Positions 1 to 64,000 of a stretch of 64,000 bases of DNA are shown in pieces. The position numbers were made by a program, and so were the translations under genes. Source of the stretch: Jatrophihabitans sp. GAS493 (GTDB taxonomy: Bacteria; Actinomycetota; Actinomycetes; Mycobacteriales; Jatrophihabitantaceae); the NCBI RefSeq assembly GCF_900230215.1, contig NZ_LT907982.1:2728001-2792000 (forward strand). The letters run 5' to 3'. Position 1 is the first letter of the stretch. Each line of letters starts with the position of its first letter. The notes under the pieces were generated by a model that saw only the letters and a program-made list of their open reading frames with translations, did no database searches and was not told the origin of the DNA.

Positions 1-464
1 TTTTCATTGGCGATCTGCTTGGAGTAGACGATCCCGGTGCACTCGGCCCAGTTCTGGTTGTGGTTGCCGCCGAACGGGGGCGAGTCGGCGCCGTAGTCGA
101 TAACGCCCTCGACGTGGTTGCGGTCGAACGTCTTCACGGTGATACCGGGGAGGTCCTTGAGGATCTGCTCCTTGGACACCGTGGACGCGGCGACGTCCTT
201 CTTCGGGGCCGAGGAGGTCTCGCCGGACGCGCTGGGGGAGTCCTTGCTGCCGCTGGCGTGAACGGCATAACCGACCACCCCGGCGGCGAAGATGACCAGC
301 AGAACCGCAACCGAAATCAGGCCCCACGGGGTCTGTCGCTGATTGACGATCGACTTTCCCGGCTTGCGGACGGGTGGCTTGGCAGCAGGCTTGGGGGTGT
401 TCGGGCCGTCAGTCGGAGACTTTGCTTTGGTCGCCGGACGGACGGGTTGGTTGCGCTGCGCCAT
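1..464 (-). CDS. DUF3105 family membrane protein (3' end outside window)
   Basis: The minus-strand frame opens at an ATG at 464 preceded by an AAAGG ribosome site and runs off the window edge. The product has a Pro/Lys-rich cytoplasmic N-terminus (about 45 residues), one hydrophobic segment (about residues 48-68) and a Ser-rich linker. The extracytoplasmic part then shows HVEGVIDY, SPPFGGNHN and a downstream TGIVY, which match the conserved core of DUF3105 proteins. The family's function is unknown. It is divergent from argS, so the 237 bp between them must hold both promoters. The family call is good; no role is assigned. Confidence 0.75.
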   Translation of the reverse strand, partial: MAQRNQPVRPATKAKSPTDGPNTPKPAAKPPVRKPGKSIVNQRQTPWGLISVAVLLVIFAAGVVGYAVHASGSKDSPSASGETSSAPKKDVAASTVSKEQILKDLPGITVKTFDRNHVEGVIDYGADSPPFGGNHNQNWAECTGIVYSKQIANE

Positions 465-688
465 GGCCTGCCTTTTGGTTGCTGATTGCTGGTGTGTGAT
501 GTCGTCAAAGTCGTTCGAGTCGTCTGAGCCCTCAAAGTCCTCTGAGTCGTTGCGGCACGCAGAAGCACCGGGCGACATGGTCAAGTGTAGGAGTCGCGCC
601 TGAGAGGAGCCCGTGAAGACAGCGCAGACCATACCCCGCGCAACGCCTCACCGGGGCCGTCAGAGAGGAATGCGGTCGCTCGCGCCAC

Positions 689-702
689 TAGGATTATACG
701 AG
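689..702 (+). promoter_or_regulatory. -10 element and leaderless start of argS
   Basis: TAGGAT at 689-694 is followed after seven bases by the argS GTG at 702. No Shine-Dalgarno sequence lies in between. This is the arrangement expected of an actinobacterial leaderless transcript. No convincing -35 box is seen. Confidence 0.5.
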
Positions 703-2354
703 TGAACCCTGCTGAACTCTCTGCCGCTGTGCTCGCGGCCGTCGCCGATTGTCAGAAATCGGGTGATTTCGACGGATTGCTGCCGGATGAGGCGCACGTC
801 GAACGTCCGAAGAATCGCGACCACGGCGACTACGCGACGAACATCGCCCTCCGGCTGGCCAAGGGAGCAGGGAAGCCGCCACGTCTGATCGCGGAGGCGA
901 TCGCCATCAGACTGCGTGAAGTTCCCGGGATCGCCTCGGTGGAGGTCGCCGGTGCCGGCTTCCTCAACATCACCCTGGCCGCCGACGTGCTGGCCCAGTT
1001 GGCCCGCGTCATCGTCGACGCCGGCGCCTCCTACGGTCACACCAGCACCTACCAGGGTCGCCGCATCAACCTCGAGTTCGTCTCGGCCAACCCGACGGGG
1101 CCCATCCATCTGGGCGGCACCCGGTGGGCGGCGGTGGGGGATTCGCTGGCCCGGATCCTGCAGGCCAGCGGGGCCGATGTCACCCGCGAGTACTACTTCA
1201 ACGACCACGGTGCGCAGATCGACCGCTTCGCTCGGTCGCTGATGGCACGGGCCAACGGAGACGATGTGCCCGAAGACGGCTATGCCGGGGCCTACATCGA
1301 CGAGGTTGCCGCCGCTGTCGTGGCCCAGTCGCCGCAGGCTCTGACCGCCGAGCCGCCCGTCGCCCAGGAGATCTTCCGCAGTGAGGGCGTCGAGCTGATG
1401 TTCGGCGAGATCAGGGAGTCGATGCACGAGTTCGGGGTCGACTTCGATGTCTACTTCCACGAGAACTCCGTCTATGAGTCGGGCGCCGTCGAGCAGGCCG
1501 TCGCCTATCTGAAGGAGTCGGGCGCGCTCTACTTCTCGGAGAACGCGTGGTGGCTGCGCACCACCGACTACGGCGACGACAAGGACCGGGTGGTCATCAA
1601 GAGCGACGGCAACGCCGCCTACATCGCCGGAGATCTGGCCTACCTGCGGGACAAGCGCAGCCGTGGCTTCGACCTCTGCATCTACATGCTCGGCGCTGAC
1701 CACCACGGCTACATCGCGCGGCTCAAGGCTGCCGCGGCGGCCTTCGGGGACGACCCGGCCGTGGTCGAGGTGCTCATCGGCCAGATGGTGAATCTGGTTC
1801 GTGGCGGCAAGCCGCTAAGGATGAGCAAGCGGTCGGGCACGGTGATCACGATGGAGGATCTCGTCGACGCGGTCGGCGTGGATGCGGCCCGTTACTCGCT
1901 GGCCCGCTCCTCGATCGACACCGTCCTGGACATCGACTTGGACCTGTTGTCGAAGAAGTCGAACGACAACCCGGTGTACTACGTGCAGTACGCGCACGCC
2001 CGGCTGGCCCGCTTGCAGCGCAACGCGGCCGATCTGGGGATCGTGCGTTCGGCTGAGCCGAACCTCGGCCTGCTCGTGCACGAGCGGGAGGGTGATCTGC
2101 TGGGGGCGCTCGGAGAGTTTCCCCGGGTCGTCGCTTCGGCGGCGGAGCTGCGCTCGCCCCACCGGATCGCGCACTATCTGGAGTCGCTGGCCGGGCGTTA
2201 CCACCGCTTCTATGAGGCGTGCCGGGTCCTGCCCCAGGGTGACGAGGAGGCTACCCCGCTCACCGACGCGCGCCTCTGGCTCTGCGAGGCAACCCGGGTG
2301 GTGCTGGCCAACGGGCTGGGGCTGCTCGGCGTAAGCGCCCCGGACCGCATGTGA
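702..2354 (+). CDS. argS: Arginyl-tRNA synthetase
   Basis: Charges tRNA-Arg with arginine in the cytoplasm. The 550-residue product has the N-terminal additional domain ([13 protein letters not shown] near residue 35), the class I HIGH-type signature in [10 protein letters not shown] (about residue 130) and the KMSKS-type loop RMSKRSGT (about residue 373). A C-terminal DALR anticodon-binding domain follows (YVQYAHAR onward). Length is normal for the family. The GTG start at 702 is supported by an adjacent -10 box and lack of a ribosome site, so the mRNA is probably leaderless. It heads the argS-lysA-hom-thrC-thrB series common in actinobacteria. Confidence 0.96.
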
Positions 2355-2400
2355 TGGGCGCCGACCGCGGAGACGGACGCGTCGTGAGGGGGAGCCAGTC

Positions 2401-3807
2401 ATGAGCCGGTCCGCCCACCCTGCTGGTCCTCGGCACGCGGACGTGCTGCCCGAGTCATCGGGGTTCGGCCTTCCCTCCGACGTCCACGACCTCGACCCGG
2501 AGATCTGGCCGGCGTCGATCGAACGCGTCGACGGCGAACTACGGTTGGCCGGTCGGCGGCTCACCGATCTCGTCGCTGAGTACGGCACGCCGGCTTTCTT
2601 CATGGACGAGGCCGACGTGCGCGGGCGGGCCCGGGCCTATGCCGCCGCCTTCGACGGTGCCGATGTGTACTACGCCGGCAAGGCGTTTCTCTGCACCCAA
2701 CTGGCTCGCTGGATCGAGGCCGAGGGGCTCAACCTCGACGTCTGCACGGGTGGCGAGCTGGCGATCGCGCTGGCCGCCGATTTCCCGCCGCATCGGCTCG
2801 CGCTGCACGGCAACAACAAGAGCGTCGCTGAGCTGACGCGAGCCGTCGACGTCGGAGTCGGCAGCATCGTCGTCGATTCCTTCGACGAGATCGAGCGGCT
2901 GGCCCGGATCGCGCAAGCGGCCGGGGTCCGGCAGCGGGTGCTGATTCGCGTCACCGTCGGCGTCGAGGCGCACACCCACGAATTCATCGCCACCGCCCAC
3001 GAGGACCAGAAGTTCGGGTTCTCACTCAAGGGTGGGGACGCGCTGCGTGGGGCCCAGGCGGTCATCGAGGCGGAGTCCCTGGAACTGATCGGACTGCACT
3101 CCCACATCGGATCGCAGATCTTCGACACTGCCGGCTTCGAAGTGGCCGCCCACCGTGTCGTCGGGTTGGCCCGGGAGATCCGCGATCTCACCGGCGTCGA
3201 GGTCGAGCTGCTCAATCTCGGTGGCGGCCTCGGCATCGCGTATGTCAGTGGCGACGAGCCGCAGCCGGCCAAGGAGATCGCCGACCGGTTGAGCGAGATC
3301 GTCGACCGCGAGTCGGCCGCGGCGGGGTTGACCCGCCCCCGGCTGGCCGTCGAGCCCGGTCGGGCGATCGTGGGGCCGAGTGCGATCACCGTCTACCAGG
3401 TGGGCACTATCAAGCCGGTTGTCATCAATGATCAGCTGACCCGAAACTACATCTCGGTTGACGGCGGTATGAGTGACAACATCCGGACGGCTCTCTACGA
3501 CGCCGCCTACACCGTCACGCTGGCCAATCGGGTCTCGACGGCTGAGCTCGTTCGCAGCCGGGTCGTCGGAAAGCACTGCGAAAGTGGGGACATTGTCGTG
3601 CGGGATGCGTGGTTGCCGGCCGACGTCGCCCCCGGTGATCTGTTGGCGGTGGCCGCTACCGGTGCCTACTGCCGAAGTATGGCCAGTAATTACAACCAAG
3701 TTCCGCGCCCACCGGTGATCGGTGTGTGTGCGGGCCAGACCTCCGTGCTGCTGCGGCGCGAGACCGAGGACGATCTACTTCGTCTGGATCCAGGGTGGAC
3801 CAAATGA
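2401..3807 (+). CDS. lysA: Diaminopimelate decarboxylase
   Basis: Last step of lysine synthesis: PLP-dependent decarboxylation of meso-diaminopimelate. The 468-residue protein shows the fold III PLP lysine in YYAGKAF (K94), the HSHIGSQI motif, the GGGLG phosphate-binding stretch, EPGR, and CESGD plus [12 protein letters not shown] near the C-terminus. The ATG at 2401 follows a GGGGGAG ribosome site. Its stop overlaps the hom start by 4 bp (ATGA), so the two are probably translationally coupled, joining the lysine and threonine branches of the aspartate pathway. Confidence 0.95.
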
Positions 3808-5090
3808 GTGATTCATTGAAGGTTGCCCTATTGGGCTGCGGTGTCGTCGGGTCGGAGGTGGCTCGGCTGCTGCAGGAACAGGCTGAGGACTTGACCGCCC
3901 GCATCGGGGCGCCGTTGGAACTGGCCGGGGTCGCGGTGCGCCGTCCGAACCGGCACCCCGATATCGATCCGTCCCTGATCACCACCGATGCCCGCGAACT
4001 CGTCGCCCGACCTGATATCGATCTCGTCATCGAGGTGATCGGCGGCATCGAGCCGGTGCGGTCACTGCTGCTGGAGGCGCTGAAGTCGGGCAAGAGCGTG
4101 GTGAGCGCCAACAAGGCGCTGCTGGCTGAAGATGGAGCCACGCTCTACGAGGCGGCGGCCGGCGCCGGCGTTGACCTCTACTACGAAGCCGCGGTGGCCG
4201 GCGCGATTCCGCTGCTGCGGCCGCTGCGTGAATCGCTGGCCGGTGATCGCATCACCCGGGTGATGGGAATCGTCAACGGAACCACGAACTTCATCCTCTC
4301 CCGAATGGACGCCACCGGGGCGGGCTTCGACGAAGCCCTGGCTGAGGCCACCGAACTCGGCTATGCCGAGGCCGATCCGAGTGCCGACATCGACGGCTTC
4401 GATGCTGCGGCGAAGGCCGCCATTCTGGCCGGCCTGGCCTTCCACACCCGGGTCACGACGTCGGACGTGTACCGGGAGGGGATCTCAGACGTCACTTCGG
4501 CCGATATCGCCAGTGCCAAGGCGATGGGGTGCACCGTAAAGCTGCTCGCGATCTGCGAGCGCACGGAGGAGAGCGTCTCGGTCCGCGTTCACCCGGCGAT
4601 GATCCCGCGGACGCATCCGCTGGCCGGCGTCTCCGATGCCTATAACGCGGTATTCGTCGAGGCCGAAGCGGCCGGATCTCTCATGTTCTACGGGAGAGGA
4701 GCCGGTGGGGCGCCGACCGCGAGTGCGATTCTCGGCGATCTGGTCGCCGTCGCCCGTAACAAGCTCAACGGTGGCCGGGGCTCCGGAGCGAGCACCTACG
4801 CCGACCTGCGGGTGGTGCCGATGGCCGACGTCCATACGCGATATCACGTCGCGCTCGACGTAGCCGACCGCCCCGGCGTGCTGGCGACCGTCGCCGGTGC
4901 CTTCGCCGAGCACGGAGTCAGTATCCAGACGGTGCGCCAGGAGGGTCGTGGCGACGCGGCGACCCTGGTGCTGGTGACCCACTCGGCCACCGACGCCGCG
5001 CTGGCCAAGACCGTGGACGGCCTGGGCGGGATGGGGTTCCTGCGTCGACCGGCGAACGTGCTGCGAGTGGAAGGGATGCCGAGCGACTAA
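3804..5090 (+). CDS. hom: Homoserine dehydrogenase
   Basis: NAD(P)H-dependent reduction of aspartate semialdehyde to homoserine, the branch to threonine and methionine. The 428 residues begin with a Rossmann motif ([13 protein letters not shown]). The catalytic core NGTTNFIL and [16 protein letters not shown] follow, and a C-terminal ACT domain ([13 protein letters not shown], about residue 355) is the usual site of threonine feedback control. The ATG at 3804 is chosen over upstream in-frame codons because it overlaps the lysA stop as ATGA and begins directly before the Rossmann fold. Confidence 0.94.
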
Positions 5091-5174
5091 TCGCCCGGGT
5101 GCGCCCCGCGCGCCAGATCGGATTGGCAAGACTTCCGCAACGACACTTTCGGCAATGAATTGAAGGAGATTTCG

Positions 5175-6245
5175 GTGACCAAAGAGGGCTTCACTCCTTG
5201 GCCAGGGCTTATCGAGGCATACCGTTCGCGGCTTCCGGTGACGGCCGCCACTCCGGTGGTGACGCTCTTCGAAGGCGCCACCCCGCTGGTGCCGGCGCGG
5301 GCACTCTCCGAACAGGTCGGCGCGGAGGTTTACCTCAAGGTCGAAGGGGCGAACCCCACCGGGTCCTTCAAGGACCGCGGCATGACGATGGCGATCTCGA
5401 AGGCGGCTGAAGAGGGTGCGAAGGCGGTCATCTGTGCCTCGACCGGCAATACCTCGGCCAGCGCCGCCGCGTACGCGGTGCGAGCCGGAATGACCTGCGC
5501 GGTGCTGGTACCGCAGGGGAAGATCGCGCTCGGCAAGATGGCTCAGGCGCTGGTGCACGGTGCCCGTCTGCTGCAGGTCGACGGCAACTTCGACGACTGC
5601 CTGGAGTTGGCCCAGAAGCTGTCGGTCGACTACCCGGTGGCCCTGGTGAACTCGGTGAACCCGTTCCGGATCGAGGGGCAGAAGACGGCCGCCTTCGAGA
5701 TCTGCGACGAACTCGGACGGGCTCCGGACGTGCATTGCATCCCGGTCGGAAACGCGGGAAACATTACGGCGTACTGGAAGGGCTACAGCGAGTACTTCGC
5801 CGACGGGATCGTCGACTCCGCGCCGCAGATGTTCGGCTTCCAGGCCGCCGGGGCGGCACCGATCGTCAACGGCGCTCCGGTCCTCAAGCCGAGCACGATC
5901 GCCACCGCCATTCGCATCGGCAATCCGGCCTCTTGGACCTCGGCCGAGGCGGCTCGCGACAAGTCGGGCGGCCTAATTGAGGCCGTCACCGACCGACAGA
6001 TCCTCTCCGCCTACCGGCTGCTGGCCCGCACCGAGGCCGTCTTCGTCGAACCGGCGTCGGCGGCCAGCGTGGCCGGGCTGCTGATGACCGCGGCGGCCGG
6101 ACGGGTTCCGCCCGGATCGACGGTTGTCTGCACGGTCACCGGCAACGGGCTGAAGGACCCGGAGTGGGCGATCTCCGGTGCCCCGACCCCGATTACGGTG
6201 CCGGTGGACAGCCACGTGGCGGCGTCGCACCTCGGTCTGGCCTGA
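5175..6245 (+). CDS. thrC: Threonine synthase
   Basis: PLP-dependent conversion of O-phosphohomoserine to threonine. The 356-residue protein carries the PLP lysine in TGSFKDRG (K66), the phosphate-binding [10 protein letters not shown] segment and [10 protein letters not shown]. Length fits the shorter class of bacterial threonine synthases. The GTG at 5175 is preferred because GAAGGAG (5162-5168) lies at correct spacing; an in-frame TTG at 5160 would leave that site inside the gene. thrB begins two bases after the stop codon, implying co-transcription and coupling. Confidence 0.94.
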
Positions 6246-6246
6246 G

Positions 6247-7206
6247 GTGCCCAGACCGGCCTTCCGGGGTGGCGTGGCTCAGGTTCGGGTGCCGGCCACC
6301 AGCGCGAATCTCGGGCCGGGCTTCGACACCCTCGGCTTGGCCCTGGGGCTCTTCGACGATGTGATGGCCCGCGTTGCTGACTCTGGCCTGGCGATCGACG
6401 TGGCCGGTGAGGGGGAGGAGTCAGTCGCCCTGGACGAGTCTCATCTGGTCGTACGCGCGATGCGGGCCACCTTCGAGCGTCTGGGCGGCCAGCCGCCGGG
6501 TCTGGAGCTCGTCTGCGCGAACAGAATTCCGCACGGACGCGGGCTCGGGTCGTCATCTGCGGCGATCGTCGCCGGGGTGTTGCTGGCCCGTGGTCTGGTG
6601 CTCGGCGGTGAGACGACCCTGACGCAGTTGGATGCCCTCCAGCTGGCCAGCGAGATCGAGGGGCACCCGGACAATGTGGCGCCCTGCCTGCTCGGTGGAT
6701 TCACTGTCGCGTGGACCGACGGTGAGCAGACCGACGGTGAGCAGACCGACGGTGAGCAGAGCGTGCACGCTCTGAAGCTGGCCGTGGCTCCGGAGATTTC
6801 GCCGATTGTCCTGATTCCGCCGTATGAATCCTCGACGGCGCAGGTGCGTCGGCTGCTGCCCGCCCAGGTGCCTTTCAGCGATGCCGTCTTCAATTCCGCC
6901 CGCAGCGCGCTGCTCGTCGCGGCGCTCACCGGCGCCACCTCGTCACTGCTGGAGGCCACCGCCGATCGACTTCATCAGCCGTATCGGGCCGAGGCGATGG
7001 CCGAGTCGGCGGAACTGGTGGCGGCCCTGCGTGAGCACGGCGTGCCGACGGTGATCTCGGGCGCTGGACCGACTGTCTTGGCACTTGCCCGGAATACCGC
7101 TGAGTTCGAGCTCGTTACTTCTATGCAGCCGGCTAAGTGGCGCTGCGAGCACCTACCGGTGCACGCAGAACCCGCGGGTCTGCTCCGCCCGTCACCCGGG
7201 CGCTGA
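6247..7206 (+). CDS. thrB: Homoserine kinase
   Basis: Phosphorylates homoserine for threonine synthase. It is a GHMP kinase: N-terminal VRVPATSANLGPGFDTLG, the ATP loop HGRGLGSSSAAI (about residue 97) and a C-terminal SGAGPTVLAL motif. The 319 residues are typical. The GTG at 6247 sits immediately after the thrC stop; a GTG 24 bases later is an alternative. A perfect triple 15-bp repeat (6715-6759) inserts TDGEQTDGEQTDGEQ in a surface region, an expansion apparently tolerated by the fold. Confidence 0.93.
   Translation: MPRPAFRGGVAQVRVPATSANLGPGFDTLGLALGLFDDVMARVADSGLAIDVAGEGEESVALDESHLVVRAMRATFERLGGQPPGLELVCANRIPHGRGLGSSSAAIVAGVLLARGLVLGGETTLTQLDALQLASEIEGHPDNVAPCLLGGFTVAWTDGEQTDGEQTDGEQSVHALKLAVAPEISPIVLIPPYESSTAQVRRLLPAQVPFSDAVFNSARSALLVAALTGATSSLLEATADRLHQPYRAEAMAESAELVAALREHGVPTVISGAGPTVLALARNTAEFELVTSMQPAKWRCEHLPVHAEPAGLLRPSPGR
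6715..6759 (+). repeat. 15-bp x 3 tandem repeat inside thrB
   Basis: ACCGACGGTGAGCAG occurs three times in perfect head-to-tail order, encoding TDGEQ three times. Perfect identity suggests recent expansion by slippage. The reading frame is preserved. Confidence 0.9.
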
Positions 7207-7273
7207 CTTTGGCCGTAGCCCCATTCATCGGGTGCCGCGGATAACGGCTCGGACACGCCCATGCGGGTCGGTG

Positions 7274-7302
7274 TTGCTGATGTGCATAGCAGCGTCTACG
7301 CT
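7274..7302 (+). promoter_or_regulatory. Candidate rho promoter
   Basis: TTGCTG (7274-7279) and TACGCT (7297-7302) are separated by exactly 17 bp, the best vegetative-sigma-type promoter in the 371-bp thrB-rho gap. Transcription would start near 7309 and leave a leader of about 270 nt before the rho GTG. Confidence 0.55.
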
Positions 7303-7577
7303 CGTGATGTTGGTTCTGATGTCGGCTTGTCTACCGACGAACCCAGCCCTCCTCCCGAGCTTGCACGGCGCGAGAAGCTATCGCGTCGCGCTGACTCGAA
7401 ACGACTGGACGCCTCCGAATGGCCAGAACCAGTATTTCTGACAGCTTTGTTGATGCTCTCTGCATCAATGGCGGAGAAGTCGGCCTGCTCAATTAGCTCC
7501 GTGGCCGGCAGATCCACACACGGTCGGCCCAGCGAATCACGCTCCCCGATCACCTCCGGAAGGATCCATTCATAACC
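7303..7577 (+). other. Long untranslated leader of rho
   Basis: No convincing gene lies between thrB and rho. After the putative start site there are about 270 nt of leader ending in a GGAAGG ribosome site 14 bp before the GTG. A frame open from 7261 begins upstream of the proposed transcription start and has no family features, so it is not called. In enterobacteria rho is autoregulated through its leader; the length here would allow something similar, but that is inference. Confidence 0.4.
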
Positions 7578-9617
7578 GTGACAGACACGAACGAACAGCT
7601 GGTGCTCGCCTCCACCAGTGACGCCCCGCGCTCAGCCGCTGGGGAGCCAGGCAACGCACCGGCCACCGAAGCCGGCAAGGAATCAGCCAAACGCCGAGGC
7701 GGCTCACTCTCCTCGATGCTCCTGCCCGAGCTCCAGCAGCTCGCAGGCAGCATGGGGATCTCGAGTGCAAAACTCCGCAAGAGCGACTTGGTCGCGGCCA
7801 TTCAGGCCGGGCGCTCAGGTCAGGCCGGCGGAGGTTCCGCTTCGAACTCGGGCTCCGGATCGGCTACCAAGTCGCGGTCCGCACGGTCGGAGGCTTCGTC
7901 CGAAACGTCCGGCCCCGCCACCGAGGCCGCCAGCACGGCGCCCCGTGAGTCGGCCCCCGATCGCGACACCGCCAACGGTGTAAACGGTCAGGCCGGCGAG
8001 GCCCCTCGCTCCGACGACGGGGAGCGCTCACAGCGCCCGCCCCGGGCAAACCGTGACCGGCAGAACCGCCAGGGCGCCGCAGCCGGCGGCAACGCCGGCC
8101 AAGGTGCCTCAGCCGGCGGCAACGCCGGTGGTTCAGGCAATGCCGGTCAGTCAGGCAATTCCGGTCAGTCAGGCAATGCCGGAGGAAACGCACGGGCCGC
8201 GAACGCCGGTGGCGGCAACTCCGGTGGCGGGAATTCCGGTGGCGGGAACGCCGGCGGCGGGAACGCCGGCGGACAGAACCGTCAGCAGAACCAGTCCGGG
8301 CAGAATCGCAACAACCAGAACACCGGCGGCAACCAGAACAACGGTCCCTCCGACGACGACGAGTTCGAGGGTGGGCGGCGTCGTGGACGTCGTTACCGTG
8401 ACCGCCGTGGCCGTAACCGTGAGCGCGGTGTCGGCGGCGTCGGTGGCAACAACGACGTCGAGCCGACGGTCAGCGAGGACGACATCCTGGTGCCGGTCGC
8501 CGGCATCGTCGACGCCATCGAGGACAAGAACTCCTGGTTCGTGCGCACCGGCGGCTACTTCGCCAGCTCCGACGACGTCTACGTCTCGAACACCTTCGTC
8601 CGTCGCTACGGCCTGCGCCGCGGCGATGCGATCACCGGTGCGATCAAGCAGCAGGGAACCGGCGAGCGGCGCGAGAAGTACACGCCGTTGGTGCGGCTGG
8701 ACACGATCAACGGCCGGGACCCCGAGCAGTCGAAGGGGCGCGTCGAGTTCACCAAGCTGACACCGCTGTACCCGCAGCAGCGGCTTCACCTGGAGACCGA
8801 GTCGCACATCCTGACGACCCGCGTCATCGACCTGGTGATGCCGATCGGCAAGGGACAGCGGGCACTCATCGCGTCGCCGCCCAAGGCCGGCAAGACGATG
8901 GTGCTTCAGGCCATCGCCAACGCTATCGCGACCAACAACCCTGAGGTTCACCTCATGGTGGTTCTGGTCGACGAGCGACCTGAAGAGGTCACCGACATGC
9001 AGCGTTCGGTGAAGGGTGAGGTCATCGCCTCCACCTTCGACCGTCGCCCGCAGGATCACACGATGGTCGCCGAGCTCGCGATCGAGCGGGCCAAGCGACT
9101 GGTGGAGATGGGGCATGACGTCGTTGTCCTGCTCGACTCGATCACCCGCCTGGGACGCGCCTACAACCTCGCTGCCCCGGCCAGCGGCCGAATCCTCTCC
9201 GGTGGTGTCGACTCGACGGCGCTCTACCCGCCGAAGCGGTTCCTCGGTGCGGCTCGCAACATCGAGAACGGCGGCTCGCTGACCATCCTGGCCACGGCGC
9301 TGGTCGAGACCGGTTCAGCCGGTGACTCGGTCATCTTCGAGGAGTTCAAGGGCACCGGCAACGCCGAGCTGAAGCTGGACCGCAAGATCGCCGACAAGCG
9401 CATCTTCCCGGCCATCGACGTCGACCAGTCCTCGACCCGTAAGGAGGAGCTGCTGCTCTCTCCGGAGGAGCGGGCCGTCATCATCAAGCTGCGCCGGGTG
9501 CTTCAGTCACTCGAGCAGCAGGAGGCCATCAACCTGCTCCTCGACCGGCTCAAGAAGACGAAGAACAACGCCGAGTTCCTGATGCAGATCGCCAAAACCA
9601 CGCCCGGTCAGGACTGA
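7578..9617 (+). CDS. rho: Transcription termination factor Rho with long Asn/Gly-rich insertion
   Basis: RNA-dependent helicase/translocase that ends untranslated transcripts. The 679-residue protein has a Rho_N SAP-like domain (about residues 45-80). About 200 residues of low-complexity Ser/Gly/Asn/Arg sequence follow, then an Arg-rich patch ([15 protein letters not shown]). The RNA-binding OSB domain contains [18 protein letters not shown]. The ATPase core has SPPKAGKT (about residue 434), [10 protein letters not shown], the Walker [14 protein letters not shown] and R-loop [10 protein letters not shown]. Start is GTG 7578 with upstream GGAAGG. The insertion, with repeated NAGG and NSGG units from 15-18 bp tandem repeats, is typical in kind for actinobacterial Rho. 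Confidence 0.96.
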
Positions 9618-9688
9618 CTCGGGGCAAACTTTGCTACCGGCCGACTCTGGGGTCGCCGGAGGCGATTTTCCGGCCTGATCGGCCTACG

Positions 9689-9724
9689 AAACCGTCGCTG
9701 CTCATCGAGCAGCGACGGTTTTTG
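9689..9724 (+). terminator. Rho-independent terminator after rho
   Basis: A 14-bp perfect stem (9689-9702 pairing with 9708-9721) with a CATCG loop is followed by T residues. It lies 71 bp after the rho stop codon and is the clearest intrinsic terminator of the window. Confidence 0.9.
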
Positions 9725-9944
9725 TATGTTCCGGCAACATTCGCTGCGCGAATTTGTATGTTCGCACAACTTTTAGGGCGATCTCTTGCAAAAATCGTGC
9801 AGATCTGCCGTAGAAACAAGGATGTAACAGTTGAGCATCGACTCGGGCGATTCGGTTCCATTGTGCTTGTGACCCATGTCATTGTGCTGAAAGCGCTGCC
9901 AGGCGGTCCTGGTGGCCATTCAGTTAGAACGAAGGGACCATCGG
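9725..9944 (+). other. Regulatory region upstream of the sugar ABC operon
   Basis: No gene is seen between the rho terminator and the lipoprotein start. The stretch is more AT-rich than its surroundings. It holds a short inverted repeat (ATTCG-N5-CGAAT, 9739-9753), a repeated TTTGTATGTTC and the LacI-type operator at 9888-9901. I could not identify a convincing -35/-10 pair. Confidence 0.5.
9888..9901 (+). promoter_or_regulatory. LacI/GalR-family operator
   Basis: TGAAAGCGCTGCCA fits the general TG-N-AAnCGnT-N-CA pattern of LacI/GalR-family (cre-like) operators with its central AGCGCT palindrome. It is close to the 14-bp operators of Streptomyces sugar regulators such as CebR. It sits 44 bp before the lipoprotein start, suited to repression. 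No LacI gene is in the window. Confidence 0.65.
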
Positions 9945-11294
9945 ATGCAGTGGAACAAAGTCATGGCGGGTACCGCGATAGGTACGGCGGCCGTGTTGGC
10001 GCTTGCCGCATGTAGCAGTGACAAGAAGAGCACCAGCTCGAGCGTGCCCACCTTGACCGGTGATTGCGCCCAGTACCAGGCCTACGCCGGACATTCGGGC
10101 AAGAAGGTCACCATGTTCGGCTCGATCCTGAGCCCGGAGTCCGACTCGCTGCAGAAGTCGTGGGCCGACTTCGAGAAGTGCACGGGCATCACCATCACCT
10201 ACACCGGCTCCAACGACTTCGAGTCGCAGCTGCCGGTTCAGGTCCAGGGTGGAAGCGCCCCGAACCTTGCGATCATCCCGCAGCCCGGTCTGCTGGCTCA
10301 GATGGTCAAGACCGGCAGCGTAGTCAAGCCGCCGGACCAGACCGTGAAGAACGAGGACAACTGGCCGGCGGTCTACAAGACCTACGGCACGGTGAACGGC
10401 ACGTTCTACGCCGCACCGATGAGCTCGAACATGAAGTCGCTGGTCTGGTACTCGCCGTCGTTCTTCAAGGCCAACGGCTACACCGTCCCGACCACGTGGG
10501 CCGACCTCATGTCCCTCTCGGCCAAGATCGCCGCTGATGGCAAGGCGAAGCCGTGGTGTGGTGGCATCGGCTCGGGTACGGCCACCGGCTGGCCGGCCAC
10601 CGACTGGCTGGAGGAGGCCGTTCTCGGCACCTTCGGCGGATCGGTCTACGACGACTGGATCAGCCACAAGGTCAAGTTCTCGGACGCGCAGATTCAGACC
10701 GCGATGAAGACCGTTGCCAGCTACATGCAGAACCCGGCATGGGTCAACGGCGGCTACGGTGACGTCAAGACGATCGCCACCACGACGTTCCAGGACGCCG
10801 GTCTGCCGATCCTGAAGGACAAGTGCGGCATGCTGCAGCAGGCGTCCTTCTACGAGGCGCAGTGGCCGAAGGGCACGAAGGTCGGACCGGATGGCCAGGT
10901 CTTCGCGTTCTACCTGCCGGCGGTTGACCCGTCGATCCAGACGCCGGTTGAGGGTGGTGGCGAATTCGTCGCCGCATTCTCCAGCGACCCGGCCGTCCAG
11001 GCCGTTCAGAACTACGTCTCCAGCCCGGAGTGGGTCACCTCGCGCGTCAAGGTCGCCAGCGGTTGGGTCTCGGCCAACACCAAGGTCCCGGCCAGCACCT
11101 ACACCGACCCGATCGACCAGATCTCGGCGAAGTACCTCACCGACTCGTCGGCGACGTTCCGCTTCGACGCGTCTGACCTGATGCCGGCCGCCGTCGGCTC
11201 CGGTGCAGAGTGGAAGGGCATGACCGAGTGGTTCGGCAGCGGAAAGTCGACTGCCGATGTCGCGAAGGAGATTGATGCGGCTTGGCCCAACTAG
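9945..11294 (+). CDS. Sugar ABC transporter substrate-binding lipoprotein (AglE-like)
   Basis: Extracellular solute-binding protein of the carbohydrate-uptake class (SBP family 1). The start is ATG 9945 behind GAAGGGA. The signal sequence ends in the lipobox LALAAC with C23 as the lipidated residue, followed by a Ser/Lys linker. The mature part has TMFGSILSPESDSLQKSW and the later GWPATDWLEE and FAFYLPAVDP stretches. It resembles the AglE type that serves alpha-glucosides. It is followed, after a strong hairpin, by two permease genes. The substrate is inferred, not shown; another oligosaccharide is possible. Confidence 0.85.
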   Translation: MQWNKVMAGTAIGTAAVLALAACSSDKKSTSSSVPTLTGDCAQYQAYAGHSGKKVTMFGSILSPESDSLQKSWADFEKCTGITITYTGSNDFESQLPVQVQGGSAPNLAIIPQPGLLAQMVKTGSVVKPPDQTVKNEDNWPAVYKTYGTVNGTFYAAPMSSNMKSLVWYSPSFFKANGYTVPTTWADLMSLSAKIAADGKAKPWCGGIGSGTATGWPATDWLEEAVLGTFGGSVYDDWISHKVKFSDAQIQTAMKTVASYMQNPAWVNGGYGDVKTIATTTFQDAGLPILKDKCGMLQQASFYEAQWPKGTKVGPDGQVFAFYLPAVDPSIQTPVEGGGEFVAAFSSDPAVQAVQNYVSSPEWVTSRVKVASGWVSANTKVPASTYTDPIDQISAKYLTDSSATFRFDASDLMPAAVGSGAEWKGMTEWFGSGKSTADVAKEIDAAWPN

Positions 11295-11318
11295 TGGCTA
11301 AGTTGTACCTCGGATAGG

Positions 11319-11370
11319 GCAACGATTTGCGGCCCGTGGGCAGATGTCTGCGGGCCGCAAATCGTTGCTT
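11319..11370 (+). terminator. Strong hairpin between lipoprotein and permease genes
   Basis: An 18-bp perfect stem (11319-11336 with 11351-11368) encloses a loop that can itself pair (CAGA/TCTG); TTTC follows. In the middle of an operon this can act as a partial terminator or mRNA-stabilising barrier, giving more binding protein than permease. Such hairpins are known between malE and malF-type genes. Confidence 0.75.
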
Positions 11371-11414
11371 TCGGCTGTACCTTGCACCTCTTGGAACGGA
11401 AACGGTAGGGGAAT

Positions 11415-12446
11415 ATGTCCACCTTGGCGTCCCAGCCTGTACTTGAGGCTTCGCTACTGACCGATAGTGCCTCGAAGCTATTCACAGTTGTTCTGGTCGT
11501 TGGCGGATTCATCGCCGTCATGCTCATCATCTTCTTCATCGCCGAACGCGCGCCCGGAAGGTTCCAGCGACCGCTGGCGATCTTCATCTGCCTGGCCCCG
11601 GCGGTGATCCTCGTACTCATCGGCCTGGTGATCCCGGCCATTCGTACAATGTTCCTCAGCCTGCACGGCCCCGATCCCATCGGGCCGGGAGCGGCGTATG
11701 TCGGCCTCAAGAACTACAAATGGGCGATCACCGACAACGCTACCCAGGACACCCTGATTCGGACTGTGCTCTGGCTGATCATCGTGCCGCTGGCCGCCAC
11801 CATCTTCGGCCTCACCGTCGCGCTGCTGGTCGACCGGATGAAATACCAGGCCTTCCCGAAGGCGATGATCTTCATGCCGACGGCGATCTCCTTCGTCGGC
11901 GCCGCCGTGATCTGGAAGTACGTCTACAACTACACCGACCCCAAGCAGCCGCAGATCGGCCTGCTGAGCCAGATCGTCATCAAACTCGGTTGGCACAACC
12001 CCCCGAACTGGCTACTGACCAGCACCGGCCTCCTGAACACCTTCCTCCTCATGATCATCATGATCTGGATCCAGACCGGATTCGCGATGGTCGTCCTCTC
12101 GGCCGCGTTGAAGGCCATTCCCGATGAGATCGTCGAGGCGGCCCGGATGGACGGGGCCACCGGCTTCAAACTCTTCCGAACCGTTCAGCTGCCGATGATC
12201 AGAACCACCATGATCGTGGTGGTCACGACGATCATGATCGCGACGCTGAAGGTCTTCGACATCGTCTACACGATGACCGGTGGTCAGTTCGACACGGACG
12301 TGCTCTCCAACGACATGTACAACCAGGTCTTCACCCAGTTCAATCTCGGTCGAGGCAGCGCACTGGCCGTCATTCTCTTCCTGGCCGTGCTCCCGCTAGT
12401 CATCTACAACATTCTGCAGATGCGCAAGGATAGGACCGGTCGATGA
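11415..12446 (+). CDS. Sugar ABC transporter permease (MalF/AglF-like)
   Basis: Inner-membrane permease with about eight hydrophobic segments over 343 residues, including an extra N-terminal pair (residues 25-45 and 55-80) as in MalF-type proteins. The cytoplasmic EAA loop that docks the ATPase is clear: EIVEAARMDGATGFKLFRTV (about residue 235). GGQFDTDVLSNDMYNQVF near the C-terminus is typical of the AglF branch. Its stop overlaps the next permease by 4 bp (ATGA). Confidence 0.9.
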   Translation: MSTLASQPVLEASLLTDSASKLFTVVLVVGGFIAVMLIIFFIAERAPGRFQRPLAIFICLAPAVILVLIGLVIPAIRTMFLSLHGPDPIGPGAAYVGLKNYKWAITDNATQDTLIRTVLWLIIVPLAATIFGLTVALLVDRMKYQAFPKAMIFMPTAISFVGAAVIWKYVYNYTDPKQPQIGLLSQIVIKLGWHNPPNWLLTSTGLLNTFLLMIIMIWIQTGFAMVVLSAALKAIPDEIVEAARMDGATGFKLFRTVQLPMIRTTMIVVVTTIMIATLKVFDIVYTMTGGQFDTDVLSNDMYNQVFTQFNLGRGSALAVILFLAVLPLVIYNILQMRKDRTGR

Positions 12447-13405
12447 CAAACGCGCCTATGATCCCGGAGATTCCCGGGCCACTCGAAGCACGACCCGAGC
12501 CGAAGCGCAAGGTGGTGCGCCAGGCTTTCAGCAACCCGGCCGCCTCGATCGTCGTCATCCTGATCACCGTGGCCTGGACGGTGCCGGTTCTCGGCCTGCT
12601 CGTGACCTCGCTGCGTCCGAAGGAGGACTCCGCCTCCACCGGCTGGTGGACCTTCTTCGCCCACCCGCACCTCACTTTCTCCAACTACAACACCGTCCTG
12701 TTCAAGGGCGGCTACAACGTCAGCGGCGGACTATTCCCCTACGTCGTGAACTCGCTGGCCATCACCATTCCGGCGACGGTGATCCCGATCATCATCGCCG
12801 CGATGGCGGCCTACGCGCTGGCCTGGGTCCGGTTCAAGGGCAGCGACGTGCTCTTCTTCCTGATCTTCGCCCTCCAGGTGGTGCCGCTGCAGATGTCGCT
12901 CGTGCCGCTGCTGCAGCTCTACAACAAGGGCGTCCACCTCGGCACGATCACGATCATCCCGAATCCGAACCTCAAGGGGTCACTGGCCGAGGTGTGGATC
13001 TCGCACACGATGTTCTCGCTACCGCTGGCCATCTTCCTGCTGCACAACTTCATCTCCGCCCTTCCGGAGTCGCTGATCGAGGCGGCTCGGGTCGACGGGG
13101 CCAGCCATCTGCGGATCTTCCGCACCATCGTGCTGCCGCTGTCGTTGCCGGCCATCGCCTCCTTCGCGATCTTCCAGTTCCTCTGGGTCTGGAACGATCT
13201 GCTCATCGCGCTGACCTTCGCCGGCAAGACACCGGCGACCCAGCCGTTGACCGCCCAGCTGCAGCAGCTGACCGGGTCTCTCGGCAGCCACCTGGAGTTG
13301 TTGACCGCCGGCGGCTTCGTCTCGATCGTCATTCCGATGATCGTCTTCTTCGCCCTCCAGCGATACTTCGTCCGCGGCATGCTGGCGGGGTCGGTCAAGG
13401 GCTGA
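12443..13405 (+). CDS. Sugar ABC transporter permease (MalG/AglG-like)
   Basis: Partner permease of 320 residues with six hydrophobic segments and the EAA loop ESLIEAARVDGASHLRIFRT (about residue 212). It is translationally coupled to the upstream permease. No nucleotide-binding subunit follows: the next gene is rpmE. Actinobacteria commonly energise such importers with one shared ATPase (MsiK type) encoded elsewhere, and that is the likely case here. Confidence 0.9.
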   Translation: MTNAPMIPEIPGPLEARPEPKRKVVRQAFSNPAASIVVILITVAWTVPVLGLLVTSLRPKEDSASTGWWTFFAHPHLTFSNYNTVLFKGGYNVSGGLFPYVVNSLAITIPATVIPIIIAAMAAYALAWVRFKGSDVLFFLIFALQVVPLQMSLVPLLQLYNKGVHLGTITIIPNPNLKGSLAEVWISHTMFSLPLAIFLLHNFISALPESLIEAARVDGASHLRIFRTIVLPLSLPAIASFAIFQFLWVWNDLLIALTFAGKTPATQPLTAQLQQLTGSLGSHLELLTAGGFVSIVIPMIVFFALQRYFVRGMLAGSVKG

Positions 13406-13590
13406 GATCGGAGCGGGCCGTCGAGGTTTCGCTGCTTCGGCGGCCCGGAATTTCTCTAGGTAGGCAGGCGTTGACTCCTTGTTTGGTCAGCCGTGCACTT
13501 ACCTGGCAGACTGAGCTACACCACCCGGCTCTGGTTCACGCCCGCTCAAATCGATGGCGACCCAGCGCTGCACTATGAAAGGGATCCAAA

Positions 13591-13827
13591 GTGAAGACCG
13601 GAATTCACCCAGAGTACGTAGACACCACAGTGACCTGTTCCTGTGGCAGTACGTTCACCACGCGTAGCACCGCCAAGGGCGGCCAGCTGCACGCGGACGT
13701 CTGCTCCGCCTGCCACCCGTTCTACACGGGCAAGCAGAAGATCTTGGATGTCGGCGGTCGCGTCGACAAGTTCGAGAAGCGCTTCGGCAAGCGGGTTCGT
13801 CCCGGCACGGAGTCTGCCAACTCCTAG
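13591..13827 (+). CDS. rpmE: 50S ribosomal protein L31, zinc-binding form
   Basis: Small 78-residue protein of the large ribosomal subunit. The Cys residues in TVTCSC and [11 protein letters not shown] provide the CxxC-type zinc site that marks the zinc-containing (C+) paralogue, usually expressed when zinc is sufficient. Start is GTG 13591 after GAAAGGGA. It precedes prfA as in many actinobacteria. The 185 bp upstream contain no gene and an unassigned promoter. Confidence 0.95.
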
Positions 13828-13835
13828 CAACGCCA

Positions 13836-13881
13836 ACGACGCCCGTTATCTCCTCCGCCCGGTCGAGATGACGGGCGTCGT
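13836..13881 (+). terminator. Hairpin after rpmE
   Basis: ACGACGCCCGT (13836-13846) pairs with ACGGGCGTCGT (13871-13881) across a 24-nt loop, just after the rpmE stop. There is no T-run, so it may be a weak terminator or a processing signal before prfA. Confidence 0.5.
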
Positions 13882-13996
13882 CGCGTATTGCCACCCGTTT
13901 CGAACCACCTTCAATCGACTCCCTCGATTGATTCGTGACTGACTCACCGCGGGGCCTGAGCCGGCCCGCAACCGCAAGCTAGGACTGACCGAAATC

Positions 13997-15076
<1,080 letters not shown>

Positions 15077-15128
15077 CCGGTCCACCCGGCTGTGAAATCA
15101 GTTCGTCGATGAAGGAGCGAATGTCGCC

Positions 15129-15794
15129 GTGAGCACTGTTGTCGACTGCGCCGACCCCCAAGCTCGCGAAGACGGGCTGGTCAGCGCGACCCGGGCGGTC
15201 CAGTCCGGTCAGCTCGTCGTTCTGCCGACCGACACCGTCTACGGCATCGGGGCCGATGCCTTCGACAGCGTGGCCGTTACGTCGCTGCTCGCGGCGAAGG
15301 GGCGCGGGCGTGACATGCCGGTGCCGGTGCTGGTCGGATCGTGGAACACCATCGATGGCCTCGTCTCGTCGGTGAACGCGGCCACCCGGTCGCTGATCGA
15401 GGCTTTCTGGCCCGGCGGCCTCACGCTCGTCGTGGAGCATGCCCCGTCGCTGTCCTGGGACCTCGGCGACTCCCGCGGAACGGTGGCCCTGCGGATGCCG
15501 CTGCACCCGGTCGCCCTGGAGCTGCTGGCGCTCACCGGGCCGATGGCCGTCTCCAGCGCGAATCGCTCCGGTCATCCGGCTGCGCTCACCGCTGAAGAGG
15601 CCCTTGAACAGCTCGGCGGCAGCGTCAGCGTCTATCTGGATGGCGGTCCGGCCACCACCGGAATCGCCTCGACCATCGTCGACGTGACCGGTGACATCCC
15701 CAGAGTACTGCGCACCGGAGCGGTCTCGCTGGAGCGCCTGCGCGACGTGTTGGGGGAGCTCGTGGGCGACGATACGGGAGCCGTCACCGGCTGA
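15129..15794 (+). CDS. L-threonylcarbamoyladenylate synthase (Sua5/YrdC)
   Basis: Makes threonylcarbamoyl-AMP from threonine, bicarbonate and ATP for the t6A modification at tRNA position 37. The 221 residues contain the YrdC core: VLPTDTVYGIGADAFD, AAKGRGRDMPVPVLV, FWPGGLTLV, and SSANRSGHPA. Length corresponds to a YrdC-type protein with a short C-terminal extension. The GTG at 15129 follows GAAGGAG; the ATG at 15121 is closed by an in-frame stop. It sits where prmC-sua5 is usually found. Confidence 0.92.
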   Translation: MSTVVDCADPQAREDGLVSATRAVQSGQLVVLPTDTVYGIGADAFDSVAVTSLLAAKGRGRDMPVPVLVGSWNTIDGLVSSVNAATRSLIEAFWPGGLTLVVEHAPSLSWDLGDSRGTVALRMPLHPVALELLALTGPMAVSSANRSGHPAALTAEEALEQLGGSVSVYLDGGPATTGIASTIVDVTGDIPRVLRTGAVSLERLRDVLGELVGDDTGAVTG

Positions 15795-15966
15795 TTCGGT
15801 GGCGCTGCCCCGCATTGAGGGCGGAATCTCGGCTGCGTGCGCGTTGATTCTGGAGTTCGAGCGGTAGCCTCAGGCTGAGCCAGCATTCGGCGAGTCCCGG
15901 TGCAAGTTGATCGCGTCGTGCTGCGTGGCTATCTCTGTCGTCGAGTCGATGAGGAACGACTGATCG

Positions 15967-17256
15967 GTGCATCCTAGTTTTGAGTACGCGCTGGTCTGCT
16001 GCGTAGCCGCCGCGGGCAGCTTTCTGCTGACCCCGCTGGCGCGCGCCGTTGCGATCGCGTGGAAAGCCGTGGCGATGCCCCGTGACCGGGACGTTCATGC
16101 CGTAGCCACGCCGCGGCTCGGCGGCTTGGCGATGCTCGGCGGGCTCATCGCCGCCTTCGGTGTGGCGCACATGCTGCCCACCCTGCAGACCACCTTCACC
16201 AACCCGGGCGCCGATATCGGATGGATCGTCATCAGCGGCGTCCTGATCTGCCTGCTCGGCGTGCTCGACGACCGCTACGACCTGGATTCGGTGACGAAAT
16301 TGGCCGGGCAGGTGCTGGTCACCGGTCTGATGGTGACCAAGGGGGGCGTCCAGCTGTCGGCCGTCTATGTGCCCTGGGGTCACGCTGGGACGGTGGTGCT
16401 GGGCCAAGACATCGCGATTCCGGTGACCATTCTGATGGTCGTACTGACGATCAACGCGATCAACTTCATTGACGGTCTCGACGGACTGGCGGCCGGAGTC
16501 TCGGCGATCGGGGCCGGTGCCTTCTTCTTGTACGCCTATCACCTCGCCGTGATCGGGCACACCGATATCGCGGCGGCGCCGACTCTGCTGGCCGCCTGCC
16601 TGGTCGGCACCTGTGTGGGATTTCTGCCGCACAACTTCTCGCCGGCTCGGATCTTCATGGGCGACTCCGGTTCGATGCTGATCGGACTCTTTCTCTCCGC
16701 GGCCGCCACCACAGCCACCACCAGCGGTGACCCGCAGACCCTCTTCGGAAATCTGCTCGGGTCGCTGCCGCTGGCGCTGCCGCTGCTAGTGCCGCTCGCC
16801 GTACTGGCGATCCCGTTCATGGACCTCGTCCTCGCGGTGCTGCGCCGGCTGCGCCGTCGTCAGTCGCCCTTCGCCGCCGATAAGGAGCATCTGCACCACC
16901 GGATGCTGGAGATCGGCCACACTCACCGGCGCGCGGTACTGCTGCTCTACTTCTGGTCCGCGCTGCTCTCATTCGGCGCGGTGGCCTTCTCCATCACGCG
17001 CAGCGCGTGGGCGGTGGTGTCGGTGGTGGCGGTGCTCGCCTTCCTTGGGGTGCTGCTCTCCGCAGTTCCCCGGCTCCGATCGCCCCGGCCGGAGCCGGCG
17101 CCGATAAGCTGGCCCACCGATCCGCCGGTGGTTGACGACGCGGAGATCGCAGAGGCGGTCGGCGAGTCCGTGATTGCTGGATCACCACTGCCGGCAGCGG
17201 TGCCAGCTCCGATCGCCGCGACCACCACCCCGGTCGACATCGCTCGCACCCGATGA
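15967..17256 (+). CDS. wecA: Undecaprenyl-phosphate GlcNAc-1-phosphate transferase (WecA/Rfe/TagO type)
   Basis: Polytopic membrane enzyme that starts lipid-linked cell-envelope glycan synthesis by transferring GlcNAc-1-phosphate to undecaprenyl or decaprenyl phosphate. Hallmarks are GVLDDRYDLD (Mg-binding DD), NAINFIDGLDGLAAG, ARIFMGDSGSML and the cytoplasmic EHLHHRMLEIGHTHRR (HxHHR motif near residue 310). About 11 membrane segments are seen in 429 residues. Pro/Ala-rich tail. Start GTG 15967. It overlaps the next small gene by 4 bp. In mycobacteria the homologue also precedes atpB and begins arabinogalactan linker synthesis. Confidence 0.92.
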   Translation: MHPSFEYALVCCVAAAGSFLLTPLARAVAIAWKAVAMPRDRDVHAVATPRLGGLAMLGGLIAAFGVAHMLPTLQTTFTNPGADIGWIVISGVLICLLGVLDDRYDLDSVTKLAGQVLVTGLMVTKGGVQLSAVYVPWGHAGTVVLGQDIAIPVTILMVVLTINAINFIDGLDGLAAGVSAIGAGAFFLYAYHLAVIGHTDIAAAPTLLAACLVGTCVGFLPHNFSPARIFMGDSGSMLIGLFLSAAATTATTSGDPQTLFGNLLGSLPLALPLLVPLAVLAIPFMDLVLAVLRRLRRRQSPFAADKEHLHHRMLEIGHTHRRAVLLLYFWSALLSFGAVAFSITRSAWAVVSVVAVLAFLGVLLSAVPRLRSPRPEPAPISWPTDPPVVDDAEIAEAVGESVIAGSPLPAAVPAPIAATTTPVDIARTR

Positions 17257-17645
17257 CCGTGCAGACCTCGCAGCAGTTGACCCACGATCGTGGCATCCCG
17301 GCGATCGCCTGGATCTTCGTCGCGATCGTCGGCGCAGCGGCCTTCGGAGGTAGCGGAGGCCTCGGCGGGAGCATCAGTTTCCTGGCTGGGCTGGCCATCG
17401 CCGGACTGTGGTTGAAGGTGAGCACCATCGCCGTCCGGCGGGCGGGTAAGTACTCGCCGACGACGTCACTGCTCGCCGCCTTGATGAGCTATTCGGGGTT
17501 GATCGTGCTCTTCGCGATTCTGCTCGGCTCGTCGGAGTCCTCAGGCATTCACTCCGGAGCCTTCGCGGCCGGTTTGGTCAGCGCTGTGATTATTTCGTGC
17601 GTCGATCAGCTCAGGAGAGGCTGGATTTGGTCAGAACGGCGCTGA
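17253..17645 (+). CDS. Small membrane protein in the AtpI position
   Basis: A 130-residue protein with four hydrophobic segments (about residues 17-36, 38-58, 72-92, 100-120) between wecA and atpZ/atpB. Position, size and topology are those of actinobacterial AtpI-type proteins, proposed to aid assembly of the c-ring or ion supply. Sequence motifs are weak, so the call rests largely on context. It overlaps wecA by 4 bp (ATGA). Confidence 0.6.
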   Translation: MTVQTSQQLTHDRGIPAIAWIFVAIVGAAAFGGSGGLGGSISFLAGLAIAGLWLKVSTIAVRRAGKYSPTTSLLAALMSYSGLIVLFAILLGSSESSGIHSGAFAAGLVSAVIISCVDQLRRGWIWSERR

Positions 17646-17669
17646 ACCGGTTGTAGGGTTACCTGTGTA

Positions 17670-18038
17670 ATGGAGAAGCAAGACGGTCCGGACACCAGCA
17701 ACAACGCCAGACCCGGTGACGATCCTTGGCTGGCGTTCAGCTATCTTGTAGCTGGGGTTGGCGTCTACGGCCTGATTGGCTGGGCGTTGGGCCAATGGCT
17801 GCATGCCGAATACCTGACCGCCATCGGCATCGTCCTGGGTGCGGCCTTCGGGCTGTACTTGGTTGTTGCCCGATTCGTTCGCCAGGCGCCCAGCGGCCCC
17901 CCGCCGGTACCGACTAAAGAACATAGCCAGACTAAAGAACATAGCCAGACCGAAGAAACTAGCCACACCCGGCCAGACACTTCCGATGAGACATCGTCGG
18001 AGCTGCCAGATATCGATGACCGAGGAGACACCGCGTGA
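17670..18038 (+). CDS. AtpZ/AtpI-family ATP synthase accessory protein
   Basis: A 122-residue protein with DPWLAFSYLVAGVGVYGLIG and a second helix containing LTAIGIVLGAAFGLYLV, the two-helix AtpZ signature. The C-terminal tail is hydrophilic and carries three copies of a hexapeptide (TKEHSQ, TKEHSQ, TEETSH) from an 18-bp tandem repeat. The family is proposed to help Fo assembly or cation handling. The stop overlaps the atpB GTG start by 4 bp. Confidence 0.75.
   Translation: MEKQDGPDTSNNARPGDDPWLAFSYLVAGVGVYGLIGWALGQWLHAEYLTAIGIVLGAAFGLYLVVARFVRQAPSGPPPVPTKEHSQTKEHSQTEETSHTRPDTSDETSSELPDIDDRGDTA
17913..17966 (+). repeat. 18-bp x 3 tandem repeat in the atpZ-like gene
   Basis: ACTAAAGAACATAGCCAG is repeated perfectly at 17913-17930 and 17931-17948, and imperfectly at 17949-17966. 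It is noticeably AT-richer than flanking DNA. Confidence 0.9.
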
Positions 18039-18829
18039 CGCAAGGAAGCGCCTACGCCGAAGGCTTTAATGCCCCGGGGCCGGCCGACTTCGACCTGAAC
18101 GACATCTTCAACGGGCATCAGGTACTTCTCACGAAGGCATCCCTGATGCTCGTGCTTGGTGCCGTGCTAGTCGTTGCTGCCTTTCTCGTCGCCATCCGCC
18201 GCGAGGCCGTTGTGCCATCGAAGGCGCAGTTCATGGGCGAGCAGGCTTACAGCTTCGTGCGCAACGGCATCGCGCAGGACAGCATCGGCAACCGCGACTT
18301 CATGAAGTACGTGCCGTTCCTGGTCTCGCTCTTCTTCTTCATCATGGTCAACAACCTCTTCGGCCTGATCCCATTCCTGCAGTTCTCGCCGTTCTCGCGC
18401 GCTGGGTTCGCTTACGGTTTGGCCGCACTGGTCTGGATCACCTACAACGCTGTGGGCATCGCCCGCCACGGGTTCTTCGGCTACCTGAAGCTGCAGACCG
18501 TGCCCAGCGGCGTCCCCGCCTGGATCCTGCCGCTGCTGATCCCGCTGGAGTTCTTCTCCAACATCCTGGTTCGTCCGGTGACGCTCGCGCTGCGACTCTT
18601 CGCCAACATGTTCGCCGGCCACCTGTTGCTGCTGCTCTTCGCGACCGGCGGGGAATACCTGCTCTTCCACGCCACCGGCTCGATCGTGTTGAAGCCCGCC
18701 GGTGTACTGGCCTTTGTCCTCGGCATAGCGGTCGGGTTCCTGGAACTCATCGTCGCGCTGCTTCAGGCCTACGTCTTCACCCTGCTTACCGCCCAGTACA
18801 TCGGCGGCGCGCTAGCTGACTCGCACTAA
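18035..18829 (+). CDS. atpB: ATP synthase Fo subunit a
   Basis: Proton-channel subunit of the membrane sector. It has 264 residues and several membrane helices. The essential arginine is in LALRLFANMFAGH (helix 4, about residue 190), and the C-terminal LLQAYVFTLLTAQYIGGAL is conserved. GTG start at 18035 overlaps the previous stop (GTGA). Confidence 0.96.
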   Translation: MTQGSAYAEGFNAPGPADFDLNDIFNGHQVLLTKASLMLVLGAVLVVAAFLVAIRREAVVPSKAQFMGEQAYSFVRNGIAQDSIGNRDFMKYVPFLVSLFFFIMVNNLFGLIPFLQFSPFSRAGFAYGLAALVWITYNAVGIARHGFFGYLKLQTVPSGVPAWILPLLIPLEFFSNILVRPVTLALRLFANMFAGHLLLLLFATGGEYLLFHATGSIVLKPAGVLAFVLGIAVGFLELIVALLQAYVFTLLTAQYIGGALADSH

Positions 18830-18904
18830 GCTCCATCTCCTCTCTTTTTCCTAGTTTTTCGACTCACAACTGGTCAGATCGACCAAACAACGAAAGGAAG
18901 CCTC

Positions 18905-19111
18905 ATGGCTGGCTCGCTCAACATGGTTGGTTACGGACTCGCGGCTATCGGCCCGGGTGTCGGAATCGGCCTCATATTCGCGGCGTACATCAACGGCACC
19001 GCACGGCAGCCGGAGATGCAGAGTCGCCTGCAGCCGATCGCCATTCTTGGCTTCGCTCTCGCCGAGGCTCTGGCCATCATCGGTATCGCGCTCGCCTTCG
19101 TTCTCAAGTAA
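18905..19111 (+). CDS. atpE: ATP synthase Fo subunit c
   Basis: Ring-forming proteolipid. The 68 residues make a two-helix hairpin: [20 protein letters not shown], the polar loop ARQPEM, then the second helix with the proton-binding glutamate in [14 protein letters not shown]. It is slightly shorter than most but complete. ATG follows GAAAGGAAG. In mycobacteria this subunit is the bedaquiline target. Confidence 0.97.
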
Positions 19112-19158
19112 TAGCGACGCACCGGTAATTACGGCTTGCTAGACCGAGAGGACCCATC

Positions 19159-19719
19159 ATGAGACTGTTGTTCGCCGCAGATGAGGCCGACATCAACCCG
19201 CTTGTTCCGACGTTGTCGGAGATCATCCTCGTTCTCGTCATCTTCGGACTTCTGTGGTTCATCATCGCGAAGTACGTCGTGCCGCGTTTCGAGGAGACCT
19301 TCGCCCTGCGCCGCGACGAGATCGAGGGTGGCATCGCGCGGGCCGAGCAGGCCCAGGCCGAAGCACAGCGAATGCTGGAGCAGTACCAGCAGCAGCTGGC
19401 CGAAGCGCGGGCCGAGGCGGCTCAGATCCGTGACGGTGCTCGTGCCGAAGCCCAGCGCATCGTCGAGGACCTGCGGACACAGGCTCAGGAAGAGTCCGCC
19501 CGGATCGTCACCCGCGGCGAGGAGCAGTTGGCCGCGCAGCGGGGACAGGTTGTTCGTGAACTCCGTTCCGAGATCGGCACACTGGCCGTCGAGCTGTCGG
19601 AGAAGATCGTCGATCAGCGCTTGGCTGACGACGCTCAGGTTCGGGCCACGGTTGACGCCTTCCTGGCTGACCTGCAGAGCAGTGAGCCGGCGGCCGGAAG
19701 CACGGGATCGGGCGCATGA
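19159..19719 (+). CDS. atpF: ATP synthase Fo subunit b
   Basis: Peripheral-stalk subunit of 186 residues. After a short N-terminus there is one membrane helix (SEIILVLVIFGLLWFIIAKY), then a long charged, Glu/Gln/Arg/Ala-rich coiled coil to the C-terminus. It overlaps atpH by 4 bp (ATGA), consistent with matched expression of the two stalk partners. Confidence 0.95.
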   Translation: MRLLFAADEADINPLVPTLSEIILVLVIFGLLWFIIAKYVVPRFEETFALRRDEIEGGIARAEQAQAEAQRMLEQYQQQLAEARAEAAQIRDGARAEAQRIVEDLRTQAQEESARIVTRGEEQLAAQRGQVVRELRSEIGTLAVELSEKIVDQRLADDAQVRATVDAFLADLQSSEPAAGSTGSGA

Positions 19720-20537
19720 TTCACGCCGCCAGTCGCGCCGCGCTCGACGAACTGCGTCGTCAATTCGACGTAGTCGTCGGTTCGGCATCGGCCGAGGAGC
19801 TGATCGCCCTCTCCGGCGAGCTGCACTCGATTGGCAACTTGCTCGCCAGTCAGCCTCAGCTGCGCCGCGCGCTCGGTGACGCGTCCACCGTCGCCGAGAC
19901 CCGCAGCGACCTGATCTCGAGCCTGCTCGGGCTGCAGGTCACGGGGCGGGCCAACGACGTCGCCCGGGCGGCGGTTGCGCTGCGCTGGTCTTCGCCGTGG
20001 GACCTCGCCGACGCCATTGAGCTGACGGCCGACGAGGCACTGCTGATCGCCGCTGAGAAGCAGGGGACGCTCGACGAGGTGGAGGACGAACTCTTCCGCT
20101 TCGAGCGTGTCCTCGACGCCGAAGGCACACTGACGACCCTCTTCGACGACGCGACAGCGACCGTCGCGCGGCGCTCGGACCTGCTCGGCAGCGTCATCGG
20201 CGGCAAGGTTTCGGCGATCACCCAGCAGCTGCTCGAGCACGCGATCGGGACGACCCGAAAGCGCAGCATCGTCCTGGCGATCGATGACCTGCTTGAATCG
20301 GCTGCTCGTCGCCAGGATCGTTCGATTGCCCGGGTCACCTCGGCCGTACCGCTGGCCGAGGCGCAGCAGACCCGGCTGGCCGAGACGCTGAGTGGGATCT
20401 ACGGCAAGCAGATCTCGCTCCGAGTCGCGATCGATTCCTCGATTCGCGGGGGCCTGATCATCAAGCTGGGCGACGAGGTCATCGACGGAAGCGTCGCGCA
20501 CAAACTCACCGCCGCTCGCGCGGCGCTCGCGAGCTAG
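19716..20537 (+). CDS. atpH: ATP synthase F1 subunit delta
   Basis: Connects the peripheral stalk to F1. The 273 residues are longer than the 180-residue E. coli protein, as usual for actinobacteria with an N-terminal extension. The conserved C-terminal segment is RVTSAVPLAEAQQTRL through SIRGGLIIKLGDEVIDGSVAHKL. ATG 19716 overlaps the atpF stop. Confidence 0.94.
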   Translation: MIHAASRAALDELRRQFDVVVGSASAEELIALSGELHSIGNLLASQPQLRRALGDASTVAETRSDLISSLLGLQVTGRANDVARAAVALRWSSPWDLADAIELTADEALLIAAEKQGTLDEVEDELFRFERVLDAEGTLTTLFDDATATVARRSDLLGSVIGGKVSAITQQLLEHAIGTTRKRSIVLAIDDLLESAARRQDRSIARVTSAVPLAEAQQTRLAETLSGIYGKQISLRVAIDSSIRGGLIIKLGDEVIDGSVAHKLTAARAALAS

Positions 20538-20622
20538 CGGTCCAAGGCCGCACGTTCGCACCACAAGCACCGCCACACAAACCTAATTTGCACGAATAAC
20601 TGCACGAGACAGGAACCAGAAG

Positions 20623-22194
<1,572 letters not shown>

Positions 22195-22200
22195 TAGCCG

Positions 22201-23136
22201 ATGGGAGCCCAGCTTCGGGTCTACCGCCGCCAGATAAAGGCGGTCGGGTCGACCAAGAAGATCACCAAGGCGATGGAGCTCATCGCCGCTTCGCGGATCG
22301 CGAAGGCGCAGTCGCGGATGAAGGCGGCTCGCCCGTACTCATACGAGCTGACCCGCGCGCTCTCGGCGTTGGGCAAGAACGCCTCGCTGAAGCATCCGCT
22401 GCTCACCGGTAGTGAGAACCCGCGCCGATCGGCGATCCTGGTGATCACCGCCGACCGCGGCCTGGCCGGCGGTTACAGCTCCAACGCGATCCGTCGCGCC
22501 AACGAGCTGGCTGACCAGCTGCGCAGCGATGGCAAGGAGCCGGTGCTGTACGTCATCGGGCGTAAGGCCGTGACGTTCTACCGCTTCCGTCAGATCCCGG
22601 TCGAGGAGGCCTGGACGGGCTTCTCCGAGCAGCCCAACTTCGTGAATGCGCGGGAGGCGGCACAGACGCTCGTCGCTGCCCTGAACGCCACCAGCGACGG
22701 TTCGGTCGACGGTTCGGCCGGTGTTGACGAGTTGTATCTCGTCTTCACCCGCTTCGAGTCGATGGTGACCCAGACACCGGTGGCCGAGCAGCTCTCACCG
22801 GTATCGGCCTCCGACCTCGGTGTCGACGAAGCGAAGGAGTCCAGCGAGTCTTCAGGCCCGAAGCCGGCCTACGACTTCGAGCCAGAGGCGGAAGAACTGC
22901 TGGTCACCCTGCTGCCGCGTTACATCAGCGCCCGCATCTTTGCCGGGTTGCTGGAGTCGGCGGCCTCAGAGTCGGCTTCGCGCCGGCGCGCGATGAAGTC
23001 CGCCTCCGACAACGCGTCGGACCTCATCGAGATGTACACCCGTCTGGCGAACCAAGCCCGTCAGGCTGAAATCACCCAAGAAATCTCTGAGATCGTCGGT
23101 GGAGCCGATGCTCTCGCCGCAGCAGGAAGCGACTAA
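22201..23136 (+). CDS. atpG: ATP synthase F1 subunit gamma
   Basis: Rotor shaft of 311 residues. The N-terminal helix (RVYRRQIKAVGSTKKITKAMELIA) and C-terminal helix (MKSASDNASDLIEMYTRLAN) form the coiled coil. An acidic stretch around residues 205-225 (DLGVDEAKESSESSG) is a loop extension of a kind found in actinobacterial gamma subunits. Begins six bases after the atpA stop. Confidence 0.96.
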   Translation: MGAQLRVYRRQIKAVGSTKKITKAMELIAASRIAKAQSRMKAARPYSYELTRALSALGKNASLKHPLLTGSENPRRSAILVITADRGLAGGYSSNAIRRANELADQLRSDGKEPVLYVIGRKAVTFYRFRQIPVEEAWTGFSEQPNFVNAREAAQTLVAALNATSDGSVDGSAGVDELYLVFTRFESMVTQTPVAEQLSPVSASDLGVDEAKESSESSGPKPAYDFEPEAEELLVTLLPRYISARIFAGLLESAASESASRRRAMKSASDNASDLIEMYTRLANQARQAEITQEISEIVGGADALAAAGSD

Positions 23137-24596
<1,460 letters not shown>

Positions 24597-24597
<1 letters not shown>

Positions 24598-25001
24598 TGC
24601 CGGCCACCATGCAGGTGGAACTGGTCTCCGTCGAGCAGGCGATCTGGTCGGGCGAGGCGACGATGGTCATCGCCCGCACGCCCGATGGCGAGATCGGAAT
24701 CATGCCCGGTCATGCGCCGCTGCTCGGTGCCCTGGTGCCGGGCTGGGTCGTCCGGATCGCACGGGTCAACGAGCCTGAGCTGCGGGTGGCTGTGCACGGG
24801 GGCTTCCTATCGGTGAGTGCGGAGAATGTCTCGGTGCTCGCTGAGATGGCCGAGATCGCCGAGGACATCGACGTCGAGCGGGCCAAGGTAGCGCTAGCTC
24901 GGGCCGAGGGCGAAGAGGGCCCGGACGCCGAGGCCGCCCGCGAGCGGGCGCAGGCCCGTCTGCGTGCGGTAGGCGCCGACTCAGCCAGCGCCACCCACTA
25001 G
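24597..25001 (+). CDS. atpC: ATP synthase F1 subunit epsilon
   Basis: Rotor-base subunit and intrinsic regulator, 134 residues. The N-terminal beta-sandwich (MQVELVSVEQAIWSGEATMV, GEIGIMPGHAPLL, HGGFLSV) is clear, followed by the two-helix C-terminal domain. ATG 24597 (TGATG overlap with atpD) is preferred to an in-frame ATG 54 bp upstream inside atpD because the family begins at this point. Confidence 0.95.
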
Positions 25002-25067
25002 GTCCGCACCAGGTCTGACCGGGTAGAGGACGAGAATCGCATGAGGCGCTGGAGGTGAGCTCGCACA

Positions 25068-25496
25068 GTGCCGCTTGTTGACATCGTGGCGCTCACGCTC
25101 CTCGCGCTGATCCTCGTCCTGCTCATCCTCGTCATCGCCCGGCAGCGATACATGCTGCGCAGCGCCGGCGGGATTGCGATGGCGGTCGCTCGCGGTAGTC
25201 GTTGGCTATACGGTGTAGCCAGATATGACGGTGACGAGCTTCGCTGGTACCGAGCTCTCGGGGTGGGTACCCGGCCATCCCGCATCTGGCGGCGTGACAG
25301 TCTGACGGTGCTCGATCGGCGGTCACCGGAGCCGTCTGAAGCTAATGCCCTTCCGCCGACCGCGGTCGTGGTGCGCTGTAGCGACGGGAGTACGGCCCGC
25401 TATGGCAGCACCAGTAATGAGCTCTCGATCGCCTTCGCCGACGGCGCGTACACCGGGTTCGTCTCCTGGCTCGAATCGGCTCGCCCGCGCGCCTAG
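25068..25496 (+). CDS. DUF2550 family protein
   Basis: A 142-residue protein with one N-terminal membrane helix (residues 4-24) and a cytoplasmic domain containing RGSRWLYGVARYDGDELRWYR, typical of DUF2550. The family is restricted to actinobacteria and usually follows atpC; its function is unknown. GTG start with GGAGGTGA about 10 bp upstream. Confidence 0.85.
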   Translation: MPLVDIVALTLLALILVLLILVIARQRYMLRSAGGIAMAVARGSRWLYGVARYDGDELRWYRALGVGTRPSRIWRRDSLTVLDRRSPEPSEANALPPTAVVVRCSDGSTARYGSTSNELSIAFADGAYTGFVSWLESARPRA

Positions 25497-25508
25497 GTAC
25501 GCTCACAG

Positions 25509-25550
25509 CGTTCCGGCCGATTTGCGTTCTGGCCGATTTGCGTTCCGGCC
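25509..25550 (+). repeat. 16-bp tandem repeat after DUF2550
   Basis: CGTTCCGGCCGATTTG (25509-25524), a one-mismatch copy (25525-25540) and a 10-bp partial copy follow the DUF2550 stop codon. There is no coding potential. Confidence 0.8.
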
Positions 25551-25625
25551 GGCCTCGCCCCGGTAGGCGTCGGATGTGACGCTCAGATCGACGTTCAGCG
25601 GGGCAAAGCTGAGGTCTGCGAGATT

Positions 25626-25686
25626 AGCCGCCGGGTGGATTGGGCGGCTCAGCCGCCGGCTGGATTGGGCGGCTCAGCCGCCGGGT
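25626..25686 (+). repeat. 25-bp x 2.4 tandem repeat at the 3' end of the cobalamin adenosyltransferase gene
   Basis: Units at 25626-25650 and 25651-25675 differ by one base, and a partial third reaches into the adenosyltransferase stop codon at 25674. Each unit contains the near-palindrome GGCGGCTCAGCCGCC. The gene's stop-codon region has therefore been duplicated downstream. Confidence 0.85.
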
Positions 25687-26240
25687 CGCCACTTCACATC
25701 GCCCTCAGGGTTGGCGCACCGGGCCAGGATGAAGAGAAGGTCCGAGAGCCGGTTCAGGTAAAGCAGCGCGATGCGATTAGTCGCCTCCGGGTCAGCCTCA
25801 TAGAGGCTCCAGGCGCTGCGTTCCGCCCGCCGAGAGACGGTTCGCGCCTGGTGAAGCAGCGCCGCGCCGGACGTTCCGCCGGGGAGGATGAAGCTGTCCA
25901 GTTTGGCCAGGTTCTCGTTGAAGTCGTCGCACCAACCCTCGAGCCGATCGACATAGGCGTCGGTCACCCGCAGTGGCGGGTATTTCGGGTCCGCGACCAC
26001 CGGGGTACAGAGGTCCGCTCCGACGTCGAAGAGGTCGTTCTGCACCTGGCGCAGCACGGCGCCGATCGAGTCGTCCAACCCGCCGAGGGAGAGCGCCACG
26101 CCGATGATGGCGTTCGTCTCGTCGCAGTCGGCGTAGGCCCCGACGCGGGGATCGGTCTTGTGAACTCGGGACATATCGCCGAGCGCGGTCGTGCCGTCGT
26201 CGCCGGTCTTGGTGTAAATGCGCGTCAGATGAACAGACAT
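25674..26240 (-). CDS. Corrinoid adenosyltransferase, PduO type
   Basis: Transfers the adenosyl group of ATP to cob(I)alamin, giving adenosylcobalamin. The 188 residues include the N-terminal RIYTKTGDDGTTALGD ATP-binding motif and the C-terminal RNRLSDLLF-like signature (here LNRLSDLLFILAR). The ATG at 26240 is chosen because a -10 box (TATGGT) ends six bases upstream; an in-frame TTG at 26246 is less likely. It would supply the cofactor for the two B12-dependent mutases at 29334 and 46356. Confidence 0.92.
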   Translation of the reverse strand: MSVHLTRIYTKTGDDGTTALGDMSRVHKTDPRVGAYADCDETNAIIGVALSLGGLDDSIGAVLRQVQNDLFDVGADLCTPVVADPKYPPLRVTDAYVDRLEGWCDDFNENLAKLDSFILPGGTSGAALLHQARTVSRRAERSAWSLYEADPEATNRIALLYLNRLSDLLFILARCANPEGDVKWRPGG

Positions 26241-26252
26241 GGCCAAACCATA
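26240..26252 (-). promoter_or_regulatory. -10 element and leaderless start of the adenosyltransferase gene
   Basis: On the minus strand TATGGT (26252-26247) is six bases from the ATG at 26240, with no ribosome site between. The divergent murA -10 lies only 14 bp away, so two leaderless promoters share a 37-bp gap. Confidence 0.5.
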
Positions 26253-26265
26253 ACCGTCCGCAAAC

Positions 26266-26278
26266 TAGGATGGTGTGG
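26266..26278 (+). promoter_or_regulatory. -10 element and leaderless start of murA
   Basis: TAGGAT at 26266-26271 is followed by GTG codons at 26275 and 26278. The second is at the expected +1 distance (six bases), favouring a leaderless mRNA beginning at 26278. Confidence 0.5.
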
Positions 26279-27558
26279 TGCAGGTGCTACGAGTAACAGG
26301 TGGGGCCAGGCTACGCGGGGACGTCTCCGTGGTGGGGGCGAAGAACAGCGTCTTGAAGCTGATGGCCGCATCGCTGCTGGCCCCGGGAAAGACCACCCTG
26401 TCGAACCTGCCGGCCATCTCCGACGTCGACATCATGAACGAGCTGCTCACCCGGCTCGGCTGCGAAGTGGTTGAAAGCAGCGACGGCCTGGTCGACAGCG
26501 TCGCCATCGACGTGCCGGAGGACCCGAGCCCCGAGGCGCCCTACGAACTGGTCCGCAAGATCCGCGGCTCGATCTGCGTGCTCGGCCCCCTACTGGCCCG
26601 CACCGGGCGGGCCAAGGTGGCACTGCCGGGCGGTGATGCGATCGGCTCCCGGCCACTGGACATGCACTTCGCCGGGCTGAACCGCATGGGCGCCGAGATC
26701 CACATCGAGCACGGCTACATCATCGCCGAGGCGGCCCAGCTGCACGGAGCAGGGATCTGGCTGGACTTCCCGAGTGTCGGGGCCACCGAGAACATCCTGA
26801 CCGCCGCGGTACTGGCCAAGGGCACCACGGTCATCGACAACGCGGCCCGCGAGCCGGAGATCGTCGATCTCTGCCACCTGCTCCAGTCGATGGGGGCGCA
26901 GATCGGTGGCGTGGGCTCCTCGACCCTGGAGATCGACGGAGTCGAGGCGCTGACACCGACGTCCCATCGAGCCGTGGCCGATCGAATCGTCGCGGGCACC
27001 TGGGCCATCGCCGCGGCCGCGACGCAGGGCGACGTCACCGTGAAGGGTGCCGTCGCCGCGCACCTGGAGATCGCGCTCGACAAGCTCGTGCGGGCCGGCG
27101 CTCAGATCGACGTTCAGGCCGACGGTTTCCGGGTACAGATGCACCAGCGTCCCAAGAGTTTCGACGTGGTCACGCTGCCTTACCCGGGCCTGGCCACCGA
27201 CCTGCAGCCGCAGGCAATCGCGCTTCTCTCCATCGCCGACGGAACCTCGATGATCACCGAGAACCTGTTCGAGGCCCGATTCATGTTCTGTGACGAGATC
27301 GCCCGGATGGGTGCCGACGTCCGTACCGATGGCCACCACGCGGTTGTGCGCGGCACGCAGCGGCTCTCCGGTGCTCCGGTTCGGGCCACCGATATTCGGG
27401 CCGGCGTCGGGTTAGTGATCGCTGGGCTGGTCGCGGAGGGCGTGACCGAGGTCGCCGAGATCCATCACATCGACCGGGGCTACGTCCGCATGGAGGAGCA
27501 GTTGCGCGCCCTCGGGGCCGACGTCATCCGCACCGAATCCGGCGTCTTCGGCGGGTGA
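26278..27558 (+). CDS. murA: UDP-N-acetylglucosamine 1-carboxyvinyltransferase, Asp-type active site
   Basis: First committed step of peptidoglycan synthesis: transfer of enolpyruvate to UDP-GlcNAc. The 426-residue protein has the K-N pair in [15 protein letters not shown] and the EPSP-synthase-like two-domain pattern. The catalytic loop reads [11 protein letters not shown]: aspartate (D120) replaces the cysteine of E. coli MurA (C115). The same change in M. tuberculosis MurA gives intrinsic fosfomycin resistance, so resistance is expected here. GTG 26278 or the adjacent GTG 26275 is the start. Confidence 0.95.
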
Positions 27559-27605
27559 TTCCCGGTCACCGTGTTCCGGTCGGCGTGTTCCGGGTCGGCG
27601 TGAGC

Positions 27606-27926
27606 TCAGACCGGATGCAGGATTTCGTGCGCCCGGTCGGCATCGGCCCGGAACACTAGAACGTCGAACTTCCCGTCCCGTCGGGTCGACAGTGAGGTGC
27701 GGATCGTCGCCGCCCCCAGCGCGGCCCGTACCTCCATCGCCTCTCGACGGTCAAGGGATGTGGCGACCACCTCAAGTAGTCCGAGCTCGCTGGACGTGTA
27801 CGCATCCGGCGCCCGGCCCGAGTGCGGCCGGGACGGCTTGAAGACCCAGCGCATGACCAGAACCAGGATGAGGGCGAGGGTGAGCGCCGTCAGCAGGGTT
27901 GGGAGGTCGCCGGCCACATCCTCCAT
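27606..27926 (-). CDS. Hypothetical single-pass membrane protein
   Basis: A 106-residue product with one N-terminal membrane helix (about residues 8-28), a Pro/Arg linker and a compact domain (ELGLLEVVATSLDRREAMEVRAALGAATIRTSLS...VLVFRADADRAHEIL). This resembles the putative signal-transducing/DUF2007-like fold that reads short peptides or ligands, but the match is loose. A GTG three codons in (27917) has a GGAGG site before it and may be the true start. Convergent to murA. Confidence 0.6.
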   Translation of the reverse strand: MEDVAGDLPTLLTALTLALILVLVMRWVFKPSRPHSGRAPDAYTSSELGLLEVVATSLDRREAMEVRAALGAATIRTSLSTRRDGKFDVLVFRADADRAHEILHPV

Positions 27927-27974
27927 GCTCGGCCATCGTCGCCGCGATTGACAACCCAGCGGCCGGCGAGCCGG

Positions 27975-28421
27975 TCAGGCCGGCAGAAGCAGGGCTCGCA
28001 GACCGCGTTCACCGGCCCGCATCATCGCCGAATGATTGGCGACCATCACCGGTCGGGTGACGGCGCTGACCCGCCGCAGTGTCGGGCTGCCCAGGGTCAC
28101 TTCCTCAACGAAGGTCGCCGTCGTCGCGACCCGGCTCCGGGACTCCACGATCCACTCGCTGAATCCGTTGAGATCACCGCGGAGTCGGGCCCGCAGTCGT
28201 AACGCGACCGGATCCTCGACATCGCGGGTGGCCACGAAGCGCAGCGTGTAGGGCAGGAAGCTGCGGCAGCTGATCTCGCCCGATTGGTCATCCAGTTGCC
28301 GGGCGCTGCGAACCTGGGGCCACCAGCGCGGATATTCGGCGACGTCGCGCAGTGCCGCGTAGACCGCGGTCGGGGGCGCGTCGAGCCGCCACTGCGAGCG
28401 GAATCGGTAGATGTGACTCAC
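27975..28421 (-). CDS. SRPBCC (START-like) family protein
   Basis: A 148-residue single-domain protein. The opening RFRSQWRLDAPPTAVYAALRDVAEYPRWWPQV is the classic start of SRPBCC polyketide cyclase/dehydrase-like proteins, which form a helix-grip hydrophobic cavity for lipids, polyketides or other apolar ligands. The ligand cannot be guessed from sequence. GTG start at 28421. It follows the phosphoribosyltransferase with a 21-bp gap and may be co-transcribed. Confidence 0.8.
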   Translation of the reverse strand: MSHIYRFRSQWRLDAPPTAVYAALRDVAEYPRWWPQVRSARQLDDQSGEISCRSFLPYTLRFVATRDVEDPVALRLRARLRGDLNGFSEWIVESRSRVATTATFVEEVTLGSPTLRRVSAVTRPVMVANHSAMMRAGERGLRALLLPA

Positions 28422-28442
28422 GATCGCTGCGGCGGCGCCACG

Positions 28443-28949
28443 CTAGGCGTCGCGATTCTCGGTGCCGACGACCGGCGGCAGAACTGACCACGGAAAATTG
28501 ATCCACTGATCGGTGTGGCGCCAGACGTATTCGCACTTGACCGTGGAGCGGGACTTCTCGTAAATCACGGCACATCGCACGTCGGCCACCTTGCCGACAC
28601 AGAACTGCTTCACCAGCTCCAGGGTGGCCCCGGTGTCGGCGACGTCGTCGGCGATGAGCACCCTTGCGCCCGAGAGATCGACCAGTTGGGGGACCGGCGG
28701 CAGCATCACCGGCATCTCCAGGCGCTGATCGACACCGGTGTAGAACTCGACATTCATCACGTGCAGGTTCTTCACATCGAGCGCGTAGCCCAGTGATCCA
28801 GCGGCGAAGAGGCCACCCCGGGCGATCGCCAGGATGAGATCGGGGCGGAATCCGTCATCGGCGATCGCCGTCGCCAACTCCCGGCTGGCCTCCCCGAAGA
28901 GGTCCCAGGTCAGGTTCTCGCGCAGTTCCTGGCTCGCGAGCTCGCTCAT
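28443..28949 (-). CDS. Purine-type phosphoribosyltransferase (PRTase I family)
   Basis: A 168-residue protein with the PRPP-binding motif VLIADDVADTGATLELV (about residues 97-113), an upstream LILAIARGGLFAAGSLGYAL and a C-terminal SRSTVKCEYVWRHTDQWINFPW. The last is similar to Gpt/xanthine-guanine phosphoribosyltransferases, which salvage bases using PRPP. Base specificity is not determinable. Its first six codons form the end of a 95-bp tandem repeat array, and its ATG overlaps the stop of the preceding 32-codon repeat ORF (ATGA). GAAGG in the repeat is the nearest ribosome site. Confidence 0.85.
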   Translation of the reverse strand: MSELASQELRENLTWDLFGEASRELATAIADDGFRPDLILAIARGGLFAAGSLGYALDVKNLHVMNVEFYTGVDQRLEMPVMLPPVPQLVDLSGARVLIADDVADTGATLELVKQFCVGKVADVRCAVIYEKSRSTVKCEYVWRHTDQWINFPWSVLPPVVGTENRDA

Positions 28950-29044
28950 CGGGTCCGTACGCCTTCACTCGCAGGCTCGGAAGGCCGTCCGGCCCCGATT
29001 GCACTTCGTGCGGGATCCAATGATTCGCTCGCGAGCTCGCTCAT
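28946..29044 (-). CDS. Repeat mini-ORF 3 (32 codons)
   Basis: Third copy, identical to the first in DNA. Its TGA overlaps the ATG of the phosphoribosyltransferase, so ribosomes finishing this ORF could reinitiate there. Confidence 0.45.
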   Translation of the reverse strand: MSELASESLDPARSAIGAGRPSEPASEGVRTR

Positions 29045-29139
29045 CGGGTCCGTACGCCTTCACTCGCAGGCTCGGAAGGTCGCCCGGCCCCGATTGCACT
29101 TCGTGCGGGATCCAATGATTCGCTCGCGAGCTCGCTCAT
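29041..29139 (-). CDS. Repeat mini-ORF 2 (32 codons)
   Basis: Second copy; the encoded peptide is identical to the first. The two nucleotide differences of this unit are both synonymous (GGA to GGG for Gly19, CGG to CGA for Arg20). Joined to its neighbours by ATGA overlaps on both sides. Confidence 0.45.
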   Translation of the reverse strand: MSELASESLDPARSAIGAGRPSEPASEGVRTR

Positions 29140-29234
29140 CGGGTCCGTACGCCTTCACTCGCAGGCTCGGAAGGCCGTCCGGCCCCGATTGCACTTCGTG
29201 CGGGATCCAATGATTCGCTCGCGAGCTCGCTCAT
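29136..29234 (-). CDS. Repeat mini-ORF 1 (32 codons)
   Basis: First of three near-identical small ORFs. ATG 29234 lies behind a GAAAGG site. The peptide starts MSELASESLDPARSAIGAGR and ends with TR before TGA, which overlaps the next ATG. Hydrophilic, Ser/Glu/Ala-rich, no known family. Translation is plausible but unproven. Confidence 0.45.
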   Translation of the reverse strand: MSELASESLDPARSAIGAGRPSEPASEGVRTR

Positions 29235-29333
29235 GAGCAGTAGCCTTTCAGACGGCGGTTGCTGCTGCGAAGTGGGCCACAGTTTGTTTCTAGATGGTAG
29301 CCGCGGCGTCACAACCGTGGGATCGTCAGCGAC

Positions 29334-31358
29334 ATGCCCTACCCAGATGATGACACCCGCGATCCCGCCTGGGTGATGCGTACCTACGCCGGACACTCGT
29401 CGCCGGTCGAGTCCAACGCGCTCTACCGCCGCAACCTGGCCAAGGGACAGACCGGCCTCTCCGTCGCCTTCGACCTCCCGACCCAGACCGGCTACGACCC
29501 CGACGCCGAGCTGGCACGCGGTGAGGTCGGCAAGGTCGGCGTCCCCATCTCGCACATCGGTGACATCCGGGCCCTCTTCGCCGATATCCCGCTCGAGAAG
29601 ATGAACACGTCGATGACGATCAACGCGCCGGCGATGTACATGCTCGCGCTTTATCTGACCGCGGCCGAGGAGCAGGCGGAGGCCAGCGGGCTGGACCCGG
29701 CCGAGGTGCGGTCCAAGCTGGCCGGGACCACCCAGAACGACATCATCAAGGAGTACCTGTCGCGGGGAACCTACGTCTTCCCGCCGGCTCCCTCGCTGCG
29801 TCTGATCACCGACATGATCGCCTACACGGTGGCCAACGTGCCCAAGTGGAACCCGATGAACGTCTGCAGCTACCACCTGCAGGAGGCGGGTGCGACGCCG
29901 GTGCAGGAGGTCGCCTTCGCCCTCTGTACCGCCATCGCGGTACTCGACTCGGTACGCGACTCCGGCCAGGTGCCGCCGGAGAAGTTCGGCGACGTCGTCG
30001 CCCGCATCTCCTTCTTCGTCAACGCCGGCGTCCGGTTCGTCGAGGAGATGTGCAAACTGCGTGCCTTCGGCCAGCTCTGGGACGAGATCACCCGGGAGCG
30101 TTACGGGGTGACCAACGCCAAGCAGCGTCGCTTCCGCTACGGCGTCCAGGTGAACTCCCTCGGCCTCACCGAGGCGCAGCCGGAGAACAACGTCTACCGC
30201 ATCCTGCTGGAGATGCTGGCCGTCACGATGTCGCGTGACGCCCGTGCGCGTGCCGTGCAGCTGCCGGCCTGGAACGAGGCGCTCGGGCTGCCGCGGGCCT
30301 GGGATCAGCAGTGGTCGATCCGGATGCAGCAGGTGCTGGCCTACGAGTCGGACCTGCTCGAGTACGGCGACCTCTTCGCCGGCTCCACGGTCGTCGAGGC
30401 GAAGGTGGCCGAGATCGCCGAAGGCGCGCGGGCCGAGGTGGCCCGGGTGCTGGAGATGGGTGGCGCGGTGGCCGCCGTCGAGTCCGGCTACATGAAGTCG
30501 GCGCTCGTCTCGTCGCTGGCTGACCGCCGGCGCCGGATGGAGTCCGGTGAGGACATCATCGTCGGCCTGAACAAGTGGACCGAATCCGAGCCGAACCCGC
30601 TCGTCGGTGGCGCCGACGGCGGCATCCTCACCGTCGACGCGGCGGTCGAGGGAGCGGCCAAGGAGGCCATCGTCGCCTGGCGCGCCGCCCGCGACGCCGA
30701 GGTGGTGGACGAGGCGCTGCGCGAGCTACGCGACGCAGCGAAGACTGATACCAACCTGATGGAGGCCTCTCTGGTCTGCGCGCGAGCCGGCGTGACGGTG
30801 GGCGAATGGTCAGGTGTGCTGCGCGAGGTCTTCGGCGAGTACCGTGCCCCGACCGGGGTGAGCGCGGCCAGCGGTGGCGGCAACGCCTCGGATCTGGACG
30901 GCGTTCGGGCGCGGGTCCGCCAGGTCGGGCAGGAGCTGGGTCGACCGCTGAAGTTCCTGGTCGGAAAGCCGGGCCTGGACGGGCACTCCAACGGTGCCGA
31001 GCAGATCGCGGTACGGGCCCGTGACGCCGGCTTCGAGGTGGTCTACTCCGGCATCCGCCTCACCCCGGCCCAGATCGTCGCCGCCGCGGTGGAGGAGGAC
31101 GTCGACGTGGTCGGGCTCTCGGTCCTCTCCGGGTCACACCTGTCCGTGGTCCCAGACGTCGTCAACGGCCTACGCGCTGCGGGCCTGGATGACGTGCCGG
31201 TCGTGCTGGGCGGGATCATCCCCGACGCCGACGTGCCGTCGCTCATCGAATCCGGGGTGGCCCGGGTCTTCACGCCGAAGGACTTCGCCATCACCAACGT
31301 GCTGGACTCCGTCGTCGACGCCATCGTCGAAGCCCGCGCCGCGCACGCGGCGAACTAG
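29334..31358 (+). CDS. ecm: Ethylmalonyl-CoA mutase (MeaA/Ecm)
   Basis: Adenosylcobalamin-dependent mutase converting (2R)-ethylmalonyl-CoA to (2S)-methylsuccinyl-CoA in the ethylmalonyl-CoA pathway. The 674 residues comprise the substrate barrel (WVMRTYAGHSSPVESNALYRRNLAKG, SVAFDLPTQTGYD, NVCSYHLQEAGATP) and a C-terminal B12 domain with the DxHxxG motif LDGHSNG (about residue 549), SVLSGSH and GGIIP. YAGHSS in place of the methylmalonyl-CoA mutase YAGFST and overall length identify the Ecm/MeaA branch. ATG 29334; weak ribosome site. The ccr gene at 37675 makes its substrate. Confidence 0.9.
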   Translation: MPYPDDDTRDPAWVMRTYAGHSSPVESNALYRRNLAKGQTGLSVAFDLPTQTGYDPDAELARGEVGKVGVPISHIGDIRALFADIPLEKMNTSMTINAPAMYMLALYLTAAEEQAEASGLDPAEVRSKLAGTTQNDIIKEYLSRGTYVFPPAPSLRLITDMIAYTVANVPKWNPMNVCSYHLQEAGATPVQEVAFALCTAIAVLDSVRDSGQVPPEKFGDVVARISFFVNAGVRFVEEMCKLRAFGQLWDEITRERYGVTNAKQRRFRYGVQVNSLGLTEAQPENNVYRILLEMLAVTMSRDARARAVQLPAWNEALGLPRAWDQQWSIRMQQVLAYESDLLEYGDLFAGSTVVEAKVAEIAEGARAEVARVLEMGGAVAAVESGYMKSALVSSLADRRRRMESGEDIIVGLNKWTESEPNPLVGGADGGILTVDAAVEGAAKEAIVAWRAARDAEVVDEALRELRDAAKTDTNLMEASLVCARAGVTVGEWSGVLREVFGEYRAPTGVSAASGGGNASDLDGVRARVRQVGQELGRPLKFLVGKPGLDGHSNGAEQIAVRARDAGFEVVYSGIRLTPAQIVAAAVEEDVDVVGLSVLSGSHLSVVPDVVNGLRAAGLDDVPVVLGGIIPDADVPSLIESGVARVFTPKDFAITNVLDSVVDAIVEARAAHAAN

Positions 31359-31384
31359 CACGCAGCCGCCGAACTAGCCTCGGG

Positions 31385-31397
31385 TAACCTGCGACGG
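31385..31397 (+). promoter_or_regulatory. -10 element and leaderless start of nucS
   Basis: TAACCT (31385-31390) ends six bases before the nucS GTG at 31397, with no ribosome site. This indicates an independent leaderless transcript despite the ecm gene just upstream. Confidence 0.5.
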
Positions 31398-32068
31398 TGC
31401 GCGTAGTCATTGCCAGATGCAGCGTCGACTATGTCGGACGGCTCACGGCTCACCTGCCCCTGGCGACCCGGCTGCTGATGGTGAAGGCCGACGGTTCGGT
31501 GCTGGTGCACTCCGACGGTGGCTCCTACAAGCCACTCAACTGGATGAGCCCACCCTGCTCACTGGTCGAGGAGCGCGCCGAGGATGGTGTCGTCTGGACC
31601 ATCACCAACAAGGCGCGCGAACAGCTCATCGTCACCATCGACGAGGTCATGCATGACTCGACGCACGATCTCGGGATAGATCCGGGTCTGGTGAAGGACG
31701 GCGTCGAGGCGCACCTGCAGGTGCTGCTGGCCCAGCACATCTCGACGCTGGGCGAGGGCTTCCGGCTGGTTCGCCGTGAGTTCCCGACCGCCATCGGCCC
31801 AGTGGACATCATGGCCCGCGACGGTGCCGGCCTCGCCGTGGCGATCGAGATCAAGCGGCGTGGTGACATCGACGGCGTCGAGCAACTCACCCGCTACCTC
31901 GAACTGCTCAACCGCGACCCGCTGCTGGCCCCCGTGCGGGGGGTCTTCGCCGCCCAGGAGATCAAGCCGCAGGCGCGGGTGCTGGCCGGTGACCGGGGCA
32001 TCGACTGCGTGGTGCTCGACTACGAGTCGCTGCGCGGCGCCGACGACCCGTCGCTGCGTCTCTTCTAA
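31397..32068 (+). CDS. nucS: Mismatch-specific endonuclease NucS (EndoMS)
   Basis: DNA-repair nuclease that cuts both strands at mismatches and replaces MutS/MutL in most actinobacteria. The 223-residue protein has the N-terminal DNA-binding/dimerisation half and a C-terminal RecB-like nuclease core: [17 protein letters not shown] (Asp) and [10 protein letters not shown] (Glu-x-Lys). The extreme C-terminus LRLF matches the sliding-clamp-binding tail described for this family. Leaderless GTG start. Its presence fits an actinobacterium lacking canonical MutSL. Confidence 0.94.
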
Positions 32069-32112
32069 GCCTGCCTGTCTCGTTCAACCTGCCGCTCAAC
32101 TAGGAGATATCC

Positions 32113-32871
32113 ATGTCCGTAGTCCTACTGGCCGACGGTCCGGTCGAGGGCGTCCGCGTGCTGACCCTCAACGACCCGGCCAAGCGCAACGCCCTCTCGC
32201 CGGCACTGCAGAGCGGGCTGCGCGATGCGGTGGCCCAGGTGCGGGGTGACCGTTCGGCTCGGGCCCTCGTCGTCACCGGCAACGGCCCGGCCTTCAGCGC
32301 CGGCGCCGACCTGCCGGCCATCTTCGGTGATACCGACCGAACGACCGGGCAACTCCGCGACGACCTGCGGGGGATCTACGACAGTTTCCTGAGCGTCGGC
32401 GAGCTGGAGATCCCGACCATCGCCGCCGTCCAGGGGCCGGCCGTCGGCGCCGGGGTGATCCTGGCGATGTCCTGCGACATTCGTATCGCCGCCCCGATCG
32501 CCTCTTTCGGGGTCACCTTCACCAAGCTCGGGCTGCACCCGGGCGGTGGCTGCACCCACTACGTCGTCGAGGCGTTGGGGGCCCAGCGGGCGCTTGCCCT
32601 GCTGCTGGCCGGCGGCGCCGTACGGGCCGAGGAGGCGTTGGCCGCCGGCATGATCCTGGAGATCGCCGAGGACCCGCTGGCCGCGGCCGTCGAACTGGCC
32701 GGCCGCTATGCGGCGCTGGATCCGTCGCTGGCCCGAAACATCAAGCGGGCGGTCGGGATCGCCGGCCGGGGCGACTTCGAGCAGACCCTGGAGTTCGAGT
32801 CGTGGGCGCAGGCCGAGTCGGCGCAGAGCGCGCAGTTCAAGGCGGCCGTGCAGAGCTTCGTCCGCAAGTAA
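32113..32871 (+). CDS. Enoyl-CoA hydratase/isomerase family protein lacking the catalytic glutamates
   Basis: A 252-residue crotonase-fold protein. The oxyanion-hole segments AFSAGADLPAI and QGPAVGAGVILAMSCDIRIA are present. By eye alignment, the two glutamates of rat hydratase (E144 in the PE motif and E164) correspond to Phe in SFGVTFTKLGLHPGGG and to Ala in RALALLLAG. It may thus be an isomerase, thioesterase or other crotonase-fold enzyme rather than a hydratase. ATG 32113 follows AGGAGA. A 17-bp tandem duplication repeats its stop codon. Confidence 0.8.
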   Translation: MSVVLLADGPVEGVRVLTLNDPAKRNALSPALQSGLRDAVAQVRGDRSARALVVTGNGPAFSAGADLPAIFGDTDRTTGQLRDDLRGIYDSFLSVGELEIPTIAAVQGPAVGAGVILAMSCDIRIAAPIASFGVTFTKLGLHPGGGCTHYVVEALGAQRALALLLAGGAVRAEEALAAGMILEIAEDPLAAAVELAGRYAALDPSLARNIKRAVGIAGRGDFEQTLEFESWAQAESAQSAQFKAAVQSFVRK

Positions 32872-32895
32872 CGGCGATCCGCAAGTAACGGCGAG
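32862..32895 (+). repeat. 17-bp x 2 duplication across the crotonase-family stop codon
   Basis: CCGCAAGTAACGGCGAT (32862-32878) is followed by the same 17 bp with one change (32879-32895). The unit contains the final codons and TAA of the gene, so the second copy is a relic gene end. Confidence 0.85.
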
Positions 32896-33018
32896 GGAAG
32901 TCCGGGAGCGTTTCCGGTGCGATCGGCGATGCTGCGGTGTGAAGAAGTCGACTGACGACTGGGTCACGTGGGAGTAGCTTCGAGCCCACGACTGCATTAG
33001 TGTTCATGAAACCTACGA

Positions 33019-33034
33019 GTTACTCGTCAGTAAC
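33019..33034 (+). promoter_or_regulatory. Palindromic operator upstream of the 3-hydroxyacyl-CoA dehydrogenase gene
   Basis: GTTACTCGTCAGTAAC is a perfect 6-bp inverted repeat around CGTC, ending 46 bp before the ATG at 33080. TAACCT (33031-33036) could be the -10 box, so a bound repressor would block RNA polymerase. A related site with the same spacing precedes ccr. Confidence 0.7.
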
Positions 33035-33079
33035 CTATTTCAGAACTTCCACCGAACTCTGCGACAAGGAACCAGGTTT

Positions 33080-34855
33080 ATGAGCCGCGAATTTTCTCAG
33101 GTTGGCGTTGTCGGTCTCGGCACGATGGGCGCGGGAATCGCCGAGGTGCTGGCCCGTAACGGCATATCGGTGCTGGCCGTCGAGCGGGATGACGCTGCGA
33201 TCGAGGCTGGTCAGGCGCACATCGAGCAGTCCACCGAGCGCGCCGTCTCGCGCGGCAAGCTGACCGCCGACGAACGCTTCACCCTGCTCGACAGCATCAC
33301 CTATGCGACCGAGCTCAAGGCGCTCGGTGACGCGGATCTGGTCATCGAGGCGGTGCCGGAGTCGTTGGAGCTGAAGAAGTCCATCTTTGCGACGCTGGAC
33401 GAGATCTGTAAGCCTGAGGCGATCCTGGCCACCAACACCTCCTCCCTCTCAGTCACCGAGATCGCGGTCGCCACCGGTCGTCCGGGCAAGGTTGTTGGCC
33501 TGCACTTCTTCAACCCGGCACCGGTCATGAAGCTGGTCGAGATCGTCCGGAGCGTCGTCACCGAAGCCGATGTGGTTGAGGACGTCGAGGCTTTCGCGCA
33601 GTCACTGGACAAGACCGATGTGACGATCGGCGATCGCGCCGGGTTCATCGCCAACGCGCTGCTCTTCGGTTACCTCAACCACGCCGCCGCGATGTACGAA
33701 TCGCGCTACGCCAGCCGCGAGGACATCGACGCTGCGATGCGTCTGGGCTGCGGCCTGCCGATGGGCCCGCTGGCCGTCCTGGATCTGATCGGTCTTGACA
33801 CGGCCGCGGAGATTCTGGACACCATCTACAAGCAGACCCGTGACCGTCTCTACGCTCCGACGCCGATCTTCAAGCAGATGATCACTGCGGGACTGCTGGG
33901 GCGTAAGTCTGGCCGCGGCTTCTACAGCTACGAGACGCCGGGCTCCTCCGCCGTCATTGCCGACGCCCTCACCCCGGTCGCCGGTGGGGCCGTCGCCGGT
34001 GCCCGCAGCATCAGCAAGGTCGGTGTCGTCGGTTCGGGCACGATGGCCACCGGAATCATCGAGGTCTTCGCGAAGGCCGGCTACGAGGTGCTCTTCGTCG
34101 CGCGCAGCGAGCAGAAGGTGGCCGGTGTCATCGCCGCCATCACCAAGTCGCTGGAGAAGGCCGTCTCCCGCGGCAAGCTGTCGGAGGAGAAGCGGGATGC
34201 CGCGCTGGCCCTGGTCAGCGGCACCAGCAGCGCTGAGGACCTATCCGGGGTCGAGCTCGTCGTCGAGGCCGTCGTCGAGGATCTGGCCGTCAAGCAGGAA
34301 CTCTTCGCCACGCTCGACCGGGTCTGCCAGCCTGGCACCATCCTGGCCACCACGACCTCCAGCCTGCCGGTGATCGAGGTCGCGGCCGTGACCTCGCGGC
34401 CGGCCGACGTCATCGGCATGCATTTCTTCAACCCGGCCGCGATCATGCGCCTGGTCGAGGTCGTCACCACCGTCTCCACCGACAGTGCCGTGGAGGCGAC
34501 GGTCCTGGACGTTACGGCGAAGATCGGCAAGCACGCGGTGCGCTGTGGTGACCGGGCGGGCTTCATCGTCAACGCCCTCCTCTTCCCGTACCTCAACGAT
34601 GCGGTGAAGATGCTGGAGGCGCACTACGCCAGCGCAGATGACATCGACACCGCGATGAAGGTCGGCTGCGGCTACCCGATGGGTCCGTTCCAGCTGCTCG
34701 ACGTGGTCGGCAACGATGTGTCACTGGCTATCCAGCGAACCCTCTACAACGAGTTCCGCGAGCCGGGCTACGCCCCGGCGCCGCTGCTGGAGCACCTGGT
34801 CACCGCCGGGCGGCTCGGCCGCAAGACCGGCAAGGGATTCCGCGACTACAGCTAA
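33080..34855 (+). CDS. Tandem-duplicated 3-hydroxyacyl-CoA (3-hydroxybutyryl-CoA) dehydrogenase
   Basis: NAD(P)-dependent interconversion of acetoacetyl-CoA and 3-hydroxybutyryl-CoA, or a related step. The 591 residues consist of two complete dehydrogenase modules, about 1-290 and 310-591. Each has a Rossmann motif (VGVVGLGTMGAG; VGVVGSGTMATG), a catalytic-His segment (GLHFFNPAPVMKLVEI; GMHFFNPAAIMRLVEV) and the DRAGFI-NALL C-terminal helices. Both modules keep the key His-Glu-type residues, so both may be active. Streptomyces has a similar double protein near nucS. ATG 33080 follows AAGGAACC. Confidence 0.9.
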   Translation: MSREFSQVGVVGLGTMGAGIAEVLARNGISVLAVERDDAAIEAGQAHIEQSTERAVSRGKLTADERFTLLDSITYATELKALGDADLVIEAVPESLELKKSIFATLDEICKPEAILATNTSSLSVTEIAVATGRPGKVVGLHFFNPAPVMKLVEIVRSVVTEADVVEDVEAFAQSLDKTDVTIGDRAGFIANALLFGYLNHAAAMYESRYASREDIDAAMRLGCGLPMGPLAVLDLIGLDTAAEILDTIYKQTRDRLYAPTPIFKQMITAGLLGRKSGRGFYSYETPGSSAVIADALTPVAGGAVAGARSISKVGVVGSGTMATGIIEVFAKAGYEVLFVARSEQKVAGVIAAITKSLEKAVSRGKLSEEKRDAALALVSGTSSAEDLSGVELVVEAVVEDLAVKQELFATLDRVCQPGTILATTTSSLPVIEVAAVTSRPADVIGMHFFNPAAIMRLVEVVTTVSTDSAVEATVLDVTAKIGKHAVRCGDRAGFIVNALLFPYLNDAVKMLEAHYASADDIDTAMKVGCGYPMGPFQLLDVVGNDVSLAIQRTLYNEFREPGYAPAPLLEHLVTAGRLGRKTGKGFRDYS

Positions 34856-34865
34856 TCTGGAGGGC

Positions 34866-35177
34866 GTGCCCCGCCAGAACCGACGACGCGCTGACGAGCC
34901 CCGATCCGGGAACGGACCGGGGCTCGCAGCGCAGCGCAGCGAATCGTGGCGGGGCGAGGAGTACACCGTCCGCAGTGTCACCGCGGCGCGTGGCGAGAAG
35001 AGCTATCGCTGCCCTGGGTGCGACCAGATCGTGCAGGGCAGCGTGCCGCATGTGGTGGCGTGGCCGACTTATGACTCCGAGGCCTCTGACCGCCGGCACT
35101 GGCATACGACCTGCTGGACGGCCCGGGACCGGCGTGCGCCGGGGATACAGCGCTCGCGGTCGGCGCCGAGATTCTGA
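34866..35177 (+). CDS. Small zinc-ribbon-like protein
   Basis: A 103-residue basic protein. The core YTVRSVTAARGEKSYRCPGCDQIV, with later HVVAW and RHWHTTCW, gives a CxxC plus H/C set compatible with one zinc. Similar small proteins in Streptomyces are labelled ATP/GTP-binding without clear support. The GTG at 34866 has TAATCT seven bases upstream and GGAGG at 34859-34863, so it could be leaderless or use that close ribosome site. Ten bases after the dehydrogenase stop. Confidence 0.65.
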   Translation: MPRQNRRRADEPRSGNGPGLAAQRSESWRGEEYTVRSVTAARGEKSYRCPGCDQIVQGSVPHVVAWPTYDSEASDRRHWHTTCWTARDRRAPGIQRSRSAPRF

Positions 35178-35246
35178 ACGGCGCTCGAAGGTGCTCCAGT
35201 CTCGCGCCGAGCCGCTAGACCTCGACCTGAGCTAGAGACCATGCCC

Positions 35247-36479
35247 TCAGACGGTGACGAGCTCGGAGTGGGGCTCGTCGCCGGCGGCCTTCGGGGCCGA
35301 CGTGGGGGTGCTGCCTTCATGCTTGCTGCGGTCCAACCAGCCGGCCATCAGCGCGATGGCCAGGCCGATGCTGCAGAGTCCGGCCGCCACGACGTTGGGG
35401 GAGTTGTAGCCCAGCCCAGCGGCGATAGCGATGCCTCCGAGCCAGGCGCCCAGAGAGTTGGCGATATTAAAGGCGGCCTGGATCGCTGCCGCGGCCAGGT
35501 TTGGCGCACCCTGCCCCAGGTTGATCAGACGGTTCTGCAGGGCCGGCAGCATGGCCAGGCTGGTGGCTGGGAACATGAAGATCGTTATCGCTGCGGTGAA
35601 CTTGTTGTGCGAGGTCAGCACGAAGAGAAGCGAGATGGCTATCTCGGCCGAGATAGCCAGGTAGATGCTGACCATCGGGAGGCGATCGGCCAGCCGGGCA
35701 CCGACCAGGTTGCCGACCGTCATGCCCAAGCCGAAGAGAACCAGCAGCCAGGTGACGCTTCCCTCGGCGAAGCCGGCGACGTGGATCATCATCGGCGCGA
35801 TGTAGCTGAAGGTGGCGAAGAGGCCGCCGCCGCCGAAGATCGCGATGGCCAGCGCCAGCCACACCTGAAGCTTCTTGAAGACCTGGAACTCGCTTCGCAC
35901 CGATCGGGTGTCACCGACACCCACTGCGGGTACGAAGATCGCCATGCTCGCCGCGGCGATCAAACCGATCACGCCGACAAGGGCGAAGATGAGACGCCAC
36001 CCCACGTGCTGGCCCAGCAGCGTCGTCATTGGGACGCCGACAACATTGGCCACCGTGAGGCCGGTGAACATGACGGCCATCGCCGCGCTTCGCTTGGAGA
36101 CGTCGACCAGACTCGCCGCCACCACTGATCCGACTCCGAAGAACGCACCGTGGGGCAGGCCGGTACAGAAGCGGGCCAGCAGCACCAGGTTGAAGGTCGG
36201 GGCGACACTGGAGAGAAAGTTGCCCAGCGCGAAGAAGCACATCAGTCCGATGAGCAACTGCTTGCGGGGGAGCCGGACCGTGGCGATGGTCAGCAGCGGG
36301 GCGCCGACGACGACGCCGATGGCGTAGGCGGAGATGAGCTCGCCGGCGCGTGGGATGGAGACGTTGAGGTCATGGGCCACGTTGGGCAGCAGCCCGAAGA
36401 TGACGAACTCGCCGGTGCCGATGCCGAATCCGCCGACGGCGAGAGAGAGCAGCGCGCGACGGACAGGGCTGATGCGCAT
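35247..36479 (-). CDS. MFS transporter, DHA1 (AraJ/Cmx-like) family
   Basis: A 410-residue 12-helix membrane protein. The N-terminus ALLSLAVGGFGIGTGEFVIFGLLPNVA and the later GxLxDRxxRK-like loop region (TVRLPRKQLLIGLM) are characteristic of the DHA1 drug/arabinose efflux group. Substrate unknown. ATG 36479, with an AT-rich upstream segment. Convergent with the small zinc-ribbon gene and unrelated in function to the acyl-CoA genes on each side. Confidence 0.85.
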   Translation of the reverse strand: MRISPVRRALLSLAVGGFGIGTGEFVIFGLLPNVAHDLNVSIPRAGELISAYAIGVVVGAPLLTIATVRLPRKQLLIGLMCFFALGNFLSSVAPTFNLVLLARFCTGLPHGAFFGVGSVVAASLVDVSKRSAAMAVMFTGLTVANVVGVPMTTLLGQHVGWRLIFALVGVIGLIAAASMAIFVPAVGVGDTRSVRSEFQVFKKLQVWLALAIAIFGGGGLFATFSYIAPMMIHVAGFAEGSVTWLLVLFGLGMTVGNLVGARLADRLPMVSIYLAISAEIAISLLFVLTSHNKFTAAITIFMFPATSLAMLPALQNRLINLGQGAPNLAAAAIQAAFNIANSLGAWLGGIAIAAGLGYNSPNVVAAGLCSIGLAIALMAGWLDRSKHEGSTPTSAPKAAGDEPHSELVTV

Positions 36480-36526
36480 TAAATATCTATTCTGAACGAG
36501 GGTTGAAGCTGTACTGGGGGCTACAG

Positions 36527-37501
36527 CTACTCACCATCGTAATGGCGCGGCTTGCTCACCGTCGGTGCAGGCGCGGTGGCGATGACCACACCGAGCCGCC
36601 CGTGCAGTTGGCTCAAGTCGGCGTGCAAGCCGGCGGCGTAGGAGTCGAGGTCGTTGACCTTGCCGGTCGCATCGGTGATCAACCGATCGGCTTCGGCGTG
36701 CGCATCGGCGACCACCTTCGCGGCCTCGGCCTGAGCCGTTGCGATCTCGGCCGCGGACTTGTCGGCCTCCGCTCGCCGGCGGGCGCGCAGCGCGATCTCG
36801 AAGTCCTCGGTCGCGGTGGCGCGGTGCGCTTCAGCCTCCTGCTCCGAAGCGGCGATCGCGGCGGTGGACTCAGCGTCCAGGCGAGCCCGTACCTCGGCCG
36901 ATGCGTCATCCAACTCCGCGCGCTTGATCGCAGCCTCCTGCGTCAGGCGGTCCTCTTCGGCCTGCGCCTGGATCACGGCTGACTCGGCCTGGCTCACCGT
37001 CTCGTCGCGGATCCGCTCGGCCTCGGCGATGCGGCGACGGAATGTCTCGTCGGCCTCGGTCAGGCGCTCGGTCGCGTCGGCGACGATCTGGTCGGCCTCG
37101 GCCCGCGCGGTGAGCACGATCCGGGCGGCGGCCTCGTCGGCGGCCTGCCTCGACTCCAGCACGTAGGCGTCGGCCTCGGCTCGCTCGCGCGTCGCTTCGC
37201 GCTGAGCGGAGTCGAGGATGGCCCGCGCCTTCGGATCGACGTTCTCCTCGGTGACCTGTTCGGTCGCCGCTCGGAGTTGGCGCCGTAGTGACTCAACCTG
37301 GGCGTTCGAACTGGCCAGCTGAGCCGCCAGGTCCGCGCTGCGCCCGGTGGCAGAGTCCCGTTCGCCGGCCAGGAGCCGAATCTCTTCGTCGAGCTTCGCT
37401 AGATGCTGATCGACCTGACGACGGTCGTAGCCGCGCATGGCGGCGTCGAAACCGCGGTCGTCGAACATGGGCAGGACATCAGACGGATTATCGATGCTCA
37501 T
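36527..37501 (-). CDS. DivIVA/FilP-like coiled-coil protein
   Basis: A 324-residue protein. The N-terminal FDAAMRGYDRRQVDQHLAKLDEEI is the DivIVA/Scy/FilP-type motif (RGYDR-x-QVD). The rest (about residues 35-300) is Ala/Glu/Arg-rich with a strong coiled-coil pattern. In Streptomyces, filP and scy, which encode polar-growth cytoskeletal proteins, lie next to the methylmalonyl-CoA epimerase/thiolase genes exactly as here, which supports orthology to FilP. Role: probably polar scaffold or intermediate-filament-like. Whether this organism forms hyphae is unknown. Confidence 0.75.
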   Translation of the reverse strand: MSIDNPSDVLPMFDDRGFDAAMRGYDRRQVDQHLAKLDEEIRLLAGERDSATGRSADLAAQLASSNAQVESLRRQLRAATEQVTEENVDPKARAILDSAQREATRERAEADAYVLESRQAADEAAARIVLTARAEADQIVADATERLTEADETFRRRIAEAERIRDETVSQAESAVIQAQAEEDRLTQEAAIKRAELDDASAEVRARLDAESTAAIAASEQEAEAHRATATEDFEIALRARRRAEADKSAAEIATAQAEAAKVVADAHAEADRLITDATGKVNDLDSYAAGLHADLSQLHGRLGVVIATAPAPTVSKPRHYDGE

Positions 37502-37674
37502 ACCCCAATGGTTGCACTACTTGGCCCTGCGACCCAACCCCCAGAGGCTGTGGGCGGGGTCGCAGCGGCACAAGGTGGTACGTCGACTACAGGCCGGAAT
37601 CAATAACTGGCCGTGCTTTACGGCGATATGACGCGAGAGCCGCGGAACGCCGGCGCGGACGTCGTCGAGTTAGC

Positions 37675-39003
37675 TCAGCGGTTGCGGAACCGGTTGATCG
37701 CATCGATGTGCTTGGCCCGAAGTTCCTGGTCACGAACGCCGAGGCCCTCTTCAGGAGCGAGGCAGAGCACGCCGACCTTGCCTTGGTGCAGGTTCTTGTG
37801 GACGTCGTAGGCGGCCTGGCCGGTCTCGGCCAACGGGTAAACGCGCGACAGCGTCGGGTGGATGGCACCCTTGGCGATCAGGCGATTCGCCTCCCACGAT
37901 TCGCGGTAGTTCGCGAAGTGCGAGCCGACGATGCGCTTCAGCGTCATCCAGAGATAGCGGTTGTCGTACTCGTGCCAGTAGCCGGTCGTGGAGGCGCAGG
38001 TGACGATGGTGCCGCCTCGCTTGGTGACGTAGACGCTGGCGCCGAAGGTCTCGCGTCCGGGGTGCTCGAAGACGATGTCGGGGTCTTCGCCACCGGTGAG
38101 CTCGCGGATCTTCTTGCCCAGCCGCTTCCACTCCGACGGCTGCTGCTGGCCGTCCTTCCAGAACTCGTACTTCTCGGCACTGCGGTCGATGATGTATTCG
38201 GCACCCATCGCGCGGCAGATCTCGGCCTTCTCCGGCGAGCTGACGACACAGACCGGAATGGCGCCACCGTTGAGGGCGAACTGCGTCGCGTAGCCGCCGA
38301 GGCCGCCGGAGGCGCCCCAGATCAGCACCACGTCGCCCTGCTTCATCCCGGCGCCATGCTGGGAGACGAGCTGGCGGTAGGCGGTGGAGTTGACCAGGCC
38401 GGGCGAGGCGGCCTCCTCCCAGGTGAGGTGATCGGGCTTGGGCATCAGCTGGTTCGACTTCACCAGCGCCAATTCGGCGAGGCCACCGAAGTTGGTCTCG
38501 AAGCCCCAGATTCGCTGCTGCGGGTCCATCATGGTGTCGTCGTGACCCTGCGGGTCCTCCAACTCGACGGAGAGGCAGTGGGCGACGACCTCGTCTCCGG
38601 CCTTCCACTTGGTGACGCCCGGGCCAACCCGCAGTACGACCCCGGCGAGATCGGAACCGACCGCGTGGTAGGGCCGATCGTGCTTTTTGGCCAGTGCCGA
38701 GGAGGCGCCGTATCGCTTCAGGAAGCCGAAGGTCGAGACCGGTTCGAAGATGGAGGTCCAGACCGTGTTGTAGTTGATCGCGCTGGCCATCACGGCGATG
38801 AGGGCCTCGCCGGGGCCGAGCTCCGGCGTGGGAACTTCCTGCAGGTGCAGGCTCTTGCGCGGATCCTTGTCGCGAGAATCGAGACCGGCGAACATGTCGG
38901 CCTCCTCCGCCAGGACAACCATCGCCTGATAGGTCTCCGGGACCGGGATCGTCGCCAGTTCGGCGAGGTTGTCGGCGAGGATGGCGTTGCGAATTTCTTG
39001 CAC
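37675..39003 (-). CDS. ccr: Crotonyl-CoA carboxylase/reductase
   Basis: NADPH-dependent reductive carboxylation of crotonyl-CoA to ethylmalonyl-CoA. The 442-residue medium-chain dehydrogenase-like protein has AINYNTVWTSIFEP, VGSDLAGVVLRVG, the Rossmann motif IWGASGGLGGYA and DIVFEHPGRETFGASV. These match Ccr, and the length is close to the Streptomyces enzyme (447). The GTG at 39003 has GGAGG seven bases upstream; an in-frame TTG at 39075 lies inside the promoter and is rejected. Provides substrate for Ecm at 29334, or ethylmalonyl-CoA extender units for polyketides. Confidence 0.94.
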   Translation of the reverse strand: MQEIRNAILADNLAELATIPVPETYQAMVVLAEEADMFAGLDSRDKDPRKSLHLQEVPTPELGPGEALIAVMASAINYNTVWTSIFEPVSTFGFLKRYGASSALAKKHDRPYHAVGSDLAGVVLRVGPGVTKWKAGDEVVAHCLSVELEDPQGHDDTMMDPQQRIWGFETNFGGLAELALVKSNQLMPKPDHLTWEEAASPGLVNSTAYRQLVSQHGAGMKQGDVVLIWGASGGLGGYATQFALNGGAIPVCVVSSPEKAEICRAMGAEYIIDRSAEKYEFWKDGQQQPSEWKRLGKKIRELTGGEDPDIVFEHPGRETFGASVYVTKRGGTIVTCASTTGYWHEYDNRYLWMTLKRIVGSHFANYRESWEANRLIAKGAIHPTLSRVYPLAETGQAAYDVHKNLHQGKVGVLCLAPEEGLGVRDQELRAKHIDAINRFRNR

Positions 39004-39046
39004 TGGAAAGCCTCCGAGGCGTGCTGAAGCGCTGATGTTCTGACGA

Positions 39047-39075
39047 ATGTTACCGGTCGGTAACCGGTAGATCAA
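39047..39075 (-). promoter_or_regulatory. ccr promoter with overlapping palindromic operator
   Basis: On the minus strand TTGATC (39075-39070), 17 bp, then TAACAT (39052-39047). GTTACCGACCGGTAAC (39064-39049) covers the spacer and -10 box. It is a perfect 6-bp inverted repeat around a 4-bp centre and ends 46 bp before the GTG, as at 33019. Both sites are followed by N5-TCAGAAC. Confidence 0.75.
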
Positions 39076-39093
39076 GAAGTGCCGAGTGTGACG

Positions 39094-39528
39094 TTAGTGA
39101 GCGGCGGCAGCCGGCTGTACCAGCTCCACCAGCACCCCGCCCGCGTCCTTGGGGTGGATGAAGTTGACCCGCGAATCCGACGTGCCGCGCTTGGGTGCGT
39201 CGTAGAGCAGCCGCAGCCCCTTGGCCCGCAGCGCGGCACTGGTCGCCTCGACGTCGGTGACGGTGTACGCGACCTGCTGAACACCGGCGCCATTTCGGCC
39301 GATGAACTTGGCGATCGTCGATTCTTCGGTGAGGGGGGCGAGAAGCTGGATGCGGGTCGAACCGTCACCGACGGCCAGCATCGCCTCGCGCACGCCCTGC
39401 TCTTCGTTCGTCTCCTCGTGCACGCTGACGATTCCGAAGGTGTCCCGGTAGAACGCGATCGCCGCGTCCAGATCGGGAACGGCGATACCGACATGGTCGA
39501 TCTTGGTGAAGAGGCTCGAATCAGGCAT
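39094..39528 (-). CDS. mce: Methylmalonyl-CoA/ethylmalonyl-CoA epimerase
   Basis: Interconverts (2R)- and (2S)-methylmalonyl-CoA (often also ethylmalonyl-CoA). The 144-residue glyoxalase-fold protein has FTKIDHVGIAVPDLDAAI (metal His), TRIQLLAPL (Gln), NEEQGVREAML and FIHPKDAGGVLVELV (Glu). The third metal-ligand position, His in P. shermanii, appears as Gln in GVQQVAY; from memory mycobacterial homologues share this. ATG 39528. Divergent from the thiolase gene with a 171-bp shared promoter region. Confidence 0.9.
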   Translation of the reverse strand: MPDSSLFTKIDHVGIAVPDLDAAIAFYRDTFGIVSVHEETNEEQGVREAMLAVGDGSTRIQLLAPLTEESTIAKFIGRNGAGVQQVAYTVTDVEATSAALRAKGLRLLYDAPKRGTSDSRVNFIHPKDAGGVLVELVQPAAAAH

Positions 39529-39699
39529 GGCGTAATACTCACGCCTGTAAGCGTTTTGAGATAGGTCAGCGTGCCCTTGTTCACATTCTCGAAACGCCTT
39601 TGCCTGACTACAGTGAGCACGTTGAGCGGAAATCGCTAATTTCTGAGCTCCAAAACACTGGCACCAAAACTCATTGATAAACCCCGCATGGAGGTAGTT

Positions 39700-40884
39700 G
39701 TGGCTGGATCGGTAATCGTCAATGGCGCACGCACGCCAATGGGCCGGCTTCTCGGCTCGCTGAAGGACTTCTCGGGGGCTGACCTGGGCGCCGTAGCCAT
39801 CAAGGCTGCCGTCGAGCGGGCCGGAATCACCCCGGACCAGGTTCAGTACGTCATCATGGGCCAGGTGCTGCAGGCCGGTGCCGGACAGATCCCGGCGCGC
39901 CAGGCCGCGCACAAGGCAGGCATTCCGCTGAACGTTCCGGCCCTGTCGATCAACAAGGTCTGCCTCTCCGGTCTGGACGCGATCGCGCTGGCCGACCAGC
40001 TGATTCGTTCTGGTGAGTTCGACATCATCGTCGCCGGTGGCCAGGAGTCGATGACCAACGCGCCGCACCTGCTGCCGAAGTCGCGTTCGGGCTACAAGTA
40101 CGGGGCCATCGAGATGCTCGACGCCATGGCCTTCGACGGACTCACCGACATCTTCGACAACATTCCGATGGGCGAGGCCACCGACAAGGTCAACACCAAG
40201 CTCGGCATCGGTCGCGAGGAGCAGGACGAGTTCGCCGCGAAGTCGCACCAGCGCGCCGCCGACGCGGTGAAGAACGGCCGCTTCGACGAGGAGATCACGC
40301 CGGTCTTCATCCCGCAGCGCAAGGGCGACCCGATCGAGTTCCGTGAGGACGAGGGCATCCGCGCCGACACCACGGTGGCCTCGCTCTCCAAACTGCGCCC
40401 GGCCTTCGACCGCAATGGCACCATCACCGCGGGCACCGCGTCGCAGATCTCCGACGGCGCGGCTGCCGTAGTGGTCATGAGCAAGGCGAAGGCGGAGGAA
40501 CTCGGCCTCTCCTGGATCGCCGAGATCGGCGCGCACGGCAACGTCGCCGGCCCGGACGGCTCGTTGCAGTCACAGCCGTCCAACGCCATCAACGATGCGC
40601 TGCGCAAGGAAGGCAAGGTCATCGGCGACGTCGACCTCATCGAGATCAACGAGGCCTTTGCCGCAGTCGGCCTGCAGTCGATGAAGGATCTCGGCGTCAC
40701 CGACGAGATCGTCAACGTCAACGGTGGAGCGATCGCGTTGGGGCACCCCATCGGCATGTCCGGTGCTCGCTTGGCCCTGACCATCGCCTACGAGTTGAAG
40801 CGACGGGGTGGTGGCCTGGGTGCGGTGGCGCTCTGTGGCGGTGGCGGCCAGGGCGACGCGCTGCTGCTGCACGTTCCGGCTTGA
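39700..40884 (+). CDS. Acetyl-CoA acetyltransferase
   Basis: Biosynthetic thiolase condensing two acetyl-CoA to acetoacetyl-CoA, the entry to crotonyl-CoA. The 394-residue protein has the nucleophile in [14 protein letters not shown] (about residue 88), the NEAFA segment, [10 protein letters not shown] (His) and the C-terminal [12 protein letters not shown] (second Cys). The GTG at 39700 is preferred to the ATG at 39688 because GGAGGTAG lies between them as its ribosome site. Confidence 0.93.
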
Positions 40885-40945
40885 TCCGGCCTGATCCGGC
40901 GTGGCCCGGCCAGTTCGAATCTGACGATTCTCCGTCAATAACAAG

Positions 40946-41947
40946 GTGACTTCCCGATCGGTGCGCTCGACCAACGTCTCTGAGTTGGTCGAGCGCACCC
41001 GTTCGGGTGACCCGCGGTCAGTGGCCCGACTCATCTCGCTGGTCGAGAACGACGCCCCGCAGTTGCGCGAGATCGCCGCGCTGCTGGTTCCCTTCGCGGG
41101 ACGGGCCCAGGTCGTCGGGCTCACCGGCTCGCCCGGGGTCGGCAAATCGACTTCGACCTCGGCGCTCATCGGCGAGCTGCGCCGCGAGGGCAAGCGGGTC
41201 GGAGTGCTGGCCGTCGACCCCTCCTCGCCGTTCTCCGGTGGGGCGCTGCTCGGCGACCGGGTTCGCATGCAGGAACACTCCACCGACGACGGGGTCTTCA
41301 TCCGCTCGATGGCCTCTCGTGGCCACCTCGGCGGCCTGGCCGCCGCGGCGGCGGCCGCGCTGCGGGTGCTCGATGTGGCCGGCTGCGACGTGGTGCTCAT
41401 CGAGACCGTCGGCGTCGGTCAGGCCGAGGTCGACATCGCGTCGGTGGCGGACACGACGATGGTGCTGCTGGCGCCCGGCATGGGCGACGGAATCCAGGCC
41501 GCTAAGGCCGGAATCCTGGAGATTGCCGACATATTCGTGGTGAACAAGGCCGACCGCGATGGCGCTGATCAGGTGGCGCGCGATCTGCGACACATGCAAT
41601 CTCTGGGTAACTCCGCGCCGCGAGACGGCGCCGACTCCGCTACAGCTGCGCAGCGCTGGAGGGCGCCGATCGTGAAGACGGTCGCCTCACGATCGGAGGG
41701 CGTCGCCGAGGTTGCCGCGGCCATCGAGTCTCACCGCAGCTGGATGGCCGACAGCGGCGAGCTGGTGCGCCGGCGTCAGGTCCGGGCGGCGGCCGAGATC
41801 GAAGCCATCGCGCTGGCCCAAGTGAGCCGCCGTTTCGCCCACCTCCACGGTGCGGATGCCCTGCACGAGGCGGCGGTTCGGGTCGTCGCGCGCAGCACCG
41901 ATCCCTACACCGCAGCCGATGAGCTGGTCGCGGCAATCGGCCAGTAG
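40946..41947 (+). CDS. meaB: MeaB-type G3E GTPase, mutase chaperone
   Basis: GTPase that gates cofactor loading and protects B12-dependent acyl-CoA mutases. The 333-residue protein has P-loop GLTGSPGVGKS (about residue 58), ESVGVGQAEVDIA-type switch (here ETVGVGQAEVDIA) and NKADRDGA (NKxD). It starts at GTG 40946. It probably serves both Ecm (29334) and IcmA (46356), encoded nearby. Confidence 0.93.
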   Translation: MTSRSVRSTNVSELVERTRSGDPRSVARLISLVENDAPQLREIAALLVPFAGRAQVVGLTGSPGVGKSTSTSALIGELRREGKRVGVLAVDPSSPFSGGALLGDRVRMQEHSTDDGVFIRSMASRGHLGGLAAAAAAALRVLDVAGCDVVLIETVGVGQAEVDIASVADTTMVLLAPGMGDGIQAAKAGILEIADIFVVNKADRDGADQVARDLRHMQSLGNSAPRDGADSATAAQRWRAPIVKTVASRSEGVAEVAAAIESHRSWMADSGELVRRRQVRAAAEIEAIALAQVSRRFAHLHGADALHEAAVRVVARSTDPYTAADELVAAIGQ

Positions 41948-41958
41948 CATCGCCGTCA
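41945..41958 (+). promoter_or_regulatory. -10 element and leaderless start of the enoyl-CoA isomerase gene
   Basis: TAGCAT (41945-41950), overlapping the meaB stop codon, is followed after seven bases by ATG 41958. No ribosome site is present. Confidence 0.45.
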
Positions 41959-42653
41959 TGCCAAGTCTGCAGCGCAACGAAGATGTCTTCATCCTTGACC
42001 TCGGTGACACCGAGAATCGGTTCAGTCCGGACTGGGTGGCCGACCTCAACCTGTTCCTGGACGAAGTCGAGGCGGCGCCGGCGCCCCGGGCGCTGGTCAC
42101 CACCGCCACCGGCAAGTTCTTCTCCAACGGGCTCGATCTCGAATGGGTGATGGCCAACCCGACGCAGTTCCCGGGGTACGTCGCGTCGGTGCAGAACCTC
42201 TATGCACGATTCCTCAGCCTTCCGCTGCCCACCGTGGCCGCGATTCAGGGGCACTGCTTCGCCGCCGGGGCAATGCTGGCATTGGCCAATGATTTCCGGG
42301 TGATGCGGGCCGATCGCGGCTTCTTCTGCCTGCCTGAGGTCGACATCCGCATCCCGTTCACGCCGGCGATGGCGGCACTGATCCAAGCTCGCCTTTCGAA
42401 GAAGTCGGCTCACGAGGCGATGACGACCGGTCGCCGCTACGGTGGCGGCGACGCACTCGAGGCCGACATCGTCGACGCCGTGGCCGACGAAGAGACACTG
42501 CTGCCGACGGCGGTCGCACTGGCCGCCTCGCTGGCCGGTAAGCCGACCGAGACACTCGGACTGATCAAGGAACGCATGTACGTGCAGACATTGGAGCTGC
42601 TGCGGGATCGGGACAATCCGCTCGGTGAGGGCGGCTCGCTACCGACCAGCTGA
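41958..42653 (+). CDS. Enoyl-CoA hydratase/isomerase family protein (Delta3-Delta2 isomerase-like)
   Basis: A 231-residue crotonase-fold protein. FFSNGLDLEWVM and QGHCFAAGAMLALANDFRVM form the oxyanion hole. FFCLPEVDIRIPFTPAMAALI retains a glutamate at the position used by mono-functional enoyl-CoA isomerases. It resembles the plant/actinobacterial ECI type. The ATG at 41958 is favoured over upstream in-frame codons within meaB. Its end overlaps the convergent DUF2127 gene by 15 bp. Confidence 0.8.
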   Translation: MPSLQRNEDVFILDLGDTENRFSPDWVADLNLFLDEVEAAPAPRALVTTATGKFFSNGLDLEWVMANPTQFPGYVASVQNLYARFLSLPLPTVAAIQGHCFAAGAMLALANDFRVMRADRGFFCLPEVDIRIPFTPAMAALIQARLSKKSAHEAMTTGRRYGGGDALEADIVDAVADEETLLPTAVALAASLAGKPTETLGLIKERMYVQTLELLRDRDNPLGEGGSLPTS

Positions 42654-43436
42654 TGCCTGGTCAGCTTCGGTTCCGCCGGCCGAGGTGGTGCCGGCCGAGG
42701 TGGTGACCTCGAGGAGCGAGACCTCCTCCAGATCCGCCTCGTAGGCCTTGACGCCGCCGCGCAGGCCGAAGAGGCGCTTGGAGTAGAGCAGATAGGCCAC
42801 GGCGGCGATGTTGACGATCAGCGCGCCGACGCGCAGCAGCGTCACCCGCTCGGTGACCTCGTAGATCTCGAGCGGGATGAAGAGCGCGGTGGCGACGACG
42901 GCGAAGTACTCGCCCCACCGCTTCAGCATCCAGAGCCCGGTGCCCTCCACAATCTGGAGGAGTCCGTAGAAGATCAGGAAGGCGGCGACCAGGTTGAGCG
43001 TGGATGACTTGGCGTCCAGCGCGTTCTGAATGGCCTTGATGGTCCCGCTGTCGGCGACGTTGAAGTTGATCTGGTTGAAGAACGGCTTGAGCGAGGCCAG
43101 ATCGCGATCCACCAACTCCTTCACGCTCACCTGGGTGCTCTTGAAGCGCAGCACGGCGATACCCAGCAGCAGGATGATCGCGCCGCGCACCCACCGTTCG
43201 ATCGCCAGCAGGCGCAGGATGAAGGCCGACCGCAGCGCCTTGCCCCGCAGCAGCACCGGCGCGTCCTGGGCCGGACCATCGCCGTGCGGATCGCCGAGCA
43301 CGTAGTCGCCGCAGCGAAGGCAGCGCCAAGCATCGCCGATGGGGGTCAATGCGTGCAGGCGCGGCCGTAGCTCGGCTTCCGTCGGCGCATAGGTGACGTG
43401 TCCATGACGAGCGCAGGAGCGCAGATTCCAATCCAC
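42639..43436 (-). CDS. DUF2127 family membrane protein
   Basis: A 265-residue protein. The N-terminal cytoplasmic part has CARHGHVTYAP and WRCLRCGDYVLG, a possible Cys/His metal site. About four membrane segments follow, in the DUF2127 pattern (ERWVRGAIILLLGIAVLRF, LNLVAAFLIFYGLLQIVEG, GLWMLKRWGEYFAVVATALFIPLEIYE). A short repeated TTSAGTTSAGG tail ends it. Function unknown. GTG 43436, six bases after a TAGGCT box. Confidence 0.8.
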   Translation of the reverse strand: MDWNLRSCARHGHVTYAPTEAELRPRLHALTPIGDAWRCLRCGDYVLGDPHGDGPAQDAPVLLRGKALRSAFILRLLAIERWVRGAIILLLGIAVLRFKSTQVSVKELVDRDLASLKPFFNQINFNVADSGTIKAIQNALDAKSSTLNLVAAFLIFYGLLQIVEGTGLWMLKRWGEYFAVVATALFIPLEIYEVTERVTLLRVGALIVNIAAVAYLLYSKRLFGLRGGVKAYEADLEEVSLLEVTTSAGTTSAGGTEADQASAGR

Positions 43437-43448
43437 GGCCAGAGCCTA
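43436..43448 (-). promoter_or_regulatory. -10 element and leaderless start of the DUF2127 gene
   Basis: Minus-strand TAGGCT (43448-43443), then CTGGCC and GTG at 43436. No ribosome site. Confidence 0.45.
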
Positions 43449-43538
43449 GACGAGCGGGACTCATCGGCCAGTTGGGATACGTTTGCCCGCTACCGGGTAT
43501 AAGAATTGTATGGAGGCAAACGCGAAGGGTAGTGGGCT

Positions 43539-44021
43539 ATGAGTGCTATGGATCCGTCTCGAGGAGGGCCTGGTTCTCAGCCGGATTCATCTCTGGGCTC
43601 CCCGGGGCGACCGGTAACCGGTCAACCCGATGAGCGACTTGTCCCGCCCGAAGTCGCTCTGCCGCCGACTGGATCCGGTCCGGCTCCCGTCGCGCCGGCC
43701 GCGCCGGCTGCTTCGCCGCCGACTGCTGTGGTGCCGCCGACGCCGGGGCTCGACAGCCATGGGCGGGTGCGGCGCACCCGGGCCAGCGGCGCCTGGGTCG
43801 GGCTGATCACCGCGACGCTGGTCCTGATTCTGCTCGTCGTCTTCATCGCCCAGAACACCGCGAAGGTGACCGTTCACTTCCTCGGCTTTCACGGCGAGCT
43901 CTCGCTGGGGTTGATGCTGCTCATCGCGGCGCTCTGCGGCGTCGTCATCGCCGCGCTGCTGGCCACCGCCCGCATTCTGCAGTTGCGCAAGGCGCTGAAG
44001 GCCAACGGCCCCAAGAAGTAA
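43539..44021 (+). CDS. LapA-domain (DUF1049) membrane protein
   Basis: A 160-residue protein: a Pro/Ala/Ser-rich N-terminus of about 80 residues, then two membrane helices (WVGLITATLVLILLVVFIAQN and LSLGLMLLIAALCGVVIAALL) separated by KVTVHFLGFHGE, the LapA domain signature. In Gram-negatives LapA assists envelope assembly; its actinobacterial role is unknown. ATG 43539 follows GAAGGG; ATG 43548 is an alternative. Confidence 0.8.
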   Translation: MSAMDPSRGGPGSQPDSSLGSPGRPVTGQPDERLVPPEVALPPTGSGPAPVAPAAPAASPPTAVVPPTPGLDSHGRVRRTRASGAWVGLITATLVLILLVVFIAQNTAKVTVHFLGFHGELSLGLMLLIAALCGVVIAALLATARILQLRKALKANGPKK

Positions 44022-44028
44022 TCCTGGA

Positions 44029-44075
44029 TTGCGGGGAGTATTTTTCCCGGAATCCGGGAAAAATACTCCCCGCAA
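44029..44075. terminator. 47-bp palindrome, bidirectional terminator
   Basis: Perfect 23-bp arms (44029-44051 and 44053-44075) around a single A, between convergent LapA-like and gcdH genes. It contains TTTTT on one strand and AAAAA on the other inside the arms, so a hairpin with a U-tract arises in both directions. Confidence 0.85.
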
Positions 44076-44086
44076 CCGACCGAAGC

Positions 44087-45259
44087 TCAGCGGAACGCGT
44101 CCTGCCCGGTGAGGGCCTGGCCGAGCACCAGGGTGTGCACTTCGTGCGTGCCCTCGTAGGTATAGACGGTCTCGAGATTCACCGCGTGGCGTAGCACCGG
44201 GTACTCAGTAGTGATGCCGGACCCACCGAGAATGCTCCGTGCTTCGCGGCAGATTTCGAGCGCTGCGCGAACGTTGGCGAACTTCCCGAAGCTGATCTGG
44301 GCCGGGGTGATTCGCCCGGCATCCTTCAGCTCGCCCAGTCGTCGAGCGGTGAGCTGCGCCTGATTGAGCGCGACGCCCATCTCGGCCAATTTGCGCTGGG
44401 TCAACTGGAACCCCGAGATCGGGCGTCCGAACTGGGTGCGGCTGTTGGCATAGTCGATCGTCGACTCCAGGGCATCGCGGGCCGCGCCGGTGACGCCGGA
44501 GATGATGCCGAAGCGGGCCTCCGTGAGGCAGCCGAGCGGCCCCTTGAGCCCCTTGGCCAGCGGGAGCTGCGATTCGGCCGGCAGCCGAACCTCATCGAAG
44601 GAGAGCGCGCTGGTCACCGAGGCCCGAAGCGAGATCTTGTGATGGACGTCCGTGGTCGTGTAGCCCGGCATGCCCTTCTCGACCAGGAATCCCCGGATGC
44701 CCTCGTCGGTGCGGGCCCAGACCACCGCGACGTCGGCCAACGAGCCGTTGGTGATCCACATCTTGCTGCCGTGCAGAATCCAGTCATCACCGTCTCGGGT
44801 GGCTCGGGTGGTCATCGAGCCAGGGTCGGAGCCGGAGTCGGGTTCGGTCAGTCCGAAGCAGCCGATCAGCTCACCGGCCGCCATCCCGGGCAGCCACCGC
44901 TGCTTCTGCTCCTCGCTGCCGTAGGCCCAGATCGCATACATGGCCAAGGACCCCTGGACGCTCACCAGGGAGCGCAGTCCGCTGTCCACCGCCTCTACCT
45001 CGGCGCAGACCAGCGCGTACTGACTCGCGGTCGCGCCCTGGCAGCCGTATCCCTTGAGATGCATGCCGAGCACACCGAGTTTCCCGAACTCCTGGGCCAG
45101 TTCACGGGCTGGCAGGGTGCCGTCCTCGAACCAATCGCGGATGTGCGGGCGGAGACGGTCATCGGCGAATTTCCGAACCGTGTCGCGCATCATTCGTGAC
45201 TCGGAGTCGAGCTCCGAATCCAGGTCCAGCATGTCCAGTCGGCTCAGCGTGTCGCTCAT
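44087..45259 (-). CDS. Glutaryl-CoA dehydrogenase-like acyl-CoA dehydrogenase
   Basis: FAD enzyme that oxidises and decarboxylates glutaryl-CoA to crotonyl-CoA in lysine/tryptophan catabolism. The 390 residues contain LGMHLKGYGCQGATASQYAL, CFGLTEPDSGSDPGSM, YANSRTQFGRPISGFQL and the catalytic-base segment TYEGTHEVHTLVLGQALTG, matching GcdH rather than methylsuccinyl-CoA dehydrogenase. The frame is open further upstream through an 18-bp repeat, but the family begins near ATG 45259. The product is the Ccr substrate. Confidence 0.85.
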   Translation of the reverse strand: MSDTLSRLDMLDLDSELDSESRMMRDTVRKFADDRLRPHIRDWFEDGTLPARELAQEFGKLGVLGMHLKGYGCQGATASQYALVCAEVEAVDSGLRSLVSVQGSLAMYAIWAYGSEEQKQRWLPGMAAGELIGCFGLTEPDSGSDPGSMTTRATRDGDDWILHGSKMWITNGSLADVAVVWARTDEGIRGFLVEKGMPGYTTTDVHHKISLRASVTSALSFDEVRLPAESQLPLAKGLKGPLGCLTEARFGIISGVTGAARDALESTIDYANSRTQFGRPISGFQLTQRKLAEMGVALNQAQLTARRLGELKDAGRITPAQISFGKFANVRAALEICREARSILGGSGITTEYPVLRHAVNLETVYTYEGTHEVHTLVLGQALTGQDAFR

Positions 45260-45268
45260 CTTCGCTAC

Positions 45269-45320
45269 GTTACCGCCGGTGTCCGTGTTACCGCCGGTGT
45301 CCTTGTTGCCGCCGGTGTCC
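45269..45320 (-). repeat. 18-bp x 3 tandem repeat upstream of the glutaryl-CoA dehydrogenase gene
   Basis: GTTACCGCCGGTGTCC recurs at 45269, 45287 and 45305 (third copy with G for A) with 2-bp variable joints. It lies in the divergent promoter region 10 bp from the ATG, where it may alter spacing or form secondary structure. Confidence 0.85.
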
Positions 45321-45416
45321 GGGCCCGGCACCGACCCCTGCGGGCCGGCGGGAATGCGTGTGATGTATTTGAGGTTCACCCCGTGGCGTTGACCCATCTC
45401 CGAAGGAGCCTGACCG

Positions 45417-46280
45417 TTGTCTGCACCAGCTCGTGAATCTGGAACCTTTTCCGTCGCAGGGAAGACCGTGCACCGCCTCGGCTTCGGAGCCATGCGCATC
45501 ACCGGCGCCGGAATCTGGGGCGAACCGGCCGACCGCCCGGAGGCGATCCGGGTGCTGCGTCGGGCGGTGGAGCTGGGGGTCGATTTCATCGACACCGCTG
45601 ACTCCTACGGCCCGCACGTCAGCGAGGAGATCATCCGTGAGGCGCTCTTCCCCTACACCGACCAGGTGCTCGTCGCCACCAAGGCTGGACTGGTTCGCAC
45701 CGGGCCCAACGAGTGGCACCCGGTCGGACGGCCGGAGTACCTGCGTCAGCAGGCCGAGCTGAGCCTGCGCCGCCTCGGCGTCGAGCGGATCGATCTCTTC
45801 CAGCTGCACCGAATCGACGCGAAGGTACCGCTGGCCGATCAGGTCGGCCTGCTGAAGGAGCTGCAGACCGAGGGGAAGATCGGCGCGATCGGTCTCTCCG
45901 AAGTGACAGTGGAGGAGATCAAGGCAGCGAGTGAGATCGTCAGGATCGACACCGTGCAGAACCTCTTCAACCTGACCTTCCGCAAATCGGAGGACGTCCT
46001 CGACTACGCGACTGAGCAGGGCATCGGCTTCATCCCGTGGTATCCGATCGCCAGTGGCAAGCTCTCCGAGCCGGGCGGGCTGGTCGACGAGATCGTCACC
46101 GCCACAGGTGCGACGCCGGCTCAGGTATCGCTGGCCTGGTTGCTCGCGCGCTCCCCGGTAATGCTGCCGATACCGGGGACATCGCAGGTCGCACACCTCG
46201 AGGAGAACGTGGCGGCGGCTCAGGTGAAACTCACCGCCGACCAGGTGCAGGCGCTGAATGAGGCTGTCGGCGAGGAGTAA
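45417..46280 (+). CDS. Aldo/keto reductase
   Basis: NADPH-dependent oxidoreductase, 287 residues, TIM barrel. The catalytic tetrad is visible: Asp and Tyr in [14 protein letters not shown], Lys in VLVATKAGL, His in LFQLHRID. C-terminal [16 protein letters not shown] is the cofactor site. Similar to putative oxidoreductases of the AKR11/YajO group; substrate unknown. TTG start at 45417, supported by GAAGGAG nine bases before it. Confidence 0.88.
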
Positions 46281-46355
46281 CTCGCCCTAGGCTGGGACTG
46301 AAGACCGTAGGACTGCCGGACAGCGCAGTGGTCACCGCGTGATGAGGGAGCGCCT

Positions 46356-48062
46356 ATGACCGACGACTCGAACTTGGCTGATGACTCGAATTTGACCGAC
46401 GACTCGAACTTCGCCGAGGGACTGCAGCGATGGCGGCACAGCTACTCCGCCGCGCCGATCGCCGACCGCGATTTCACCACCCTCTCCGGTTCGACGGTCG
46501 AGCCGCTCTACTGGCCGGCCGAGCCGGATTCGCGTTTCGCGCGGATCGGCTGGCCGGGGCAGTACCCGTTCACCCGGGGGATCCACCCCACCGGCTATCG
46601 GGGCAAGCCGTGGACCATCCGTCAATTCGCCGGCTTCGGCAGCGCGGCCCAGACCAACGAGCGCTACAAGATGATCCTGGGCGAAGGTGGCGGGGGCCTG
46701 TCGGTCGCCTTCGACATGCCGACGCTGATGGGGCGTGACTCCGACGAGGAGCGCTCGATCGGTGAAGTCGGGCACTGTGGCGTAGCCATCGACTCAGCGG
46801 CGGACATGGAGATCCTCTTCGACGGTATCGACCTGGCCACCACCACGACCTCGATGACGATCTCCGGGCCGGCGGTGGCGGTCTTCTGCATGTACGTGGT
46901 CGCCGCCGAACGGCAGGGCGTCGCGGTCGATCGCCTCAACGGCACGCTGCAGACCGACATCTTCAAGGAGTACATCGCGCAGAAGGAGTGGATCTACCCA
47001 CCCGAACCGCAGTTGAAGCTCATCGGCGACCTGATGGAGTACGTGGGGGCGAAGATGCCGGCCTACAAACCGGTCTCCGTCTCCGGCTATCACATCCGTG
47101 AAGCCGGGGCCACGGCTGCTCAGGAGCTCGCCTTCACCCTCGCCGCCGGCTTCGGCTACGTGGAACTCGGGCTCTCCCGCGGGTTGGACATCGAGAAGTT
47201 CGCACCGGGGCTCTCCTTCTTCTTCGATGCGCATATCGACTTCTTCGAGGAGATCGCCAAGTTCCGGGCGGCCCGCCGGGTCTGGGCCCGCTGGCTGCGC
47301 GACGTCTACGGTGCCAAGACCGACCGGGCCCAGTGGCTGCGTTTTCATACCCAGACGGCCGGCGTCTCACTCACCGCGCAGCAGCCGGAGAACAACATCG
47401 TCCGCACCGCGGTCGAGGCGATGGCCGCGGTGCTCGGTGGCACCAACTCGCTGCACACCAACGCCCTGGACGAAGTGCTCGCGCTCCCGTCGGCCAAGGC
47501 CGCGCAGATCGCGCTGCGCACCCAGCAGGTGATCGCCGAGGAGACCGGCGTGCTGAACGTCGCCGATCCGCTCGGCGGCTCCTGGTACGTGGAGGCACTC
47601 ACCGATCAGCTCGAAGCTGAGGCGGAGGCGATCTTCGCCCGAATCCGTGAGCTCGGCGGCGACTCGACGATCACCAGCGGGCTGCTGCGCGGAATCGAGA
47701 ACGGCTGGTTCATCGGCGAGATCGCCGACAGCGCCTTCACCTACCAGCTGGAGCTGGAGCGCGGAGCCAAACGAGTGGTCGGCGTCAATACGCTGACCGG
47801 TGACATCGGTGAGACGCTGCCGATCATGCGCGTGTCGCACGAGGTCGAGACACAGCAACGCGACGTGCTGGCCAAACGCCGGGCCAACCGAGATGGGGCA
47901 GCGGTGGCGGCCGCTCTGCAGAGACTGCTGGACGCGGCGACGCGCGGGGAGAACCTGGTCGAGCCGATGCTCGCCGCCGTCCGGGTAGAGACCACGCTGG
48001 GCGAGCTCTGCCAGGTGCTCCGTCCACTCTGGGGGGATTACCACGAGCCGGTGCGTTTCTGA
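46356..48062 (+). CDS. icmA: Isobutyryl-CoA mutase large subunit
   Basis: Adenosylcobalamin-dependent interconversion of isobutyryl-CoA and n-butyryl-CoA. The 568 residues form only the substrate barrel; no B12-binding domain follows, as in Streptomyces IcmA (566), which needs a separate IcmB. Two residues that separate ICM from methylmalonyl-CoA mutase have the ICM state: Phe at F91 (PWTIRQFAGF, Tyr89 in MCM) and Gln at Q209 (KEYIAQKEW, Arg207 in MCM). The N-terminus has a degenerate triple repeat of DDSNL. ATG 46356 after GAGGGAG. No icmB is in this window. Confidence 0.9.
   Translation: MTDDSNLADDSNLTDDSNFAEGLQRWRHSYSAAPIADRDFTTLSGSTVEPLYWPAEPDSRFARIGWPGQYPFTRGIHPTGYRGKPWTIRQFAGFGSAAQTNERYKMILGEGGGGLSVAFDMPTLMGRDSDEERSIGEVGHCGVAIDSAADMEILFDGIDLATTTTSMTISGPAVAVFCMYVVAAERQGVAVDRLNGTLQTDIFKEYIAQKEWIYPPEPQLKLIGDLMEYVGAKMPAYKPVSVSGYHIREAGATAAQELAFTLAAGFGYVELGLSRGLDIEKFAPGLSFFFDAHIDFFEEIAKFRAARRVWARWLRDVYGAKTDRAQWLRFHTQTAGVSLTAQQPENNIVRTAVEAMAAVLGGTNSLHTNALDEVLALPSAKAAQIALRTQQVIAEETGVLNVADPLGGSWYVEALTDQLEAEAEAIFARIRELGGDSTITSGLLRGIENGWFIGEIADSAFTYQLELERGAKRVVGVNTLTGDIGETLPIMRVSHEVETQQRDVLAKRRANRDGAAVAAALQRLLDAATRGENLVEPMLAAVRVETTLGELCQVLRPLWGDYHEPVRF
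46359..46412 (+). repeat. 18-bp x 3 degenerate repeat at the 5' end of icmA
   Basis: Three 18-bp units (46359-46376, 46377-46394, 46395-46412) encode TDDSNL, ADDSNL and TDDSNF immediately after the start codon. Several differences are synonymous, so this duplication is older than the perfect ones. Confidence 0.8.
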
Positions 48063-48074
48063 AAGACTTGCGGA

Positions 48075-49049
48075 ATGCGTCCAGGAACACCCCGTGGTAA
48101 CCGTCCCCCGCAACCGAGTCCCGCCGTCGCCGCCGCGATGGCTGGTGCCGTCGACCTGGCGGCGGTGAAGGCCCGCTCCGAGGCCGCGGCCCGGGCCGCC
48201 GAAGCGCCGCCAGTGCCGGCCGGTAGCTTCGTCAGCGACGTCGACGAGGCCTCATTCCAGGCGAAAGTTCTGGATCGCTCCTTCCAGGTGCCGGTCTTGC
48301 TGGACCTCTACTCCACTCGTAGCCAGCTCAGCGCGGAGCTCTCGCCACTGCTGATCAAGCTGGCGAACGAGGCCGGCGGAGCCTGGCTGCTCGGACGCAT
48401 CGACGTCGACGTCAACCCGCGGATCGCGCAGGCTCTGCAGTTGCAGAGCGTTCCGGCGGTCTATGCCATCATCGGCGGCCAGCCCGTGCCGGGATTTGAG
48501 GGGGCGCTGCCCGAACCGCAGGTCCGGGAGTTCATCGCCGCTGTGCTGCACGCGGCCCAGGAGTCGGGGCTACCCGGAGTCGAGGTTGCGCCCGGCGGCG
48601 AGCCGGGGGAGTCCGACACCGAAGAGGCGCCCGAACCAAGCGATCCGCGCTTCGTCGTGGCGGAGGATGCCCTCAACGAGGGCGATTTCGAGCTCGCGGC
48701 GCAGAGCTACCAAGCGATTCTGGATGCCGAGCCGGCCAACTCCGAGGCGGTGTTGGCCCTGCGTCAGGTGCGACTCTTCCAGCGGCTCAGCGAGCTCGAT
48801 CCGGCCCTGGTTGCGTTGGCCGACTCGGAGCCGGCCAACGTGCAGGCTGGCTTGGCCGCCGCCGATGCGGCGCTGGCCAACAATGATGTCGACGCCGCAC
48901 TGGCCCGGCTGATCAGCCTGGTCAAGGCCGTCTCCGCGGAGGAGAAGGACGTGGTGCGGACCCGGCTCCTCGAGTACTTCGATCTGCTGGGCCCGGACGA
49001 CCCGCGGGTTGCTCCGGCCCGCCGTGAACTGGGCCGGGCGCTCTTCTGA
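48075..49049 (+). CDS. Thioredoxin-fold/TPR protein (CnoX/YbbN-like), redox-inactive
   Basis: A 324-residue protein: disordered N-terminus; thioredoxin-like domain (about residues 50-160, SFQVPVLLDLYSTRSQLSAELSPLL, SVPAVYAIIGGQPV); TPR-like C-terminal half with RFVVAEDALNEGDFELAAQSYQAILDAEP. The thioredoxin CxxC is replaced by STRS, so disulfide exchange is not expected. CnoX proteins are holdases that pass clients to chaperonins. ATG 48075, 12 bp after icmA, so probably co-transcribed. Confidence 0.85.
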   Translation: MRPGTPRGNRPPQPSPAVAAAMAGAVDLAAVKARSEAAARAAEAPPVPAGSFVSDVDEASFQAKVLDRSFQVPVLLDLYSTRSQLSAELSPLLIKLANEAGGAWLLGRIDVDVNPRIAQALQLQSVPAVYAIIGGQPVPGFEGALPEPQVREFIAAVLHAAQESGLPGVEVAPGGEPGESDTEEAPEPSDPRFVVAEDALNEGDFELAAQSYQAILDAEPANSEAVLALRQVRLFQRLSELDPALVALADSEPANVQAGLAAADAALANNDVDAALARLISLVKAVSAEEKDVVRTRLLEYFDLLGPDDPRVAPARRELGRALF

Positions 49050-49097
49050 CCGACTGGTCGGCTCGGTCAGACCAGCCGCTGAGTTAGCTCAGTCAGC

Positions 49098-49742
49098 TCA
49101 GTGGGTGAAGCTTCCGTAGGTGACCGCGCTGGACCAGATGCTCTGGTAACGAACGCCGGATTTCGTAGTGGCCGCCGCGTACATCATGTTCTTGCCGGCG
49201 TAGACGCCCACGTGATAAACGGACTTGCCGGAATGGAAGAAGACCAGATCACCGGCGATCGCCTTGGATTTGGGGATGCTGTGGGCCGCCTTGTACTGGG
49301 CCTGGGCAGTTCGTGGGATCGCCTTGTGAATCGCGACCTTGTACGAGTATTGCGTCAATCCGGAGCAATCAAAACCGGCCGGAGTCGTACCGCCGGTCCG
49401 GTAACGGTGCCCGACCATGGTCGCGGCGACATGGGCCACCGCGCGCGCCTTGGCCTTGGCCGCAGCGGCCGCTCTGGCGGCGGCCGCAGCCTTGGCCTTG
49501 GCTGCGGCGGCCTTGGTAGCGGCGGCCTTGGCGGCCGCTGCTTTCGACACGGCTGGCTTGACGGTGGTGGCGTTGGCCGAGGTCGTGGAGACGGCCAAGC
49601 CGATCACGGCGATCAGCACTACGGCGGCGAACCGTCTGAGGGCAACCGCGCTAAGCAGGCGGTTGATCGGAAGACGGGTGATCGGACGACGGGGGGCTCG
49701 AAACTGCTTGGTTGATCTGCTCATCGCTACCGAGCGTCGCAT
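49098..49742 (-). CDS. Secreted NlpC/P60 peptidoglycan hydrolase
   Basis: A 214-residue protein with a Sec-type signal (hydrophobic FAAVVLIAVIGLAVSTTSANA), an Ala/Lys-rich linker of about 50 residues, and a C-terminal NlpC/P60 domain. The catalytic Cys is in GFDCSGLTQYSYK and His in YHVGVYAG. It would cleave stem peptides of the cell wall. ATG 49742 or 49724 could be the start; neither has a strong ribosome site. Confidence 0.9.
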   Translation of the reverse strand: MRRSVAMSRSTKQFRAPRRPITRLPINRLLSAVALRRFAAVVLIAVIGLAVSTTSANATTVKPAVSKAAAAKAAATKAAAAKAKAAAAARAAAAAKAKARAVAHVAATMVGHRYRTGGTTPAGFDCSGLTQYSYKVAIHKAIPRTAQAQYKAAHSIPKSKAIAGDLVFFHSGKSVYHVGVYAGKNMMYAAATTKSGVRYQSIWSSAVTYGSFTH

Positions 49743-49842
49743 GATGTACTACGGCCTGCCACTCGAACACAACGCGGACTCAGTTTCCCGGACGGCTGTC
49801 CGTCCGGGAAACCGAGCTACTGCGGCGGCGTCGGCCGGCTGA

Positions 49843-50814
49843 TCAGTTGTAGGTGTGAGGCATCAAAGCCCCGTCCGGAATGACTCCGAGACGTCCGGCC
49901 TGGTAGTCGTCGATGGCCTGCTGTAGCTCCTCGCGGGTGTTCATCACGAAGGGTCCGTACTGGGCCACCGGCTCACCGATGGGCTGACCGCCGAGGATCA
50001 GGATCTCGACCGCGGGACGGTGCGAGTCCTGCGACGTCTCGGCGCTGATGCTGATCCGGTCGCCGGCCCCGAAGACGGCGAGTTGCCCGGTGTGGATCGG
50101 ACGCCGCTCCGCGCCGACGGTGGCATTCCCGGAGAGCACGTAGACCAGCGCGTTGTAGTCCGCCCGCCACGGCAGCGAGAGCGCCGCGCCCGGGGCGATG
50201 GTGGCATGAGCCAGCGTGACCGGTGTGTGCGTCGAGCCCGGGCCGGTGTTTCCGCCGATGTCGCCGGCGATGATGCGCACCAGCGAACCGCCGTCGGAGG
50301 AGGCGACGAAGGTGGACTGCTTCCCCTCCAGGTTCTGGTAGCGCGGCGGGGTGAACTTCTGCGCGGCCGGCAGGTTCACCCACAGCTGGATGCCGTGGAA
50401 GAGGCCACCGGACATGACCAGCGACTCCGGAGGGGTCTCGATGTGCAGGATTCCCGACCCGGCCGTCATCCACTGGGTGGCGCCGTTCTCGATGACGCCT
50501 CCACCACCGTGGGAGTCCTGGTGCAGGAAGGTGCCGTCGATCATGTAAGTCACCGTCTCGAACCCACGGTGCGGGTGCCACGGCGTCCCCTTGGGCTCTC
50601 CGGGCGCGTACTCCACCTCGCCCATCTGGTCCATGTGGATGAACGGGTCGAGCTCGGCCTTGGAGACCCCGGCAAACGCACGGGTGACCGGAAAGCCCTC
50701 GCCCTCGAAGCCCTTCGGTCCGGTGGTGATTCGGCGCACCGGGCGCTCTGTGTCACCGAGTCCGGGTGAACTCAAACGAGGCAGCGTCATCGTATCGACG
50801 TCTACAGCGGGCAT
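49843..50814 (-). CDS. Pirin family protein
   Basis: A 323-residue bicupin. The N-terminal pirin metal motif HPHRGFETVTYMIDG plus the later H and E in GSGILHIETPPES are all present, so iron binding and possible quercetinase-type activity are expected; the biological role is unknown. ATG 50814 follows GGAGG. A palindromic operator lies 14 bp upstream. It follows glgB on the same strand but probably has its own promoter. Confidence 0.9.
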   Translation of the reverse strand: MPAVDVDTMTLPRLSSPGLGDTERPVRRITTGPKGFEGEGFPVTRAFAGVSKAELDPFIHMDQMGEVEYAPGEPKGTPWHPHRGFETVTYMIDGTFLHQDSHGGGGVIENGATQWMTAGSGILHIETPPESLVMSGGLFHGIQLWVNLPAAQKFTPPRYQNLEGKQSTFVASSDGGSLVRIIAGDIGGNTGPGSTHTPVTLAHATIAPGAALSLPWRADYNALVYVLSGNATVGAERRPIHTGQLAVFGAGDRISISAETSQDSHRPAVEILILGGQPIGEPVAQYGPFVMNTREELQQAIDDYQAGRLGVIPDGALMPHTYN

Positions 50815-50827
50815 CTCGACCTCCAGT

Positions 50828-50845
50828 TAGTTGCAGATACAACTA
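50828..50845 (-). promoter_or_regulatory. Palindromic operator upstream of pirin
   Basis: TAGTTGCAGATACAACTA: TAGTTG and CAACTA inverted around 6 bp, of the size and AT-rich type bound by MarR-family regulators. A minus-strand TTGACG (50867-50862) lies upstream, so the site overlaps the expected -10 region. Confidence 0.6.
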
Positions 50846-50867
50846 CCTAACTCGTCGTGCCCGTCAA

Positions 50868-53102
50868 TCATTCCGTGCCGTCCGCGCTGTGGGTTCGACG
50901 CAGCCAGACCGCGCCGAGCGGCGGGACGCGCAGCGTCGCCGAAGCCGGCTGACCGTGCCAGGGATCGCCCGAGGCCCGGACGCTGCCGAAGTTGCCGACC
51001 CCGGAGCCGAAGTACTGCTCGGCATCGGTATTGATGATCTCCTCCCAGACGCCGGTGGACGGTAGCCCGAGGCGGTAGTTCTCATGCGGCATGGCCGAGA
51101 AGTTGACCACGCAGGCCAGCGCCGATCCGTCCCGCGCGAAACGCAGGAAGGAGTAAACGTTCCCCTTGGCGTCGTTGGCGTCGATCCAGTGGAACCCGGC
51201 CGGCTCGGTGTCCTGCTCCCAGAGGGCGGCGGTGTCGACGTAGGCCCGATTCAGGTCGCGGACGAGGCGGGAGACGCCACGGTGGTCCGGGCCGTCGAGC
51301 AGCCACCAATCCAGCGAGCGCTCCTCCGACCACTCCGACCCCTGGGCCAGTTCCTGTCCCATGAAGAGCAACTGCTTGCCGGGGTGGGCCCACATGTAGG
51401 CGTACAGCGCGCGCAGGGTGGCCATCTGCTGCCAGCGGTCGCCCGGAATCTTGTTGACCAGCGACGACTTGCCGTGCACCACCTCGTCGTGCGACAGCGG
51501 CAGCACGAAGTTCTCCGAGTAGGCGTAGGCCATCGAGAAGGTGATCTCGTTGTGGTGCCACTGGCGATGCACCGGATCGTGCTCGATGTAGCTCAGGGTG
51601 TCGTTCATCCACCCCATGTCCCACTTGAACCCGAAGCCGAGGCCCCCCAGATGGGTGGGGCGGGTGACGCCCGGCCAGGAGGTCGACTCCTCGGCGATCA
51701 TCACCACCCCCGGCACGCGCTTGTAGACCGTGCCGTTCACCTCCTGCAGGAACGACACCGCCTCCAGGTTCTCCCGGCCGCCGTAGATGTTCGGCAGCCA
51801 CTCGCCCTCCTTGCGGGAGTAGTCGAGGTAGAGCATCGAGGCGACGGCATCCACCCGCAACCCGTCGATATGGAACTCCTCCAGCCAGAAGAGGGCGTTC
51901 GCCACCAGGAAGTTGCGTACCTCGTTACGGCCGAAGTTGAAGACGTAGGTCCCCCAGTCCAGTTGCTCACCGCGGCGTGGGTCGCCGTGCTCATAGAGCG
52001 GGGTTCCGTCGAAGCGGGCCAGCGCGAATTCGTCCTTCGGGAAGTGGCCCGGAACCCAATCCACGATGACGCCGATGCCGGCCTGGTGCAGCCGATCGAC
52101 CAGATGCCGGAAATCGTCGGGGGAGCCGAAGCGGGAGGTCGGGGCGTAGTAGGAGCTCACCTGATAGCCCCACGAGCCGCCGAAGGGATGCTCGGCGACG
52201 GGGAGGAACTCGACGTGGGTGAAGCTGTTCTCGACCAGGTAATCGACCAGCTCGTTGGCCAACTGCTGGTAGGAGAGTCCCTTACGCCAGGAGCCGAGAT
52301 GCACCTCGTAGATCGACATCGGCGCCGCGTGCCACGGCGTCGCCGCGCGCTTCTGCAACCAGGCGTCGTCGTCCCATTCGTAGCCGGAGGTGAAGACGAC
52401 CGAAGCGGTCTCCGGGGGCACCTGCGCGGCGAAGGCCATCGGGTCGGCCTTCGCCCGCCAGACCCCGTCCGCGCCGAGGATCTCGAACTTGTAGCGGGTG
52501 CCGTCACCGACGCCGGGTAGGAAGATCTCCCAGACTCCGGTGGAGCCCATCGCGCGCATCGGGTACGCCCGTCCGGTCCAGTAGTCGAAGTCTCCGGTCA
52601 CCCGGACGCCCTGGGCATTTGGCGCCCAGACGGCGAAGGAGGTGCCGGAGACGTCCCCGCCCGGTGTCTCGTAACTGCGCACGTGCGCGCCGAGCACCTG
52701 CCAGAGGTTCTCGTGGCGCCCCTCGGAGATGAGATGCAGATCCACCTCGCCCAGAGTCGGCAGCCAGCGGTACGGGTCATCGACCACGTTCACCTGATCG
52801 CCGTAGCTGACCTCGAGCCGGTAGTCGACTGGGGGCGTGCTGAGCAGGCCGGCGAAGACTCCGGCGTCGTGGATGCGCTCGAGTGGAGTGCGGACGCCTT
52901 CGGCGATCACGGTCACCGCGGTGGCGTGCGGGCGCAGCGTGCGGACCACCGTCGCCGACTGCTCGGTCGGGTGCGCTCCGAGGATGCTGTGCGGGTCGCC
53001 GAGGGTGCCGGCGACCAGCCGCTCCAGGACGCCGGCGTCGACGTCGAACTCAGCCCGCACGTTGATCTCCTTGTTTCCGATGACTAAGCGATCCTCACTC
53101 AT
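50868..53102 (-). CDS. glgB: 1,4-alpha-glucan branching enzyme
   Basis: Introduces alpha-1,6 branches. The 744 residues have N-terminal CBM48-type modules ([20 protein letters not shown], about residue 130) and a GH13 barrel with [10 protein letters not shown], the nucleophile in [15 protein letters not shown], the acid in [14 protein letters not shown] and [14 protein letters not shown] 53102 follows GGAGAA. The start region is duplicated 35 bp upstream, forming a 12-codon ORF. Branches the glucan made by GlgE. Confidence 0.95.
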
Positions 53103-53141
53103 GCTGGTTCTCCGCTCTTCGCGCGATCCTCACTCATGCTG
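53088..53141 (-). repeat. 35-bp-period duplication of the glgB start region
   Basis: The same 19 bp containing the glgB ATG and first codons occurs at 53088-53106 and 53123-53141. The upstream copy also supplies the mak stop codon (ATGA). Confidence 0.9.
53099..53137 (-). CDS. 12-codon ORF linking mak and glgB
   Basis: ATG 53137 overlaps the mak TGA and the ORF encodes [12 protein letters not shown], ending in a TGA that overlaps the glgB ATG. It is created by the 35-bp duplication. It may simply pass terminating ribosomes to glgB; no evidence of a peptide function. Confidence 0.4.
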
Positions 53142-54597
53142 CAACCAATCTGGCCAGGGAGGCTAGCGGGACAACCAGCCAGGACGGCCGATTGCGGGTC
53201 TCGTAGACCGCTTCGTACACGGCCTTGTCCGCCTCGTAGCCCCGCATCAACGTCTCCTGATCGCGCGGGTCATGCCCGGATGCCTCCGCGTACCCGTCGC
53301 AGAATGCACTGCGATTGCGCTCGGCCCACTCGACGGCCCGGTACTCCAGCTGGGCCACCTGCCCGGCATCGACGAGCTGATAACGCGCCGCATAGTCGAA
53401 GGAACGCATCATCCCCGCCATATCCCGTAGCGGTGAGTCGAAGGCCCGCCGAGCCGGTAGCGACGCCGCCGGCTCGCCCTCGAAATCAAGGACGATCCAG
53501 CGCTGCGCGGTACGCAGCGCCTGCCCCAAGTGCAGGTCGCCGTGAATGCGTTGGGTGCTCACCGCCAGGCCGTCGGCCTCGGACCCGAAGGCGTCGAACG
53601 TGGCCCGCAGCCCGTCTTCGACCTCGCCGAGCTGGGGGACGATTCGCAGCGCGGCGTCGAGTCGGTGATGCATCGACGTGGCCAACCGTCGCAGGTCGTC
53701 GGACGACATCATCGCCGTGCCGAAGGCCTCGGCGAGGTCAGCGTGGACGGCGGCGGTGGCCGCACCGAGGCGTTCGGCCTCACCGGCGAAGTCACCGCCG
53801 GCTTCGGAGGCATGCAGATCCGCCTCGGCCATCAGATCGCGCACGCTGGTCTTGGCCAGCTCCCAGCCGTCGGTCGCCGTCCGCATGAAGTCCTGCAGCA
53901 TGGCCAGGCTCATCTCGTCATCGCCGACCGTGGCCGACAGACTGCCGAAGAGCGGGGCGATGTGCCGGGCGCCGAGCGCGGTGAGCGCGCGGTGCACCTC
54001 GATGTCCGGGTTGATGCCGGGCTCCAGCCGCCGGAACACTTTGAGAATGGCCGAACCACCATAGACGAGCGAGGTGTTCGACTGTTCGCTGCTCAGGGCC
54101 AGGCTCGGCTCATCCACCGGTAGGTCGTCCTCGGTGAAGCGCTCGAATCGTAGCGGTCCGCTTACCCGTGAATCGCGGATTCCCTCCAACCAGAGCCCGG
54201 TGACGTCCTTGTCGTGCAGCGCGTCGTAGACCCAACCCGCACCGCTCGAACTGTCGGAGTCGCCGGCTGCTTCGCCGATCAGCACGCCGATCAGTGCGTG
54301 CTCCAGATGGGCTGCGGCTTCCGGGTAGATGGCCAGCGGCACCTGATAGACCTCGACATCGTCGGGCTCGACCAGCAATTCGTCGCCGGATTCGCTGAGT
54401 TGCTCGGCCGCCGGATCGTGAGGGGAGTTCTGGTAGTGAGCGGTGAGCGTGTAGATCGACACCTGGACCGGCTCGTCGCTGAGGTCCGCGACGTGCTGTA
54501 TCGAGAACTCAGCGGCGCGTCCCTTGCCGGCGAACCAGCGCTGCTCAGGGGCCCAATTGGCCAGCAGTAATGTCAGTTCGGTTTCGTTGACGGTCAT
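53134..54597 (-). CDS. mak: Maltokinase
   Basis: ATP-dependent phosphorylation of maltose to maltose 1-phosphate for GlgE. The 487-residue aminoglycoside-kinase-like protein begins with LLANWAPEQRWFAGKGR, typical of Mak/Pep2. It has the catalytic loop QRIHGDLHLGQ (about residue 345) and metal-binding VLDFEGEP. Overlaps treS by 4 bp (ATGA), matching the treS-mak complex known in actinobacteria. Confidence 0.93.
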   Translation of the reverse strand: MTVNETELTLLLANWAPEQRWFAGKGRAAEFSIQHVADLSDEPVQVSIYTLTAHYQNSPHDPAAEQLSESGDELLVEPDDVEVYQVPLAIYPEAAAHLEHALIGVLIGEAAGDSDSSSGAGWVYDALHDKDVTGLWLEGIRDSRVSGPLRFERFTEDDLPVDEPSLALSSEQSNTSLVYGGSAILKVFRRLEPGINPDIEVHRALTALGARHIAPLFGSLSATVGDDEMSLAMLQDFMRTATDGWELAKTSVRDLMAEADLHASEAGGDFAGEAERLGAATAAVHADLAEAFGTAMMSSDDLRRLATSMHHRLDAALRIVPQLGEVEDGLRATFDAFGSEADGLAVSTQRIHGDLHLGQALRTAQRWIVLDFEGEPAASLPARRAFDSPLRDMAGMMRSFDYAARYQLVDAGQVAQLEYRAVEWAERNRSAFCDGYAEASGHDPRDQETLMRGYEADKAVYEAVYETRNRPSWLVVPLASLARLVAA

Positions 54598-56336
54598 GCT
54601 CCTGCCTCCGTCCGTGGTCCGGGCCGTCCATCGGATTCGCGGAAACGCGGAATCCGAAGCCAGTAGAAGCCATGCCCGGCCAGAGTCAGCAGATACGGCA
54701 ACTCACCGATCGCCGGAAAGCGTGATCCGCCGAGAAGCTCGATTGGTTCGACACCCTGCCATTCGCGAAGGTCCAACTCAACCGGTTGGGCGAAACGTGA
54801 GAGGTTGTTCACGCTGAGCACGATGTCGTCCCCGAATTCACGGACGAAACTCAGCACACTCGGATTACTACCCCCGAGATCGGTGAACGTACCCAGGCCG
54901 AAGGCGGGGTTCGCCTTGCGGACGCTGATCATCCGACGCGTCCAGTGCAGCAGCGACGAGGTGTTGCGGGTGTGCGACTCGACGTTGGTCACCTGATACC
55001 CGTAGATCGAGTCCATGTTGGCCGGCAGGTACAGCCGTCCCGGATCGCAGGTGGAGAAGCCGGCATTGCGGTCGGGAGTCCACTGCATCGGTGTGCGTAC
55101 CCCGTCGCGGTCGCCGAGCCAGATGTTGTCACCCATTCCGATCTCGTCGCCGTAGTAGAGCACGGGGGATCCGGGTAGGGCCAACAACAGGGCGTTGAAG
55201 AGTTCGATCTGGTTGATGTCGTTCTCCAGCAACGGGGCGAGTCGCCGGCGAATGCCGATGTTGGCCTTCATCCGCGGGTCCTTCGCGTACTCGGCCCACA
55301 TGTAGTCACGCTCTTCGTCCGACACCATCTCCAGCGTCAGTTCGTCGTGATTACGCAGGAAGATGCCCCATTGGCAATTGGCCGGAATCGCCGGCGTCTG
55401 CGCCATGATCTCACTGATCGGGTACCGCTGCTCGCGGCGAACGGCCATGAAAATGCGGGGCATCACCGGAAAGTGGAAGGCCATATGGCACTCGTCGCCA
55501 CCGGTCGCCGGGTCACCGAAGTACTCCACCACGTCGGCCGGCCACTGGTTGGCCTCACAGAGCATGACCCGGTCCGGGTAGTCCCGGTCGATCTCCTTGC
55601 GCAGTCGTTTGAGGAACTCGTGCGTCTCCGGCAGGTTCTCGCCGTTGGTGCCGTCTCGGACGAAAAGATAAGGCACCGCGTCCAAACGGAACCCGTCGAT
55701 CCCGAGATCCAGCCAGAATCGCAGCGCGTCGATCACCGCCTGCTGGACATTGGGCGAGTCGAAGTTGAGATCGGGCTGGTGGCTGAAGAACCGGTGCCAG
55801 AAGTACTGGCGGCGGACCGGGTCGAAGGTCCAGTTCGACGGCTCGGTGTCGACGAAGATGATGCGCGCGTCGGAGTACCGAGTGTCGTCGTCCTCCCATA
55901 CGTAGAAGTCGCCGTAGGGTCCGGTCGGATCGTTGCGAGAGGCCTGGAACCACGGGTGCTGGTCGGACGTGTGATTCATGACGAAGTCGATGATCACCCG
56001 GATCCCCCGGGCGTGGGCCTGGGCCAGCAGGTCGGTGAAATCGTCGATGGTGCCGAACTCGGGCAGCACACCGGTGTAGTCGCTGATGTCGTAGCCGCCG
56101 TCGCGTAGCGGTGAGGGGTAGAACGGCGGTAGCCAGAGGCAATCGATACCGAGCCACTGCAGGTAGTCGAGTTTCTCGGCCAGGCCACGCAGATCGCCGG
56201 TGCCATCGCCGTTGGAGTCGCTGAAACCGCGAACCAGAACCTCGTAGAAGACTGCGCGTTTGAACCAATCCGGATCTGAGCTGAAGTTCGCGGCCGCGTC
56301 GGTGACGGGCTCCAGTTCGCTTCGGTCAGAGTTCAC
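54594..56336 (-). CDS. treS: Trehalose synthase
   Basis: Interconverts trehalose and maltose. The 580-residue GH13 protein has WFKRAVFYEVLVRGFSDSNGDG, FVMNHTSDQHPWF, the nucleophile in GFRLDAVPYLF (about residue 220), the acid in MLCEANQWP and LRNHDELTLEM. It is the stand-alone form, not the TreS-Mak fusion. Lies 4 bp after glgE. Confidence 0.95.
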   Translation of the reverse strand: MNSDRSELEPVTDAAANFSSDPDWFKRAVFYEVLVRGFSDSNGDGTGDLRGLAEKLDYLQWLGIDCLWLPPFYPSPLRDGGYDISDYTGVLPEFGTIDDFTDLLAQAHARGIRVIIDFVMNHTSDQHPWFQASRNDPTGPYGDFYVWEDDDTRYSDARIIFVDTEPSNWTFDPVRRQYFWHRFFSHQPDLNFDSPNVQQAVIDALRFWLDLGIDGFRLDAVPYLFVRDGTNGENLPETHEFLKRLRKEIDRDYPDRVMLCEANQWPADVVEYFGDPATGGDECHMAFHFPVMPRIFMAVRREQRYPISEIMAQTPAIPANCQWGIFLRNHDELTLEMVSDEERDYMWAEYAKDPRMKANIGIRRRLAPLLENDINQIELFNALLLALPGSPVLYYGDEIGMGDNIWLGDRDGVRTPMQWTPDRNAGFSTCDPGRLYLPANMDSIYGYQVTNVESHTRNTSSLLHWTRRMISVRKANPAFGLGTFTDLGGSNPSVLSFVREFGDDIVLSVNNLSRFAQPVELDLREWQGVEPIELLGGSRFPAIGELPYLLTLAGHGFYWLRIPRFRESDGRPGPRTEAGA

Positions 56337-56340
56337 GCAA

Positions 56341-58359
56341 TCAGCCCCACGGTTTCGGTCGGATGTGCAGGATGTGAGCAGGTGGAGTGGTCGGATCGTG
56401 CGGATCGAGTCGTACGAAGTTGTTCTGACCCCAGTCGTAGGTCTTGCCGGTCAGCAGGTCATGGGCATCGAAACGGTCGTGCCAGTCATACCCCAGCGCG
56501 GGCATGTCCAACCAGGTCCACGATTCGCGGACGTTATATGGGTCGGTGCTGCAGACGACCAGAATCGTGTCCTCGCCGGAGGTCTTGCTGAAGGCCAGCA
56601 TCGCGTCGTTCTCCACCGGGTGGAACTTCAGGTTTCGCAGCCAGTGCAGCGATTCATGTTCGCGCCGGATGCTGTTGAGCTGGCGCAGCAGCGGCGCCAA
56701 CGAACGGCCGTCGGCCTCGGCCGAGGCGAAGTCGCGTGGGCGGAGTTGATACTTCTCACTGTCCAGATACTCCTCGGAGCCGGCCCGCACCGGTAGTCGC
56801 TCGAAGAGTTCGTAGCCGGAGTAGACACCCCAGGTGGGCGAGAGCGTGGCGGCCAGAATGGCCCGGATCTTGAAGCCCGAGGGGCCGCTGTGCTGCAGGT
56901 ACTCCGGGAGGATGTCCGGGGTGTTGACGAAGAAGTTGGGGCGCATGTAATCGGCCGCCTCGACCAGTTCCTCGGCGTAGGTGCGTAGCTCGTAGTTGGT
57001 GTTGCGCCAGGTGTAGTAGGTGTAGCTCTGGGTGAAGCCGACCCGGGCCAGCTCATGCATCATGGCCGGTGTGGTGAAGGCCTCGGCCAGGAAGAGCACA
57101 TCCGGGTGGTCCTTCTTTACCGTGCTGATGAGCCACTGCCAGAAGTTGATCGGCTTGGTGTGCGGGTTGTCGACGCGGAAGATGCGTACGCCGGCGTCGA
57201 TCCAGACCTGCAGCACCCGCCGGCACTCGGCGTAGAGCCCCTTCGGGTCGTTGTCGAAGTTGAGCGGGTAGATATCCTGATATTTCTTAGGGGGATTCTC
57301 GGCGTAGGCGATACTGCCGTCCGGCTTGGTGGTGAACCACTCCGGGTGTGACTTGACCCAGGGATGGTCCGGCGCGCACTGCAGGGCATAGTCCAGCGCC
57401 ACCTCCAGCTTCAGCTTCCTGGCCCGGGCGACGAACGCCTTGAAATCGGCCATGGTGCCCAGTGTCGGGTGAATTGCGTCATGGCCACCGTCGAGCGAAC
57501 CGATGGCCCACGGGCTGCCGACATCCCAGGTTGCCGCCACCAGGGTGTTGTTCGGCCCCTTGCGATTGACCTCGCCGATCGGGTGGATCGGCGGCAGGTA
57601 GACGACATCGAAACCGAGCCCGGCCACGTAGTCCAGGTGCTTGGTTGCGGTTGCGAACGTGCCGTGCTTGACCGGCTTGGTGTGGCCGTCCTCATCGGTG
57701 GCCAACTCGGCCCCGATCGAGCGAGGGAAGAACTCATACCAACTTCCGTTCAACGCCCGGGTTCGATCGACCCAGACGCTGTGCCGGGGCGACTTCGTGA
57801 CCAGCTCGCGAATCGGGTGGGCGTGCAGCAGTTCTTGCAGTTGCACGTCCAGGGCCGGTCCGGCCCGATGGGCCAGATTGAGGTTGGAGTCGGTGAGGGC
57901 TGCGGCCGCCGCCAGTAGCGGGGCGCGCCGCGGCTTCGGGATGCTTCGAGCCACCCGTTCCAGCAGCATCGCGCCGGTCGCGAGATCGTTCTCCAAGTCT
58001 TCGACCCCCTGCCCGGCCTCCAACTTCACCGTCAGGGCGTGGTGCCAGGTCGTCAGCGGGTCGCTCCAGGCCTCGACGACAAACGTCCACAGGCCCGGTT
58101 CGTCAAAGGTGACGGTGGCCGCCCACCGGTCGGTGCCGGGTTCGGCCGTGCGTAGCAGGCGGGTGCTGACGGCCTTGCCGACTCCCGGCGGCTTGAGCAC
58201 CACGTTGGCGGCGGCTGCGTCATGCCCCTCCCGGAACACGATCGCCGAGACTTCGACGGCTTCGCCGACGACAGCTCGGGCCGGGTATTCACCGCTGGCG
58301 ACGACGGGGCGTACTGAGTTGAGTCCTATGCGTCCAGCCACAGTTCCCACCGTACTCAA
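56341..58359 (-). CDS. glgE: Alpha-1,4-glucan:maltose-1-phosphate maltosyltransferase
   Basis: Extends alpha-glucan by maltosyl units from maltose 1-phosphate. The 672-residue GH13_3 protein has RSIGAELATDEDG-type insertion, YLPPIHPIGEVNRKGPNN, the nucleophile in IFRVDNPHTKP (about residue 395), the acid in LFLAEAF and the N-terminal beta domain. The TTG at 58359 is the longest start; GTG at 58350 or 58341 is possible. There is no ribosome site. First gene of glgE-treS-mak-glgB. Confidence 0.95.
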   Translation of the reverse strand: MSTVGTVAGRIGLNSVRPVVASGEYPARAVVGEAVEVSAIVFREGHDAAAANVVLKPPGVGKAVSTRLLRTAEPGTDRWAATVTFDEPGLWTFVVEAWSDPLTTWHHALTVKLEAGQGVEDLENDLATGAMLLERVARSIPKPRRAPLLAAAAALTDSNLNLAHRAGPALDVQLQELLHAHPIRELVTKSPRHSVWVDRTRALNGSWYEFFPRSIGAELATDEDGHTKPVKHGTFATATKHLDYVAGLGFDVVYLPPIHPIGEVNRKGPNNTLVAATWDVGSPWAIGSLDGGHDAIHPTLGTMADFKAFVARARKLKLEVALDYALQCAPDHPWVKSHPEWFTTKPDGSIAYAENPPKKYQDIYPLNFDNDPKGLYAECRRVLQVWIDAGVRIFRVDNPHTKPINFWQWLISTVKKDHPDVLFLAEAFTTPAMMHELARVGFTQSYTYYTWRNTNYELRTYAEELVEAADYMRPNFFVNTPDILPEYLQHSGPSGFKIRAILAATLSPTWGVYSGYELFERLPVRAGSEEYLDSEKYQLRPRDFASAEADGRSLAPLLRQLNSIRREHESLHWLRNLKFHPVENDAMLAFSKTSGEDTILVVCSTDPYNVRESWTWLDMPALGYDWHDRFDAHDLLTGKTYDWGQNNFVRLDPHDPTTPPAHILHIRPKPWG

Positions 58360-58373
58360 CGCGACGCACTTAG

Positions 58374-58387
58374 CGTAAGCCCTTACG
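58374..58387. promoter_or_regulatory. Palindrome in the glgE/glgP divergent promoter
   Basis: CGTAAGCCCTTACG, an inverted repeat of CGTAAG around two bases, lies in the 71-bp gap between glgE and glgP. A minus-strand TACGCT (58377-58372), a possible glgE -10, overlaps it, so one regulator could act on the glgE side or both. Confidence 0.5.
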
Positions 58388-58417
58388 GTCGGGCGCAGAC
58401 GAGTCGGATTGGGAGAC

Positions 58418-58431
58418 TAAGCTACGCGCCG
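58418..58431 (+). promoter_or_regulatory. -10 element and leaderless start of glgP
   Basis: TAAGCT (58418-58423) is followed after seven bases by GTG 58431, and no ribosome site is properly spaced. Confidence 0.45.
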
Positions 58432-60998
58432 TGAAGGCATTGAGACGACTCACCGTCCGCGCGACATTCCCCCCAGAGCTGGCGAAACTGGCCTCGATCG
58501 TGAGCAATCTACGGTGGTCCTGGCACCCGGATTCGCTGGATCTGCTGGAGTCGGTCGACCCCGACCTATGGGCCTCCTGCGGCCATGATCCGGGTCGGAT
58601 GCTCGGTGAGGTCAGCCCGACGCGGTTGGCCGCGCTGGCCCGGGACCGCAGATTCCTGCGCCGCCTGGAGGACGTCGCGGACGATCTCGAGGACTACCTC
58701 CGGCAGCCCCGCTGGTACCAGCAGGAGCAGGCGGCCGGTGTCGAGGACTCCGGACGTCAGCACGCCCTGCCGGCCTCGATCGGTTACTTCTCGCCCGAGT
58801 TCGGCATCACCGAGGTGCTGCCCCAGTACTCCGGTGGCCTGGGCATCCTGGCTGGTGACCATCTGAAGGCCGCGAGCGACCTCGGTGTACCGATCATCGG
58901 CGTCGGGTTGCTCTACCGCGCCGGCTACTTCAGCCAGTCGCTCTCGCGGGACGGCTGGCAGCTGGAGCGCTACCCCTCGCTGGACCCGCAGGGATTGCCG
59001 ATCAAGCCCCTGCTCGACGGCGACGGGCCGGCCCGCGTCACCGTCCCGCTGTCGGACGGCCGCAGCCTGCACGCCCAGATCTGGGTGGCCCAGGTGGGCC
59101 GCGTCCCGCTGCTGATGCTCGACAGCGACGTCGAGGAGAACGACCCGGCGGCCCGCCAGGTTACCGACCGCCTCTACGGCGGAGGGGCCGACCACCGGCT
59201 CGAGCAGGAGTTGCTACTCGGCATCGGCGGCGTGCGGGCGATCCGGGCCTACTGCGCGGCAACCGGTACTCCCGCACCGGAGGTGTTTCACACCAACGAG
59301 GGGCATGCCGGCTTCCTCGGCGTCGAGCGCATTCGCGAGCTGGTGCAGAGCGAGCAGCTCACCTTCGACGAAGCGCTGCAGGCGGTGCGGGCGGGCACCG
59401 TCTTCACCACTCACACCCCGGTGCCGGCCGGAATCGACCGCTTCTCCCGGGAGAGTATCGCCGCGCACCTCGGTGCACTGGACGGGGTGCCGGTCGAGCG
59501 CATCCTGGCCCTCGGCGCCGAGGAGGACCCGTCGATCTTCAACATGGCTCACATGGGACTGCGGTTGGGGCAGCGGGCCAACGGCGTCTCGCTGCTGCAC
59601 GGCGAGGTCAGCCGCGGCATGTTCGCCGATCTCTGGCCGGGCTTCGACCAGAACGAGGTCCCGATCCGCTCGATCACCAACGGCGTGCACGCGCCGACTT
59701 GGATGTCGCGCGACATCATGCAGCTCACCGAGCGGGAACTGGGCAGCGAAGCGCTGGACGACGGCTCCTCCTGGAGTGCGTTCGGGCGGGTTGGTGACGA
59801 GGAACTCTGGGGCATCCGGCGCGATCTGCGGGAGCGGCTCGTCGGTGAGATCCGCCGCCGGGTACGGGCGTCCGCGCTGCAGCGCGGTATGGCTGAGGCC
59901 GAGCTGGGCTGGACCTCCTCGACCTTCGACCCGGACGTGCTGACCATCGGGTTCGCCCGGCGCGTCCCGTCCTACAAGCGCCTCACCCTGATGCTGCGCG
60001 ACCCGGAGCGGCTGCGCTCGCTGCTGCTGCACCCGGAGCGCCCGGTCCAGATCGTGATCGCCGGCAAGAGCCACCCGGCCGATGACACCGGCAAGCAGTT
60101 GATAGCCCAGATGGTGACCTTCGCCGACGATCCGGCCGTGCGGCACCGGATCACCTTCCTGCCCGACTACGACATCGGCATGGCCCGCTACCTCTACTGG
60201 GGTGTCGACGTCTGGTTGAACAATCCCCTGCGACCGTTGGAGGCCTGCGGTACGTCCGGCATGAAGGCGGCGCTGAACGGAGCGCTCAACCTGTCGATCC
60301 TCGACGGTTGGTGGGACGAATGGTTCGACGGTGAGAACGGCTGGGCCATCCCGTCGGCGGACGGTGTCACCGACGTCGATCGCCGCGACGATGTCGAGGC
60401 ACTCGCCCTCTACGACCTCATCGAGCAGCAGGTCTCGACACGCTTCTATGACCGCGGCACCAACGGGGTTCCCGCACGCTGGGTGCAGATGGTGCGCCAC
60501 ACCATCTCCTCGCTCGGCCCGAAGGTGCTGGCGACGCGCATGGTCCGTGACTACGTCAACGACCTCTACGCACCGGCTGCCGCCTCCGCCACGCTGCTCG
60601 CCGCGAATGGGCACGCCAAGGCGAAGGTGCTGAGCGCCTGGCGCTCGACCGTGTTGGATGCCTGGTCAGGCGTCTCGGTGGCGCACGTGGAGTCGGTCGT
60701 CGAGGGTGATCCGCAGTTGGGTGGCGTGCTGCGGCTACGCGCCGAGGTTGGTCTCAACGGGCTTGCCCCGGAGGACGTCGACGTGCAGGCGGTCTACGGC
60801 TCGGTCGACGCCGAGGATCGATTGGTCGACGTCGAGTACATCTCGATGACGGTCGTCGATCAGACCGACGGGGTGATGCGCTTCGAGGGTGACGTCCCGC
60901 TGCAGCGCACCGGTTCCTTCGGCTACACCGTGCGGGTGCTGCCCAAGAACGAACTGCTGGCCACCGAGGCTGAACTGGGTCTGGTCGTCACGGCCTGA
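58431..60998 (+). CDS. glgP: Alpha-glucan (glycogen) phosphorylase
   Basis: PLP enzyme releasing glucose 1-phosphate from alpha-glucan ends. The 855-residue protein is of the short GT35 type with the DUF3417 N-terminus (FPPELAKLASIVSNLRWSWHPDS). It has IGYFSPEFGITEVLPQYSGGLG, HTNEGHAGF and the PLP lysine in EACGTSGMKAALNGALN (about residue 610). It degrades what the divergent GlgE operon makes. It might instead release maltose-1-phosphate-linked ends; the substrate is inferred from the family. Confidence 0.93.
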   Translation: MKALRRLTVRATFPPELAKLASIVSNLRWSWHPDSLDLLESVDPDLWASCGHDPGRMLGEVSPTRLAALARDRRFLRRLEDVADDLEDYLRQPRWYQQEQAAGVEDSGRQHALPASIGYFSPEFGITEVLPQYSGGLGILAGDHLKAASDLGVPIIGVGLLYRAGYFSQSLSRDGWQLERYPSLDPQGLPIKPLLDGDGPARVTVPLSDGRSLHAQIWVAQVGRVPLLMLDSDVEENDPAARQVTDRLYGGGADHRLEQELLLGIGGVRAIRAYCAATGTPAPEVFHTNEGHAGFLGVERIRELVQSEQLTFDEALQAVRAGTVFTTHTPVPAGIDRFSRESIAAHLGALDGVPVERILALGAEEDPSIFNMAHMGLRLGQRANGVSLLHGEVSRGMFADLWPGFDQNEVPIRSITNGVHAPTWMSRDIMQLTERELGSEALDDGSSWSAFGRVGDEELWGIRRDLRERLVGEIRRRVRASALQRGMAEAELGWTSSTFDPDVLTIGFARRVPSYKRLTLMLRDPERLRSLLLHPERPVQIVIAGKSHPADDTGKQLIAQMVTFADDPAVRHRITFLPDYDIGMARYLYWGVDVWLNNPLRPLEACGTSGMKAALNGALNLSILDGWWDEWFDGENGWAIPSADGVTDVDRRDDVEALALYDLIEQQVSTRFYDRGTNGVPARWVQMVRHTISSLGPKVLATRMVRDYVNDLYAPAAASATLLAANGHAKAKVLSAWRSTVLDAWSGVSVAHVESVVEGDPQLGGVLRLRAEVGLNGLAPEDVDVQAVYGSVDAEDRLVDVEYISMTVVDQTDGVMRFEGDVPLQRTGSFGYTVRVLPKNELLATEAELGLVVTA

Positions 60999-61014
60999 GC
61001 GCGTTGCGGCTTCG

Positions 61015-61632
61015 TCAGACGCTGAGCAGGCTGCTGCACAGTTGTGCCAGTAGGCGGCCGACGGCGGCCGAGTCGGCGGCGGTGAGTTCGGCGAAGGCTC
61101 CGGACTTGCGACTGAGCACGACGCCGGCCGCGGCGGCGGCGGCGATCTCGGCCCGCAGTTGGGCATCGCTCGCGCCGGCGGCCTCCGCGGCCCGGGTCGA
61201 CGGTTCGACGATGAGGCGCTGCAGTACGCCCATCGCGGCGTCCTGAAGTTCTGGATCCTGGTGCGGGCGGATCGCGGCCGACATCGTGGGAGAGGCCGCG
61301 ATCTGTCGGACCCGATCGACGAGACGGGTCATCTCGTCCGGGCTGGTCAGGTCCAGCGGGTCAACCCGGGCCGGGGTCCCGTCCGGGCGCACCGACTCCA
61401 GGTACAGCGCGGACTTTCCGCCAAAATAGCGGGCGATCATGGTTGGATCAACATCGGCCCGCCGCCCGATCTCACGGACGGTGGTGCGGTCGTAGCCACG
61501 TTCGGCGAAGAGAGCCCGGGCCGCTTCGAGGAGGCGTCGCTTGCTGTCGGCGGCATCCCGTCGCCGAGGGCTCGCCGCGTGTCCGTCGGTGATATTGCGT
61601 GATGGCGGTGATGCCGATGTCGTCGCGTTCAT
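61015..61632 (-). CDS. TetR family transcriptional regulator
   Basis: A 205-residue protein. A disordered N-terminus precedes the TetR helix-turn-helix: ADSKRRLLEAARALFAERGYDRTTVREIGRRADVDPTMIARYFGGKSALY (about residues 28-77, in segments). The ligand domain is Ala-rich. It overlaps the MFS gene by 4 bp and is presumably expressed with it. It is the natural candidate to bind the GTCTACA sites at 63311-63339. Confidence 0.9.
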   Translation of the reverse strand: MNATTSASPPSRNITDGHAASPRRRDAADSKRRLLEAARALFAERGYDRTTVREIGRRADVDPTMIARYFGGKSALYLESVRPDGTPARVDPLDLTSPDEMTRLVDRVRQIAASPTMSAAIRPHQDPELQDAAMGVLQRLIVEPSTRAAEAAGASDAQLRAEIAAAAAAGVVLSRKSGAFAELTAADSAAVGRLLAQLCSSLLSV

Positions 61633-63293
61633 CGCAGTCGCTGCTCCTCCAGTCGAGGGGTGCCTTCCTCGAACTTCTGCGTCTCGAACTCGTCCGTCTC
61701 GAACTCCTCCGACTCGAACTCCTCCGTCTCGAACTCCTCCGTCTCGAACTCATCTGTCTCGAAGGCTATCGCTCCGGCGATGCCGGCATCGACGCTCTCT
61801 TCGATCTGGAGTTCGATGTCACCATCCAGGGAGCCGTCGGTCGCGGCTGCTCTGCGCGCCGAGCGATCAGGCAGGACGACACTGGTGACGACGGACAGCA
61901 GGCAGAGCACGATCGCGATAAGGGCGCCCACGGTGTAGCCGCGATCGTCCGGGAATTCATTGCCGATCTCGGTGTGCGCGGTAAGAACCGTCGCCGCCAG
62001 GGCACTCCCGATGGAGTAGCCGACGGTGCGCAGAACCTGGTTGAGGGCGAGAGCGCTGCTGGTGTGCGAGGCGGGCACGACACTGACGATCATGCGCGGC
62101 ATGACTGCGAACGAGCAACCGATGCCCACGCCGCCGACCGCCATCACGAGGAAGATCTCCCACAGGTGGCTCCGGCTGGTGGCGAAGATGACCATCGCGA
62201 GGACGAAGGCCAGCAGGCCCACCGGGAGCAGGCGCTCGGGCGTGATGCGGTCGGAGACCCGGACAACGAACTTGCTGGCCAGGAAACTGGCGGCCGACAG
62301 CGGCAGGAGCACCAGCCCGGCAACTACGACTGAGGCGTCCAGCCCGTAGCCGGTCGCGGTCGGAGTCTCGACGTAGCGGATCACCATCGACATCAGCATG
62401 TACATGCCGACTCCGGCCAGCACGGCGGTGGTGTTCGCAGTCAGGACAGTGCGCTGCTGCATCAGCCGCAGGTCGACGAGGGCGTCGTCGGTGCGTAGTT
62501 CATGCCAGACCCAGACGATGAGCAGGAGCACCGATGCACCGGCGACACCGAGCAGCGAAGCGGAGGTCCAGCCCCAGTCGCCACCCTGGCTGATCGCTAC
62601 CAGCAGGCCGGCTAGGCCGAGGCCGAGCATCCCGGCGCCGGCGAGGTCGAAGCGCTGGCTGGGTCGATGCATGCTGGTCGGCACGACGAGCGCGCTCAGA
62701 ACCATCGCAATGACTCCGAGTCCGGCCGCCATCCAGAATCCCGCATGAAAATTGAGGTGTTCGGAGATTAGACCGGTGAGCGGGTACCCGAGGCCGACGC
62801 CGACGACCGCGGTGACCGAGAGGGTGGCCAGCGTCGAGCGGGCCCGATCCGGATCGAGGTGATCGCGGGCGACACTCATCGCCAGCGGCAGCAGGGCCAG
62901 GCCGATGCCCTGCATGGCCCGGCCGGCGAGCAGCACGACGAAGACCTTCGCCGGTAGTGCGGCGAGCACACTTCCAGTGACCAAGACGGCGAGGGACATG
63001 AGTAGGACGTGCTGGCGACGAGGCCCGTCGCCCAGGCGGCCGATCACCGGCGAGCTGACCGCGCCGACGAGAAGTGTGATGGTGAGCGACCACTGGGCTG
63101 CGCCCAGGGAGACGCCGTAGTCGGTGGCGATGGTCGGTATCAGGGGTGAGCCAAGGCTGCTGATCACGGCCACGAGCAGACCGACGTACACAAGCACCGG
63201 CACCAGTGCCCGTCCGCGCCACGTGCTTCGGTCGACCACGATGGGTGCGCGATGCCGGGGGAGTTGGGCGGTGGAAAGAACTGCGGTGCTCAT
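61629..63293 (-). CDS. MFS efflux transporter (DHA2-like) with acidic repeat tail
   Basis: A 554-residue protein with about 14 membrane helices, including SLGSPLIPTIATDYGVS, the GRLGDGPRRQ loop and LLAGRAMQGIGLALLPLAM (motif C region), as in EmrB/QacA-type drug:H+ antiporters. The last 60 residues are cytoplasmic and acidic, with FETEE-type pentapeptides from a 15-bp repeat. ATG 63293. Export of a toxic compound under TetR control is inferred. Confidence 0.9.
   Translation of the reverse strand: MSTAVLSTAQLPRHRAPIVVDRSTWRGRALVPVLVYVGLLVAVISSLGSPLIPTIATDYGVSLGAAQWSLTITLLVGAVSSPVIGRLGDGPRRQHVLLMSLAVLVTGSVLAALPAKVFVVLLAGRAMQGIGLALLPLAMSVARDHLDPDRARSTLATLSVTAVVGVGLGYPLTGLISEHLNFHAGFWMAAGLGVIAMVLSALVVPTSMHRPSQRFDLAGAGMLGLGLAGLLVAISQGGDWGWTSASLLGVAGASVLLLIVWVWHELRTDDALVDLRLMQQRTVLTANTTAVLAGVGMYMLMSMVIRYVETPTATGYGLDASVVVAGLVLLPLSAASFLASKFVVRVSDRITPERLLPVGLLAFVLAMVIFATSRSHLWEIFLVMAVGGVGIGCSFAVMPRMIVSVVPASHTSSALALNQVLRTVGYSIGSALAATVLTAHTEIGNEFPDDRGYTVGALIAIVLCLLSVVTSVVLPDRSARRAAATDGSLDGDIELQIEESVDAGIAGAIAFETDEFETEEFETEEFESEEFETDEFETQKFEEGTPRLEEQRLR
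61680..61754 (-). repeat. 15-bp x 5 tandem repeat encoding (E-F-E-T-E)-type tail of the MFS protein
   Basis: Five 15-bp units (61680, 61695, 61710, 61725, 61740) with few substitutions, plus a decayed sixth. They encode a chain of FETEE/FESEE/FETDE pentapeptides near the C-terminus. Confidence 0.85.
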
Positions 63294-63310
63294 GAATCGT
63301 CTCCGAGAAT

Positions 63311-63339
63311 GTCTACAGCCGATGTCTACACTTGTAGAC
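63311..63339 (-). promoter_or_regulatory. TetR-type operator upstream of the MFS/TetR operon
   Basis: GTCTACACTTGTAGAC (63324-63339) is a perfect 7-bp inverted repeat around CT, with an extra half-site GTCTACA at 63311-63317. It lies 18-46 bp before the MFS ATG, where the local TetR protein would autoregulate the operon. Confidence 0.7.
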
Positions 63340-63498
63340 TAGCCCCTGAGTGTCGTCACGGAGCGCGGAAGTGCGGGAGGTCACCCCTCCCGCCCGCCGA
63401 ACGAACGGAGTGAGTGATCAGGATTCGATCAGGATTCGAGAAGCATCGCCGTCCGGTCGTTACCTAACCTTCAAGCTGGGCTCCTCCACCGAGCCACC

Positions 63499-63525
63499 GA
63501 TCCGCCGATCCGCCGATCCGCCGAT
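63499..63525 (+). repeat. 8-bp x 3 tandem repeat upstream of the DUF1801 gene
   Basis: GATCCGCC three times followed by GAT, ending 17 bp before the ATG, between promoter region and ribosome site. Confidence 0.85.
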
Positions 63526-63542
63526 GATGAGGGGAAGTTCAG

Positions 63543-63989
63543 ATGCCCGCGAAGAATGCCGACGAGTCAAACGGCTTCAGTGCGCAGGAGCGTGCCGCCA
63601 TGAAAGAACGCGCCGCCGAGCTGCGCGCCGAAGGGAAGAAGGGCGCCAAGCAGGCCGACGGCCTGGACGCGGTGTTGGCGGCCATCGCCAAGATGGGGCC
63701 ATCGGACCGCGAGCTGGCCGAGCGGGTGCACGTGACCGTCACCGCGAACGCGCCGGGGTTGGCGCCGAAGACCTGGTACGGCATGCCAGCGTACGCCAAC
63801 GCCGAGGGGAAGGTCGTGCTCTTCTTCCAGGACTCGGGGAAGTTCAAGTACCGCTACTCGACGTTGGGCTTCCAGGACGCCGCCAACCTTGACGACGGCG
63901 ACATGTGGCCGTCTTCCTACGCGCTGGTCAACTGGAGTCCGGCCGTCGAGAAGAAGGTCATCGAACTTGTGAAGGCCGCCGTCAGCTGA
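63543..63989 (+). CDS. DUF1801 domain protein
   Basis: A 148-residue soluble protein. The N-terminal half is a charged helix (ERAAMKERAAELRAEGKKG). The C-terminal part has APKTWYGMPAYANAEGKVVLFFQDSGKFKYRYSTLGF and a WPSSYALVNWSPAVEKKV end typical of DUF1801/YdhG-type proteins, distantly related to bacterial frataxin-like iron chaperones. Function unproven. ATG 63543 follows GAGGGGAAG. Downstream sequence leaves the window. Confidence 0.8.
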   Translation: MPAKNADESNGFSAQERAAMKERAAELRAEGKKGAKQADGLDAVLAAIAKMGPSDRELAERVHVTVTANAPGLAPKTWYGMPAYANAEGKVVLFFQDSGKFKYRYSTLGFQDAANLDDGDMWPSSYALVNWSPAVEKKVIELVKAAVS

Positions 63990-64000
63990 CTGCTCGCAAT

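Follow-up and report, generated by a model that had tools for sequence, protein, structure and literature searches.

Xenologous gene displacement and, in mosaic operons, 'gene displacement in situ' are established terms for cases in which an orthologue acquired by horizontal transfer takes the place of a native gene of the same family. The release factor N5-glutamine methyltransferase PrmC/HemK (TIGR03534) modifies release factors and its gene is usually tied to prfA, so that it is expected to be inherited together with the operon. According to the SIMBAL study (PMC3098086), IPRPDTE and SNPPYI are among the signatures of genuine PrmC, and the training set omitted genomes in which the PrmC homologue is not near prfA; for these the substrate could not be concluded. 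In the two species of the genus described here, prmC has in all probability been acquired from another family and is located away from the operon.

The stretch of DNA analyzed (64,000 nucleotides; hereafter the window) corresponds to C1:2728001-2792000 of the source genome (G000), which consists of a single contig (C1) of 4,879,921 bases. A first-pass annotation had reported that prmC is missing between prfA and sua5, which lie 52 bp apart, although the flanking order of rpmE, wecA and atp genes is conserved. Both observations were borne out by profile searches and coordinates, with rpmE and the atp genes named by eye. On the plus strand of the window, rpmE (ribosomal protein L31; 13591-13827, a 78-aa open reading frame in the upstream flank) is followed by prfA (peptide chain release factor 1; 13997-15076; TIGR00019, 469 bits, cut-off 423), sua5 (L-threonylcarbamoyladenylate synthase; 15129-15794, GTG start; TIGR00057, 198 bits, cut-off 123), a gene for a WecA/MraY-type glycosyl-1-phosphate transferase (15967-17256; TIGR02380, E 4e-37, 128 bits, below the cut-off of 326) and, downstream of the latter, the atp genes. 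The 52 bp between prfA and sua5 (15077-15128, plus strand), which we regard as the vacated ancestral prmC site, are too short for any prmC. They contain an AAGGAG sequence resembling a ribosome-binding site ahead of the sua5 GTG, and a promoter and terminator scan of positions 13400-15300 returned neither element within the gap.

Two further features of this region were noted in comparison with G001, the only other genome of the genus in our comparison. A 7-codon ATG...TGA frame (15109-15132) runs across the AAGGAG sequence and overlaps the GTG start of sua5 (GTGA); it is retained with substitutions in G001 and could reflect translational coupling, or mere conservation of the binding site. Upstream, genes for a solute-binding protein and two ABC sugar-type permeases (9912-13405, named by eye) lie between rho and rpmE, an interval usually free of genes in actinobacteria, and DNA similarity to G001 spans this segment.

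The positions of prmC and prfA were both searched in 61 genomes, comprising 2 of the genus, 22 of the rest of the family and 37 of other families of the order. As in the source genome, the two genes are far apart in G001, where prfA and sua5 are separated by 46 bp and prmC lies 198 kb from prfA; this recurrence argues against a fortuitous gap. Elsewhere in the family, prmC stands directly after prfA in 17 out of 17 judgeable genomes, two of which (G013 and G008) were counted as adjacent because the contig bearing prmC also bears a 3' fragment of RF1 (in G008 at the contig end). The five genomes that were not judgeable are four with no detected prfA (G003, G016, G020 and G023) and one with both genes at contig ends (G005). 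Immediately after prmC, sua5 was found in 12 of the 17, and in three (G007, G015 and G017) the DNA stretch was too short to place sua5 relative to prmC. All 37 genomes of other families carry prfA and prmC on one contig, at a spacing below 400 bp in 29, of 1.6-1.85 kb in 7 and of 28.8 kb in a single genome (G048). Given this arrangement across the 61 genomes, the far-apart state of prfA and prmC is derived and, among these genomes, confined to the genus.

Other departures from the canonical order were encountered during this survey. In G021 (L223) and G022 (L224), sua5 lies ∼1.5 kb past prmC, the operon being opened at its other joint. The ∼29 kb separating prfA and prmC in G048 (L158 4394-20000, L159 1-13095) compare with 320 bp in the congeneric G057. 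Two prfA-prmC-sua5 loci are present in G055 (L273 and L274), one of them on a 4.6-kb contig, which is likely caused by contamination or strain mixture.

The general premise of the first-pass annotation, namely that prfA is followed by prmC and then sua5 in most actinobacteria, holds in a loose sense. Among the best 80 of 584 named loci, which are rich in Microbacterium and hence an uneven sample, the prmC start lies less than 400 bp from prfA in 47; in 29 it lies 0.4-10 kb downstream, and in the remaining 4, 3 of which have less than 2 kb of contig left, no prmC was found. The 29 loci with the larger spacing (e.g. L075, L086, L092 and L096) include many from Microbacterium and two from Amycolatopsis, and the 3' side of prfA may be a frequent insertion place.

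The first-pass annotation had proposed a search of the full genome for a PrmC homologue carrying the NPPY motif, and such a search recovered one intact PrmC. Out of 12 matches to TIGR03534 in the whole of G000 (E <= 0.001), only one exceeds the cut-off (C1:2493737-2494498, 238.3 bits, cut-off 199.1). The corresponding gene (C1:2493638-2494531, outside the window; 297 aa) begins 45 bp past the stop codon of an acyl-CoA dehydrogenase gene and lies ∼247 kb upstream of prfA, so that the adjacency to prfA which is usual for prmC, if not defining, is absent. The encoded protein is full length (profile positions 4-252 of 253, no internal stop), its counterpart in G001 likewise passes the cut-off (241.9 bits), and the IPRPETE and SNPPYVP motifs are present in both. 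The E in place of D in RP[DE]TE is also found in the PrmCs of the own-family relatives shown. By every test run, that is, by score, motifs and full length, the predicted protein is PrmC.

In G001, prmC lies beside the same acyl-CoA dehydrogenase gene as in G000; the dehydrogenases are 98-99% identical and the left flank is conserved, and the right flank past prmC differs between the two genomes. Six relatives carry the dehydrogenase gene with no prmC behind it. The DNA that follows the gene differs from genus to genus and in these relatives takes three continuations (shared by G002 and G006; by G011, G015 and G017; and in G004 alone), none of which matches G000 or G001 beyond prmC. The distance between prmC and prfB is 21 kb in G000 and 13 kb in G001. 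As the dehydrogenase gene of G006, which is devoid of prmC, is likewise located ∼9 kb from prfB, this proximity comes with the site of insertion and calls for no separate explanation.

Possible mobile carriers of the genus prmC were sought in two collections. Among plasmids (E <= 1e-20), 7 records matched, all below 60% identity, the best full-length match, in an 11.85-Mb Nonomuraea record, reaching 46.5% at 92% query coverage. Among phages (E <= 1e-10), 30 records matched, again all below 60%, with identities of 29-35% among the 10 of 30 listed. No close carrier was thus found in either collection.

The sequence relationships of PrmC are in conflict with those of its former neighbours. The genus PrmC is 41-49% identical to the PrmCs of its own family (45-52% in a separate search), compared to 76-84% for RF1 (87% over one fragment) and 65-75% for Sua5 in the loci read; by identity, sua5 appears native to the family. 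Relative to the own family, L105, a metagenome-assembled genome (MAG) of the Actinomycetales, is closer to the genus in PrmC (61%) and further in RF1 (67%) and Sua5 (57%). In a 100-row PrmC tree, both genus species group with L105 at 100/99 and the family forms a separate clade, and forcing the genus and the family (19 rows) into one PrmC clade is 79.8 log units worse in an AU test (p 4.2e-6). In contrast, a 75-row RF1 tree nests both genus species within their own family (100/100) and joins L105 to Paraoerskovia (100/92); by this placement prfA is native to the family. Both trees drew on 29 of the 80 named loci, and a partial PrmC (L225, 209 aa) was excluded from the PrmC trees. The RF1 and PrmC rows of one family member, G002, are identical to those of L072, a locus labelled Jatrophihabitans sp., which makes Jatrophihabitantaceae the probable family. 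Tree path distances to L105 amount to ∼3.0 for RF1 and ∼1.0 for PrmC.

When a native-type PrmC was used as query against G000 and G001 (E <= 0.001), only the foreign copy and a TIGR03704 paralogue were recovered. Both species have in common a foreign and intact prmC, the absence of the native gene from a recognisably empty ancestral site and of a recognised native copy from the rest of the genome, and a supported foreign placement of PrmC (trees, AU test) while the neighbouring RF1 is native.

Pairwise scores and trees were both considered for the origin of the foreign gene. An even class sample of 394 genomes yielded best matches to the genus PrmC of 53% identity (E 1.3e-76) in several other families. 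In the family of the L105 genome (G446), matches with E below 1e-60 were obtained from 22 of 24 genomes, with identities of 50-59% and E values of 5e-96 to 2e-73; the best own-family match outside the genus has an E of 7e-64. The weaker members of the donor family (2e-73) are outscored by the best foreign families of the class sample (E 1.3e-76), so that the donor is identified by the tree and not by pairwise scores taken by themselves. A 61-row PrmC tree was built from 20 of the 22 donor-family matches (those with a locus) and 41 background rows taken from the 100-row tree (10 of them from the genus itself or its family). In this tree, the genus PrmC falls into a 23-row clade with the donor family at 100/99, and the donor family is monophyletic without the genus PrmC in 0% of 200 bootstrap trees. 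In the donor family, prmC starts 42-173 bp after prfA in all 20 loci, which indicates that the enzyme derives from a PrmC of the usual, operon-borne kind. According to the RF1 tree, the genus RF1 was not transferred along with it. As part of the joint displacement reading, and with the same high degree of confidence, the gene can be assigned to the actinobacterial family of the L105 MAG, at family level only.

The most serious alternative is that the native prmC was simply relocated by rearrangement over ∼247 kb and is merely fast-evolving. This explanation shares with displacement the existence of a prmC elsewhere in the genome, and it could draw on the evolutionary rate of the gene: the PrmC/RF1 distance ratio has a median of 0.92 (range 0.57-2.04) across 66 native family pairs, and the value of 2.36 for the G000-G001 pair exceeds all of them. 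Such a rate may stem from relaxed constraint, from co-adaptation to the native release factors or, being based on one pair, from chance. Fast rows can be misplaced in trees; no long end branch was flagged in the 100-row or the 61-row PrmC tree. Rapid evolution by itself, however, gives no specific affinity, and a PrmC that is 61% identical to that of another family vs 41-49% to those of its own, together with the AU test (p 4.2e-6) and the nesting within the clade of the donor family, leads us to reject relocation as very unlikely. The suggestion of the first-pass annotation that prmC has moved is therefore correct in that a prmC sits elsewhere, but the gene found there is foreign and not the family's own (trees, AU test). 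Its corollary, that a prmC elsewhere in the genome makes this a simple relocation, gives the wrong answer here, as judged from the phylogeny of PrmC.

A second alternative is that the TIGR03704 paralogue (G000:C1:3337209) took over release-factor methylation. With 178.8 bits against the PrmC profile it ranks second among the 12 matches of the whole-genome search, and paralogues of this kind, below the PrmC cut-off, recur in many genomes of the order. Although a member of the same methyltransferase family (above the TIGR00536 cut-off), the protein falls short of the PrmC threshold (199) and passes that of TIGR03704 (344 bits, cut-off 249), and it carries VPRRRTE and NAPY where PrmC has RP[DE]TE and NPPY. 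Moreover, relatives such as G004, G006 and G011 carry a paralogue of this kind in addition to an operon prmC. A takeover is thus considered highly improbable, even more so than relocation.

Less credible still is a true loss of PrmC, with RF1 and RF2 compensating through sequence changes, as had initially been put forward. The only observation in its favour is the absence of the gene from its usual place, and it is contradicted by the full-length PrmC above cut-off in G000 and G001, on which grounds it was rejected. Nor do the release factors point in this direction. The prfB gene of G000 is located at C1:2515195 and encodes GGQ within the SSGKGGQGVNTT context, the serine of which we take to be the 246-type position. 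Over the 32 residues compared, the GGQ loop of RF1 does not differ from that of G005 or G010. To judge from sequence, both GGQ loops look ordinary and give no hint of compensation for missing methylation. Elsewhere in the genome, the GGQ portion of the release-factor model has a match in an open frame of 152 aa (L070; G000:C1:1058760-1058921, minus strand; E 1.7e-7), which perhaps encodes an ArfB-type rescue hydrolase. That the foreign prmC is contamination introduced by an assembly or binning artefact is equally implausible, for although G000 was examined as an assembly and not at read level, it is a single contig of 4.88 Mb (99.67% complete, 0.22% contaminated), the gene preceding prmC is a dehydrogenase gene of native type, and the second genome, likewise a single contig, shares this junction.

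Taken together, we consider it very probable that prmC was xenologously displaced in the common ancestor of G000 and G001, a reading based on two genomes of the genus. A prmC from the actinobacterial family of L105 would have inserted directly behind the chromosomal acyl-CoA dehydrogenase gene, and the native prmC behind prfA would have been deleted before the two species split, leaving sua5 with its own ribosome-binding-site-like sequence 52 bp behind prfA. The gain of the foreign prmC presumably preceded the loss of the native copy, as otherwise the cell would pass through a PrmC-less state. The acquired PrmC most likely has the GGQ glutamine of native RF1 and RF2 as its methylation target; that it functionally replaced the native enzyme is suggested by the intactness of the gene and by its being the only PrmC over the cut-off.

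The proposed order of gain before loss is made concrete by G052, a genome from another family of the same order, which carries an operon prmC between prfA and sua5 plus a second full-length PrmC on another contig (copies at L269 (G052:C3:905001-911000) 2865-3650 and L270 (G052:C2:718001-724000) 2554-3414). In a quick tree with SH-aLRT support only, this second PrmC groups with Microbacteriaceae (SH-aLRT 98), with 57% identity to Herbiconiux; the second-copy row of G049 was flagged as a long branch in this tree, from which only the G052 placement was used. G052 thus looks like the state expected when gain precedes loss.

For annotators, these results imply that an operon gene which is missing from its place but found elsewhere has not necessarily been relocated, and that the gene tree decides. 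They also provide two species whose native release factors have to be served by a methylase of foreign origin, which renders the compatibility of enzyme and substrate testable. One may speculate, with considerable reservation, that the foreign methylase suited native RF1 and RF2 well enough for the native gene to be deleted and that the fast evolution thereafter represents refitting to the new substrates. If so, and considered together with G052, PrmC would be a repeatedly exchangeable modifier of translation, usable for watching enzyme-substrate co-adaptation after transfer.

In terms of described systems, the event is of a known kind, xenologous gene displacement, which took place here outside the original locus, and the instance is new: no displacement of prmC was described in literature titles and abstracts among the matches listed, which is weak evidence of absence. 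The enzyme itself resembles PrmC/HemK as described (TIGR03534) in score, in the RPETE and NPPY motifs and in full length, and the genus copy differs by standing outside the prfA neighbourhood. As in both kinds of displacement named at the outset, a native gene has very probably given way to an orthologue of the same family that was acquired horizontally; unlike in 'gene displacement in situ', the foreign prmC is located ∼247 kb away and the slot in the operon stands vacant.
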